Source of the DNA: Fidelibacterota bacterium
GTDB lineage: Bacteria; Fidelibacterota; UBA2242
DNA length: 41,802 nucleotides
Direction of reading: 5' to 3'
NCBI GenBank assembly: GCA_016783665.1
Contig: JADHWC010000012.1
Coordinates: 1-41,802, forward strand
Every line of letters starts with the position of its first letter. Position 1 is the first letter of the stretch. The notes under the pieces are model-generated. The model was not told the DNA's origin. It searched no databases and was given only the letters and a program-made list of their open reading frames with translations. The position numbers and the translations under genes were made by a program. Positions 1 to 41,802 of the stretch are shown piece by piece.

Positions 1-415
1 AAATATGCATATTTTTATCACCTGTTCGGCTCCATGTAAACATTTCTTCCCAGGCAATAAGGGTTAATTTTCTTTCAATTGATACTTGCGTCATTTCTTT
101 CTGTTGTACACAATGCGGCCAACCCCAGACAATTGCACCTGCTCGTACCTGAGACAAATCTTTTGCCAAAGGTTTGGGTATTAGCACACAATCAAAACCT
201 TTCAGTATTTCTTCTCTGGAAGCAACTCGCCCTGATGTAAGTTTGGCTAAAGTGTTATCATCCATGCCAAATCTCAATCCATAACCTTCTTCAAAAGTGA
301 TTTGTTTTCGTAATCCCTTTGGAATGCGTTTTATATGTTCCGGATGAATGGCTACTCGTTTTTCGTTTTCTTTTAGTGATTTTCCAATCACACCGACTGT
401 TAAGAGTTGTGTCAT
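1..415 (-). CDS. N5-(carboxyethyl)ornithine synthase-like protein, N-terminal part (runs off the left edge)
   Basis: The frame is open from an ATG at 415 down to base 1, giving 138 residues without a stop. The protein resembles the N-terminal domain of the alanine dehydrogenase/transhydrogenase fold, and most of all N5-(carboxyethyl)ornithine synthase: an early KENEKRVAIHPEH segment, then FEEGYG, VASREEIL, WGWPHCVQQKE and IAWEEMF. In that family the enzyme reductively condenses ornithine (or lysine) with pyruvate using NADPH; the NAD(P)-binding half lies outside the window. An in-frame ATG at 430 could add five residues; neither start has a clear ribosome binding site. The gene is first in a minus-strand accessory island. 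The family call rests on the N-terminal half only, so the exact substrate is open. Confidence 0.66.
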   Translation of the reverse strand, partial: MTQLLTVGVIGKSLKENEKRVAIHPEHIKRIPKGLRKQITFEEGYGLRFGMDDNTLAKLTSGRVASREEILKGFDCVLIPKPLAKDLSQVRAGAIVWGWPHCVQQKEMTQVSIERKLTLIAWEEMFTWSRTGDKNMHI

Positions 416-469
416 ATTGCTGATTTCCATTTTTTTGATTTACAGATCCATAATATTTTCTTTATGTTG

Positions 470-602
470 TATAACGTTCCCCGTGTATGTTTAGGGCAGG
501 GGATTGGAACGGTTTCATCATCCGCCCGGGATAAAGATACAAAAGAGTTACTAACTTTCAAAATCCGCTCATCAACCCGCCTGAAACATACACGGGGTTA
601 TA
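470..602. repeat. attC-like imperfect inverted repeat (about 133 bp)
   Basis: Perfect 14-base arms CCCCGTGTATGTTT (479-492) and AAACATACACGGGG (584-597) are flanked outside by TATAAC (470-475) and GTTATA (597-602). Inside the arms the pairing continues imperfectly (AGGGCAGGGG against CCCGCCTG). The size, the AAC/GTT ends and the imperfect stem resemble integron attC recombination sites. The element lies between the 3' end of the unknown gene at 638 and the start of the next gene at 415. No integrase is in the window, so an ordinary hairpin or repetitive element remains possible. Confidence 0.45.
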
Positions 603-637
603 GTCAGTGTATTCTTTTCGTTTTTAAATTTATTTAT

Positions 638-1053
638 TTATCCAATAGGTTGAAAAACGGGATTTGATAATATCATTTCCCTGCATTCGTCCAAAGTAAG
701 ACCGTCTGCTACTAAATGCCATTGTCCAGTGTGACGAAAATAAGAAAAGTCAAACTGATTTTTTCCTGTATATTTTAACCTTATAAATTTCACTTCAAAT
801 TCATCCGTCAATCTATTGGGATGTTCTGATTTGAATTTTTCACATAAGTAAAAATAATTCTGATACCACTTTGAATAAATATCTATAAGATAGTTAAATA
901 TTTTATTTGGATTTTCTTTTATGTATTGACTTTTAAAACTCTCAACAAGTGGCTGAAAATAGTTTTGAATACTTATTTTGTCAAATTCTGAAGGTTTTGT
1001 TTTAGAATTTTTCACTGGTGAAAATACCCAGTATTTTTTTCTTTTTCATTCAC
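638..1053 (-). CDS. hypothetical protein, possible cassette gene
   Basis: An unrecognised soluble protein of about 137 residues. I chose the GTG at 1053, just after an in-frame TAA at 1054-1056, because it adds a natural-looking N-terminus containing KYWVFSPV; the shorter choice is the GTG at 1015 (125 residues). Neither has a good ribosome binding site. The sequence is Lys- and aromatic-rich in the middle. It ends with FSYFRHTGQWHLVADGLTLD and CREMILSNPVFQP, which has the feel of a conserved small domain found in many genomes, but I cannot name it. With the long start it overlaps the 3' end of the broken DUF6933 gene by 8 bases, which suggests they were co-transcribed. Confidence 0.55.
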
Positions 1054-1336
1054 TTAACACTTTTTCTACCTGAGCTTGCGAGAATCCGTCACTGATAAGG
1101 CTTATAAAGAGATTTTCCCTGAATACATCCTGGAATCGCTTAAACCCAAGTCTATTAAGACCTGGAACAAAAAACGAGTATAACGTCAGATCATTTGTAA
1201 AAAGGATGCACTTTCTTCGATCATTGCGTAACATATTAGCGTGCCAACCCCCGATATTGCCAGGTTACGCTTCCTTTTCGGAAGGCTCTATCCGCAACTC
1301 TTTAATTAGTTTTTGCGTACAACTGATTAATTGCAT
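1046..1336 (-). pseudogene. DUF6933-family gene interrupted by one in-frame TAA
   Basis: From an ATG at 1336, with a purine-rich AAAAGAGAA just upstream, the frame reads MQLISCTQKLIKELRIEPSE and then KEA before a TAA at 1265-1267. Without any frameshift it continues PGNIGGWHANMLRNDRRKC to a TGA at 1046-1048. The whole 96-codon frame matches the DUF6933 pattern: an N-terminal CT.KL..EL, a central WHAN....RRKC..FTN, then a SFF/L-P-G-type segment. A single stop therefore splits an otherwise intact gene. This could be a recent nonsense mutation, an assembly error, or re-initiation at the ATG at 1234 giving a 62-residue C-terminal product. Its position, just downstream of the restriction gene and overlapping the next gene, fits a cassette-like island. 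Confidence 0.72.
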
Positions 1337-1401
1337 AAGTTCTCTTTTGATACATGACGGATTGCACATTAACCTAACGGTTTACAGCTATGCCCAGTTG
1401 G

Positions 1402-2034
1402 CTATTTATTAAGTCGTTCGATTTCCTGTTTTATTTCCTGAATAACTTCAATATTCATTATCACTTTCTTTTCTCCCGACTTTGAAGAAAAAATGTAAAA
1501 AACCTTGCCCCCGAATTCTTTTGTAAATTTCTCATGGCTCTTGAGTTGTAAACCTTTTTCCTTGAAAATTTGAGATAACTGAATGCCCTGATTAACAGGT
1601 TTTATTTGAATTCCAATGTATTTTTCCTTGATTTTAATGAAAAAGTCCACATTGAACAATCTATCCCATTTGTCAGGAGCAGGCTCAATTTTATAACCAA
1701 GTTCTTTTTCAAGTTGACCATAAATTGTTTTTATTTCGGTCATATAGCCGTCAAATGTTCTGTCAATGACTAATTGAAACATATAGTCTATACAATCTTG
1801 CTCATTGATTTCTTCAACTTCTGCTTGTATTACTTCGGTAATTTTTATATATAGTTTTTTCCCAAGTTCTTCAATGTGATCTTTTGACCGAACATTTTTA
1901 AAATAATACTCTCGCCATTCGTCAAGAATTTTTGGCGAACATTGTCTAATGCTTTCAGATGTTGGCCCAACGTTTCTTTTGAAGTTCAATTGAAATCGGT
2001 TCATTGCGCTATTTAGGATCCATTCTTTTGCCAT
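1402..2034 (-). CDS. MjaI-family type II restriction endonuclease (predicted CTAG specificity)
   Basis: The 210-residue protein begins MAKEWILNSAMNRFQLNFKR and contains CSPKILDEWREYYFKNV, VIDRTFDGYMTE and APDKWDRLFNVDFFIKI, the hallmark segments of the RE_MjaI endonuclease family (R.MjaI of Methanocaldococcus cuts CTAG). A DFF..K..KYIGIQIKP segment near residues 148-168 looks like a PD-(D/E)xK-type active site, which is my reading. Its ATG lies one base after the stop of the methyltransferase gene, so the pair is one transcription unit with modification before restriction. The length appears full and the frame intact, so an active enzyme is plausible. The sequence specificity is inferred from the family, not demonstrated. 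Confidence 0.85.
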   Translation of the reverse strand: MAKEWILNSAMNRFQLNFKRNVGPTSESIRQCSPKILDEWREYYFKNVRSKDHIEELGKKLYIKITEVIQAEVEEINEQDCIDYMFQLVIDRTFDGYMTEIKTIYGQLEKELGYKIEPAPDKWDRLFNVDFFIKIKEKYIGIQIKPVNQGIQLSQIFKEKGLQLKSHEKFTKEFGGKVFYIFSSKSGEKKVIMNIEVIQEIKQEIERLNK

Positions 2035-2035
2035 A

Positions 2036-3313
2036 CTATTTTCCTAAGTTTAAAAATTTGTTTTTGTATTTATAATCTGTTGAGATATCAACATCAACAA
2101 AGCCTTCTTTAATTAGATGAGCATTTATAAATGTTTTGTTTTGAAGATATAAATAGCAAAGAAGGTTATTTTTGTCATCATGTTTTTGCTTGTCATATTT
2201 CAAAAATACTTTTTGCCCTTTAGTTTTTTCTTCAAGATATTTTTTAGCTTCTCTATTGGAAACTTTATTTTCTTTTATACCAAGAAGCCTAATTATTAAA
2301 TCATTATTTAATTTAATAAGTTCAGGACTTATTATTTCTTTTACCGAATAATACTCTTCTCTTGCTCCGCTATTCTTATCTATTTTTGATCCAAATTGTA
2401 ATTTTTTAGGGTCGATTTTTTTATCGAGTTTATGGGTGTCAATAAATATATAAGGAAGTGTTTCAGATTTTTTTTCTAAATTCGAGTTAATGCCATCCTT
2501 TAGAAATTCATATTCTGTTCCAACTAAATCTGCTTGTCGGATATTGAGTTTTTGTTTGGCTATTTCTATGAATTCCGGATTAATCTCATAACCAACAGAA
2601 TTACGTCCAAGGTTTCTTGCGGCTAAAGAAGTAGTGCCACTTCCCATAAATGGGTCTAAAACCGTATCGCCATAAAAGGCAAACATTTTAATTAACCTGG
2701 CAGGAAGTTCTTCGGGAAACATTGCGATATGTCCATCTTGTTTTGTGCCTGCGAAATTCCAATGACCAGCAAAGTAGGTATTCCATTCTTCTGTAGACAT
2801 TTTTGAAAGTTCTTTGTTTTCTTTGGTAGGTTTAGGGGGATTTCCTTGCTTCTTAAGTATTAAAATAAATTCGTAGTCAATTTTCAAAATCCCGTTTCTT
2901 GGATACGGAAAACTTCCCATGATGGATGCTCCACCAGTAGTATTGGTTGTTGTAACTTTTTGCCAGATAATAGCACCCATATAATCAAAACCGATTGCTT
3001 CACAAAACTTAATTATTTCTGTTCGTATCGGAATTACTTTGTATCGTCCATAATAAACTGAACGGGCAAATTGATCACCTATATTTATACATAAACGACA
3101 ACCTGGATGAAGAACTCTATGACATTCATTCCAAACAAGATTCAGATTGTTGATGTAACTTTCATAACTTTCATGAAATCCAATCTGGTCTTCAGTTCCA
3201 TAGTCTTTAAGTTGCCAATAAGGTGGAGATGTTATTACTAAATGAACTGACTTGTCAGGCAGTAAATTCATTTGCCTGCTGTCTCCATTTATTATTTTAT
3301 GTTTCGTTTTCAA
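2036..3313 (-). CDS. N4-cytosine DNA methyltransferase, M.MjaI-like, with C-terminal SNase-like domain
   Basis: The 425-residue enzyme carries TSPPYWQLKDYG near residues 28-39 (SPPY, typical of N4-cytosine methylation) and the AdoMet loop DPFMGSGTT at 220-228 followed by GYEINPEF, so the motif order is catalytic site first (beta class). It should protect the site cut by the adjacent MjaI-like endonuclease. The start is a TTG at 3311-3313 preceded by AAAGGAAA; no better in-frame start is visible. After residue about 285 a second region appears. Residues about 335-425 look like the thermonuclease (SNase) fold, with GQKVFLKYD, then a LLCYLYLQNKTFINAHLIKEG segment and a final YKNKF. The position equivalent to SNase Arg87 reads Asn in DKNNLLCY, so this domain may bind rather than cut nucleic acid. 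Confidence 0.85.
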   Translation of the reverse strand: MKTKHKIINGDSRQMNLLPDKSVHLVITSPPYWQLKDYGTEDQIGFHESYESYINNLNLVWNECHRVLHPGCRLCINIGDQFARSVYYGRYKVIPIRTEIIKFCEAIGFDYMGAIIWQKVTTTNTTGGASIMGSFPYPRNGILKIDYEFILILKKQGNPPKPTKENKELSKMSTEEWNTYFAGHWNFAGTKQDGHIAMFPEELPARLIKMFAFYGDTVLDPFMGSGTTSLAARNLGRNSVGYEINPEFIEIAKQKLNIRQADLVGTEYEFLKDGINSNLEKKSETLPYIFIDTHKLDKKIDPKKLQFGSKIDKNSGAREEYYSVKEIISPELIKLNNDLIIRLLGIKENKVSNREAKKYLEEKTKGQKVFLKYDKQKHDDKNNLLCYLYLQNKTFINAHLIKEGFVDVDISTDYKYKNKFLNLGK

Positions 3314-3400
3314 TTTTTTCCTTTTTTCACAAAGATAATATTCTCTCGGGGGCTTTTAGTTCAAAGTTCGGTTTTTTTTAGCCTTGCACCCAGCGGTTGT

Positions 3401-3453
3401 GTATAAACAATTGTATATATCCGCCCGATTTGGCAGTATAAACACAATTGTAT
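3401..3453. repeat. two near-identical palindromic sequences upstream of the restriction-modification operon
   Basis: GTATAAACAATTGTAT (3401-3416) and GTATAAACACAATTGTAT (3436-3453) are nearly the same sequence, each centred on the palindrome CAATTG, with start points 35 bases apart. They lie about 90-140 bases upstream of the methyltransferase start. They could be operator sites for a control protein or part of a cassette recombination site; nothing in the window decides between these. The rest of 3314-3647 holds no gene I can support, apart from a hairpin at about 3560-3592 (arms GCCAC/GTGGC extended by AAACCT/AGGTTT) near the island edge. Confidence 0.4.
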
Positions 3454-3647
3454 TTATTTCGTCGATACACATAGGTTTTTTACCTGAATTTATTCACAAC
3501 AGGATAATAAATAAGATCAACACAAAATGCAATAGAAATTTCTCATTAATAGTTCCGATGCTTAAACCTGTTTTGCCACTTTGTGGCAGGTTTAAAATTA
3601 AATAGCAATCTCAGGAGCATCTTGCTTTTGGAAAGACCGGTGCGTAA

Positions 3648-3728
3648 TTTAATTGTGAAAGAGAGGAGCCAGATGTGCTCAGAACAGCCACGGAAGAAAA
3701 GATCAAGCAGGGCAAAGTCACAGAATGA
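3648..3728 (+). pseudogene. possible 3' remnant of a gene once upstream of archease
   Basis: An open frame without a convincing start follows an in-frame TAA at 3645-3647. It encodes EREEPDVLRTATEEKIKQGK and ends VTE with a TGA at 3726-3728. The final bases form an ATGA overlap with the archease start at 3725, the classic geometry of co-translated genes. The charged helical text looks like a genuine protein C-terminus, and the island begins immediately upstream, so I read it as the cut end of a chromosomal gene. I cannot name the family. A competing short frame (ATG at 3673, preceded by GAGGAG) encodes a basic 25-residue peptide and is less convincing. Confidence 0.3.
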
Positions 3729-4144
3729 GACCCTTTTACCAACTATTTGACCATACATCGGATTTGGGCGTTCAGGTGAGGGCGGAGGATTTGAAATCCC
3801 TTTTTAAGAACGCAGCGCTTACTCTGACGGACCTGATGACTGATATCAAAACAGTACGGAATCAATCCGACCGGATAATTGAAGTCGAAGCAGAAAATAT
3901 TGAATTGCTGCTGAGAGAGTGGCTGAGCGAATTGTTATTCACGTTCCATACATCCGGCTTTCTGGTGTCCGATGTTGATGTTTTAGATATGAGCGTTAGG
4001 CGCTTTAAGGCAAGAATATTCGGTGAACAATACCAAAAAAAACGTCATGTTTTACAGAGGGAGATCAAGAGCGTTACCTATCATCAACTTAAAGTAATAG
4101 TTGAAGAACATGAAGCAACGGCACGATTTATTCTGGATATATAA
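3725..4144 (+). CDS. archease, RtcB activator
   Basis: The 139-residue protein has the archease layout: FDHTSDLGVQVRAEDL near the N-terminus (family pattern EHTADIG..), the NAALTLTDLMTD helix, and the C-terminal EIKSVTYHQLKV followed by ARFILDI. Archease binds a divalent metal through acidic residues near both termini. It accelerates RtcB guanylylation and lets the ligase turn over repeatedly, acting in the cytoplasm. The gene ends two bases before the rtcB start, so the pair is one operon. The start at 3725 overlaps a preceding stop by four bases, suggesting that an upstream partner existed before the neighbouring island was inserted or rearranged. Confidence 0.92.
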   Translation: MRPFYQLFDHTSDLGVQVRAEDLKSLFKNAALTLTDLMTDIKTVRNQSDRIIEVEAENIELLLREWLSELLFTFHTSGFLVSDVDVLDMSVRRFKARIFGEQYQKKRHVLQREIKSVTYHQLKVIVEEHEATARFILDI

Positions 4145-4146
4145 AA

Positions 4147-5592
4147 ATGAGCAATGAAAGATTGATACGGAAAAGCGCCTATTTGTGGGAAATACCCAAA
4201 GCCGGTCCGATGCGCGTTCCGGGGCGCATCTATGCTTCCGAGGCGCTGATGAGTCAGATTCAGCAGGATGAAAGCCTGAAACAGGTGGCGAATGTGGCTC
4301 AGCTGCCGGGAATAATCAAATATTCGCTGGCGATGCCGGACATTCACTGGGGCTATGGCTTTCCAATTGGCGGAGTTGCCGCCACTGACGCCGCTCAGGG
4401 CGTTATTTCTCCCGGTGGAGTGGGTTACGACATTAATTGCGGCGTTCGGCTTCTCAGAACGGATCTAAGCGCAGAATTTATCCGTCCCCGAATCAAAAAC
4501 ATAGTTACCGGATTGTTTAATAATATTCCCAGCGGAGTTGGTTCACACGGCGCTATAAGGAGATTAAGCAGGAGTGACGTTCAGAAAGTGCTATTAAAAG
4601 GCGCTCGCTGGGCGATTGAGAATGGATACGGAGCCAATGATGATCTGCGATACATCGAAGACAAAGGCTGCCTCGATAGAGCGGACCCGGATGTCGTTTC
4701 TCAACGAGCCTATCAGCGCGGAGCGCCGCAGTTGGGAACACTGGGTTCGGGAAATCATTTTGTTGAGATATCAGAGATAAGCGATATATACGACGAGAAT
4801 GTCGCCCGTCAACTGGGACTGGTAAAAGGTAATATTGTCCTGTTGATCCATACCGGTTCACGGGGGTTGGGTTACCAGGTTTGTGATGATTATATCAAAG
4901 TGACGCTCCAGGCAACCGCTAAATATGGAATATCCGTACCGGATCGGCAATTAGCATGCGCGCCTTTGAACAGTCAGGAGGGCAGGGATTACCTTGGAGC
5001 CATGCGGGCAGCCGCGAATTTTGCTTTTGCCAATCGCCAGGTAATATCATCGCTGGTTGAATCGACATTCCAGAAAAGCCTGAACATATATCCCAACGAT
5101 CTGGGAATGCGGTTGATCTGGGATATCGCTCATAATATTGCCAAGATCGAAACCCATAATGTTGATGGAAAACAGCGCAAAGTTTGTGTCCATCGCAAAG
5201 GCGCCACACGGGCATTTGGTCCCGGAAGTCCCGACTTACCGGATGAGTATCGTTTAATCGGGCAGCCGGTGTTGATTCCGGGTGATATGGGCACCGAATC
5301 TTATCTGTGTGTAGGAACTCAGAAAGCAATGGAAGAGACATTCGGCAGTTCCTGCCATGGCGCCGGACGAGTGATGTCCCGGCATAAGGCGAAAAAGAAA
5401 AGCATGGGGCGCAACCTGTTCAAAGAACTGGAGAATGCCGGCGTTTTTGTCATGGCGGAAGGTAAGGCAACCATAGCGGAAGAGATGCCTTATGCGTATA
5501 AAAATGTCACTGAGGTTGTGAATACCATGCATGCCGCGGGGATCACCAAAAAGGTCGCCCGATTTACACCGATGGGTGTGATCAAAGGGTGA
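4147..5592 (+). CDS. rtcB: RNA-splicing ligase RtcB
   Basis: At 481 residues this is the long, archaeal-type RtcB. It joins RNA 2',3'-cyclic phosphate or 3'-phosphate ends to 5'-OH ends using GTP and Mn2+. The metal and nucleotide ligands are present and match the Pyrococcus horikoshii numbering almost exactly: D95 and C98 in GYDINCGV, N203/H204 in GSGNHFVE, H235 in IHTGSRG, H329 in IAHN, and the guanylylated H404 in SSCHGAGRVMSRHK. PDIHWGYGFPIGG is also conserved. It follows archease by two bases. No RNA substrate locus is adjacent, so the role could be tRNA or rRNA repair or stress-related RNA healing; the local context does not decide. Confidence 0.95.
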   Translation: MSNERLIRKSAYLWEIPKAGPMRVPGRIYASEALMSQIQQDESLKQVANVAQLPGIIKYSLAMPDIHWGYGFPIGGVAATDAAQGVISPGGVGYDINCGVRLLRTDLSAEFIRPRIKNIVTGLFNNIPSGVGSHGAIRRLSRSDVQKVLLKGARWAIENGYGANDDLRYIEDKGCLDRADPDVVSQRAYQRGAPQLGTLGSGNHFVEISEISDIYDENVARQLGLVKGNIVLLIHTGSRGLGYQVCDDYIKVTLQATAKYGISVPDRQLACAPLNSQEGRDYLGAMRAAANFAFANRQVISSLVESTFQKSLNIYPNDLGMRLIWDIAHNIAKIETHNVDGKQRKVCVHRKGATRAFGPGSPDLPDEYRLIGQPVLIPGDMGTESYLCVGTQKAMEETFGSSCHGAGRVMSRHKAKKKSMGRNLFKELENAGVFVMAEGKATIAEEMPYAYKNVTEVVNTMHAAGITKKVARFTPMGVIKG

Positions 5593-5650
5593 TATTTTAA
5601 CCACGAATTGCACTAATTCCATAAATTGTCATCACGTCACGTCGCTTTTA

Positions 5651-5681
5651 ACCTTCCGAAGGTTCGGAACCTTTGGAAGGT
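5651..5681. terminator. strong hairpin downstream of rtcB
   Basis: ACCTTCC (5651-5657) and AAGGTT (5659-5664) pair with AACCTT (5668-5673) and GGAAGGT (5675-5681) around a three-base CGG loop, with one internal mismatch. CGTCG and CGACG outside can extend the stem. It lies between the convergent rtcB and DUF6599 genes. There is no T-run, so it may be a bidirectional or Rho-assisted terminator, or a repeat. Confidence 0.45.
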
Positions 5682-5702
5682 GACGACGCTGTTTTACTTC
5701 TC

Positions 5703-5748
5703 GTTCCGGGGCTCCCCGCCTGACAGGTCGGGCAGGCTGCTCCGGAAC
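5703..5748. repeat. REP-like hairpin, copy 1
   Basis: GTTCCGGGGC (5703-5712) pairs with GCTCCGGAAC (5739-5748) with a single G-T pair. The interior carries a second hairpin (CCGCCTGACAGGTCGGGCAGG region). The 17-base stretch TCTCGTTCCGGGGCTCC recurs at 11288-11304, so this is a dispersed family and not just a local stem. It is intergenic, between convergent genes. Confidence 0.6.
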
Positions 5749-5811
5749 AGCACTGAGCTAGGTTGTTGCATTAAAGGTCATACCGCAAGGTAGTGTGGCT
5801 AGACTATATAA

Positions 5812-6687
5812 TCAGCGGCAAATATTATCCCGGTTCTGATCGAGGAGCTTTGACAATTGCTCGATGTCCGAAAGTCCAAAACCGCCATAAACATAGTGCT
5901 CGCATTTTCGGATTATTCCGGCGCCATGATAAGGATCGACGACTTTATACTCAGCACCGCCGGGAATTCGGGGAGCATGGTGGATATGGAGAATATATTT
6001 TTCAAACAGATCGTTGGATTCTTTGATTGATGCCGATTTGATGATAAAAAGCCGGCACTGTTCCTCGTTAAAATCGTAAAATGCCTGATAACCTTTACTG
6101 AAGAAAGAATAACCCAAAAGATTTTTCGCAATAAACTGGATGGATTTTGGCCGCAGATTCTGCTCCGGAAAGGCAGAAAGCAGCGGGGGAAGGGAATTAT
6201 CACTGTTTAGTAATTCAACGATGGATCGGGCAAGTTCAGTTAATACTGCTTTCGCATCGTCACCAAGGTCGTAGCTGTAAATTTTTAAATAATGCTTCCC
6301 GGTCAGAATAAACAGGTTCGAGCCGTCAATATAACTCTCAGCACCGATATTCAGGTAATTTGCATCAGGCGAACGCTCCTGACTATAAATTCCATAAGCA
6401 AACAGGGGAGATGTATGGGTGTAAATTTCGACGGTAATTTCCTGCTTTCTGCGGTTTTTATAATAGACAACATCCAATTGCTGGAATTCATAACTGAGGT
6501 ATAGTTCTGAAGCCCCGTTGATATGATCGAAGAGGTTGTCCTCCAAGTAAACCTGTATATCTTTTGACGGTTTCCATTGTCCAATCTTTGGATATTTTTC
6601 AACGTTTTTAAGATGTATTACATCATTTGAAAAGAAAGCTAAAGCAAATAGAACGATCAGGAAGACGAGAATATTTTTAGTTTTCAT
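5812..6687 (-). CDS. DUF6599 family protein, exported or membrane-anchored
   Basis: A 291-residue protein starting with a hydrophobic segment (residues 6-22, after KTK) that should act as a signal peptide or N-terminal anchor, placing the rest outside the cytoplasm. The body has the DUF6599 signature: LFDHINGASELYLSYEFQQL near residues 52-71, ITVEIYTHTSPLFAYGIYSQ, then LTGKHYLKIY. The family has no established biochemical role. It is the last gene of a tight minus-strand operon, 14 bases after the aldo/keto reductase-ferredoxin gene. This link to redox proteins is the only functional hint. The gene converges on rtcB across hairpins at 5651-5748. Confidence 0.78.
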   Translation of the reverse strand: MKTKNILVFLIVLFALAFFSNDVIHLKNVEKYPKIGQWKPSKDIQVYLEDNLFDHINGASELYLSYEFQQLDVVYYKNRRKQEITVEIYTHTSPLFAYGIYSQERSPDANYLNIGAESYIDGSNLFILTGKHYLKIYSYDLGDDAKAVLTELARSIVELLNSDNSLPPLLSAFPEQNLRPKSIQFIAKNLLGYSFFSKGYQAFYDFNEEQCRLFIIKSASIKESNDLFEKYILHIHHAPRIPGGAEYKVVDPYHGAGIIRKCEHYVYGGFGLSDIEQLSKLLDQNRDNICR

Positions 6688-6701
6688 TTGTAAATCTCTA
6701 T

Positions 6702-7913
6702 TTATACAAAGAATTGTTCCGGAACGGATTTCAGGGAGATTACCTCTGCTATTTTTTCCTGTATATTAAAACCTTTTGGACATTTCACTATACAGGATGA
6801 ACAATCCTGACATACATTTGAATTTACATCTAACGTCGAAATTAATTCTTTCGATTCCCAATGATTCCGGTAGGCGTAGGCATACATGTGAGCCCGCATC
6901 AGGTCAGGAATCGGCAGATGCTTGGGGCACTGTTTCAGACAGGTTTCACAACCCTGGCAATAAACTCCTCTAGGAGAATTATATCCAAGTTCCAATAATT
7001 CGCTATCCTTTTCGTTAAAGACCATATCTTCCATGACAGATAAATCCGTTTCCATTTGTTCAAAGGTTGTAAAACCCGGAATAATAGTCGTAACATTTTT
7101 ATCCTGTAAAACCCATTTTAATGCTGCTTTTGCATCGACTGGTTTGGCTTTTTCTTCATCAAGATAACCACCGGCAAGAGCTTTCATTCCTACAATCCCA
7201 ATACCGACGGCTGCAGCGTCCGCGATTGCCTTCTTTATTTCAAGATGATGATCCTGTTTGAAATTATAGGAGGTGAGGATGACATCATAAAATCGACTGT
7301 CGATCGCTGCCTGAATGACTTCCGGTTCATTACGATGGGTGGAAACTCCGAGAAAGCGGGCGCGTCCCTCTTTTTTGATGGCCGCCATAGCCTTCATCAG
7401 TGGTTCGAACAGAGTGGCTTCCCGTTTCCAGGAATTGTGCAGATACAGAATGTCCACATAGTCCAGCCCGAGTCGCTCCAGGCTTTCACTAAACTTTTTG
7501 ATAAAATCTTCGCCGGTCGTTTCTTCGGTAAAAAGACCTGTTTGACGGTTATAAGGACGTCCGGGAATTTTTGTGGCAATAACAAATGAATCCCGGGGAT
7601 AATCTTTGATAACCGTTCCGATCATTTTTTCATTTTTTCCGCGCTGGTAAGACCATGCGGTATCAAGATGGACAATTCCGGCATCCAATGCCGCTTTGAC
7701 GAGGTTGGGATTATCTGCATTCATAACACCCATGTTAATGACAGGAAGTTTGATACCGGTTTTACCGAGAGTACGGTAGATGATTTTCCGTTGTTTAGCA
7801 GGATTTGGTTTAGGCTCGACAGCCTTATCCGGTGATAACATCACATAGCCACCGAATCCGGCTGCAGCCGTCCTGAGAAAGTCGCGACGATTCAATGGTT
7901 TTTGATTTTTCAA
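6702..7913 (-). CDS. Tat-exported aldo/keto reductase fused to a two-cluster ferredoxin domain
   Basis: Domain order in 403 residues: twin-arginine signal (NRRDFLRTAAAGFGG, Arg9-Arg10), aldo/keto reductase barrel from about 45 to 300, then two 4Fe-4S motifs. The barrel tetrad is visible as D84 and Y89 (HLDTAWSY), K115 (ATKIPG) and H159 (LYLHNS). The cluster cysteines are C319/322/325/329 and C368/371/374/378. The family reduces or oxidises carbonyl substrates with NAD(P)H; the ferredoxin tail suggests electron exchange with a redox chain. A Tat signal would export the folded, cofactor-loaded protein, which raises the question of how nicotinamide is supplied there. The gene sits 22 bases after the amidohydrolase gene and 14 bases before the DUF6599 gene. 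The substrate is unknown. Confidence 0.88.
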   Translation of the reverse strand: MKNQKPLNRRDFLRTAAAGFGGYVMLSPDKAVEPKPNPAKQRKIIYRTLGKTGIKLPVINMGVMNADNPNLVKAALDAGIVHLDTAWSYQRGKNEKMIGTVIKDYPRDSFVIATKIPGRPYNRQTGLFTEETTGEDFIKKFSESLERLGLDYVDILYLHNSWKREATLFEPLMKAMAAIKKEGRARFLGVSTHRNEPEVIQAAIDSRFYDVILTSYNFKQDHHLEIKKAIADAAAVGIGIVGMKALAGGYLDEEKAKPVDAKAALKWVLQDKNVTTIIPGFTTFEQMETDLSVMEDMVFNEKDSELLELGYNSPRGVYCQGCETCLKQCPKHLPIPDLMRAHMYAYAYRNHWESKELISTLDVNSNVCQDCSSCIVKCPKGFNIQEKIAEVISLKSVPEQFFV

Positions 7914-7935
7914 TTCTTACCTCACATATTTAAAA

Positions 7936-9600
7936 TTATTCACGCATAAACTCAACTTTTCCATCAACTATCGTTATCATTATCCGACAATTTTTAATTT
8001 CTTCCGGTTCAATCATTGTCAAATCATGATCAATTATGACAATATCAGCGAGCTTACCTCTTTCAATCGAACCTTTGATTTTTTCTTCAAAGGACGCATA
8101 AGCAGGGTGGAGGGTATAGCATTTCAGAGCCGCTTCAACGGATACCTTTTCTTCGGGCACCCAGCCGTCCGGGTTCAATCCATCCAGTGTCTGTCGAGTT
8201 ACAGCGGCATAAATGCCCAATAGTGGAACCGGCGGCGCGACATACCAGTCGCTTCCGAAAGCGACAATAGCGCCGGATTTTAATAGACTGTTATAAGCGT
8301 ATGATTGTTGAACCCGATCGTGTCCTATCAAGGACTCAGCCCAGCGACCATCATCGATGGCATGATAGGGCTGAACGCTGGCAATAACTCCTAATTCACG
8401 GAATCGTGGAATGTCAGTCGGTCTCAAATGCTGAACGTGTTCGATTCTGAATCGACGATCTCGCTTGCCATTCTCGTTCAGTATCTTTTCATAAATATCA
8501 AAAATGATTGTGTTGGCTTTATCACCGATTGCATGGGTGATTGATTGCAAACCGCTGGCATCGGAATTAAGAATCATCTGGTACAAATCCTCTTTTGATG
8601 TCACTAACAAGCCGGTGTCTGTAGGCTGATCGCAGTAGGGTTCATGAAATAGGGCTGTATGAGATCCTAAGGAACCATCAACAAAGGATTTTAATCCACC
8701 AATTCGGAGCCATTTTTTACCTGAACCATTTGTTTTGATCTTTTCATCTAATCTTTGCCATGTTGACAAAGGGACTGCCGCCGATATACGGATACGGAGT
8801 TTATTCTTTTTGTTATAATGTTCAAAAATCCGGAGATCATCCCAGGAGCCCATATGATGAACTGCTGTGACGCCTTGTTCCAGTAAATATTGCATGGCGG
8901 CATCCAGCGCCTGGTATTTCAGTGAATCACTTGGCTCACCGATTATCGGGTAAATTAATTCCATGGCATTATCTTTTAAAATTCCGGTAGGTTTACCTTG
9001 TTTATCTCGGACAATCGTTCCTCCGGAAGGTGTGACTGTTGATTCGTCGATATTTGCCAGTTTTAAAGCGAGACTGTTAGCGAGCGCCATATGACCATCA
9101 AGCCGGTTGATCCAAACCGGATTATCAGGCGTCACGTCGTCAATCCAGTCCCGTTTGGGTAAATCGCCACCCCATAAACTATGGTCCCAGTCACCGCATA
9201 AAATCCAATCACCCGGTTCACAGGTTTTTGCAAATTCGGCAAGGCGATTTCTGAATTCCTCCGGTGTATCAGCATCACGCAACTGAACTGACGACAATCT
9301 GAAACCGCCCTCGAGAAGATGAATATGAGAGTCCGTAAATCCCGGCGCTACAAACATTCCATTAGCGTCGATAATAATTGTATTCTTTGAAGTTTTTGAG
9401 GTGATTTCCTTTGTTGAACCAACATAAGTAATGATATTGTCATTTACTGCAATAGCTTCCGCCCATGGCTGGTTGGGATTAGCAGTCCAGATCCTGGCAT
9501 TAATAATAGCTAAGGACACAGATTCCTCCGATAGATTCTTTTGACAGTTAAATATTAATAGAAAAGGAGTTAGCAATAGCGGGAATAAAAAATATTTCAT
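7936..9600 (-). CDS. YtcJ-like amidohydrolase (amidohydrolase family 3), probable lipoprotein
   Basis: A 554-residue metal-dependent hydrolase. An N-terminal hydrophobic segment ends LLIFNC with Cys19, so it is probably lipidated and faces the periplasm or outer membrane. Metal-site residues of the amidohydrolase fold are in place: H92 and H94 in TDSHIH, the candidate carboxylated lysine K304 in KSFVDGSLGSH, H356 in THAIGD, H388 in IEHVQH and D451 in FGSDW. Family members hydrolyse exocyclic amides or formamides; the substrate cannot be told here. The gene heads a three-gene minus-strand operon and is divergent from the lipoprotein gene at 9765. The Asn before the lipidated Cys is not a canonical lipobox residue. 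Confidence 0.88.
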   Translation of the reverse strand: MKYFLFPLLLTPFLLIFNCQKNLSEESVSLAIINARIWTANPNQPWAEAIAVNDNIITYVGSTKEITSKTSKNTIIIDANGMFVAPGFTDSHIHLLEGGFRLSSVQLRDADTPEEFRNRLAEFAKTCEPGDWILCGDWDHSLWGGDLPKRDWIDDVTPDNPVWINRLDGHMALANSLALKLANIDESTVTPSGGTIVRDKQGKPTGILKDNAMELIYPIIGEPSDSLKYQALDAAMQYLLEQGVTAVHHMGSWDDLRIFEHYNKKNKLRIRISAAVPLSTWQRLDEKIKTNGSGKKWLRIGGLKSFVDGSLGSHTALFHEPYCDQPTDTGLLVTSKEDLYQMILNSDASGLQSITHAIGDKANTIIFDIYEKILNENGKRDRRFRIEHVQHLRPTDIPRFRELGVIASVQPYHAIDDGRWAESLIGHDRVQQSYAYNSLLKSGAIVAFGSDWYVAPPVPLLGIYAAVTRQTLDGLNPDGWVPEEKVSVEAALKCYTLHPAYASFEEKIKGSIERGKLADIVIIDHDLTMIEPEEIKNCRIMITIVDGKVEFMRE

Positions 9601-9764
9601 AAGATGATTCTCAGCAATGATTATATGATCTAATTGAGAAATATTGCCTAAATTTAAAAAAAAATCATTTAGATACCAGAAAATCGAAAAGAAATTGCAG
9701 AATTTTTATTGAAATGCTGAATCAGCTTTCATTTTTGCCGAAAACATTTCAAATTTACACTAAG

Positions 9765-10889
9765 ATGTTAAAAATGAGATTACTAATTGTCTGGGTTTTA
9801 GTTTTAGCAGTTGCTTGCACGAAAATTGAAAAGGTTTATGTATTACCCGACAGAGAGGACATAGTAAGCGCGATCTACGAAAAGATAATGACTGATGGCT
9901 CGTTGTCTATCGACGGCTTAAACGACAGTAAGGCATATTTTCTTGATTACTCCTCTTCATCACTATCAAAAATGCTTTTTCCTGACACGGTTGAATACGG
10001 ATTTTCTAATATTAAGATAGGGCGCAACATTTCACAGGTAGTTGATACAACGATTATCTATGATATAAAGTGGGATTCGGCTTATGTTGACATAAAGTAT
10101 TACTTGAAGGGTAATTTAAAAATAGTTCTGTACGATATAACAATAGACAGTTCAATTTCGTCAGTTCAATATATCGATTCTACATGGTATGATACAACGG
10201 GGTATGCAGTCGATTCAACATGTAATGATACCACTGGAATCTGCGAGTATGATACAACTTATACAGTTGAAACACACGTGGATACAGTTGACAGCGTCAT
10301 TACGTGGTCTTATACGGAGTCATTTTCTCCGGTTGATTCAACCACAAAATCTTTTACACACAGAACACATCAAAAAGCCATTTTTCTTAGAACACAGAAC
10401 ACCAATAACGCCTCGAAAGACTGGCAATTACATAAAATAACACCCATGATATTTGAACCCTCTGACAATTCTCCTGAAATCCGTCAAGCACAAATTGCTC
10501 TTGCCGGTACGCCATCGAGCATTGTGTTATCTGCTTTAGAGGGTGGAAATCCGTTATTGACCTATTTTAATCGAGATTCATTGCCGCTAATCAACTATAG
10601 CGGAACAGTAACGCTATCGTCTGTTTTAGTAGAGAATGAAAATCCATATCCTCGGCAGCCCGGTGAATTGGTTATGGCACACTTCGGGCATGGTGTGAAT
10701 ATATACAAGATCCGGAAAGGACTAAGCGATCCTGACGATGATGGAAGTCATACCGGCAGTTTCAGCGTCAATTCGCATGGGACAAAAGTGTACCGTTTAT
10801 TTATTGATCTCATTGATTATAATTCAATTTTTACACGCACAGGCGCATATAAAGCACATATCTGGATGATCCCATTCCAGGTTCCCTGA
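9765..10889 (+). CDS. hypothetical lipoprotein with an Asp-Thr-rich segment
   Basis: I moved the start to the ATG at 9765 (an alternative is at 9774) because it puts a classical signal sequence, MRLLIVWVLVLAVAC, at the N-terminus with a lipidation Cys; the upstream ATG at 9714 would bury it. The mature part is about 350 residues, beta-rich in appearance, with a repetitive stretch in the middle (YDTTGYAVDSTCNDTTG, then EYDTTYTVETHVDTVDS) dominated by Asp, Thr, Ser and Tyr. I recognise no family. It stands alone, divergent from the amidohydrolase operon, and has no obvious ribosome binding site. Asp/Thr-rich repeats in exported proteins often mean calcium binding or a surface linker, but that is only a suggestion. 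Confidence 0.6.
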   Translation: MLKMRLLIVWVLVLAVACTKIEKVYVLPDREDIVSAIYEKIMTDGSLSIDGLNDSKAYFLDYSSSSLSKMLFPDTVEYGFSNIKIGRNISQVVDTTIIYDIKWDSAYVDIKYYLKGNLKIVLYDITIDSSISSVQYIDSTWYDTTGYAVDSTCNDTTGICEYDTTYTVETHVDTVDSVITWSYTESFSPVDSTTKSFTHRTHQKAIFLRTQNTNNASKDWQLHKITPMIFEPSDNSPEIRQAQIALAGTPSSIVLSALEGGNPLLTYFNRDSLPLINYSGTVTLSSVLVENENPYPRQPGELVMAHFGHGVNIYKIRKGLSDPDDDGSHTGSFSVNSHGTKVYRLFIDLIDYNSIFTRTGAYKAHIWMIPFQVP

Positions 10890-11067
10890 TATTTTTCCTA
10901 TAAATTTAGATCGATCACCATGAGTATGGAATATGAAGCAACTAGCTGACTTGAAATCCATGATCAATTACTAAACAACTTAAAGATACAAATAGGAAAT
11001 AAGAGGAAATAGATAACTATTAATCCTTGGATATTCTATGTATATATTTTAAAATATGGCGCTTTTT

Positions 11068-11153
11068 GGAGAGGTGTCCGAGTGGTTGAAGGAGCACGCT
11101 TGGAAAGCGTGTGTATCTTATAGGTACCCAGGGTTCGAATCCCTGTCTCTCCG
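11068..11153 (+). tRNA. tRNA-Ser (anticodon GGA)
   Basis: An 86-base class II tRNA. The acceptor stem GGAGAGG pairs with TCTCTCC (one G-U) and the discriminator is G. The anticodon stem-loop is CACGC-TTGGAAA-GCGTG with anticodon GGA at 11102-11104. A long variable arm follows, then the T-arm with GGTTCGAAT. CCA is not encoded. It should read UCC and UCU codons. Confidence 0.95.
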
Positions 11154-11224
11154 CACATATCAACATCGATACAAACATCAAGTTTTTCTTTGAGCGGAAA
11201 TGTATATATACTGATCACGGCCTG

Positions 11225-11259
11225 CCCGGCGAAGTGTAACGAAGCCGGGTCTCTCCGCT
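11225..11259. repeat. hairpin followed by a copy of the tRNA-Ser 3' end
   Basis: CCCGGC (11225-11230) pairs with GCCGGG (11244-11249) around a loop that holds GAAGTGTA, a motif repeated near the right end of the window. Directly after it, GTCTCTCCGC repeats ten bases of the tRNA-Ser 3' end (tRNA copy 11144-11153/4). Such a duplication can be a leftover of site-specific integration at a tRNA gene, but ten bases is short and chance is possible. Confidence 0.4.
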
Positions 11260-11290
11260 AATTATTTCAAAAATACGCCATTTGATTCTC

Positions 11291-11314
11291 GTTCCGGGGC
11301 TCCTGCTCCGGAAC
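11291..11314. repeat. REP-like hairpin, copy 2
   Basis: GTTCCGGGGC (11291-11300) and GCTCCGGAAC (11305-11314) form the same stem as the element at 5703-5748, here with only TCCT as loop. TCTCGTTCCGGGGCTCC is identical in both copies. It lies between tRNA-Ser and the tetR promoter. Confidence 0.6.
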
Positions 11315-11328
11315 GATATTAACAGATT

Positions 11329-11353
11329 GGTTGCAGAGTGCAACCCTGCAACC
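11329..11353. repeat. intergenic hairpin
   Basis: GGTTGCAG (11329-11336) and CTGCAACC (11346-11353) are perfect inverted arms around a nine-base loop. No T-run follows. Its role is unknown. The rest of 11154-11457 shows no gene. Confidence 0.4.
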
Positions 11354-11457
11354 AGAGATATGAGACTGTCGGCTACGAAGCAGCCTTTTCGACCTTCACG
11401 CAGGGAATTCCGTAAACTTATTACATCTCATAAACGTAGGGGAAAATAAAATATTTC

Positions 11458-11501
11458 TTGCTACTTACCGGTCGGTTAGTTATATTACCGACCGGTAAGT
11501 A
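11458..11501 (+). promoter_or_regulatory. efflux-operon promoter with two flanking TetR operators
   Basis: A promoter with -35 TTGCTA (11458-11463), a 17-base spacer and -10 TATATT (11481-11486) precedes the tetR gene. Two 15-base arms form a perfect inverted repeat: TACTTACCGGTCGGT (11462-11476), lying in the -35/-10 spacer, and ACCGACCGGTAAGTA (11487-11501), starting right after the -10. Each arm is itself a near-palindrome centred on CCGG, so this is best read as two dimer sites about 24 bases centre to centre. The ribosome binding site AAGGAG overlaps the end of the second arm. Occupation of either site would block transcription, so the operon is probably autorepressed by its TetR protein and induced by a ligand. 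Confidence 0.85.
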
Positions 11502-11511
11502 AGGAGACGCT

Positions 11512-12129
11512 ATGAGTCACAATGAAAACACTAAAGAAAGAATTATTGGAGTAGCCATCGAGTGCTTTGGCGAACTCGGCTACGACGGAACGTCTATGCG
11601 TTTAATCGCGGAAAAATCCGGCGTCAGCAAACCCGCCATCTATTATTACTTTCCTGATAAAGAAAGATTATTTGTTGGCGTTGTCGAGTTTGTTGTCCGG
11701 AAATTTCAGTCTCAACTTGAAAACATTAAAAATTCAAATAAAAATACCTTGGAAAAATTAGAGGCTATCCTTTTGTCCCCGTTTAAGCCCACAAAGAATC
11801 GGGCAACAATTCGTCGTTTTATGAACAGTATCTTCACCAGCGGTATTAAAATGAATAAGCATTTTGATCATCGCAAAATGTTTGAAAGCCAGCAAAAAAT
11901 AATACATGATATCATTCAGCAAGGTAAAGACGAAGACATCTTTAGCGCTGATATTGACGTCAAAGTCTTTATGTATGGATTAATAGGTACAATGAATCTC
12001 TTTTCAAGAGACCACATTTTTGATGATGCGCCACCAATTAATAAAAAAATAGCGGATCAGATTTTAAAACAGTTTGTTGATGGTGTGGGAAAACACTCTG
12101 AAAATAATACAGGGGAATCACATGAATAA
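11512..12129 (+). CDS. TetR/AcrR-family repressor of the RND efflux operon
   Basis: A 205-residue regulator with an N-terminal helix-turn-helix (about residues 8-55: KERIIGVAIECFGELGYDGT, MRLIAEKSGVSKPAIYYYF) followed by a helical ligand-binding and dimerisation half, the usual TetR plan and length. AAGGAG lies five to six bases before the ATG. The gene is the first in the operon, and its promoter carries two palindromic sites overlapping the -35/-10 region, so autoregulation is strongly suggested. Its stop overlaps the start of the outer-membrane protein gene by 8 bases. The inducer is unknown; in family members it is often a toxic lipophilic substrate of the linked pump. Confidence 0.92.
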   Translation: MSHNENTKERIIGVAIECFGELGYDGTSMRLIAEKSGVSKPAIYYYFPDKERLFVGVVEFVVRKFQSQLENIKNSNKNTLEKLEAILLSPFKPTKNRATIRRFMNSIFTSGIKMNKHFDHRKMFESQQKIIHDIIQQGKDEDIFSADIDVKVFMYGLIGTMNLFSRDHIFDDAPPINKKIADQILKQFVDGVGKHSENNTGESHE

Positions 12130-13498
12130 TAGAAGGATTTTAATTTTAGTTGCGGCAATATTACTGACGTCTCAATCCGGCATTATATATGCTGAGACTC
12201 TGGATCTGGACCTGATGACTGCCAGAAAAATTACACTCGAAAACAATCCAGGCATAAAACTGGCTCGTGAAGGAGTAAATAAATCAAAATTACAGATCAC
12301 CGAGTCAAGAAGTAACTTTTTCCCGAGTTTTAATGGATTTTCAAGTCTTCAGCACGCCTGGGACCTCCAGGTAAATATTGTACCGAATTTTATTAAAGAA
12401 ATGATGGGACCATTAACACCAGGGTATGATGATATGCCCGATTATGTCGAGATGTCATTTGGACTTGAAAACACTTTAGTATATGGCGTTAGCGTAAATC
12501 AACCATTATTTACCGGAGGCGCAATCTGGAATGGTTATAAAATGTCAAAACTTGGACATGATATTTCTGTTTCACAGTTAAAATCAACAGAACAAAAAGT
12601 GTTAGGTGATCTTACGTCGGCATATTACGGATTGTTATTTGCAAAATCGCTTTTATCAGTGACTAAAGAGGCCATGACTTCAGCTGAGAATAATCTCGAA
12701 CAGGTAAACAAGTTTTTCAAGGTAGGCAAATCTTCAAGATTCGATGTGCTGAGAGCAGAAGTACAGGTTGCTAATTACAAACCCATGGTTGTTTCAGTAA
12801 AAAATAACATGCGACTTACTGAATCAAGGCTTAAAATAATTATGGGACTAAACACTGAAGTTATATTTAATATTACTGATAAATTGGAATATGAAAAGTG
12901 TGATTTATTAGATAAAAGTATTGATCAAATAACGGAAATTGCCTTTAGAAACAGACCGGAAATGAATATGATGTCTGCTCAGAAAGCAATTTCGAAACGA
13001 CAGTTGTCACTAGCTGTTTCAGCTGCGATGCCATCAGTAGTATTTGGATCTACTTATCAATATATGGGCCAGAGAAATAAAAATTTTCATTTTACTGATG
13101 ACGATCTGAACAAAGCTTTTAATTCCTCAATTAGTATCAATATACCTCTATTTAACGGTTTGAAAAATACATCCAGGATACAACAAGCCAAAATAGCCAT
13201 AAAGGAAAGTAATCATCAGGAAGAATCGCTAAAAAATGGTATTAAACTAGAAGTAAAATCGGCTTATTTTAAAATGAAAGAAGCCGAGGAGAAAGTTGAA
13301 ACTCAGAAAAAAACAATAGAACAAGCCAAGGAAGCATTACGTTTGGCAAATTTGATGTATTCCGAAGGCGCCAGTACACAGTTGGATGTTTTGAATGCCA
13401 ATCTGGCGCTTAATCAAGCCAAGATGAATTATCAGCAATCATTATTTGAATATAATGTAGCGCTTGCAAACTTAAAAAAATCAATAAATCTGTTATAG
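12122..13498 (+). CDS. TolC-family outer-membrane efflux protein
   Basis: I took the ATG at 12122 rather than the one at 12074, because it starts directly with the signal peptide MNNRRILILVAAILLTSQSG and gives 458 residues, a usual TolC-family length. The mature protein contains two outer-membrane efflux repeats, with the typical TARKITLENNPGIKLA segment at the start, NQPLFTGG in the middle and a second INIPLFNGLKN repeat. Long helices end in the classic LDVLNANLALNQAKMNYQQ pattern. It forms the outer-membrane channel through which the RND pump of the operon expels substrate. Overlap with the tetR stop suggests translational coupling. Confidence 0.9.
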   Translation: MNNRRILILVAAILLTSQSGIIYAETLDLDLMTARKITLENNPGIKLAREGVNKSKLQITESRSNFFPSFNGFSSLQHAWDLQVNIVPNFIKEMMGPLTPGYDDMPDYVEMSFGLENTLVYGVSVNQPLFTGGAIWNGYKMSKLGHDISVSQLKSTEQKVLGDLTSAYYGLLFAKSLLSVTKEAMTSAENNLEQVNKFFKVGKSSRFDVLRAEVQVANYKPMVVSVKNNMRLTESRLKIIMGLNTEVIFNITDKLEYEKCDLLDKSIDQITEIAFRNRPEMNMMSAQKAISKRQLSLAVSAAMPSVVFGSTYQYMGQRNKNFHFTDDDLNKAFNSSISINIPLFNGLKNTSRIQQAKIAIKESNHQEESLKNGIKLEVKSAYFKMKEAEEKVETQKKTIEQAKEALRLANLMYSEGASTQLDVLNANLALNQAKMNYQQSLFEYNVALANLKKSINLL

Positions 13499-13507
13499 GA
13501 GTTGAAA

Positions 13508-14647
13508 ATGAAGTCCATTTTGTCATATTTACTAATTACCGTTTCTGTTGCAGCTGTATTGTTAATTAGCAACTGTGGGAAACCTAAAGCAACTGTATCG
13601 GATGAAAAAGAGCGGATATTTCCAGTTCAGGTTACTAAAGTAAAACGAGCAAATATCGAACGTAACATTGCTTATTTGGGCAATCTCGAAGCATACCAAG
13701 AAGTGCGGGTATTCTCTACCATACCAACCCGGATGACTGAATTGAAAGTTGATGTTAATGATTTCGTTAATGAAGAGGATTTACTTGCAGTAGTTGATAA
13801 TATAAAGATAAAACAGGCTGTTATACAGGCTGAAGAGGGATTAAAATCGACTCAGGCGCAATATGAAAATGCATTAGCAGAATGGAAAAGAATTAAAAAA
13901 TTATATGATCAAAATGCTGTCAGTCAATCTCAATACGATGCTGTTAGAACACAGAAAGAGGCAGCTAAAGCAGCAGTAAATCAATTGAAAGCAGGATTGA
14001 AATCAGCAAAAGAACAATTAAATGATAGTTTTATCAAAGCGCCTATATCAGGAATTATTTCAACCCGAACATACAATGTTGGTGACCAGACCAGTCCCCA
14101 ATTTCCTGCTTTTACAATTGTCCAGATGGATAAAATCAAAATAAACATTGATATAGTCGAAAGTCAAATTGCGCTGATTATTCCCAATCAACGAGTAAAT
14201 ATTACTGTTAATACATATCCGGGTGATGTCTTTACCGGCATAGTAAACAAGATATATCCGACAATAAACCCAATGACCCGAACGGTAAAATGTGAAATCA
14301 TTATTGACAACCCTGAATATCGTCTTAGACCGGGTGGGTTTGCGCGTGTCGAAATTGTTACTGATGAGCATGAAAATGTGCTTGTTGTTCCCAAATATGC
14401 GATTATAGAAAAAACATCGCTTGAATACCTGGGAGGCGAGATAACTAATACACGTATAAATACTAAAAATTATGTTTTTATCGTAAAGAATTCCGTTGCA
14501 TTAATGCAACAGATAGAAACTGATATTGTTAACAATAATTATGCAGAAGTAATATCAGGTCTAAACGGCGGAGAAGATATTATAACTATTGGACAATATA
14601 ATATATCTGATTCTTCAATGGTTGAAATAATTGAAGAAGGGGAATAA
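13508..14647 (+). CDS. RND periplasmic adaptor (membrane fusion protein), lipoprotein
   Basis: The start is the ATG at 13508, spaced six bases from AGGAG (13497-13501); the in-frame TTG at 13502 touches the ribosome binding site and is unlikely. The 379-residue protein has a signal segment ending LLISNC (Cys23), so it is probably anchored by lipid. Next come a barrel-sandwich region with LGNLEAYQEVRVFSTIPTRM, a coiled-coil hairpin (about residues 95-175, rich in Ala, Lys and Gln), and FIKAPISGIISTRTYNVGD returning to the lipoyl half. The beta-barrel and membrane-proximal domains close the protein. It bridges the inner-membrane pump and the TolC-type channel. It ends two bases before the pump gene. 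Confidence 0.9.
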   Translation: MKSILSYLLITVSVAAVLLISNCGKPKATVSDEKERIFPVQVTKVKRANIERNIAYLGNLEAYQEVRVFSTIPTRMTELKVDVNDFVNEEDLLAVVDNIKIKQAVIQAEEGLKSTQAQYENALAEWKRIKKLYDQNAVSQSQYDAVRTQKEAAKAAVNQLKAGLKSAKEQLNDSFIKAPISGIISTRTYNVGDQTSPQFPAFTIVQMDKIKINIDIVESQIALIIPNQRVNITVNTYPGDVFTGIVNKIYPTINPMTRTVKCEIIIDNPEYRLRPGGFARVEIVTDEHENVLVVPKYAIIEKTSLEYLGGEITNTRINTKNYVFIVKNSVALMQQIETDIVNNNYAEVISGLNGGEDIITIGQYNISDSSMVEIIEEGE

Positions 14648-14649
14648 TA

Positions 14650-17600
14650 ATGAAAATATCAAAAGTTGCCATAAATCGTGGCATCACCTTTACGATGATA
14701 TATATTATTGCGATTGGATTTGGTTTATTTGGCCTCGGACAACTGAAACTTGATCTTTATCCGGATATTACATTCCCCATAATAGGTATAATGACCGATT
14801 ACAAAGGTGTTGGTCCTGAAGATATTGAAAATTCTATAACACGACCGTTGGAAAAAACAGTCATAACAGTAGAAAATCTTGAAAAAATAACCAGTTGGTC
14901 AAAATCAGGTTCATCGACTCTGTTACTGGAATTCGATTGGGGAACTGATATGGATCAGGCTGAGATCGATGTTCGAAAAATGATTGATTTTGTACGTGAT
15001 TACCTGCCGGACGAAGCATCTCAACCGATGAGTTTCGCATTTAATCCCTCAATGCAACCGATCATGTTTATAACAGTCAGTTCGGATAAGCTGGGCATGG
15101 CTGAACTGCGTAAGTTAATCACTGATCGGATTGAACCATCTCTGGAACGTATTGTCGGCGTTGCATCTGCCGGTACTACCGGTGGTTTGGAACGACAAAT
15201 TCGAATTTTAATCGATCCCCGGAAATTAGCTGCTCATGGTGTCGCATTACAGACAATTATTCAAACTCTTGGAATGGAAAATCTTCAAATTCCCGGCGGT
15301 TTGATTGATGATGAATACACTGAATATGCGGTTAGGACTTATGGTGAATACACGAATGTTGACCAGATTCGAAACACAGTCATAGGAGTGCGAGACGCGG
15401 CGCCGATTTATTTAAAAAATGTTGCTCAGGTTATCGATGGATATAAAGAACAATCTGAAATTGTACGAAATAACAATCAACCTGCAATTTTCATGTTCAT
15501 TCAGAAACAATCAGATGCGAATACTGTCCAGACAGCGTCCGCAGTTTTGGAGGAATTACCTAAGATATCTGAAGAGATCGGGCAGGGAATTGAGTTTAAT
15601 ATTATCTGGGATCAATCCAAATTTATCAAGAGATCCTTGAGCAACCTTACCAATACAGCCATTCAGGCATTTTTTCTGGCATTTTTAGTATTACTTTTCT
15701 TTCTGAGACACATTCGAAGTTCGTTAATAGCATCAATTTCGATTCCGGTTTCAATTATCATTACATTTTTCGTAATGAGTCAAATCGGTGTTACCCTGAA
15801 TATTATCTCAATGGCAGGGTTAGCGCTCGCCGTTGGTATGTTAATTGATAATTCTATCGTAGTTCTGGAAAACATTTTCCGACATCGTGAAATGAATAAA
15901 GAAATCCGCATTGCATCTGACGATGGCACTACTGAAGTAGGTGTGGCAATTATAGCATCGACACTTACTACATTGGCAATATTTGTTCCGATCTTTTTTG
16001 TACCGGGTATCGCCGGTGTTATGTTTAAGGATATGGTTGTATCAATTGTATGTTCATTGTCAGTTTCATTGTTAGTAGCGCTGACACTAATCCCGTTAAT
16101 GTCATCCAGACTTTTAGGAAAGGAAAAGAAAAGGAGCGACAACAAACTATTAAGATATTTAGATGAAGGTATTGGAAATTTTATCGAAGCCACCGAAAAA
16201 TGGTATGTTCGGCTACTTGACTGGGCCTTAGGTCATAAAAAATATGTATTTGTTGTAATTATCGCGCTTATTGTTGCTACTATTATAGTTTTCCCGAAAG
16301 TTGGCGGCGAGTTTATGCCGAAAACCGACCAATCTTTTATTCAGGCTCGGGTAGAAAGAGAAACAAGGGCTTCATTGACAACAACCGATAAAACATTCCG
16401 TAAAATGGAAAAAATTATTGATGAGGAAGTTCCGGAAGCGGATAATGTTCAAATTAGTTTTGGTATGGGCGAAGGGTTTGCCGCCATGTTTGGCTCTGGC
16501 TCAAACCGAGGCGAGATTAACATCAGTCTTCCCGATGTCAATGAACGTAAACGTGATAGTTTTGAAATTGAATCGATACTTCGTAAGCGCTTTGAAAAAT
16601 TGCCGGGAACAAAAATCACTATGGAATCAGGCGGTATGATGTTTGGGAGTGGCGGAGATATTGAAATCAAGATTTTCGGGTATGACCGCAAAATCACTAC
16701 TACTTTAGGTGATGAACTTGAAGAACGGATGAAAAAAGTTGATGGCGTTGTAGATATTATTAAAAGCTATAGTCAACCTAAACCGGAATACCAGATTCGT
16801 ATTGACAGAGACCGTATTTCCGTACTTGGTTTATCAGTTTATCAGGTTGCCACTACAATTGAAGCGGCAGTGAAAGGTAAATTGGCAACAAAATTCCGCG
16901 AAGGCGGTGAAGAATACGATGTGGTCGTTCAACTTGACGAATCTTACCGTCAATCGAAGACAGATTTGGAAAATATTTTCATTACCTCATTGACTGGAGC
17001 TCAAATACCATTAAAAAATGTTGCTACCGTTATTTCGGGCGAGGCTGCTTCTCAGATCGATCGTGAAGATCAGGAAAGAATGGTTAGTGTCTCATGTTCG
17101 GTGACCGGACGGGATTTACAATCTGTATTAAAAGATATTGAAAATGAGATCCAACGGATGAATTTCCCGCCGAATTATCGTTGGGAGATCGGCGGTCAGG
17201 CTGAAGACATGCAGGAATCTTTCATGTGGCTCGGAATTGCGATTATTGTTGCTATGTTTTTGGTATATATGGTAATGGCGTCGCAGTTTGAATCATTATT
17301 GGATCCTTTTATCATCATTTTCACAGTACCATTAGCCATAATAGGCGCCGTTTGGGGTTTATTCCTGACTGGTACAACAATGAGCGTAACTGCTTTAATT
17401 GGGATGATATTATTAGTCGGTATTGTTGTTAACAACGGAATCGTGTTGGTGGATTATATTAACCAGCTAAGGGAAAAACATGGGCATGATTTATGGGTCG
17501 CGATTTTAATTGGTGGAAAACGCAGAATGCGACCAATTTTAATGACCGCATTAACTACTATTCTGGCTATGATACCGATTGCTCTGAAACTCGGTTCCGG

Positions 17601-17796
17601 CGCTGAATTATGGGTTGGGATGGCACGTGCTGTTATCGGAGGTTTAACATTAGCAACACTATTGACATTAATATTGATCCCTATTATCTACCTGTTTTTT
17701 GAGCAGATAACGCTAAAACGCGCCATGAAGAAACATAAGTGTGAAATGAAGCCTATCGGAAAACCGGAAGACTTTGATCTTTCTAAAATTGTGTAG
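14650..17796 (+). CDS. RND-family efflux transporter permease (AcrB/HAE type)
   Basis: A full-length 1048-residue RND pump: N-terminal membrane helix, QLKLDLYPDITFPIIGI entry to the porter domain, a second repeat after residue about 530, and twelve predicted helices. The proton-relay region of TM4 reads GMLIDNSIVVLEN with Asp400-Asn401, where AcrB has Asp-Asp. The TM10 position of AcrB Lys940 falls in GIVVNNGIVLVDY (Asn928-Asn929). These replacements occur in many non-proteobacterial RND pumps, so they do not by themselves mean inactivity. The motif set points to a hydrophobic/amphiphilic drug or lipid exporter rather than a heavy-metal pump. The substrate is unknown. It is the last gene of the tetR operon. 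Confidence 0.93.
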   Translation: MKISKVAINRGITFTMIYIIAIGFGLFGLGQLKLDLYPDITFPIIGIMTDYKGVGPEDIENSITRPLEKTVITVENLEKITSWSKSGSSTLLLEFDWGTDMDQAEIDVRKMIDFVRDYLPDEASQPMSFAFNPSMQPIMFITVSSDKLGMAELRKLITDRIEPSLERIVGVASAGTTGGLERQIRILIDPRKLAAHGVALQTIIQTLGMENLQIPGGLIDDEYTEYAVRTYGEYTNVDQIRNTVIGVRDAAPIYLKNVAQVIDGYKEQSEIVRNNNQPAIFMFIQKQSDANTVQTASAVLEELPKISEEIGQGIEFNIIWDQSKFIKRSLSNLTNTAIQAFFLAFLVLLFFLRHIRSSLIASISIPVSIIITFFVMSQIGVTLNIISMAGLALAVGMLIDNSIVVLENIFRHREMNKEIRIASDDGTTEVGVAIIASTLTTLAIFVPIFFVPGIAGVMFKDMVVSIVCSLSVSLLVALTLIPLMSSRLLGKEKKRSDNKLLRYLDEGIGNFIEATEKWYVRLLDWALGHKKYVFVVIIALIVATIIVFPKVGGEFMPKTDQSFIQARVERETRASLTTTDKTFRKMEKIIDEEVPEADNVQISFGMGEGFAAMFGSGSNRGEINISLPDVNERKRDSFEIESILRKRFEKLPGTKITMESGGMMFGSGGDIEIKIFGYDRKITTTLGDELEERMKKVDGVVDIIKSYSQPKPEYQIRIDRDRISVLGLSVYQVATTIEAAVKGKLATKFREGGEEYDVVVQLDESYRQSKTDLENIFITSLTGAQIPLKNVATVISGEAASQIDREDQERMVSVSCSVTGRDLQSVLKDIENEIQRMNFPPNYRWEIGGQAEDMQESFMWLGIAIIVAMFLVYMVMASQFESLLDPFIIIFTVPLAIIGAVWGLFLTGTTMSVTALIGMILLVGIVVNNGIVLVDYINQLREKHGHDLWVAILIGGKRRMRPILMTALTTILAMIPIALKLGSGAELWVGMARAVIGGLTLATLLTLILIPIIYLFFEQITLKRAMKKHKCEMKPIGKPEDFDLSKIV

Positions 17797-17881
17797 ATAA
17801 AAAGGCTGGTGTCTCCACTCCGGCGGTGAAACGGTGAAAAAAGCTACAGAGTACAATCCCATAGCCAGAAGGAAGCGTAAG

Positions 17882-17902
17882 GATAACTTTGCGAAAGTTA
17901 TC
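17882..17902. terminator. palindrome between convergent RND and nagA genes
   Basis: GATAACTTT (17882-17890) and AAAGTTATC (17894-17902) form a perfect nine-pair stem around GCG. TCTTTCGCAAAGTTA at 17950-17964 repeats one arm. There is no T-run. It may act as a bidirectional stop signal or may be a small repeat family. The rest of 17797-17993 has no gene. Confidence 0.4.
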
Positions 17903-17993
17903 TAATGGTACTTCACGATATCTAATTGAATCTTTCGTGTAATCCGAAGAATCTTTCGCAAAGTTAATTATCACGAGGAGAAGGGGGAAATGT

Positions 17994-19178
17994 TTATTTA
18001 AGTTTAGCCGAAAATTTCTTGATTTCACCTTTTACAAAGGTCATCAATACATTAAAGTCATTATCAAAAACTACAACGTCGGCATCTTTTCCGGGAATCA
18101 GCGATCCTGTTTCAATCTGACGACTTATTACTGTAGCTGGATTTGCGCTTGCCATTCGTAGTGCGTCCTGAAGGGGAATACCCATTTCATAAAGACTCTG
18201 CACACCTTTGATCATCGTCAATGCCGACCCGGCGATTGTTCCGTCTGATTTACGTTTAAAAAGTCCGTCCTCAATGGTTACTTCTTCGTTATTGGCGATA
18301 AGGTTATCGCTTGTTAATCCGGTTGGTCCAAGAGCATCTGTTACCAGGACAATTTTATGGACTGGCTTCACGCGTAACAGTAGATCCAATATTGCTTTAT
18401 GAACATGATATCCGTCGGCGATTACTTCACAAGATACGTTAGGATGAATCATAATTGCGCCAACCACACCGGGATCGCGGTGATGTAATCGTCTCATTGC
18501 ATTAAAAAAATGAGTTGAATGTAAGATACCGGCCTGCATTCCTTCCAACATATTTTCATAAGTTGCATTAGAATGCCCGGCAGAAACTACAATACCGTTT
18601 TTACCGGCAAGAATTGCCAGGTCATGCATGTTTTTCAACTCAGGCGCGACAGTCATAATTGCGATATGACCATCAGCCAATTCCAGATACTTTAGCATCA
18701 AATCTATGTCAACAGGTTTCATATATTTTCCTGTCATTACGCCAGGTTTTTCCGGTGAAATAAATGGTCCTTCGAGATGCATTCCATAAATTTTTGCGCC
18801 CGGTTCTTTTCCGATCGCAGCTACAACTGCTTTGATGGATTGGATAAAGTCATCGTCAGGTTGAGGATATAAGGTAGGGCAGAAGCCGGTAACGCCATAT
18901 TCGACCAAGGCCCGAGACATTTCCAGAATTGATTCAATTGTACCATCAGATGTATCGTAACCGTGCAGTCCGTGAATGTGCGTATCAATAAATCCCGATG
19001 CAATATTGGCTCCGTTTAAGTAATATATTGATGCGTCTTTTGGAAGCCGGCGTTTTTTAAATCGTTCGTTGGTAATGACATCCTCAATTTTACCATCATG
19101 AATTATTACCGTGCTTTTTGGTAAAACCGTGATTCCTGTATAAACTGTTGCATTATGAAGACAAATCATACTCATCAT
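17994..19178 (-). CDS. nagA: N-acetylglucosamine-6-phosphate deacetylase
   Basis: Removes the acetyl group from GlcNAc-6-phosphate in amino-sugar recycling or catabolism. The start is the ATG at 19178, about five bases after ACGGAG; a TTG one codon upstream is less likely. In 394 residues the NagA motifs are in order: DTHIHG (H67, H69), HLEGPFI (E136), SAGHSNAT (H202), HFFNAMRRLHHRDPG (H223), DGYHVH and VTDALG (catalytic D281), then a DGTIAGSALTM loop. The gene stands alone, convergent with the efflux operon and divergent from the PBP4 gene. No NagB is in the window. The nearby PBP4 makes cell-wall recycling a plausible context. Confidence 0.93.
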   Translation of the reverse strand: MMSMICLHNATVYTGITVLPKSTVIIHDGKIEDVITNERFKKRRLPKDASIYYLNGANIASGFIDTHIHGLHGYDTSDGTIESILEMSRALVEYGVTGFCPTLYPQPDDDFIQSIKAVVAAIGKEPGAKIYGMHLEGPFISPEKPGVMTGKYMKPVDIDLMLKYLELADGHIAIMTVAPELKNMHDLAILAGKNGIVVSAGHSNATYENMLEGMQAGILHSTHFFNAMRRLHHRDPGVVGAIMIHPNVSCEVIADGYHVHKAILDLLLRVKPVHKIVLVTDALGPTGLTSDNLIANNEEVTIEDGLFKRKSDGTIAGSALTMIKGVQSLYEMGIPLQDALRMASANPATVISRQIETGSLIPGKDADVVVFDNDFNVLMTFVKGEIKKFSAKLK

Positions 19179-19375
19179 CAAACTCCGTTATTTCCGTTTG
19201 CAAATTTGATGAAAATATTTCATAATTGAAAGTATTTCATAATGTGAGGTAAATTTGTCTATAAATTGCTACTATTTAGTTCCAATATACTTTATATTGT
19301 CTTCAAAGATACCTTTAGAAATTTATGAAAAATGATAAATTATAGATGATAGATGATAAATAGTTAATCCTTAGG

Positions 19376-19471
19376 ATGAAAGCTTTGGTAAAACCAACAA
19401 AAAAACCTATCTATCAAATCAACCAGGGAGAGCTAAAGAAACTGTCACTACTCAATGAAACAAATAATTAA
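19376..19471 (+). CDS. possible 31-residue small ORF upstream of the PBP4 gene
   Basis: In the 308-base gap between nagA and the PBP4 gene an ATG at 19376 opens MKALVKPTKKPIYQINQGEL followed by KKLSLLNETNN and TAA. TTAGG sits immediately upstream and the stop is 15 bases before the next ATG. The text reads like a real, Lys-rich soluble peptide rather than translated junk, and the region before it (19180-19370) is visibly more AT-rich, with repeated ATGATA-like runs and TTTCATAAT twice (19218-19226 and 19235-19243). No family is recognised. It might be a leader peptide or a small protein; chance cannot be excluded. Confidence 0.33.
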   Translation: MKALVKPTKKPIYQINQGELKKLSLLNETNN

Positions 19472-19486
19472 GAAAAGGAAATTTTT

Positions 19487-21016
19487 ATGAAATCTAATTA
19501 CAGATGGGTTTTGGGAATTGTAATCTCTCTGATAATGTCCCAATGCAGTTCTTTGCATTATATCAAAACGATCAATGCAAATGTGAGCGGCACATCACCC
19601 AAATATGCTCGAAATAAAGCCATAAAATCGTTCAGATCGCAGGTAAATGAACTCGTAAATGCTTCCCATTTGCAACCGTCAATTATGGGAATTTATATTG
19701 AAGAATATCAAACGCGGGATATTATCTATTCCCTGAATCCACACACTTTATTAATGCCGGCAAGCAATATGAAATTGTTTACGACATCCTCGGCGCTGGC
19801 TATATTAGGACCGGATTATCGTTATCAAACATCACTTTATATGGATGGTGCTATAAAAGATGGGATTCTTAATGGCAACTTAATCATCAGAGGCTCAGGT
19901 GACCCCAGCATTTCCGGTCGTCACAATGGCGGCAATCAGTTGGAAATGTTTCAGAATTGGGCGGATACGCTGCGCTCAATGGGTATCCGGAAAATCAATG
20001 GCACAATTATCGGTGATGATAATATATTCGATGACATCGGACTGGGATACAGTTGGGGCTGGGATGATTTGTCGTACTATTATGCTGCACAGATAGGAGG
20101 ACTATGTTTTAATGACAACTGTATCGATCTTTTCATAATTCCTAACGACTCGATAGGAGGGAAGCCTCAAATTTTGACAAAGCCGCCAATGAATTATATG
20201 GAAATCATCAATGAAATCGCAACTGTTTCAGCGGACTCTTCAACTTATATAGATTTTCACCGAAAACCAGGCGTAGAGGTCGTCACTATTTATGGGACTA
20301 TTAAAGCAGATGCGGATACGGTTAAAGAATGGGTCACAGTTGAAAATCCAACGAATTATACATTATCGGCTTTTAAATATACACTCGAAAATAATGGTAT
20401 AACTGCCAATACTATCAGCGATATAGACGAATTACCTGTTAAAGATCTTGATTACGATAGTTATAGATTAATCGCTGCTCATGAATCCGTTCCGCTTTCA
20501 GAAATAATTAAAACCATCAATAAAGTCAGTCAAAATTTTTATGCTGAACAACTCCAAAAAACGCTGGGAGTTGAATTGAAAGAAATTGGTACGAGTAAAA
20601 AAGGCATAGAAGCGGAAAAAGACTGGTTAAGCAGAGTAGGCATTAGCCCCGACGATGTGTTCATTGTCGATGGTTCAGGACTCTCCCGGCACAATTTAGT
20701 AACGGCACACCAGATTGTGACGATCTTACGATCAATTCGCAATCACAGCGATTACAAGGTATTTTTTGATTCTTTGCCAATCGGTGGCGTGGACGGAACA
20801 TTAAAAAATCGATTGAAAGGCTCGAATGCCGTGGGGCACGTCTTTGCAAAAACAGGATATGTCGGCAGAGTACGGGCATTATCAGGGTATGTTTATGCCG
20901 CAAACGGACGGGAATATATCTTTTCAATCCTGGTTAATCACTATCCTGTTCCTACCAGTAGAATAAATGATATGCAGGATCATATAGCAACGCTGTTATA
21001 TAATTTAGATTATTGA
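19487..21016 (+). CDS. dacB: D-alanyl-D-alanine carboxypeptidase/endopeptidase, PBP4 type (peptidase S13), lipoprotein
   Basis: A 509-residue penicillin-binding protein that trims or opens peptidoglycan cross-links in the periplasm. The three active-site boxes are present: S93-N-M-K96 in MPASNMKLFTTSSA, S348-Q-N350 in INKVSQNFYAEQ, and K455-T-G in FAKTGYVGRVRALSG. VDGSGLSRHN is the usual S13 segment. The large insert between the first two boxes is typical of the family. The N-terminus ends LIMSQC (Cys20), suggesting lipid anchoring with an unusual Gln before Cys. AAAGG lies upstream of the ATG. The gene ends seven bases before uvrC, so the two are probably co-transcribed. Confidence 0.92.
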   Translation: MKSNYRWVLGIVISLIMSQCSSLHYIKTINANVSGTSPKYARNKAIKSFRSQVNELVNASHLQPSIMGIYIEEYQTRDIIYSLNPHTLLMPASNMKLFTTSSALAILGPDYRYQTSLYMDGAIKDGILNGNLIIRGSGDPSISGRHNGGNQLEMFQNWADTLRSMGIRKINGTIIGDDNIFDDIGLGYSWGWDDLSYYYAAQIGGLCFNDNCIDLFIIPNDSIGGKPQILTKPPMNYMEIINEIATVSADSSTYIDFHRKPGVEVVTIYGTIKADADTVKEWVTVENPTNYTLSAFKYTLENNGITANTISDIDELPVKDLDYDSYRLIAAHESVPLSEIIKTINKVSQNFYAEQLQKTLGVELKEIGTSKKGIEAEKDWLSRVGISPDDVFIVDGSGLSRHNLVTAHQIVTILRSIRNHSDYKVFFDSLPIGGVDGTLKNRLKGSNAVGHVFAKTGYVGRVRALSGYVYAANGREYIFSILVNHYPVPTSRINDMQDHIATLLYNLDY

Positions 21017-21023
21017 TCTATAG

Positions 21024-22859
21024 ATGACTCATTTTCCCGAATCACTTCATCAAAAAATAAAACAGGCTCCTGTTGACCCGGGGTGTTATCTCTATAAAAA
21101 TAAACAGGGCAAAATCATCTATATCGGAAAAGCCAAAAATCTGGCTAATCGCGTTAAATCGTATTTTGTAAATACTCATTCAAAAGACCCCAAAACACAA
21201 AGCCTCGAAAAACATATTGCCGATGTTGAATTCATTGTAACACTTTCCGAGGTAGAAGCGCTGATACTTGAAAACACATTAATCAAACAACACCGTCCCC
21301 GTTATAATATATTTCTGCGTGATGATAAAACCTTTCCCTACATACGTATCACCAATGAACCATTTCCACGAGTATTCATCACACGACGCTTAATAAATGA
21401 TGGTTCAAAATATTTTGGGCCTTATACCGATGCCAGAGCAATTCGGGATACTCTGCAAATAATCAAGAAAGCATTCACAGTTAGAACATGCAAATTTCGC
21501 TTGGATAATGAAACAGTAAATGCAAAAAAGGTGAAATTGTGTTTACAATATCATATTCACAATTGTGAAGGACCTTGCCGGGAATTAATATCCAAAGAGG
21601 AATATGATACAATGATTTCCAAGATAGAGGCGTTTTTAAAAGGAAACTTATCGGAAGTTGTTAATTATATTCAACGTAAAATGGAATCTGCGTCTGAAAA
21701 ATTGCTGTTTGAATTAGCGGCAAGATACCGTGACAATATCAATTTATTACAACACTATGCCAAACGGCAGTCAGTGGAATTCATGGATTTTAAAGACCGG
21801 GATTTCATAAATATCTTTTCTGAAGGTGATACATGTGTGGGAATCGTCATAAGAGTGCGTTATGGAAAAATGCTTGGCAAAGATACAATTTTTCTTGAAG
21901 GTGTTTCGGATGTTGAGCAAGCTGAAATTATGCGCAATCTTATTCAACAGTATTACAATCAATCTCAATTAATCCCCGAGGAAGTAAATGTCAACATTTA
22001 TCCATCTGAACAGGATATTCTGCAAAAATGGCTCACCAACAACCGGCACGGTTCGGTCAAAATTACAAGTCCCGCCCGTGAAGAAAAATTACGCTTAATG
22101 CGTTTAGCGGAAAAGAATGCCCGGATTCACCTGCAGGAATATTTGCTAAAGAAGAGCCAAACAGAGAACTACGTTCCTAAAACTCTAAAACAGCTTCAGA
22201 TAGATCTCTCATTAACAGAATTACCTAAACGAATTGAAGCATTTGATATATCGAACATTCAGGGAAAATTCGCGGTAGGTTCTCTGGTAACATTTATCAA
22301 TGCCCGCCCGCAGAAAAGTGACTACCGTCGATATAAAATTAAAACAGTTAAGGGAATTGACGATTTTGCGATGATGACTGAAGTTGTTCGCCGACGTTAC
22401 TCACGCCAGCTTAAAGAAAAAAATGAATTACCAAACCTGATTGTTATCGATGGCGGCAAGGGACAGCTTTCAGTTGTAAATCAAATCCTGAAAGAACTTC
22501 GATTAGATTCAATACCAATAATTGGATTGGCGAAAAAATTAGAGGAGATATATTTACCTGATCAACAAGAACCAATGATTTTACCACGAAATAGTCTTTC
22601 GCTAACGTTGTTACAGCGAATCCGGGATGAGGCGCACAGATTTGCAATAACATATCATCGAAATCTACGTGGGAAAGGAGAACTCACTTCTGTATTGGAT
22701 CATATACCCGGTTTAGGTACTAAGAAAAAACAGCTGTTGTGGAATTACTTTAAAACTATTTCGAAAATGCGGTCAGCTTCAATTGATGACTTTTGTAACG
22801 TTGATGGAATAGGTCTAAAATTAGCAAAAATCATCTGGGATTATCTCCATCACGGTTAA
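21024..22859 (+). CDS. uvrC: excinuclease ABC subunit C
   Basis: The nuclease of bacterial nucleotide excision repair, making both incisions around a lesion marked by UvrA and UvrB. In 611 residues it has the GIY-YIG domain (GCYLYKNKQGKIIYIGKAK near residues 19-37), a UVR UvrB-binding helix pair near residues 205-240, the RNase H-like 5' nuclease domain (EAFDISNIQGKFAVGS, NLIVIDGGKGQLSVV), and a C-terminal helix-hairpin-helix pair (IPGLGTKKKQLL, VDGIGLKLAKII). Length and order are normal. It follows the PBP4 gene by seven bases; no functional link is expected. Confidence 0.96.
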   Translation: MTHFPESLHQKIKQAPVDPGCYLYKNKQGKIIYIGKAKNLANRVKSYFVNTHSKDPKTQSLEKHIADVEFIVTLSEVEALILENTLIKQHRPRYNIFLRDDKTFPYIRITNEPFPRVFITRRLINDGSKYFGPYTDARAIRDTLQIIKKAFTVRTCKFRLDNETVNAKKVKLCLQYHIHNCEGPCRELISKEEYDTMISKIEAFLKGNLSEVVNYIQRKMESASEKLLFELAARYRDNINLLQHYAKRQSVEFMDFKDRDFINIFSEGDTCVGIVIRVRYGKMLGKDTIFLEGVSDVEQAEIMRNLIQQYYNQSQLIPEEVNVNIYPSEQDILQKWLTNNRHGSVKITSPAREEKLRLMRLAEKNARIHLQEYLLKKSQTENYVPKTLKQLQIDLSLTELPKRIEAFDISNIQGKFAVGSLVTFINARPQKSDYRRYKIKTVKGIDDFAMMTEVVRRRYSRQLKEKNELPNLIVIDGGKGQLSVVNQILKELRLDSIPIIGLAKKLEEIYLPDQQEPMILPRNSLSLTLLQRIRDEAHRFAITYHRNLRGKGELTSVLDHIPGLGTKKKQLLWNYFKTISKMRSASIDDFCNVDGIGLKLAKIIWDYLHHG

Positions 22860-22955
22860 TTATTTAAGAATTTCTTACTGTATTTCTGTAAAAAGATTAG
22901 GAAATTAGACGTCGTTTATTGACCTCATAAAATCATTAAAATATTTGGAGATTTG

Positions 22956-25196
22956 ATGACTAAAATTCAAGAGCCGGAAGTTACTTTGGATCTGGCGACT
23001 CAACATGGATTAAACGAAGAAGAATGGGAACGTATTATAGATATTCTAGGTCACAAACCAAACTATACCGAATTGGGCATATTCTCTGTAATGTGGAGTG
23101 AGCATTGCAGTTATAAAAATTCAATTGCCATGTTAAAAACTCTGCCCAGAACCGGGAAAAAATTACTTGTTGGCGCTGGCGAGGAGAATGCCGGATTAGT
23201 AGATATCGGAGATGGTCTGGCAATTGCGTTTAAGATAGAAAGCCACAATCATCCCTCCGCAATTGAACCCTTTCAGGGAGCGGCAACCGGAGTGGGAGGG
23301 ATTCTACGAGATATTTTTACCATGGGCGCCCGCCCGATCGCATCATTGAATTCGCTTCGTTTTGGACCTTTATCTGTGCCGAGAAATCGTTATTTATTTG
23401 ATGAGGTTGTAAAAGGTATTGCTCATTATGGAAATTGTATGGGCGTGCCTACGGTAGCGGGTGAAGTGTATTTCGACGAATGTTATACCGGAAATCCCCT
23501 TGTTAATGCCATGACTATCGGAATTGTCAAACACGATCGAGTGGTAAGCGCTGTATCAAAAGGTGCAGGCAATACCGTAATGATCGTGGGTTCCTCAACC
23601 GGCAGGGACGGAATCCATGGGGCTACTTTTGCCTCAGTCGAGTTGAGTGAAGAATCCGAAGAAAAACGATCATCTGTTCAGGTAGGTGACCCGTTTACTG
23701 AAAAATTACTACTTGAAGCAACACTTGAACTCGCCAGAAAAAATTATCTCATCGGCATTCAAGACATGGGAGCAGCCGGCATTGCATGTTCTACTTCGGA
23801 AATGTCCGCAAAAGGAAACAGCGGAATGATCCTTAACCTCAGTAAAGTACCCACGCGAGAACCCGGTATGAACCCTTACGAAATTATGCTGTCGGAATCT
23901 CAGGAACGCATGTTGGTCGTTATCCGGAGAGGTTTTGAAAAGGAAGTGAAAACAATATTTAAAAAATGGGATTTAAATTGTGTTGAAGTGGGGAAAGTGA
24001 CAGATACATCCGATCTTGAGCTCTTTTTGAATGGAAAAAAAACCGGATCTATTCCTGCCTGGCATTTAGTATTAGGCGGCGGAGCGCCAGTCTATCAGCG
24101 AGAAACTAAAGAACCAGCTTATTTAAAAGAATTGCATTCAAAAAATCTGAAAGATATTCCGGAACCAGAAGATTATAACGACGCGTTGTTGAAAATAATA
24201 GCATCTCCAACGATTGCCGACAAATCCTGGATTTTTCATCAATACGATTACACGGTTAGGACAAATACAATCATTCCACCAGGTGGTTCTGCTGCTGTTA
24301 TTCGCATTAAACGCACTAATAAAGGCATTGCAGTCAAAACCGATGGAAATGCCCGCTATACGTATCTGAACCCTTATCGTGGCGGCGCTATTGCCGTAGC
24401 TGAATCAGCAAGAAACGTTGTCTGCACCGGAGCTAAACCAATCGCCATTACGAATTGCTTAAATTTCGGCAATCCCTACGATCCGGAAATCTATTATCAA
24501 TTCAAACAGGCGGTTCTGGGTATGGGCGACGCCTGCCGAACATTTAACACACCAGTGACCGGCGGTAATGTCAGTTTTTATAACGAATCACCCAACGGTG
24601 CGATATACCCGACACCGGTAGTTGGAATGGTCGGTTTGATTGAAAACCTGACTCATGTGACAACATCCTATTTTAAAAAAGATGGTGATTTTATTATTAT
24701 GCTCGGTACAATCAAGGGTGAACTGGGTGGTAGTGAGTATTTAAAAGTTATTCATAATTTTGTTGCAGGTGATGCCCCAACGATTGATCTACCATTTGAA
24801 AAACGGGTTCATAATGCCTGTCTTGAAGCAATCCGGAAAGGTATTGTCAACTCAGCAACAGATATTTCGGATGGTGGTCTGGCAGTAGCACTAGCTGAAT
24901 CATGTATCAGTAATCCTGAGAATCCAATTGGCGCATCGGTTTTTATTTCACGTAAATTAAGAGATGATGAAATATTCTTCGGCGAGACACAATCCGTTAT
25001 AATCATATCGATTCCGGAGAATCATTTGCTCGATATTGAACGAATTGCTGCTAAGAACATTGTTCCTTGTTTTACAATAGGCAGGGTAAAAGATAATGGA
25101 CGGTTGAAATTGAATAATTCGATTGATATTTCTATAGATGAGATTAAAACAGCCTATACATCGTCCATTCCGAATATGATGAAACTCAATTGTTAG
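22956..25196 (+). CDS. purL: phosphoribosylformylglycinamidine synthase, PurL subunit
   Basis: The ATP-dependent synthase subunit of the fourth step of purine synthesis (FGAR to FGAM). At 746 residues this is the small, multi-subunit form that works with separate PurQ and PurS; neither is in the window. Diagnostic text: [31 protein letters not shown] (substrate and ATP region), [20 protein letters not shown] and the second-half [15 protein letters not shown] placed the start at the ATG at 22956, five bases after GGAG; a TTG one codon earlier is less likely. An M20 amidohydrolase gene follows after 11 bases. Confidence 0.96.
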
Positions 25197-25207
25197 TATA
25201 AGACATT

Positions 25208-26359
25208 ATGATAACTATTTCAGACTCATTAGTTAAAGAAATTAAAACTGCCCGAAGATGGTTGCACAGGCATCCGGAAATCTCATATGAAGAATATCAG
25301 ACCACTGAATTTATTGCTAATACACTCGCCTCATGGAATGTTGAATTCCATCGTTTTAATTCTCTTAAAACCGGCGGATGGGCCGATATAGGAAGGAATG
25401 ATAAAAATATTTTGGGTTTCAGAGCAGATATTGATGGACTTCCAATCACGGAAAACGCTAAACATTCCGTTAGATCAAAACATGACGGCGTTATGCATGC
25501 CTGTGGACACGATTACCATACAGCGCTAGGTTTGGGATTAATACGATATTTCTTAAAACATTCGGATAATCTTAATGGAAAACTTCGTGTTATTTTTCAA
25601 CCTGCCGAAGAAACGACCCCGGATGGCGCTTCTTTCGTATGTAAAGAATCAATTTTCAAAAGTATGTCCGGGATTTTCGCTGTTCATGTTGATCCTGAAT
25701 TGAATATCGGACAATTCTCGATAAAAAATGGTCAATCTTGCGCTTCTTCCACGCTTATAAAACTCACATTTAACGGTCCTGGAGGACATACATCACGACC
25801 CCATAAAACTGTTGATTTGATCAGTGTAACTGCCCAGTATATAGTGCAGTTACAAGGATATCTTAAATCAATTATTAACAGCAGCGACGACTTCATACTT
25901 GTATTTGGAAATATCCATGGTGGCAGTTATCATAACGTTATACCTTCGAAAATTTCATTGGTCGGCACACTTCGAAATTTTGATAATAATGTTCTTAAAC
26001 AATTACTCGAAGAAATTCGTAAATTCAGCGAACATTTTGAGACAATATACGGTCCTAAAATATCCGTAGATTTTCCAAATAGTACACCAGCAATCGTAAA
26101 TGACTCTAAAATGTTTGATAAGTTCATAAATTTTAGCAAGTCCAATGGTTATAGTAAAAATGTCATAATATTAGAAAACCCAGCCGTTGGTGCTGATGAT
26201 TTTTCTTACTATTTGAAAAATATTCCCGGTCTTTATTTTCGAGTTGGAGCAGAAGGAAGCGGTTCTTCACATAGTAGTGAATTTATATTAAACGAAAATT
26301 TATTAAAGCCTGCTACTGAATTTATAATCAACTATGTTTTATCCTACTTTAAAAAATAA
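25208..26359 (+). CDS. M20-family amidohydrolase (N-acyl amino acid or aminobenzoyl type)
   Basis: A 383-residue zinc amidohydrolase of the M20D group. The metal-site residues are visible: MHACGHDYH (C99, H101), QPAEET (E134, E135), AVH (H160) and the C-terminal segment around SSHSSEF. FRADIDGLPI and the dimerisation-lid GPGGHTSRP are typical. Group members release amino acids from N-acyl or N-acetyl precursors in the cytoplasm; no signal peptide is seen. It follows purL by 11 bases and is probably co-transcribed with it. The substrate cannot be assigned from sequence. Confidence 0.9.
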   Translation: MITISDSLVKEIKTARRWLHRHPEISYEEYQTTEFIANTLASWNVEFHRFNSLKTGGWADIGRNDKNILGFRADIDGLPITENAKHSVRSKHDGVMHACGHDYHTALGLGLIRYFLKHSDNLNGKLRVIFQPAEETTPDGASFVCKESIFKSMSGIFAVHVDPELNIGQFSIKNGQSCASSTLIKLTFNGPGGHTSRPHKTVDLISVTAQYIVQLQGYLKSIINSSDDFILVFGNIHGGSYHNVIPSKISLVGTLRNFDNNVLKQLLEEIRKFSEHFETIYGPKISVDFPNSTPAIVNDSKMFDKFINFSKSNGYSKNVIILENPAVGADDFSYYLKNIPGLYFRVGAEGSGSSHSSEFILNENLLKPATEFIINYVLSYFKK

Positions 26360-26414
26360 TATTAAAAACCATAACATTGTGAATTATTGAAATTGGCATA
26401 ATATTAAAAGCCAT
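26356..26414. repeat. short direct repeat after the M20 gene
   Basis: ATAATATTAAAAACCAT (26356-26372) and ATAATATTAAAAGCCAT (26398-26414) differ at one base and start 42 bases apart. They begin at the 3' end of the M20 gene. No function is visible. The remaining gap to 26555 is AT-rich without a gene. Confidence 0.45.
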
Positions 26415-26555
26415 GGGACGGTTTAAGCAAAAAAGGCGACTGCAAATCACCGACACAATATTACACATAAGATATATTATGTAAACTTATGAAAATATTT
26501 ATATGATAACTGTTTGATGCCACCCTCCTTCACTTCTGCTTATATTTATTGTAAT

Positions 26556-28973
26556 CTATTTTACGACAAAACTTACGATACGGTTCTTTATGACAAATTG
26601 TTTTACGATAGTTTTGCCTTCAAGGAATCGTTGAACATTTTTAAGTTTCATTGCTTCTGAAATGCAAACATCATCCTCCGAATCCCTGCAGATATCAAAG
26701 GTGCCACGAACTTTTCCGTTTATCTGCACAGCTATTTTTACACTATCTTCAACAAGATACTTGTCTTCATATTCCGGAAACTTTGCATATGCCAATTCAT
26801 TCGTATTACCTATATTCTTCCATATTTCCTCGGTGATATGTGGTGCATATGGGTTTAATAATTGTAAAAATGCCTCTAATGATGATTTTGGCTTTGTTTT
26901 CAGTTTACTGAATTCATTGATAAATATCATAAACTGTGATATCGCTGTATTAAAACGTAAATTTTCTGTATCCTCAGTTACCTTATAAATCATTTTATTT
27001 AATAATATTAAAGTCTTCAAATCTGGTTTTATATCTTCGATATCTGCATTTAATTGTCCATTACTATCTAAAATCAGATTCCATATACGGTTTAAAAGCC
27101 GATGAATTCCGTCAATACTGGAAGTACTCCAGGGTTTAGTGCGTGTTAGCGGACCCATAAACATTTCATACATTCGAAATGTATCGGCACCAAATTGATA
27201 AATAATTTCATCAGGATTGATGACATTACCGCGTGATTTGCTCATTTTTTCACCATCTTCACCGAGAATCATTCCCTGGTTGACTAATTTCATAAAGGGT
27301 TCGGTAGTACTAACAAGACCTAAATCATAAAGAACTTTATGCCAGAAACGTGCATATAAAAGATGTAAAACTGCATGCTCGGCGCCGCCGACATATAAAT
27401 CTACCGGCATCCAGTATTTCTCTTTTTCTTTATCCCAGGCTTTAATATTGTTTTCAGGATCAATATATCGTAAATAATACCAGCAGGAACCTGCCCATTG
27501 GGGCATCGTATTGGTTTCATAATGGAACCTCTCCCCTGTTTCAGGATCGGTGTGATTGATCCACTCTTCGATATTTGACAAAGGAGATTCTCCGGTTCCG
27601 CTGGGTTCAAAATTTTCCAGTTCCGGTAATTCAAGCGGTAATTGATCATCTTCTAATAATATAACATCGCCATTGTCATTAAATTTCAATGGAAACGGCT
27701 CCCCCCAATATCGCTGTCTTGAAAATACCCAATCGTGTAATTTGTATCGGATAGCTGCTTTACCGACATGATTATTTTCTAACCACTGAATGATTTTCCT
27801 TTTTGCATCGTCAACATTTAAGCCATTCAAAATACCGGAATTCACCAGGGTTCCGTCACCTGTCCAGGCTTCCTTTGTGATATCTCCGCCGGAAATTACT
27901 TCAATTATATCAAAACCGAACTTCTTTGCAAACTCCCAGTCTCTCTGATCATGTCCAGGAACTGCCATAATTGCACCGGTTCCATAAGAAATGAGTACAT
28001 AATCGGATGTCCAGACGGAAATTTTCTGATCATTTACAGGATTAATGGCATACATTCCGGTAAAAACGCCTGATTTTTCCTTTGCTAGATCGGTGCGGTC
28101 AAGATCACTTTTCACCACCGCTTTATCTCTATACGCTTTAACTGAATTCCGGTAAGACTCAGGAACAAGTTCATCAAGTGCTGGATGTTCCGGTGCAACG
28201 ACCATATATGTTGCTCCAAAAAGTGTATCAGGACGGGTTGTGAATACTTTAAGTGATTTATCCGTTCCAGCTATTTTAAAATCAACATCGGCGCCTTCAG
28301 AACGACCTATCCAGTTTCGCTGCATCTCCTTTATGCTATCCGGGAAATCTACAAGTTCCAAATCATTTAATAATCGGTCGGCGTAAGCGGTAATTTTTAA
28401 TATCCACTGACGCATAGGTAAGCGGATTATAGGATATTCGCCCCGTTCCGATTTACCATTGATAATTTCTTCGTTCGCCAGAACCGTTTTCAATTCCGGG
28501 CACCAGTTCACCGGCACTTCAGCCTGGTACACCAATCCTTTTTTGTAAAGTTGCAGAAAAATCCATTGCGTCCATTTATAATATTTTGGATCGGTAGTGT
28601 TCACTTCCCGATCCCAGTCATAGGAAAATCCAAAAGATTTTATCTGACGGCGAAACGTCTTTATATTATTTTCTGTTGTAATTTTAGGATGTGTATCGGT
28701 TTCTAATGCATAATTTTCAGCCGGCAGTCCAAATGCATCCCAACCCATCGGATGAAGAACATTAAATCCCTTCTTTCGTTTGAAACGTGCAACGATATCG
28801 GTTGCAATGTACCCTTCGGGATGTCCAACATGCAACCCGACGCCCGAAGGATACGGAAACATATCAAGTACGTAGTACTTTGGTTTATCGGAAAAATCTT
28901 CCGCTTTGAATGTTTTATTCTCTTCCCAGTGTTTCTGCCACTTCTGCTCGATTTCCTTAAATGGATAGCTCAT
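26556..28973 (-). CDS. leuS: leucyl-tRNA synthetase
   Basis: Charges tRNA-Leu. The 805-residue class I synthetase has [16 protein letters not shown] with the HIGH-type HVGH at 48-51, an editing (CP1) domain with [20 protein letters not shown] and [25 protein letters not shown] near residue 574, and an anticodon-binding C-terminus ending with a [10 protein letters not shown] segment. Length and motif order are normal for bacteria. It stands alone on the minus strand, 113 bases downstream of the AT-rich gap after asnA. Confidence 0.97.
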
Positions 28974-29086
28974 CTTCTAAAAATCCTTTTTAATCACACA
29001 CTATTAAATATCAAAGTTGAATTGTAAATGATAGTTCTGTTAAAAACAAGAAAAAATATAGTATTATTCATCAAATTTATAGTTGA

Positions 29087-30145
29087 TTACAACAAGGAAA
29101 CATTATTTTTCTTACACTTTTCGATCATGTCCTTTGACCATATGCTCGATTGGACTTCTCCGATATGTACCTTTCTCAAGAAAAACATACAAAGTCTCGA
29201 CTGACCTATTCCTCCACCGATAGATAGTGGTAAATCGTTATTCATAATTCTTTTATGGAAATATTGATCAAGTTTATATTGTTCATTTTTGTATTCTAAT
29301 TGTCGTAAAAGCGCTTTCTTATCAACCCGGATTCCCATTGAAGACAATTCCATGGCGCAATCCAATATCGGATACCAGACTAAAATATCGCCGTTCAGAC
29401 CTTTTTTCCCGTTACCAGTTTCTGTTGACCAGTCATCATAATCAGCGGCTCTTTCATCGTGAGGCTTGCCATTTTTCAGAGGAGCGCCGATTCCTATAAT
29501 AAACACCGCTTTTTTTTCTTTGCAAATCACATTCTCTCTTTCACAAGGTGACAATTCGGGATACATTTCTTCCAACTCTTCCGAATGAATAAAGAATATT
29601 TCGTTTGGGAGGATCACATCGGGAATCTGATGATATTTTTTGCAGACGTTTCGCTCGGTTTTAACGATTACCTTGTATATTTTTTTTACAATATATTTTA
29701 ATACATTAAGGTTTCGCTCATTTTTGGCGATAATCCGCTCCCAGTCCCATTGATCCACATAAATTGAGTGAAGATTGTCAAGATATTGTTCATCCGGGCG
29801 AATGGCGTTCATGTCAGTATAAAGACCTTCTCCGCTTATAAATCCATAGTCCTTTAACGCTTTTCTTTTCCATTTTGCCAGCGATTGAACAATTTCAGCT
29901 CGCTGTGCCGTTGCTTTAATAGAAAAATTTACCGGCTTTTCGGTACCGCTTAGATAATCGTTAATGCCGGTTTCTTCCAACACTGCTATCGGAGCTGATA
30001 CTCTTTGCAGGTTCATTTCCCTGGCAAAATTATCCTGAAAGTAATCCTTGATAAATTTGATTGCTTTTTCGGTTTCCCTGATATCAAGATTGCCCCGGAA
30101 GTCATCAGGAATCGTTAATTTAACATTTTGAAATTCTTCGACCAT
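29087..30145 (-). CDS. asnA: aspartate-ammonia ligase (asparagine synthetase A)
   Basis: Makes asparagine from aspartate, ammonia and ATP. The 352-residue protein is a class II synthetase-like AsnA, with FSIKATAQRAEIVQSLAKWK, GFISGEGLYTDMNAIRPDE, LDNLHSIYVDQWDWE and the C-terminal SIGGGIGQSRLCMFFL ATP-binding segment. Length matches the family (about 330-350). It is the last gene of a minus-strand run after DUF402, MntP and RmuC, but a 94-base gap suggests it may have its own promoter; TATAAT is present just before the ATG and TATATATAAT about 20 bases earlier. Confidence 0.95.
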   Translation of the reverse strand: MVEEFQNVKLTIPDDFRGNLDIRETEKAIKFIKDYFQDNFAREMNLQRVSAPIAVLEETGINDYLSGTEKPVNFSIKATAQRAEIVQSLAKWKRKALKDYGFISGEGLYTDMNAIRPDEQYLDNLHSIYVDQWDWERIIAKNERNLNVLKYIVKKIYKVIVKTERNVCKKYHQIPDVILPNEIFFIHSEELEEMYPELSPCERENVICKEKKAVFIIGIGAPLKNGKPHDERAADYDDWSTETGNGKKGLNGDILVWYPILDCAMELSSMGIRVDKKALLRQLEYKNEQYKLDQYFHKRIMNNDLPLSIGGGIGQSRLCMFFLRKVHIGEVQSSIWSKDMIEKCKKNNVSLL

Positions 30146-30239
30146 ATTATACCATAAAATTATATATACTAATTAGTTAACAATATTTACAAATAACGGG
30201 AAGTAATTTATAACTTAATATCTTATTATTCACAATAAT

Positions 30240-30707
30240 TTATAGTGTTTCAATCAATATCTTATCTGTCTCGAGAATAATTTGAGGATATTCACGAAGT
30301 ATATATTCTTTGTTTCGATAGATGTATTTTTTTATCTCTAAATCAGTACCTTCAGGTATTTCGTCCTCATCAAGCACTTCAACAATACCTTTAGGTGATA
30401 TAAGAATATCCACTATTAAATCGCGCCATTCAAACTTATTATCCGAAAGAGTAATTCTATCGGCAATGTTAAAGTAATTTGCATAAATTTTCCTTCCCAT
30501 GTACCATTTATACAAAGTATATGGTCGGTCAACCCAGTAGAAAGCATAGGTGATCGCTCCTTCAGGCAGTTTCAAGTTCGATACTGTAAATGATTTTTCA
30601 AGGACATACTTGAGGATTCCAAATTGATAATCCGTGTAAATTAATTCACACTCGAAAATCCGCTTCCCTCCTGCCAGAAGATATTTTATTTCCAAACACT
30701 TATTCAT
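30240..30707 (-). CDS. DUF402 family protein
   Basis: A 155-residue cytoplasmic protein of the DUF402 family. The conserved acidic patch is present: WRDLIVDILISPKGIVEVLD followed by EDEIPEGTD, with YFNIAD and the aromatic WYMGRK before it. Family members include the Gram-positive nucleoside tri/diphosphatase Ntdp (YgaC) and the archaeal RNA-binding FAU-1 domain, so nucleotide or RNA 5'-end chemistry is plausible but not proven here. It lies 20 bases after mntP and is probably the last tightly spaced gene of the rmuC-mntP unit. Confidence 0.8.
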   Translation of the reverse strand: MNKCLEIKYLLAGGKRIFECELIYTDYQFGILKYVLEKSFTVSNLKLPEGAITYAFYWVDRPYTLYKWYMGRKIYANYFNIADRITLSDNKFEWRDLIVDILISPKGIVEVLDEDEIPEGTDLEIKKYIYRNKEYILREYPQIILETDKILIETL

Positions 30708-30727
30708 TTTATACCGGACTTTTCAAA

Positions 30728-31288
30728 TTAAAAATACAGGTGTTCAATAAGTATCTTGATTCCGATTCCAATCAGAACGATTCCGCCAAAGATCTCAAAT
30801 CTTCTCCCAAAATAGCATCCCAGTTTGTGACCAATTAATAGTCCAATGGCCGAAATGAAAAAAGTAATTAATCCGATAATTAACACGGGAGTGATAATAT
30901 TCAATTGTAAAAATGCAAATGTAACGCCTACGGCTAATGCGTCGATACTCGTCGCAATAGAGAGCATAAACAGAGTTTTGATATCTGATGGATCTACAAT
31001 CGTTTCGCACTCTTTCATTGTAATTGCATTATAAATCATACGGCTGCCGATTATGGATAATAAGCCGAAAGCGATCCAATGATCAAACTGTTCGATATAT
31101 ACACTAAATATTCTGCCGGCAAACCACCCGAATATCGGCATTATTGCCTGAAACATACCGAATGAAAGCGCTATTTTCAGAGCTTTCCACCGTTTTGGCT
31201 GAAGGATTGTAAATCCACAGGTGATCGATACGGCAAATGCATCCATAGCCAATCCCACTGCGATAAAGAAGATTGTTATGAAATCCAT
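30728..31288 (-). CDS. mntP: MntP-family manganese efflux pump
   Basis: A 186-residue inner-membrane protein with six predicted helices in two inverted halves. Each half holds the metal-site Asp: D16 in GLAMDAFAVSITCGF and the matching Asp in ATSIDALAVGVTFAF. The glycine-rich final helix GGIVLIGIGIKILIEHLYF is also typical. It exports excess Mn2+. It starts three bases after the rmuC stop, so expression is tied to that gene. I see no space for a yybP-ykoY manganese riboswitch directly before it. Confidence 0.92.
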   Translation of the reverse strand: MDFITIFFIAVGLAMDAFAVSITCGFTILQPKRWKALKIALSFGMFQAIMPIFGWFAGRIFSVYIEQFDHWIAFGLLSIIGSRMIYNAITMKECETIVDPSDIKTLFMLSIATSIDALAVGVTFAFLQLNIITPVLIIGLITFFISAIGLLIGHKLGCYFGRRFEIFGGIVLIGIGIKILIEHLYF

Positions 31289-31291
31289 TGA

Positions 31292-32593
31292 TTATTTTTC
31301 CTGGTTCGGATCTTCTATCTGAAGAATACTTCCGTTTTCGATTAATTTCTCTTCCTGAAGATCAACTTTAGCGATCTTATCAAAAGAGCTTGAAATCTTT
31401 TTCGTGGATGTATGGATCTCTTTTACATCCTTTTGAACCGTATCGATATGGGTTGACAGTTTATCCCAGCGTACGCGGTAACGCTTGAAATCTTCTGATA
31501 GTTTTATTATTTCCTGTTGAATAATATCGGCAAATTTACGTCTTTCGATATCGTTTAAAACATTCTGAAGTGTATTCAATACAGCCATAAAAGTCGTCGG
31601 TGATGTTATCCATATATGTCTTTTTTGAGCATAACCGACCAGATCTTCATGATAAGCATATAACTCAGCAAATACTGCCTCTGCCGGCAGGAACATCACG
31701 GCATGGTTAGCTGTCTCTCCCGGAATTATATATTTATCTGCAATATCATCAATTTGTTTTTTAATATCCTGTTTAAATAATTTTTCCGCCTGTTTACGAT
31801 CAGCTTCCAGTATTGTCTTGTCTAACATACGTTTATAGTTTTCAAGAGGAAATTTTGAATCGATCGGTACATTTCCGGTCGGTTCGGGAGCAAAGAGCAT
31901 GGCGTCGACAGTTTTTCCGTTGCTTAAAGTATATTGTGTTTTAAAAACCTTATCGTTTTTCTGCCCGAATACCGCGTATAAAATCTGATTTAGCTGGACT
32001 TCACCAAAAACACCGCGACTTTTTTTATCAGTCAGAATATCCTGTAATGATACGACATTTGTTGAAAGACTGTCTATTTTTTTCTGTGCTTCGTCGATTT
32101 TTGCCAAACGTTCTATCACACTGCTAAATGTTTCATTGGTCTTTTTGAAACCTTCGCTCAGGTTTTCCTGAACTTTCGTATTAATGGCGTCAAGACTTGT
32201 TTCAACTTTCAAAATAAGTTTATCAAAATCCTTCGTAAGTCCCTTCTGAAAAACATCTTTAAAACTATTTAAGTCTTCGGTGGTACTTTTACTGGATTCA
32301 CTCAGCGCTTTCGTCAGATCGGTCTTGAATATGCCAAATTTCTCGATTAATTCCTGAATCTGAGCCATTATTCTCTGAGTAAAATCGGTAAATTGTTTTT
32401 GAACTGATTCCGCTATCTTCGCCTGTAAGAGATCAGGAAATAGCAGCAATTTTGATTCAAAAGACAGCGTTTTATCTTTCAACTCATTTAATATTTCAAC
32501 ATCCCTGGCACTTGATTTTTTCGCTAACTGTCGAATAACAATCACTTGCAGCAGGAGAATAAATAAGCCAATTATGATTATGATGATTTCCAT
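31292..32593 (-). CDS. rmuC: DNA recombination protein RmuC
   Basis: The 433-residue protein has an N-terminal membrane anchor (residues 2-22, MEIIIIIIGLFILLLQVIVI), a long coiled coil to about residue 190, then the RmuC nuclease-like domain with SRGVFGEVQLNQIL, VDAMLFAPEPTGNVPIDSKF, ETANHAVMFLPAEAVFAELY and ITSPTTFMAVLNTL. A second coiled-coil tail closes it. In Escherichia coli the family limits inversions between short repeats, presumably by cutting DNA structures. It heads a minus-strand unit with mntP and a DUF402 gene. Confidence 0.94.
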   Translation of the reverse strand: MEIIIIIIGLFILLLQVIVIRQLAKKSSARDVEILNELKDKTLSFESKLLLFPDLLQAKIAESVQKQFTDFTQRIMAQIQELIEKFGIFKTDLTKALSESSKSTTEDLNSFKDVFQKGLTKDFDKLILKVETSLDAINTKVQENLSEGFKKTNETFSSVIERLAKIDEAQKKIDSLSTNVVSLQDILTDKKSRGVFGEVQLNQILYAVFGQKNDKVFKTQYTLSNGKTVDAMLFAPEPTGNVPIDSKFPLENYKRMLDKTILEADRKQAEKLFKQDIKKQIDDIADKYIIPGETANHAVMFLPAEAVFAELYAYHEDLVGYAQKRHIWITSPTTFMAVLNTLQNVLNDIERRKFADIIQQEIIKLSEDFKRYRVRWDKLSTHIDTVQKDVKEIHTSTKKISSSFDKIAKVDLQEEKLIENGSILQIEDPNQEK

Positions 32594-32702
32594 TTATATT
32601 CCTTCATTTCAATTTTCCTGACGATAAGATAACATTATTTTTACATAAAGTATATAAGACCGACTTTTATTGCATTGACTTAAAGTACAGTCTTCTCGAG
32701 AA

Positions 32703-33011
32703 TTATTTTAATGAGTCAATCAACCATGAATGATATCTGTCGTCAACGTCGCTGCATTCAAGCGCCAATATTTCCGGGACCTCATAGGGATGCAGCGATT
32801 TTATTTCTTTTTTCAATTTGTCAAACAGACCGCGTTTCGTTTTGATCAGGCAGAGAAACTCCTGCTCTTCCTCGATATTATTTTTCCAGCGATATATACT
32901 TGTCATGGGTCCCAATATTTGAACGCATGCCGCTAATTTCTTTTCAACTAAATGTTTTGAAATCTTTAATGCATTAGCATGTGAATCAACGGAAATAAAT
33001 ACTTGATACAT
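32703..33011 (-). CDS. cutA: CutA1 divalent-cation tolerance protein
   Basis: The 102-residue protein matches CutA1 throughout: VEKKLAACVQILGP, SIYRWKNNIEEEQEFLCLIK, LHPYEVPEILAL and the closing YHSWLIDSLK. CutA1 is a very stable trimer of ferredoxin-like fold, linked to copper and other divalent-metal tolerance; its exact biochemical role is debated. It stands alone, 109 bases upstream of rmuC. Near an MntP exporter this gives a weak metal-handling theme. Confidence 0.94.
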   Translation of the reverse strand: MYQVFISVDSHANALKISKHLVEKKLAACVQILGPMTSIYRWKNNIEEEQEFLCLIKTKRGLFDKLKKEIKSLHPYEVPEILALECSDVDDRYHSWLIDSLK

Positions 33012-33254
33012 CTTATGTTTTTACCCTTTTGTCATATAATAATTAGAAAAATATTGTTGCTCTGATTAAAAATTTACTTCCGCCGGCTTCATTTTCATCG
33101 CCGGTTGAAAAAAATTAGTCCTAAAACAAAATATTTTTTCAAATGAAACTCCTCAAATGTCATTTAATTACGCTGATGTTAAAATTTATAAAACTGAACG
33201 AATAATTAAAGCAAATAATAAAGATTTTGATTAAAATGTAGTTTGTGGTTTATA

Positions 33255-34427
33255 TTAAAATACATTTGATTTTTTACAAGTATGCTTTCCGGCAATTGTA
33301 TATTTAATTGCGTCGATGAGACAAACATTCAAGCACCTGGTACAGCTGAAACAATCAGCCTGAATTTTCTTTTTCTCGACTTTTGCTTTCGCCGAATCCA
33401 AAGGACATGCCCGAATACAGGCGCCACACTTTGTACAAAGATCATGGTCAATCCTGACGGAAAAAATACTTAACCTTTCAAAAATCCAGGAAATAAATCC
33501 AAATGGACAAATAAATTGGCAAAGGGAACGATAAAACCCAAAAGAGACTATTAGAAAAATAGCAACGGCAATTAAAATTGTATTTTCTTCTAAATCAAAA
33601 TTAAAAAGATTAAAAGGATTGATGTAATGATAAATAACCAGACCTTTACGACTACCAATTAATCCGAATAAAATCAATAGCATAATAATAAAAATAATTC
33701 CCCGAACTGTATTTGTAATCCAAAACGGTATTTTTTTCTTTTTTAATTTTTTCAGAACAGGAATGAAATAAATTAATTCCTGAAGAGCGCCAAAAGGACA
33801 AGCCCACCCACAGATGATTTTACTACCAACAACTGCAAGCAAAAGGAAAAACAGGAATGCGATAGTTTTGAAAAACGGATCCGGATATAGACCAGCAATT
33901 GTTTTGAACAATTTTACAGCACTCTCCATGGGATTCGGAGATTTACCAAAAGCAAAACCACAAAATATTACTGTGATTATGAGCGTCATTAAATACGGCA
34001 AGTTCGGATACCAATGTTTTTTCTGCCTGATATCGGAATTATCCGGTCTTCCAAGTCTGACAAGGTAAATCAGGGCTCCTAATACGAGCGCTGCAAAAAT
34101 ATAATACTTGATCATTGTGTCTTCATGAGAGAGCAAATGTTCTACCGCGTGTTGCAGCTCTTCTTCGGTTATTCCCAATTCCCGCAGCGATAATTTTTTG
34201 GATACCTCAATATCAAGCTTCAGCTCCTTTGCGAAAGCCTTTCCGGTAACACCCAGTGTCGGAGCAATATCGGCAATAGAATTATCCAGGTAAAAACTTT
34301 CCGCGCTTACCTCTTCCCTTTCAGGTTGAATTATTATGCCAATTAAAATAATAACAGCCATTGCTGCTAATGTTCCATAAAGCCACTGTATCTGCCTTTT
34401 TGATAACATTTTAAACCAGGTTCTCAT
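33255..34427 (-). CDS. NapH/CcoG-like membrane polyferredoxin
   Basis: A 390-residue inner-membrane iron-sulfur protein. The first helix (15-33) is followed by a periplasmic-looking insert (about 40-100, with APTLGVTGKAFAKEL and LSLRELGITEEEL), then five or so further helices. Two cytoplasmic-side CX3CP motifs, CGWACPFG (C206, C210) and CQFICPFG (C303, C307), are typical of NapH/NosR/RdxA proteins. Two 4Fe-4S motifs follow: C331/334/337/341 and C359/362/365/369; the second ends CL instead of the usual CP. Such proteins pass electrons from the quinone pool to exported reductases. No partner reductase lies beside it; the Tat-exported reductase-ferredoxin at 6702 is one candidate in the window, but this link is speculative. 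It is divergent from the tetR gene at 34666. Confidence 0.85.
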   Translation of the reverse strand: MRTWFKMLSKRQIQWLYGTLAAMAVIILIGIIIQPEREEVSAESFYLDNSIADIAPTLGVTGKAFAKELKLDIEVSKKLSLRELGITEEELQHAVEHLLSHEDTMIKYYIFAALVLGALIYLVRLGRPDNSDIRQKKHWYPNLPYLMTLIITVIFCGFAFGKSPNPMESAVKLFKTIAGLYPDPFFKTIAFLFFLLLAVVGSKIICGWACPFGALQELIYFIPVLKKLKKKKIPFWITNTVRGIIFIIMLLILFGLIGSRKGLVIYHYINPFNLFNFDLEENTILIAVAIFLIVSFGFYRSLCQFICPFGFISWIFERLSIFSVRIDHDLCTKCGACIRACPLDSAKAKVEKKKIQADCFSCTRCLNVCLIDAIKYTIAGKHTCKKSNVF

Positions 34428-34538
34428 ATTTACCTCACTGACTCATTATTTTTCACAATATTTTAAAATGAATTAACTATACTATAAAATCTATTAATTA
34501 ATTCCAATATCAAAAATGTTATTTGTAAAATATTAACC

Positions 34539-34568
34539 TGATTAATTCACGAGATCGTGAATTAATCA
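34539..34568. promoter_or_regulatory. large palindrome between the polyferredoxin and tetR genes
   Basis: TGATTAATTCACGA (34539-34552) and TCGTGAATTAATCA (34555-34568) are perfect inverted arms separated by GA. The element lies 97 bases before the tetR start and 111 bases before the divergent polyferredoxin start. No T-run follows on either strand, so an operator for the adjacent TetR-family protein is more likely than a terminator. A good -35 box, TTGACA, lies downstream at 34620-34625; no strong -10 is evident. Confidence 0.6.
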
Positions 34569-34647
34569 CCCTACGGGCCGCATGTCCTTTCTTCAGCGGA
34601 CTGCCGGGTTAAAAAACTCTTGACAAAAAATATTAATATAAGCAAAT

Positions 34648-34674
34648 TTCGACCGGAGGACGAATATGGTCGAA
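34648..34674 (+). promoter_or_regulatory. inverted repeat around the ribosome binding site of the second tetR gene
   Basis: TTCGACC (34648-34654) and GGTCGAA (34668-34674) bracket the strong site GGAGGA (34655-34660) and the ATG at 34666. Folded in RNA it would hide the ribosome binding site and start codon; as DNA it could be a repressor half-site pair. Seven pairs with a 13-base loop is modest, so this is tentative. Confidence 0.35.
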
Positions 34675-35262
34675 TATTACACAAAACAAAAATATGAAGA
34701 CAAAAAATACTTGATTATTTCAGTCGCAGAAAAGTTTTTCTCACGCTTTGGACTCAATAAAACCACAATGGATGAAATCGCAAAAGCCGCGCGAATAGGC
34801 AAAGCAACGCTTTATCATTATTTCGTCAGTAAAGAACATATCTTCGCCGAGGTGATTCAAAAAGAATCACGAGTATTGAAAAACAGGTTGAACGAAGCAA
34901 TAGAGGCAGCTAATAATCCAAAAGAGCAGATCAGGGCATATATTATCACAAGAATGAATTATCTAAATACTCTGGTAAATACTTACTCATTATTAACGGA
35001 TGAATATCTTGAACATTATGCTTGTGTTAAAAAGTTCAGGCTGGATTTTAATAAATATGAAATTCAAACTCTTGCATCTATCCTGCGTGACGGCGTTGGT
35101 CAAAAAGTATTTTCTACCATAAATGTAAATGATGTCGCAAAGGTGATAGGTATAGTTTTACGCGGGTTGGAAATTCCATTGCTGACTGAGGAAAAATCAG
35201 AAAATTTTGATGATGATTTAAATTTAATAACGGATACCATGCTTTATGGGATCTGTAAATAA
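34666..35262 (+). CDS. TetR/AcrR-family regulator of the lipid gene cluster
   Basis: A 198-residue protein with an N-terminal TetR helix-turn-helix (about residues 15-62: ISVAEKFFSRFGLNKTTMDE, then IAKAARIGKATLYHYFVSKE) and a helical C-terminal ligand domain. GGAGGA sits before the ATG. The patatin gene starts 11 bases after its stop, so it leads the plus-strand cluster of phospholipases, lipid kinase and serine palmitoyltransferase-like enzyme. It probably senses a lipid or acyl-CoA, by analogy with TetR proteins next to lipid genes. The palindrome at 34539-34568 is the best candidate operator. Confidence 0.88.
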   Translation: MVEYYTKQKYEDKKYLIISVAEKFFSRFGLNKTTMDEIAKAARIGKATLYHYFVSKEHIFAEVIQKESRVLKNRLNEAIEAANNPKEQIRAYIITRMNYLNTLVNTYSLLTDEYLEHYACVKKFRLDFNKYEIQTLASILRDGVGQKVFSTINVNDVAKVIGIVLRGLEIPLLTEEKSENFDDDLNLITDTMLYGICK

Positions 35263-35273
35263 TTATTATAATA

Positions 35274-36395
35274 ATGACTACTACAAAACATGACATATCA
35301 AAATATCTCTTTTCACTTTTTCTGTGCTATATGCTCTTCACCGGAAATATGTCCGACGCCGGTCCGCAATTAGAAAAAATTGCAAATGCAGAAACGCCCG
35401 TAACGGATAATATATTTTTACAGGCAAATGACAGAAACTTTAAAATCGGTCTTGCCCTTAGCGGAGGCGCCGCAAAAGGACTTGCTCATATCGGCGTTAT
35501 TAAAGCATTAGAAGAAGCTGGAATACAAGTTGACTTTATTTCAGGAAGCAGTATAGGCGCTCTTATAGGAGCTGCTTACGCATCGGGAATACCGATTGAC
35601 ACGCTTGAAAAAATCGCTGTCGATACGGACTGGAAAACCGCTGCGAAATTGTTTTTCCCCGGATTCTCCACATCTGGTTTTGTTAACGGAAAAAGAGTCA
35701 AAGAATTTTTATATACATTTTATGGCGATAAAAAGATTGAGAATTTACCAATCCCCTTTGCGGCAACAGCAGCTGATATCTCTACCGGTAAATTATATGT
35801 TATTAATAAAGGGAGTCTATTAGAAGCTGTTCGTGCAAGCATATCCATTCCAATAGTTTTTACACCCGTAAAACATAAAGATATATTTTTAGTTGATGGC
35901 GGGCTGGTGAACCCGGTACCAATCGATGTCGTAAGAGAAATGGGGGCGGATTTTATTATCGCCGTTCATGTGCTTCACGGCAGACTTCCCTCTGAGAAAG
36001 GAGAATATATCCAAATCGAAAATCCGGATAAGGAAAAAACATCTATAACCCTAAAAAGTATCAGCGCCCTGATAACAAAACAAATTAAAATTATTGAAAA
36101 TGGGCAAGAGAAAGAGTCTGAGGAAAAATTAACAGTACAGAATGAACAACATAAACGTTTGGGAATAGTGAAAATCTCGGAAAATACACTGTACATAGCA
36201 CAAGATGTAATCGCGCAACTCCAGCTTGAACTTTATAAGCCCGATATAATTATCGAGCCAGATACACGAAATATTAATTTGTATGAGTTTTATCGCGGGA
36301 AAGATGCTATTGAAATCGGATATAAAGAAGCAATGAAAGTTATAGGTACTTTAAAATACGATGATAAATCCGGAATCAACAAACGATTGAAATGA
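35274..36395 (+). CDS. patatin-like phospholipase with signal peptide
   Basis: A 373-residue Ser-Asp dyad hydrolase. After a short N-terminus, a hydrophobic segment (residues 11-23) suggests export or membrane attachment. The patatin core follows: oxyanion loop SGGAAKG (63-69), nucleophile elbow GSSIG (Ser93), and DGGLVNP with catalytic Asp208. Patatins release fatty acids from phospholipids or related lipids. The C-terminal part contains a charged insert (about 245-300) and then the segment ELYKPDIIIEPDT, also found in its neighbour. The next gene is a paralogue 26 bases downstream, so a tandem duplication is likely. Confidence 0.9.
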   Translation: MTTTKHDISKYLFSLFLCYMLFTGNMSDAGPQLEKIANAETPVTDNIFLQANDRNFKIGLALSGGAAKGLAHIGVIKALEEAGIQVDFISGSSIGALIGAAYASGIPIDTLEKIAVDTDWKTAAKLFFPGFSTSGFVNGKRVKEFLYTFYGDKKIENLPIPFAATAADISTGKLYVINKGSLLEAVRASISIPIVFTPVKHKDIFLVDGGLVNPVPIDVVREMGADFIIAVHVLHGRLPSEKGEYIQIENPDKEKTSITLKSISALITKQIKIIENGQEKESEEKLTVQNEQHKRLGIVKISENTLYIAQDVIAQLQLELYKPDIIIEPDTRNINLYEFYRGKDAIEIGYKEAMKVIGTLKYDDKSGINKRLK

Positions 36396-36421
36396 TAAAT
36401 AATGAAATGATTGAATAAAGC

Positions 36422-37354
36422 ATGGACATGATAAACCAGATCGGCAATAAAAAAGTCGGGTTAGTCCTTGGCAGCGGTTCCGCAAAAGGTCTGTCTCATA
36501 TAGGAGTCCTAAAACTTTTAGAAGAAATGAATATCAAAATCGACTATATTGCCGGCAGCAGTATCGGAGCCATGATCGGCGGCGCTTACGCTGCCGGAAT
36601 AAGTATCAAGGAAATTGAAGATATTGCTCTCAAAACCGATTTAGCATCATCAGTAAAATACTTTCTTCCAACTATTTCAAAATCCGGTCTGATAAGCGGT
36701 GTAAAAGTAAAGGAATTCTTGAAAAATGTTGTCGGAGATATAGACATTGAAGATTTAAAAATGCCCTTTGTGGCAACAGCGACTGATATTTTCACAGGGC
36801 AAGAAATTGTTTTTAACAAAGGGAACCTGGTTGAAGCAATGCGAGCCAGTATTTCAGTGCCGGTCATTTTCCAACCTGTAATCCACAACAACCAGATACT
36901 GGTTGATGGCGGGCTGGTAAACCCCCTGCCAATTAATATTGCATCCAAAATGGGGGCAGAATTCATAATTGCAGTAAATGTTATGCCATCGTTAAACAAG
37001 ACAAATACTAATAATGGAAAAAATAATAATGTACGGATGACAGCTTTTACCCAGGAAATTAAATCTGCTATGCAAAAAAAGTTAGAAGCGCTGAACCTTG
37101 ATTATAAATGGATAAAAAAGCTATTGGCAAATAAAGGAAAATACAATATTCCGGGTTTTAAAAAAGTATTGAACCAATCTGTTTATATTACCCAAAGAAA
37201 ATTAGCGCGACTTAGCATAGAATTATACAGACCGGATATTTTAATCGAACCGGATATCCCTTTCGCGGGTTTTTTCGATTTCTATAAAGCTAAGGAAATA
37301 ATCGATATTGGTTATAAAACCGCTCAAGATGCTTTTTATGATAATAATTTGTAA
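36422..37354 (+). CDS. patatin-like phospholipase, cytoplasmic paralogue
   Basis: A 310-residue paralogue of the preceding gene without a signal peptide. Core motifs: GSGSAKG (17-23), GSSIG (Ser47) and DGGLVNPLP (Asp162). The C-terminal LYRPDILIEPDI matches the neighbour's ELYKPDIIIEPDT, and both end with an (E/D)IGYK helix. The two probably act on related lipids, one exported and one in the cytoplasm. Their position next to a serine palmitoyltransferase-like gene suggests lipid turnover. No clear ribosome binding site is seen before the ATG. Confidence 0.88.
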   Translation: MDMINQIGNKKVGLVLGSGSAKGLSHIGVLKLLEEMNIKIDYIAGSSIGAMIGGAYAAGISIKEIEDIALKTDLASSVKYFLPTISKSGLISGVKVKEFLKNVVGDIDIEDLKMPFVATATDIFTGQEIVFNKGNLVEAMRASISVPVIFQPVIHNNQILVDGGLVNPLPINIASKMGAEFIIAVNVMPSLNKTNTNNGKNNNVRMTAFTQEIKSAMQKKLEALNLDYKWIKKLLANKGKYNIPGFKKVLNQSVYITQRKLARLSIELYRPDILIEPDIPFAGFFDFYKAKEIIDIGYKTAQDAFYDNNL

Positions 37355-37432
37355 CGATTCGGATTTTGTCAATTTTCTTGCCGGTGAAAAAATTATTTTC
37401 AGTGAAATTAAACCATAATATGAGAGATGACA

Positions 37433-37537
37433 ATGAATAAGATGAATATCAAAATCAAAAAAGTTGAAAACAAGCATGATCTGAAAAGATTCATATCGTT
37501 TTTCTATATACTTTATAAAGGTAGAGATGACTCATAA
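37433..37537 (+). pseudogene. GNAT-like acyltransferase, N-terminal fragment (copy a)
   Basis: Thirty-four codons: MNKMNIKIKKVENKHDLKRF, then ISFFYILYKGRDDS and TAA. It matches the first residues of the full-length copy at 38693 (KEVVSRRDLKKFLSFPYNLY). The similarity stops abruptly after LYKG, exactly where the lipid-kinase gene begins; the kinase ATG at 37527 overlaps this fragment. The 5' flank (NFLAGEKIIF in translation, 37367-37408) also matches the 5' flank of the full copy. It is therefore the stub of an earlier acyltransferase gene cut by insertion or recombination. Confidence 0.75.
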
Positions 37538-38423
37538 AATAAAATTTATTTTAAATCCAATAGCCGGCAGGGGCAGAAATTGGGATAGAATGAAACGATT
37601 CCTTGACAGAGTTTTAGATGAGTTTCCTTTTGAATGCGAGATTCAACAGACTGTAGGCCGAGGGGATGCTCTGCGGATAGCCCGTGAAGCAGTACAGGAT
37701 GGCTTCGATATAGTGGCAGCCGTTGGGGGCGACGGCACCGTCAATGAAGTGGCTTCAGCAGTGGTTAATTCAAATGTATGTTTAGGGATTATTCCCATGG
37801 GCTCAGGAAATGGTCTGGCAAGGGGATTGGAAATTCCCCTGCAATTTAAGAAAGCCTGTCAAATATTATGTGAAGGTAAATTCAGGAGAATAGATGTAGG
37901 AAAGATTCAGGACCGATATTTTTTCGCTACCTTCGGAGTTGGGTTTGGTGCCTTAGTGACAAAACGGATTAATACAAGGTCTCGAAGAGGGGTACTGCCT
38001 CATTTATATATTGGCCTTCAAGAATTTTTCAACTACTCACCTGAAGAGATTACCCTCAGGTTTGATCACCGACAGATCACAGTAAAGGCTCTTTTGGTGG
38101 CAGTGGCTAACACCATACAGTTTGGCAATGGAGCCATTATCGCACCACAGGCACAGCCCGACGATGGCTTACTGGATATTTGCATTATTAATGACCTGAA
38201 TATATTGCAAGCTGTCTATCATCTTCCGAAACTTTTCACCGGACATATTGATAAAATCCGTTATTTTGAAACCTACCGGTCTTCGAATGTGGAGATTATT
38301 CTACCCGTGCCGGCACCCATATATGTAGACGGTGAATCGTTGGATGGGGATGCCAGACTGAAGGTGTCCTTAGTTCCTAAGGCCCTAAAAGTTATAGTTC
38401 CTAAAGATACGCCATCTTCTTAA
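37527..38423 (+). CDS. diacylglycerol/sphingosine-kinase-family lipid kinase
   Basis: A 298-residue YegS/DgkB-type kinase. NPIAGRG opens the ATP domain, GGDGT (67-71) is the nucleotide loop, PMGSGNGLARGLEIP follows, and the second domain has QPDDGLLDICII and VDGESLDGD. The family phosphorylates diacylglycerol, sphingoid bases or ceramide; in Caulobacter a related kinase acts on ceramide next to the sphingolipid genes. Here the neighbours are a serine palmitoyltransferase-like enzyme and GNAT-like acyltransferase copies, which favours a sphingolipid substrate. The coding text is visibly more G+C-rich than its neighbours, and it is flanked by two broken copies of the acyltransferase, so it looks imported. 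Confidence 0.88.
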   Translation: MTHKIKFILNPIAGRGRNWDRMKRFLDRVLDEFPFECEIQQTVGRGDALRIAREAVQDGFDIVAAVGGDGTVNEVASAVVNSNVCLGIIPMGSGNGLARGLEIPLQFKKACQILCEGKFRRIDVGKIQDRYFFATFGVGFGALVTKRINTRSRRGVLPHLYIGLQEFFNYSPEEITLRFDHRQITVKALLVAVANTIQFGNGAIIAPQAQPDDGLLDICIINDLNILQAVYHLPKLFTGHIDKIRYFETYRSSNVEIILPVPAPIYVDGESLDGDARLKVSLVPKALKVIVPKDTPSS

Positions 38424-38450
38424 GAAGTAATTTGACCGAAGGAGAAAGAC

Positions 38451-38678
38451 ATGAACAGAGAAAAGATAAGTGTAAATAAAGAAGATGGGAAAAGGGATCT
38501 CAAAGATTTTCTCCGTTTGCCGTGGAAAATCTATGAGGGAGATCCTTATTGGATACCGCCGCTCCTAAAAGAAATGAAATTCAAATTGAACCGTCTGAAG
38601 CGTCCTTTTTTCGAGCACCCGAGCCCTGTTAATTATTTTACTGGTGAGAAAATTATTTTTAAAGAAGAATTATTATAG
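38451..38678 (+). pseudogene. GNAT-like acyltransferase, N-terminal fragment (copy b)
   Basis: A 75-residue frame with a good AAGGAG before its ATG. Residues about 12-58 (RDLKDFLRLPWKIYEGDPYW, IPPLLKEMKFKLNR, RPFFEH) are the N-terminal domain of the same family as the copy at 38693, but clearly diverged from it. After PSP the sequence switches to VNYFTGEKIIFKEELL, matching the 5' flank of copy a. So the gene is truncated and joined to host sequence. It travels with the G+C-richer kinase gene and was probably imported with it. A 75-residue product could be made but would lack the catalytic part. Confidence 0.7.
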
Positions 38679-38692
38679 AAACCGAAAAAAAA

Positions 38693-39817
38693 ATGGGAAT
38701 TGTAATAAAAGAAGTAGTAAGCAGACGCGATCTAAAAAAATTCTTATCATTCCCATATAATCTCTATGCAGGAAGTAAATACTGGGTACCTCCATTATTT
38801 TTCGATGAGATGAACACTTTACGGAAGGATAAGAATCCCGCTTTCGAATTTTGCGAAGTGAAATATTGGCTTGCGTACAAAGACGGAAAAATTGCCGGCA
38901 GGATTGCCGGAATCATTAATTGGCGCTACGTTGAAAAGTAGCAAAACAGATACGCTCGTTTCGGATGGATCGATTTTATTGATGATGAGGATGTGTCAAA
39001 AGCATTGATTGAAACTGTGGAAAAATGGGCAAAAGATAAAGGTATGGAAGCTGTTCATGGACCTTTAGGATTTACAGATCTTGATTATGAAGGAATGTTG
39101 ATAGAAGGATTTGAAGAACTCGGTACAATGGCTACAATTTATAATTATCCCTATTACCACAAACACCTTGAAAAATATGGCTACAAAAAAGATATTGATT
39201 GGATTGAATTTGAAGTAAAGGCGCCCCAAGAAGTTCCTGAAAAAATTGACAGAATTGCCAATATTGCCTTAAAGAGAAATAATCTCAGGGTATTAAAAGT
39301 AAAAAAATCAAAAGATCTGCTGCCTTATGCCAAAGATATGTTCAAGGTATTAGACGAAACATATAAAGACCTTTACGGAGTTGTGCCACTATCGGAAAAG
39401 CAGGTTGATCTCTACATTAAACAGTATTTTGGGTTCATTCGCCCCGATTATATCTCCATAATACTCGACAGTAATGACAGAGTAGCCGCATTCGGGATTA
39501 CCATGCCTTCCCTGTCAAAAGCTCTGCAAAAAGCAAAAGGAAGACTTTTTCCGGTCGGATTTATTCATCTGTTAATGGCAATGAAAAATAATAAGCAAAT
39601 AGATTTATACCTCATCGGTGTTCGCCCCGACCTTCAGGGAAAAGGTGTGAATTCTATTATATTTAATGAACTTAACAAAATATTTATAAATAAAAATATC
39701 GTTTCAACCGAGACTAATCCGGAACTGGAAACCAACTTAAAAGTTCAGGCACAATGGAAACACTTTACGCATCGACAACATAAAAGAAGGCGATGTTATA
39801 TCAAGCAGTTGTATTAA
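38693..39817 (+). pseudogene. GNAT-like acyltransferase (possible bacterial ceramide synthase), full length with one amber stop (copy c)
   Basis: A single frame of 374 codons with a TAG at 38939-38941 (codon 83). The text before it ends IINWRYVEK, and after it QNRYARFGWIDFIDDEDVSK continues in phase. Relatives, as I recall them, have Trp at that position, so TGG to TAG is the simplest explanation. The remainder is intact: VHGPLGFTDLDYEGMLIEGF, IYNYPYYHKHLEKYGYKKD, FGITMPSLSKALQKAKGRLF and RPDLQGKGVNSII, ending HRQHKRRRCYIKQL. This GNAT-fold family overlaps, by my recollection, with the acyl-CoA-dependent ceramide synthase of Caulobacter. The adjacent serine palmitoyltransferase-like gene supports that reading. 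A restart at the GTG at 38993 would give a 274-residue C-terminal product. Confidence 0.78.
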
Positions 39818-39878
39818 CCAAAAGATCAGGGAATTAGTAAACCGAAAATATTGAATTCTTAATGAAAGGAAATTTCTT

Positions 39879-41141
39879 ATGTTTGTAGAATTAAAAGGCG
39901 TCGTGAAACAAAAATATACCTGGACAAAAAAGTATTTTACCGATAAATATAAAGATGTGTTTAACAAAGCATATAAATTTACACGCGCTAAAACGGCGAA
40001 AGCCTTCGGCTATTATCCTTACTATCTCGACATCCGGGAAACCGAGGGAACTAATGTTCTGATAGGTAATAAAAAAGCAATTATGCTTGGCTCAAACAAT
40101 TATTTAGGGCTCACTCATCATCCGGAAGTGATCGAAGCGGGTGTTCGGGCATTAAAAAAGTACGGCTCAGGTCTGACGGGTAGCCGACTATTAAACGGCA
40201 ACATTTATTTACATAACCAATTGGAAGAAAGATTGGCGTCATTTGTCGGCAAAGAAAAAGCACTTGTATTTTCCACAGGCTTTGCCGTTAATCTGGGCGT
40301 TATTTCCACTATTACCGATGAAAAGGACGTGATATTCAGTGACGAGATGAATCACGCATCTATTGTTGATGGCGCCAGATTTTCCAAAGCGCCTGTACAG
40401 GTTTTCGGGCATAACGATATGAATAAATTAGAGGATAAATTAATATCTACTCCCAATGAATACGGTAGGTTTATCGTATCCGATGGTATTTTCAGCATGG
40501 AGGGAGATATTGTAAAGCTTCCGGAATTAGTTGCCATTGCTAATAAATACGGTGCACGGATTTTGATAGATGACGCCCATTCTCTCGGCGTTCTGGGACC
40601 AAACGGCGATGGAACCGCAGCTCACTATAATCTTACGAACAAAGTAGATTTGATTATGGGGACTTTTAGTAAATCACTCGCCGGCATCGGCGGGTTTATT
40701 GCCGGAGAAGAACCGGTGATAGACTATTTGAAACATCATACACGGACGATTATTTTTACGGCGGGACTGCCGCCTGCCAATACCGCCGCTGTTTTGAAAG
40801 CCCTGGAAATTATCATCAGGGAACCGGAGCGACGAGCGCAATTATGGAATAATGCCAATCATATGAAAAAGGAACTAAGACTATTGGGATTTAATATTGG
40901 CAATAGTTCCACGCCTGTAATCCCAGTTATTATTGGCGATGAAATGAAGACCTTTTCAGTCTGGCGGGATTTGCTGGATGCCGGCGTTTATACCAATCCT
41001 GTCATCTCCCCTGCCGTACCACCTGATCGTTCTCTGCTGCGCACCAGTTATATGGCTACCCATACCCGCGAACAGCTGGATTTTTGTCTGGAGCAGTTCG
41101 CAAAAGTGGGTAAAAAGCAACGCGTCATCAGACCGAATTAA
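39879..41141 (+). CDS. serine palmitoyltransferase-like alpha-oxoamine synthase
   Basis: A 420-residue PLP enzyme of the AONS family (BioF, KBL, HemA, SPT). An N-terminal extension of about 45 residues (KKYFTDKYKDVFNKAYKF) precedes the core. Core marks: SNNYLGLTHHPEV, GSGLTGSRLLNGN, DDAHSLGVLG (D231, H234), the PLP lysine K265 in GTFSKSLAGIGGFIAG, and HHTRTIIFTAGLPP, which is closest to serine palmitoyltransferases. SPT condenses serine with an acyl-CoA to give 3-ketosphinganine, the first step of sphingolipid synthesis. The kinase and acyltransferase neighbours support SPT over BioF or KBL; no biotin or threonine genes are near. A 3-ketosphinganine reductase is not in the window. Confidence 0.82.
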   Translation: MFVELKGVVKQKYTWTKKYFTDKYKDVFNKAYKFTRAKTAKAFGYYPYYLDIRETEGTNVLIGNKKAIMLGSNNYLGLTHHPEVIEAGVRALKKYGSGLTGSRLLNGNIYLHNQLEERLASFVGKEKALVFSTGFAVNLGVISTITDEKDVIFSDEMNHASIVDGARFSKAPVQVFGHNDMNKLEDKLISTPNEYGRFIVSDGIFSMEGDIVKLPELVAIANKYGARILIDDAHSLGVLGPNGDGTAAHYNLTNKVDLIMGTFSKSLAGIGGFIAGEEPVIDYLKHHTRTIIFTAGLPPANTAAVLKALEIIIREPERRAQLWNNANHMKKELRLLGFNIGNSSTPVIPVIIGDEMKTFSVWRDLLDAGVYTNPVISPAVPPDRSLLRTSYMATHTREQLDFCLEQFAKVGKKQRVIRPN

Positions 41142-41250
41142 GATTTGCGATTAGGGAACATATCCCAGATCAATTTCAGTCCTGAAACACTGGCAAGAAG
41201 TAAATCTATAATTCCGATTAACGTATAACGAAGTGTAAATGGGCGGAGAG
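41138..41250 (-). pseudogene. possible C-terminal remnant of a membrane protein
   Basis: On the minus strand a frame reads RPFTLRYTLIGIIDLLLASV, then SGLKLIWDMFPNRKS and TAA at 41138-41140. The hydrophobic run followed by a short polar tail looks like a genuine C-terminal membrane helix. No start codon is present; upstream the frame passes into the inverted repeat at 41226-41275 and reaches a TAA. The stop overlaps the end of the serine palmitoyltransferase-like gene. I read it as a gene truncated by repeat insertion; coincidence is possible. Confidence 0.3.
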
Positions 41251-41275
41251 GGAGGGATCTTTCTACACTTCGTTA
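41226..41275. repeat. inverted repeat with the CGAAGTGTA motif
   Basis: TAACGAAGTGTA (41226-41237) and TACACTTCGTTA (41264-41275) are perfect 12-base arms around 26 purine-rich bases. CGAAGTGTA recurs at 11230-11238 and in each 58-bp repeat unit at the right edge. This suggests a dispersed small palindromic element. Confidence 0.6.
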
Positions 41276-41281
41276 CGAAAG

Positions 41282-41347
41282 ACAAGTTCTTTCTTTATTA
41301 CATTAAGAAAACAAGTTTTTTCTTTATTACTCACGAAAGACAAGTTG
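41282..41347. repeat. 29-bp tandem repeat, about 2.3 copies
   Basis: ACAAGTTCTTTCTTTATTAC (41282-41301) and ACAAGTTTTTTCTTTATTAC (41311-41330) are spaced 29 bases, with a third partial ACAAGTT at 41340. ACGAAAGACAAGTT also occurs at 41275 and 41333, exactly 58 bases apart. Intergenic, between an inverted repeat and the GIY-YIG gene. Confidence 0.6.
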
Positions 41348-41353
41348 AACCAC

Positions 41354-41593
41354 CTATAATATTCTTCTTCTTTTTAACCACTCCTTACCTGCATTATTCT
41401 TAAAATATTTTTCACGTTTTCTCGCTTGATCAGAGCTATCATATCTTTCTGAATAGATTACCTTCCAATTAGAACCCCGTTTAGTATAATAACTACGACC
41501 ATAATTGTGTTCTTGAAGTCTTTTTTCAAGATCCTTAGTAATTCCTGTATAAATTAATCCTTCTTCGGATTTAATAATATACACAATCCACAT
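41354..41593 (-). CDS. small GIY-YIG domain protein
   Basis: A 79-residue stand-alone GIY-YIG domain: VYIIKSEEGLIYTGIT (the GIY and YIG positions read VYI and YTG), then KRLQEHNYGRSYYTKRG, WKVIYSE and ARKREKYFKNNAGKEWLK. The Tyr, Arg and Glu typical of the active site are present. Such mini-proteins (UPF0213/YhbQ-like) are common next to repeats and rearranged DNA; some cut DNA, many have unknown roles. It is flanked by tandem repeats on both sides. Confidence 0.88.
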   Translation of the reverse strand: MWIVYIIKSEEGLIYTGITKDLEKRLQEHNYGRSYYTKRGSNWKVIYSERYDSSDQARKREKYFKNNAGKEWLKRRRIL

Positions 41594-41664
41594 AGTTATT
41601 TGTCGCTTTCTGTAAGTTTTATTCTATTTTGACGCACAAGTTGTAAGAAATAGATTGGCTTGTT

Positions 41665-41802
41665 CATCGTCTATCTACACAAATAAACGATAGATAAATG
41701 ACGAAGTGTAGAGTAGTTTACTCATCGTCTATCTACACAAATAAACGATAGATAAATGACGAAGTGTAGAGTAGTTTACTCATCGTCTATCTACACAAAT
41801 AA
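41665..41802. repeat. 58-bp tandem repeat, at least 2.4 identical copies, runs off the right edge
   Basis: Units begin CATCGTCTATCTACAC at 41665, 41723 and 41781; the first two are identical over all 58 bases and the third is cut by the window end. Each unit holds partly inverted segments (CTATC/GATAG, TCTACAC/GTGTAGA) and the dispersed ACGAAGTGTA motif. No unique spacers exist, so it is not a CRISPR array. The 71 bases from 41594 to 41664 show no gene. Confidence 0.85.

Follow-up and report, generated by a model that had tools for sequence, protein, structure and literature searches.

A probable sphingolipid-synthesis locus in Fidelibacterota links a serine palmitoyltransferase to patatin-like phospholipases and an interrupted tandem-GNAT gene

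The Caulobacter-type ceramide cluster of Rhodobacteria comprises aasR, cerR, acpR, spt, cerS, the ceramide-phosphoglycerate genes and LptF2/G2, and Bacteroides is a genus that makes dihydroceramides. The sphingolipid potential of the phylum Fidelibacterota (Ca. Neomarinimicrobiota) is already published, under the name Marinisomatota. In the Black Sea water column, these bacteria, also called Marinimicrobia or SAR406, ranked first in abundance among Spt-encoding organisms; their link to the lipids there is correlative (PMC11334938). The phylum has a cultured member, Fidelibacter multiformis IA91 (PMC11652737). We analysed a stretch of 41,802 nucleotides from the draft genome of an uncultured Fidelibacterota bacterium of marine type (contig JADHWC010000012.1 of assembly GCA_016783665.1), hereafter the window, and consider a sphingolipid-synthesis locus to be the best explanation of its 3' part. 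We give this reading, taken as a whole and including the proposed enzyme roles, a probability of roughly two in three. The pathway type and its chemistry are of a known kind; the makeup of the locus is unusual.

As in the Caulobacter-type cluster, the genome encodes a serine palmitoyltransferase (SPT), a tandem GNAT from the superfamily of the Caulobacter-type acyltransferase, and a CerR-like SDR, and its contig C76 unites a GNAT, a CDP-alcohol transferase and CerR. It differs in that the genes are spread over contigs C108, C67 and C76, while the locus in the window has neither acpR/aasR nor Lpt genes, its GNAT is of type II, its kinase is of another type, and patatins and a TetR regulator have been added. 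There is also a likeness to the SPT, type-II GNAT and CerR genes of Bacteroidota, the nearest solved relative of the window's enzyme, SPT1, being the Sphingobacterium SPT. Unlike in Bacteroides and other Bacteroidota, however, no CerR gene lies beside SPT1, and the genome additionally has a type-I GNAT and a second SPT.

Open reading frames and profile searches confirmed the plus-strand run proposed in the initial annotation, which opens with a TetR-family regulator (34666-35262; TetR_N PF00440, 5.9e-16). It continues with two RssA-like patatin-like phospholipases (patatin 1, 35274-36395, PF01734 2.6e-35; patatin 2, 36422-37354, PF01734 5.8e-34), a YegS/DgkB-type lipid kinase (37527-38423; DAGK_cat PF00781, 1.7e-31) and, after the GNAT sequences described below, SPT1 (39879-41141). 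TetR and patatin 1 are separated by 11 bases, the two patatins by 26, and patatin 2 and the kinase by 172; from the kinase through SPT1, every gap is 61 bases or less, and the contig ends 660 bases past SPT1. In a locus of another genus (L157), the order is TetR, patatin 1, patatin 2, radical SAM, SPT1 and CDP-alcohol transferase, with relatives of TetR, patatin 1 and patatin 2 at 51%, 73% and 70% identity, respectively; a patatin 2 relative in locus L011 reaches 84%. Because the TetR-patatin-patatin-SPT1 order recurs in that genus, TetR and both patatins can be assigned, on sequence and gene order, to the SPT1 locus, and the earlier description of the patatins as an addition to the ceramide gene set stands. 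Neither the radical SAM protein (476 aa) nor the CDP-alcohol transferase of these relatives had a homologue match across the window's genome.

Both patatins have the GSSIG and DGG motifs in common with RssA-type patatins, and differ from them in their linkage to SPT1 and TetR and in their score of 171 bits against PRK10279, which is under the model cut-off of 272. A CBASS or other defence function was considered and rejected, as PADLOC matches were weak (35-47 bits) and the stable neighbourhood is one of lipid metabolism. Together with TetR, the two patatins would probably couple acyl-lipid turnover to the sphingolipid pathway. In the gap between a divergent NapH-like gene and TetR lies a perfect palindrome (34539-34568; 14-bp arms, 2-bp centre, 100% complementary), which occurs once in the window and for which 100 shuffles gave an expectation of 0. 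It is a candidate TetR operator; a conserved palindrome was sought upstream of the L157 TetR gene and not found.

The kinase scored 153 bits against TIGR00147 (cut-off 119) and has the GGDGT motif, and its nearest solved structures are the diacylglycerol kinase domain 4WER and YegS. The suggestion that it is the counterpart of the Caulobacter ceramide kinase did not hold: the protein matched E. coli YegS at 99 bits versus 27 bits, over 34 residues, for the Roseomonas ceramide-cluster kinase, and a ceramide kinase (CpgB) identity was rejected on these Roseomonas proxy sequences. Its role in the locus is presumptive.

The enzyme encoded at 39879-41141 is an SPT rather than a BioF or KBL, with serine condensation as its predicted activity. 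Its top model was SerpalmtaseCFB (529 bits), and among solved structures the SPT of Sphingobacterium multivorum (3A2B/8GUH) led with 417 bits, followed by a next best of 298, with KBL and BioF at 298 bits or less. SPT1 did not reach the curated cut-off of any SPT equivalog model (529 of 640 bits for CFB, 403 of 500 for beta), these models being lineage-specific. In the phylogeny, it fell within the clade of proven SPTs and apart from BioF and KBL, whose branches are long, with support of 99/98. Grouping with BioF or KBL had been named as the outcome that would overturn the SPT-like assignment; since the tree places the enzyme among the SPTs, the assignment survives, and a BioF or KBL identity is rejected by bit scores, tree and active-site residues alike. 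The catalytic residues N73, S102, H159, D231, H234, T262, K265 and R388 are retained. Moreover, the S. multivorum residues N52, S81, H138, S185, D210, H213, T241, K244 and R367 are all identical in SPT1 and in SPT2, a second SPT lineage encoded on contig C67. In the S. multivorum enzyme, for which active-site roles have been described, N52 contacts the serine side chain via water (PMC10196870).

Between the kinase and SPT1, two GNAT copies had been annotated, where we find one gene cut by a stop codon and a separate remnant of the other GNAT type. The open reading frames 38693-38941 and 38993-39817 form a single frame of 374 codons (38693-39817), open but for one in-frame TAG at 38939-38941. 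This is codon 83, which reads TGG in loci L009, L010 and L011. A frameshift is rejected as the cause of the split, the reading frame being unchanged past the TAG. Because of this codon, the window's copy of the type-II tandem-GNAT acyltransferase gene is either truncated or misassembled. The predicted structure of an intact ortholog adopts the tandem GNAT fold, its closest match in the PDB being 2WPW (E 3e-13), and the intact protein would be expected to act in acyl transfer. The remnant, a 75-codon open reading frame (38451-38678, plus strand), encodes about 60 residues from the N terminus of a type-I GNAT before it stops; it shows 45-53% to the nearest type-I GNATs and 40% to the neighbouring GNAT. 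A corresponding remnant occurs in L009 (2241-2395; 88% DNA identity).

The initial annotation tentatively took the GNAT products for ceramide synthases, which is borne out in part. Type-II and type-I proteins are full-length homologs (hhalign profile alignment 100%, E 6e-74, 376 columns), and a GNAT of the ceramide-synthase superfamily does stand beside SPT1. In the phylogeny, however, the window GNAT was placed in a type-II clade (support 100/99) and not with the alphaproteobacterial bCerS, while its paralog on C76 fell with type I; membership relative to the Caulobacter and B. fragilis enzymes, among them the B. fragilis CerS BF9343_4218, was judged through proxies, namely a Roseomonas cluster and one Bacteroides genome. 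The class it joins is the Bacteroides-type one, which includes the only such GNAT gene found in the proxy Bacteroides genome (51% to the window GNAT) and four copies adjoining SPT and CerR in two Bacteroidota, L024 and L026 (50-54%). Further type-II paralogs are present in the window's genome on contigs C25 and C94.

A reductase had been reported missing. None lies within the window, but contig C76 of the same genome carries a CerR-like gene (4787-5773) encoding an extended HpnA-type SDR, two genes after the type-I GNAT. The type-I GNAT, a CDP-alcohol phosphotransferase and the CerR-like reductase follow one another in a row that is conserved in the family, and CerR is present in 16 out of 16 family genomes. 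Genome G048 has SPT1 as well as the GNAT/CerR cluster. The SDR resembles those of the Roseomonas and Pedobacter clusters, and the type-I GNAT class likewise occurs in the Roseomonas cluster, with ACP, SPT, LptF/G and SDR. Across 61 genomes, SPT and CerR tended to occur together (23 with both, 27 with neither; Fisher p 5e-7, uncorrected for relatedness), also outside the family (p 5e-4). In the relatives G052 and G056, a classical SDR overlaps SPT1; the BT_0972-type 3-ketosphinganine reductase is an SDR of this general type. The window's genome has only 31-34% relatives of this SDR.

In the pathway that we propose, the type-II GNAT, in the uninterrupted form that relatives have, would N-acylate the sphingoid base, the C76 CerR-like reductase would reduce the keto group, and the C76 CDP-alcohol phosphotransferase would add a phospho head group. 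Because the nonsense codon cuts the window GNAT, N-acylation here would fall to the intact type-I ceramide synthase of C76 or to the type-II paralogs of C25 and C94. We also entertain, as a speculative and rather unlikely extension, that part of the phylum may run two sphingolipid lines: a core of SPT2, type-I ceramide synthase and CerR, and a TetR-controlled accessory line of SPT1, type-II GNAT and patatins that would recycle or remodel acyl chains, yielding a second class of sphingoid lipid that could be switched on or lost.

The TAG stands close to an even chance of being a single-base assembly or sequencing error in an intact gene: it is one transition away from TGG, the source is a draft assembly of 121 contigs, and the remaining frame is open, with dN/dS values of 0.08-0.10 against relatives that match those between intact copies and indicate equal purifying constraint. 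Against an error speaks the older GNAT remnant, because of which gene decay can be said to happen at this locus. A true loss of the gene would be tolerable if the type-II GNAT served another lipid and merely adjoined SPT1, ceramide synthesis proceeding only through the C76 type-I enzyme. We hold this to be quite conceivable, if short of probable, given that the type-I GNAT, which is of the alphaproteobacterial class, has CerR as its neighbour in many family genomes, that outside the family type II shows no association with SPT (p 0.6), and that G028 and G029 carry type II but yielded no SPT above the threshold. However, type-II genes adjoin SPT and CerR in the two Bacteroidota, type II is the sole such GNAT of the genome from dihydroceramide-making Bacteroides, and the GNAT is linked to SPT1 in 7 of the 8 family members having SPT1.

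Doubts of a different kind concern the product of SPT1. It could be a second alpha-oxoamine synthase of other specificity, with SPT2 as the true SPT; together with its neighbours it would then make another aminolipid, such as a base of the 1-deoxy type formed from alanine or glycine. The presence of two distinct SPT lineages in one genome would fit this, as would the phylum-specific SPT1 clade (support 100/99, 17 rows in the tree), the four genomes of one genus with SPT1 but no GNAT or CerR match, where a classical SDR stands beside it in both loci examined, and the 1-deoxysphingolipids reported from Black Sea waters (PMC11334938). We nevertheless think it unlikely, as SPT1 retains every SPT active-site residue tested, the N52 equivalent among them, and the two lineages both fall within the clade that holds the biochemically proven SPTs. 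Far less probable still is a locus for capnine-type sulfonolipids, in which SPT1 would be a cysteate acyltransferase and the GNAT would N-acylate capnine. Sulfonolipid enzymes belong to the same superfamily and closely resemble SPT (PMC9304779), and a solved cysteate acyltransferase matches SPT1 at 258 bits, but this compares with 417 bits for SPT, and SulA (7U7H) reaches 241. An SPT alanine versus a SulA-specific lysine distinguishes the two enzymes (PMC9304779), and SPT1 has an alanine (motif FTAGLPP) at the SulA Lys281 column, a position assigned by analogy to the alanine described for SPT rather than through alignment with SulA; a SulA identity is thus disfavoured.

With the SPT reading of SPT1 retained, the analysis provides, for one lineage, a gene set of two SPTs, two tandem-GNAT classes that are candidate ceramide synthases, and a conserved cluster of GNAT, CDP-alcohol transferase and CerR. 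It also means that the ceramide synthase cannot be assigned from adjacency to SPT alone. The gene set lends itself to direct tests, some of them feasible in a member of the phylum that has been cultured.

The window spans the entire contig C108, whose source assembly (2.38 Mb, 121 contigs) is 92% complete. Among named genomes, its closest relatives belong to Candidatus Neomarinimicrobiota (Fidelibacterota), and their SPTs are 91-94% identical. Open reading frames and profiles delineate a plus-strand run encoding a TetR regulator (34666-35262), patatin 1 (35274-36395), patatin 2 (36422-37354), a YegS/DgkB-like lipid kinase (37527-38423) and, downstream of two GNAT features, a serine palmitoyltransferase (SPT1, 39879-41141). 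SPT1 scored 417 bits against the Sphingobacterium multivorum SPT and at most 298 against all other solved structures, including KBL and BioF (Sphingomonas SPT, 292; cysteate acyltransferase, 258; SulA, 241). The initial annotation had called this product SPT-like, to be judged by whether it grouped with BioF or KBL. In a 60-sequence tree with long BioF and KBL branches (BioF and KBL of E. coli, and KBL of Thermus thermophilus and of this genome), it clustered instead with both proven bacterial SPTs, split from BioF/KBL at 99/98. All nine conserved active-site positions checked, with roles taken from PMC10196870, are identical, and an alanine occupies the column where sulfonolipid enzymes have lysine (PMC9304779). 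SPT1 belongs to a phylum-specific clade (support 100/99; families f1, f8 and f12), outside which falls SPT2, a second SPT on contig C67 of the same genome (54% identity).

A reductase had been reported missing. It is indeed absent from the window, but on contig C76 a type-I GNAT gene (2726-3883) is followed by one for a CDP-alcohol phosphotransferase (3884-4756) and then by one for an extended SDR resembling ceramide reductase (CerR, 4787-5773). HpnA is the best NCBIfam model both for this SDR and for those encoded in the Roseomonas and Pedobacter clusters. It is present in 16/16 family genomes and in 27 of the 61 genomes of the phylum sample, counts that hinge on thresholds and draft assemblies. 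SPT and CerR occur together in 23 of these 61 genomes and are both absent from 27 (Fisher p 5e-7; outside the window's family, p 5e-4), kinship being uncorrected. With SPTs on C108 and C67, and acyltransferase and reductase on C76, the sphingolipid pathway is predicted from sequence to be complete at the genome level. G048 (loci L163 and L174), a 2.79-Mb genome from the phylum in one contig, encodes SPT1, CerR together with a type-I GNAT, and a type-II GNAT that has a radical-SAM gene next to it. In two other genomes (L165:6920-9029 and L166:6853-8965), with no GNAT or CerR detected, SPT1 overlaps a classical SDR gene, a candidate KDSR-type pathway replacing CerR.

The window's genome has four tandem-GNAT members: the window gene, C25 (60%), C94 (51%) and C76 (25%). 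Their tree resolves two types, full-length homologues of each other (100% probability, 376 columns). Type I contains C76 and the Pedobacter, Zixibacteria and Methylomirabilis genes adjoining SPT, and the branch next to these carries the Roseomonas-cluster GNATs. That cluster (ACP, SPT, kinase, CDP-alcohol transferase, LptF/LptG, GNAT, acyl-AMP ligase, SDR) is alike in content and order to the published Caulobacter cluster (PMC11324152); comparisons with Caulobacter, B. fragilis and BT_0972 were made through such proxy sequences. Type II comprises the window gene, C25, C94, the sole such GNAT detected in one Bacteroides genome, and four copies adjoining SPT and CerR in L024 and L026. The proposed ceramide synthase in the window is a full-length homologue of GNATs from SPT/CerR clusters, but falls in the type-II clade rather than in type I, whose neighbouring branch holds the Roseomonas genes. 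Of the eight SPT1-bearing genomes in the window's family, seven have a type-II gene linked to SPT1 (the window, L008, L009, L010, L011, L158 and L159, but not L157). Outside this family type II shows no association with SPT presence (p 0.6), and it is present in two genomes where no SPT was detected. A ceramide synthase role for type II is therefore plausible, not established. E. coli YghO (yghO; plasmid-collection matches H3, H5 and H6) shares about 38% identity with the type-I GNAT along its whole length, making it related to the bacterial ceramide synthases. On a Streptomyces plasmid (NZ_CP108712.1; L066:4772-9298), genes for an SPT-like protein, a tandem GNAT, an SDR of epimerase type and a protein with a condensation domain form a single run with overlaps, possibly a ceramide cassette on an actinobacterial plasmid.

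What had been read as two GNAT copies is one 374-codon plus-strand frame (38693-39817) interrupted once, by a TAG at codon 83, where three relatives (L009, L010 and L011) have TGG (context VEKW-NRYARFGW). The TAG is present in the assembly; as a biological allele it is putative. Because pairwise dN/dS to the relatives (0.08-0.10) equals that between intact copies, the stop would be either a recent event or an assembly error. The AlphaFold model of the intact L011 orthologue (mean pLDDT 83, pTM 0.81) resembles known tandem GNATs in structure (2WPW, E 3e-13; 7Q3A, TM about 0.65), which places the stop within the first of the two domains and leaves neither half a complete enzyme. Upstream on the same strand, an N-terminal type-I-like remnant (38451-38678) is 45-53% identical to the nearest type-I GNATs versus 40% to the adjoining window gene. 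It is also found in L009 (88% DNA identity) and thus predates the split of the two genomes. Ahead of its GNAT, L009 carries a duplicated SPT1 5' end (3401-3500, about 80% identical in DNA sequence to 39831-39923 of the window); partial duplications and remnants recur at the SPT1 locus in this genus.

Membership of the patatins and TetR in the cluster held up. L157, from another genus, has the order TetR (51% identity to the window), patatin 1 (73%), ABC1/UbiB-family kinase, patatin 2 (70%), radical-SAM protein, SPT1 (83%) and CDP-alcohol transferase, and L011 has patatin 2, a radical-SAM gene, GtrA, GNAT, SPT1 and CDP-alcohol transferase. Since they recur with SPT1 in these genomes, the patatins and TetR are conserved neighbours rather than chance ones, and may release or recycle acyl chains in a regulated manner. 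The proposed parallel between the kinase and the Caulobacter ceramide kinase CpgB (PMC10331486) fails, because the window kinase, shared with L009 (89%), showed no close relationship to the Roseomonas ceramide-cluster kinase used as proxy. A perfect 30-bp palindrome (34539-34568; TGATTAATTCACGA-GA-TCGTGAATTAATCA), single-copy in the whole window, lies between TetR and a divergent NapH-like gene and is a candidate operator. SPT1 ends 660 bases before the contig end, where a 29-bp imperfect repeat (41273-41346) precedes a perfect 58-bp tandem repeat (41664-41802, 2.4 copies); these terminal repeats probably caused the assembly break. Elsewhere, the window encodes a Type II restriction-modification pair (1402-3313) of an MjaI-type endonuclease and an N6/N4 methyltransferase, the latter with a weak C-terminal SNase-like match.

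In the pathway we propose, from family, residues and tree, SPT1 or SPT2 would form 3-ketosphinganine from serine and an acyl thioester. N-acylation would proceed through the type-I GNAT of C76, perhaps also type II if intact, followed by reduction by CerR, as its family and linkage suggest, in an order modelled on Caulobacter (PMC11087976); the CDP-alcohol transferase may then add a head group. In 2024 the phylum, under the name Marinisomatota, was reported to have sphingolipid potential and to be the most abundant Spt-encoding group of the Black Sea column (PMC11334938), and the chemistry of the locus is of a known kind. As far as we have checked, what is new is the presence of two SPT lineages and two GNAT types, the conserved cluster of GNAT, CDP-alcohol transferase and CerR, and the locus that combines TetR, patatins and SPT1.
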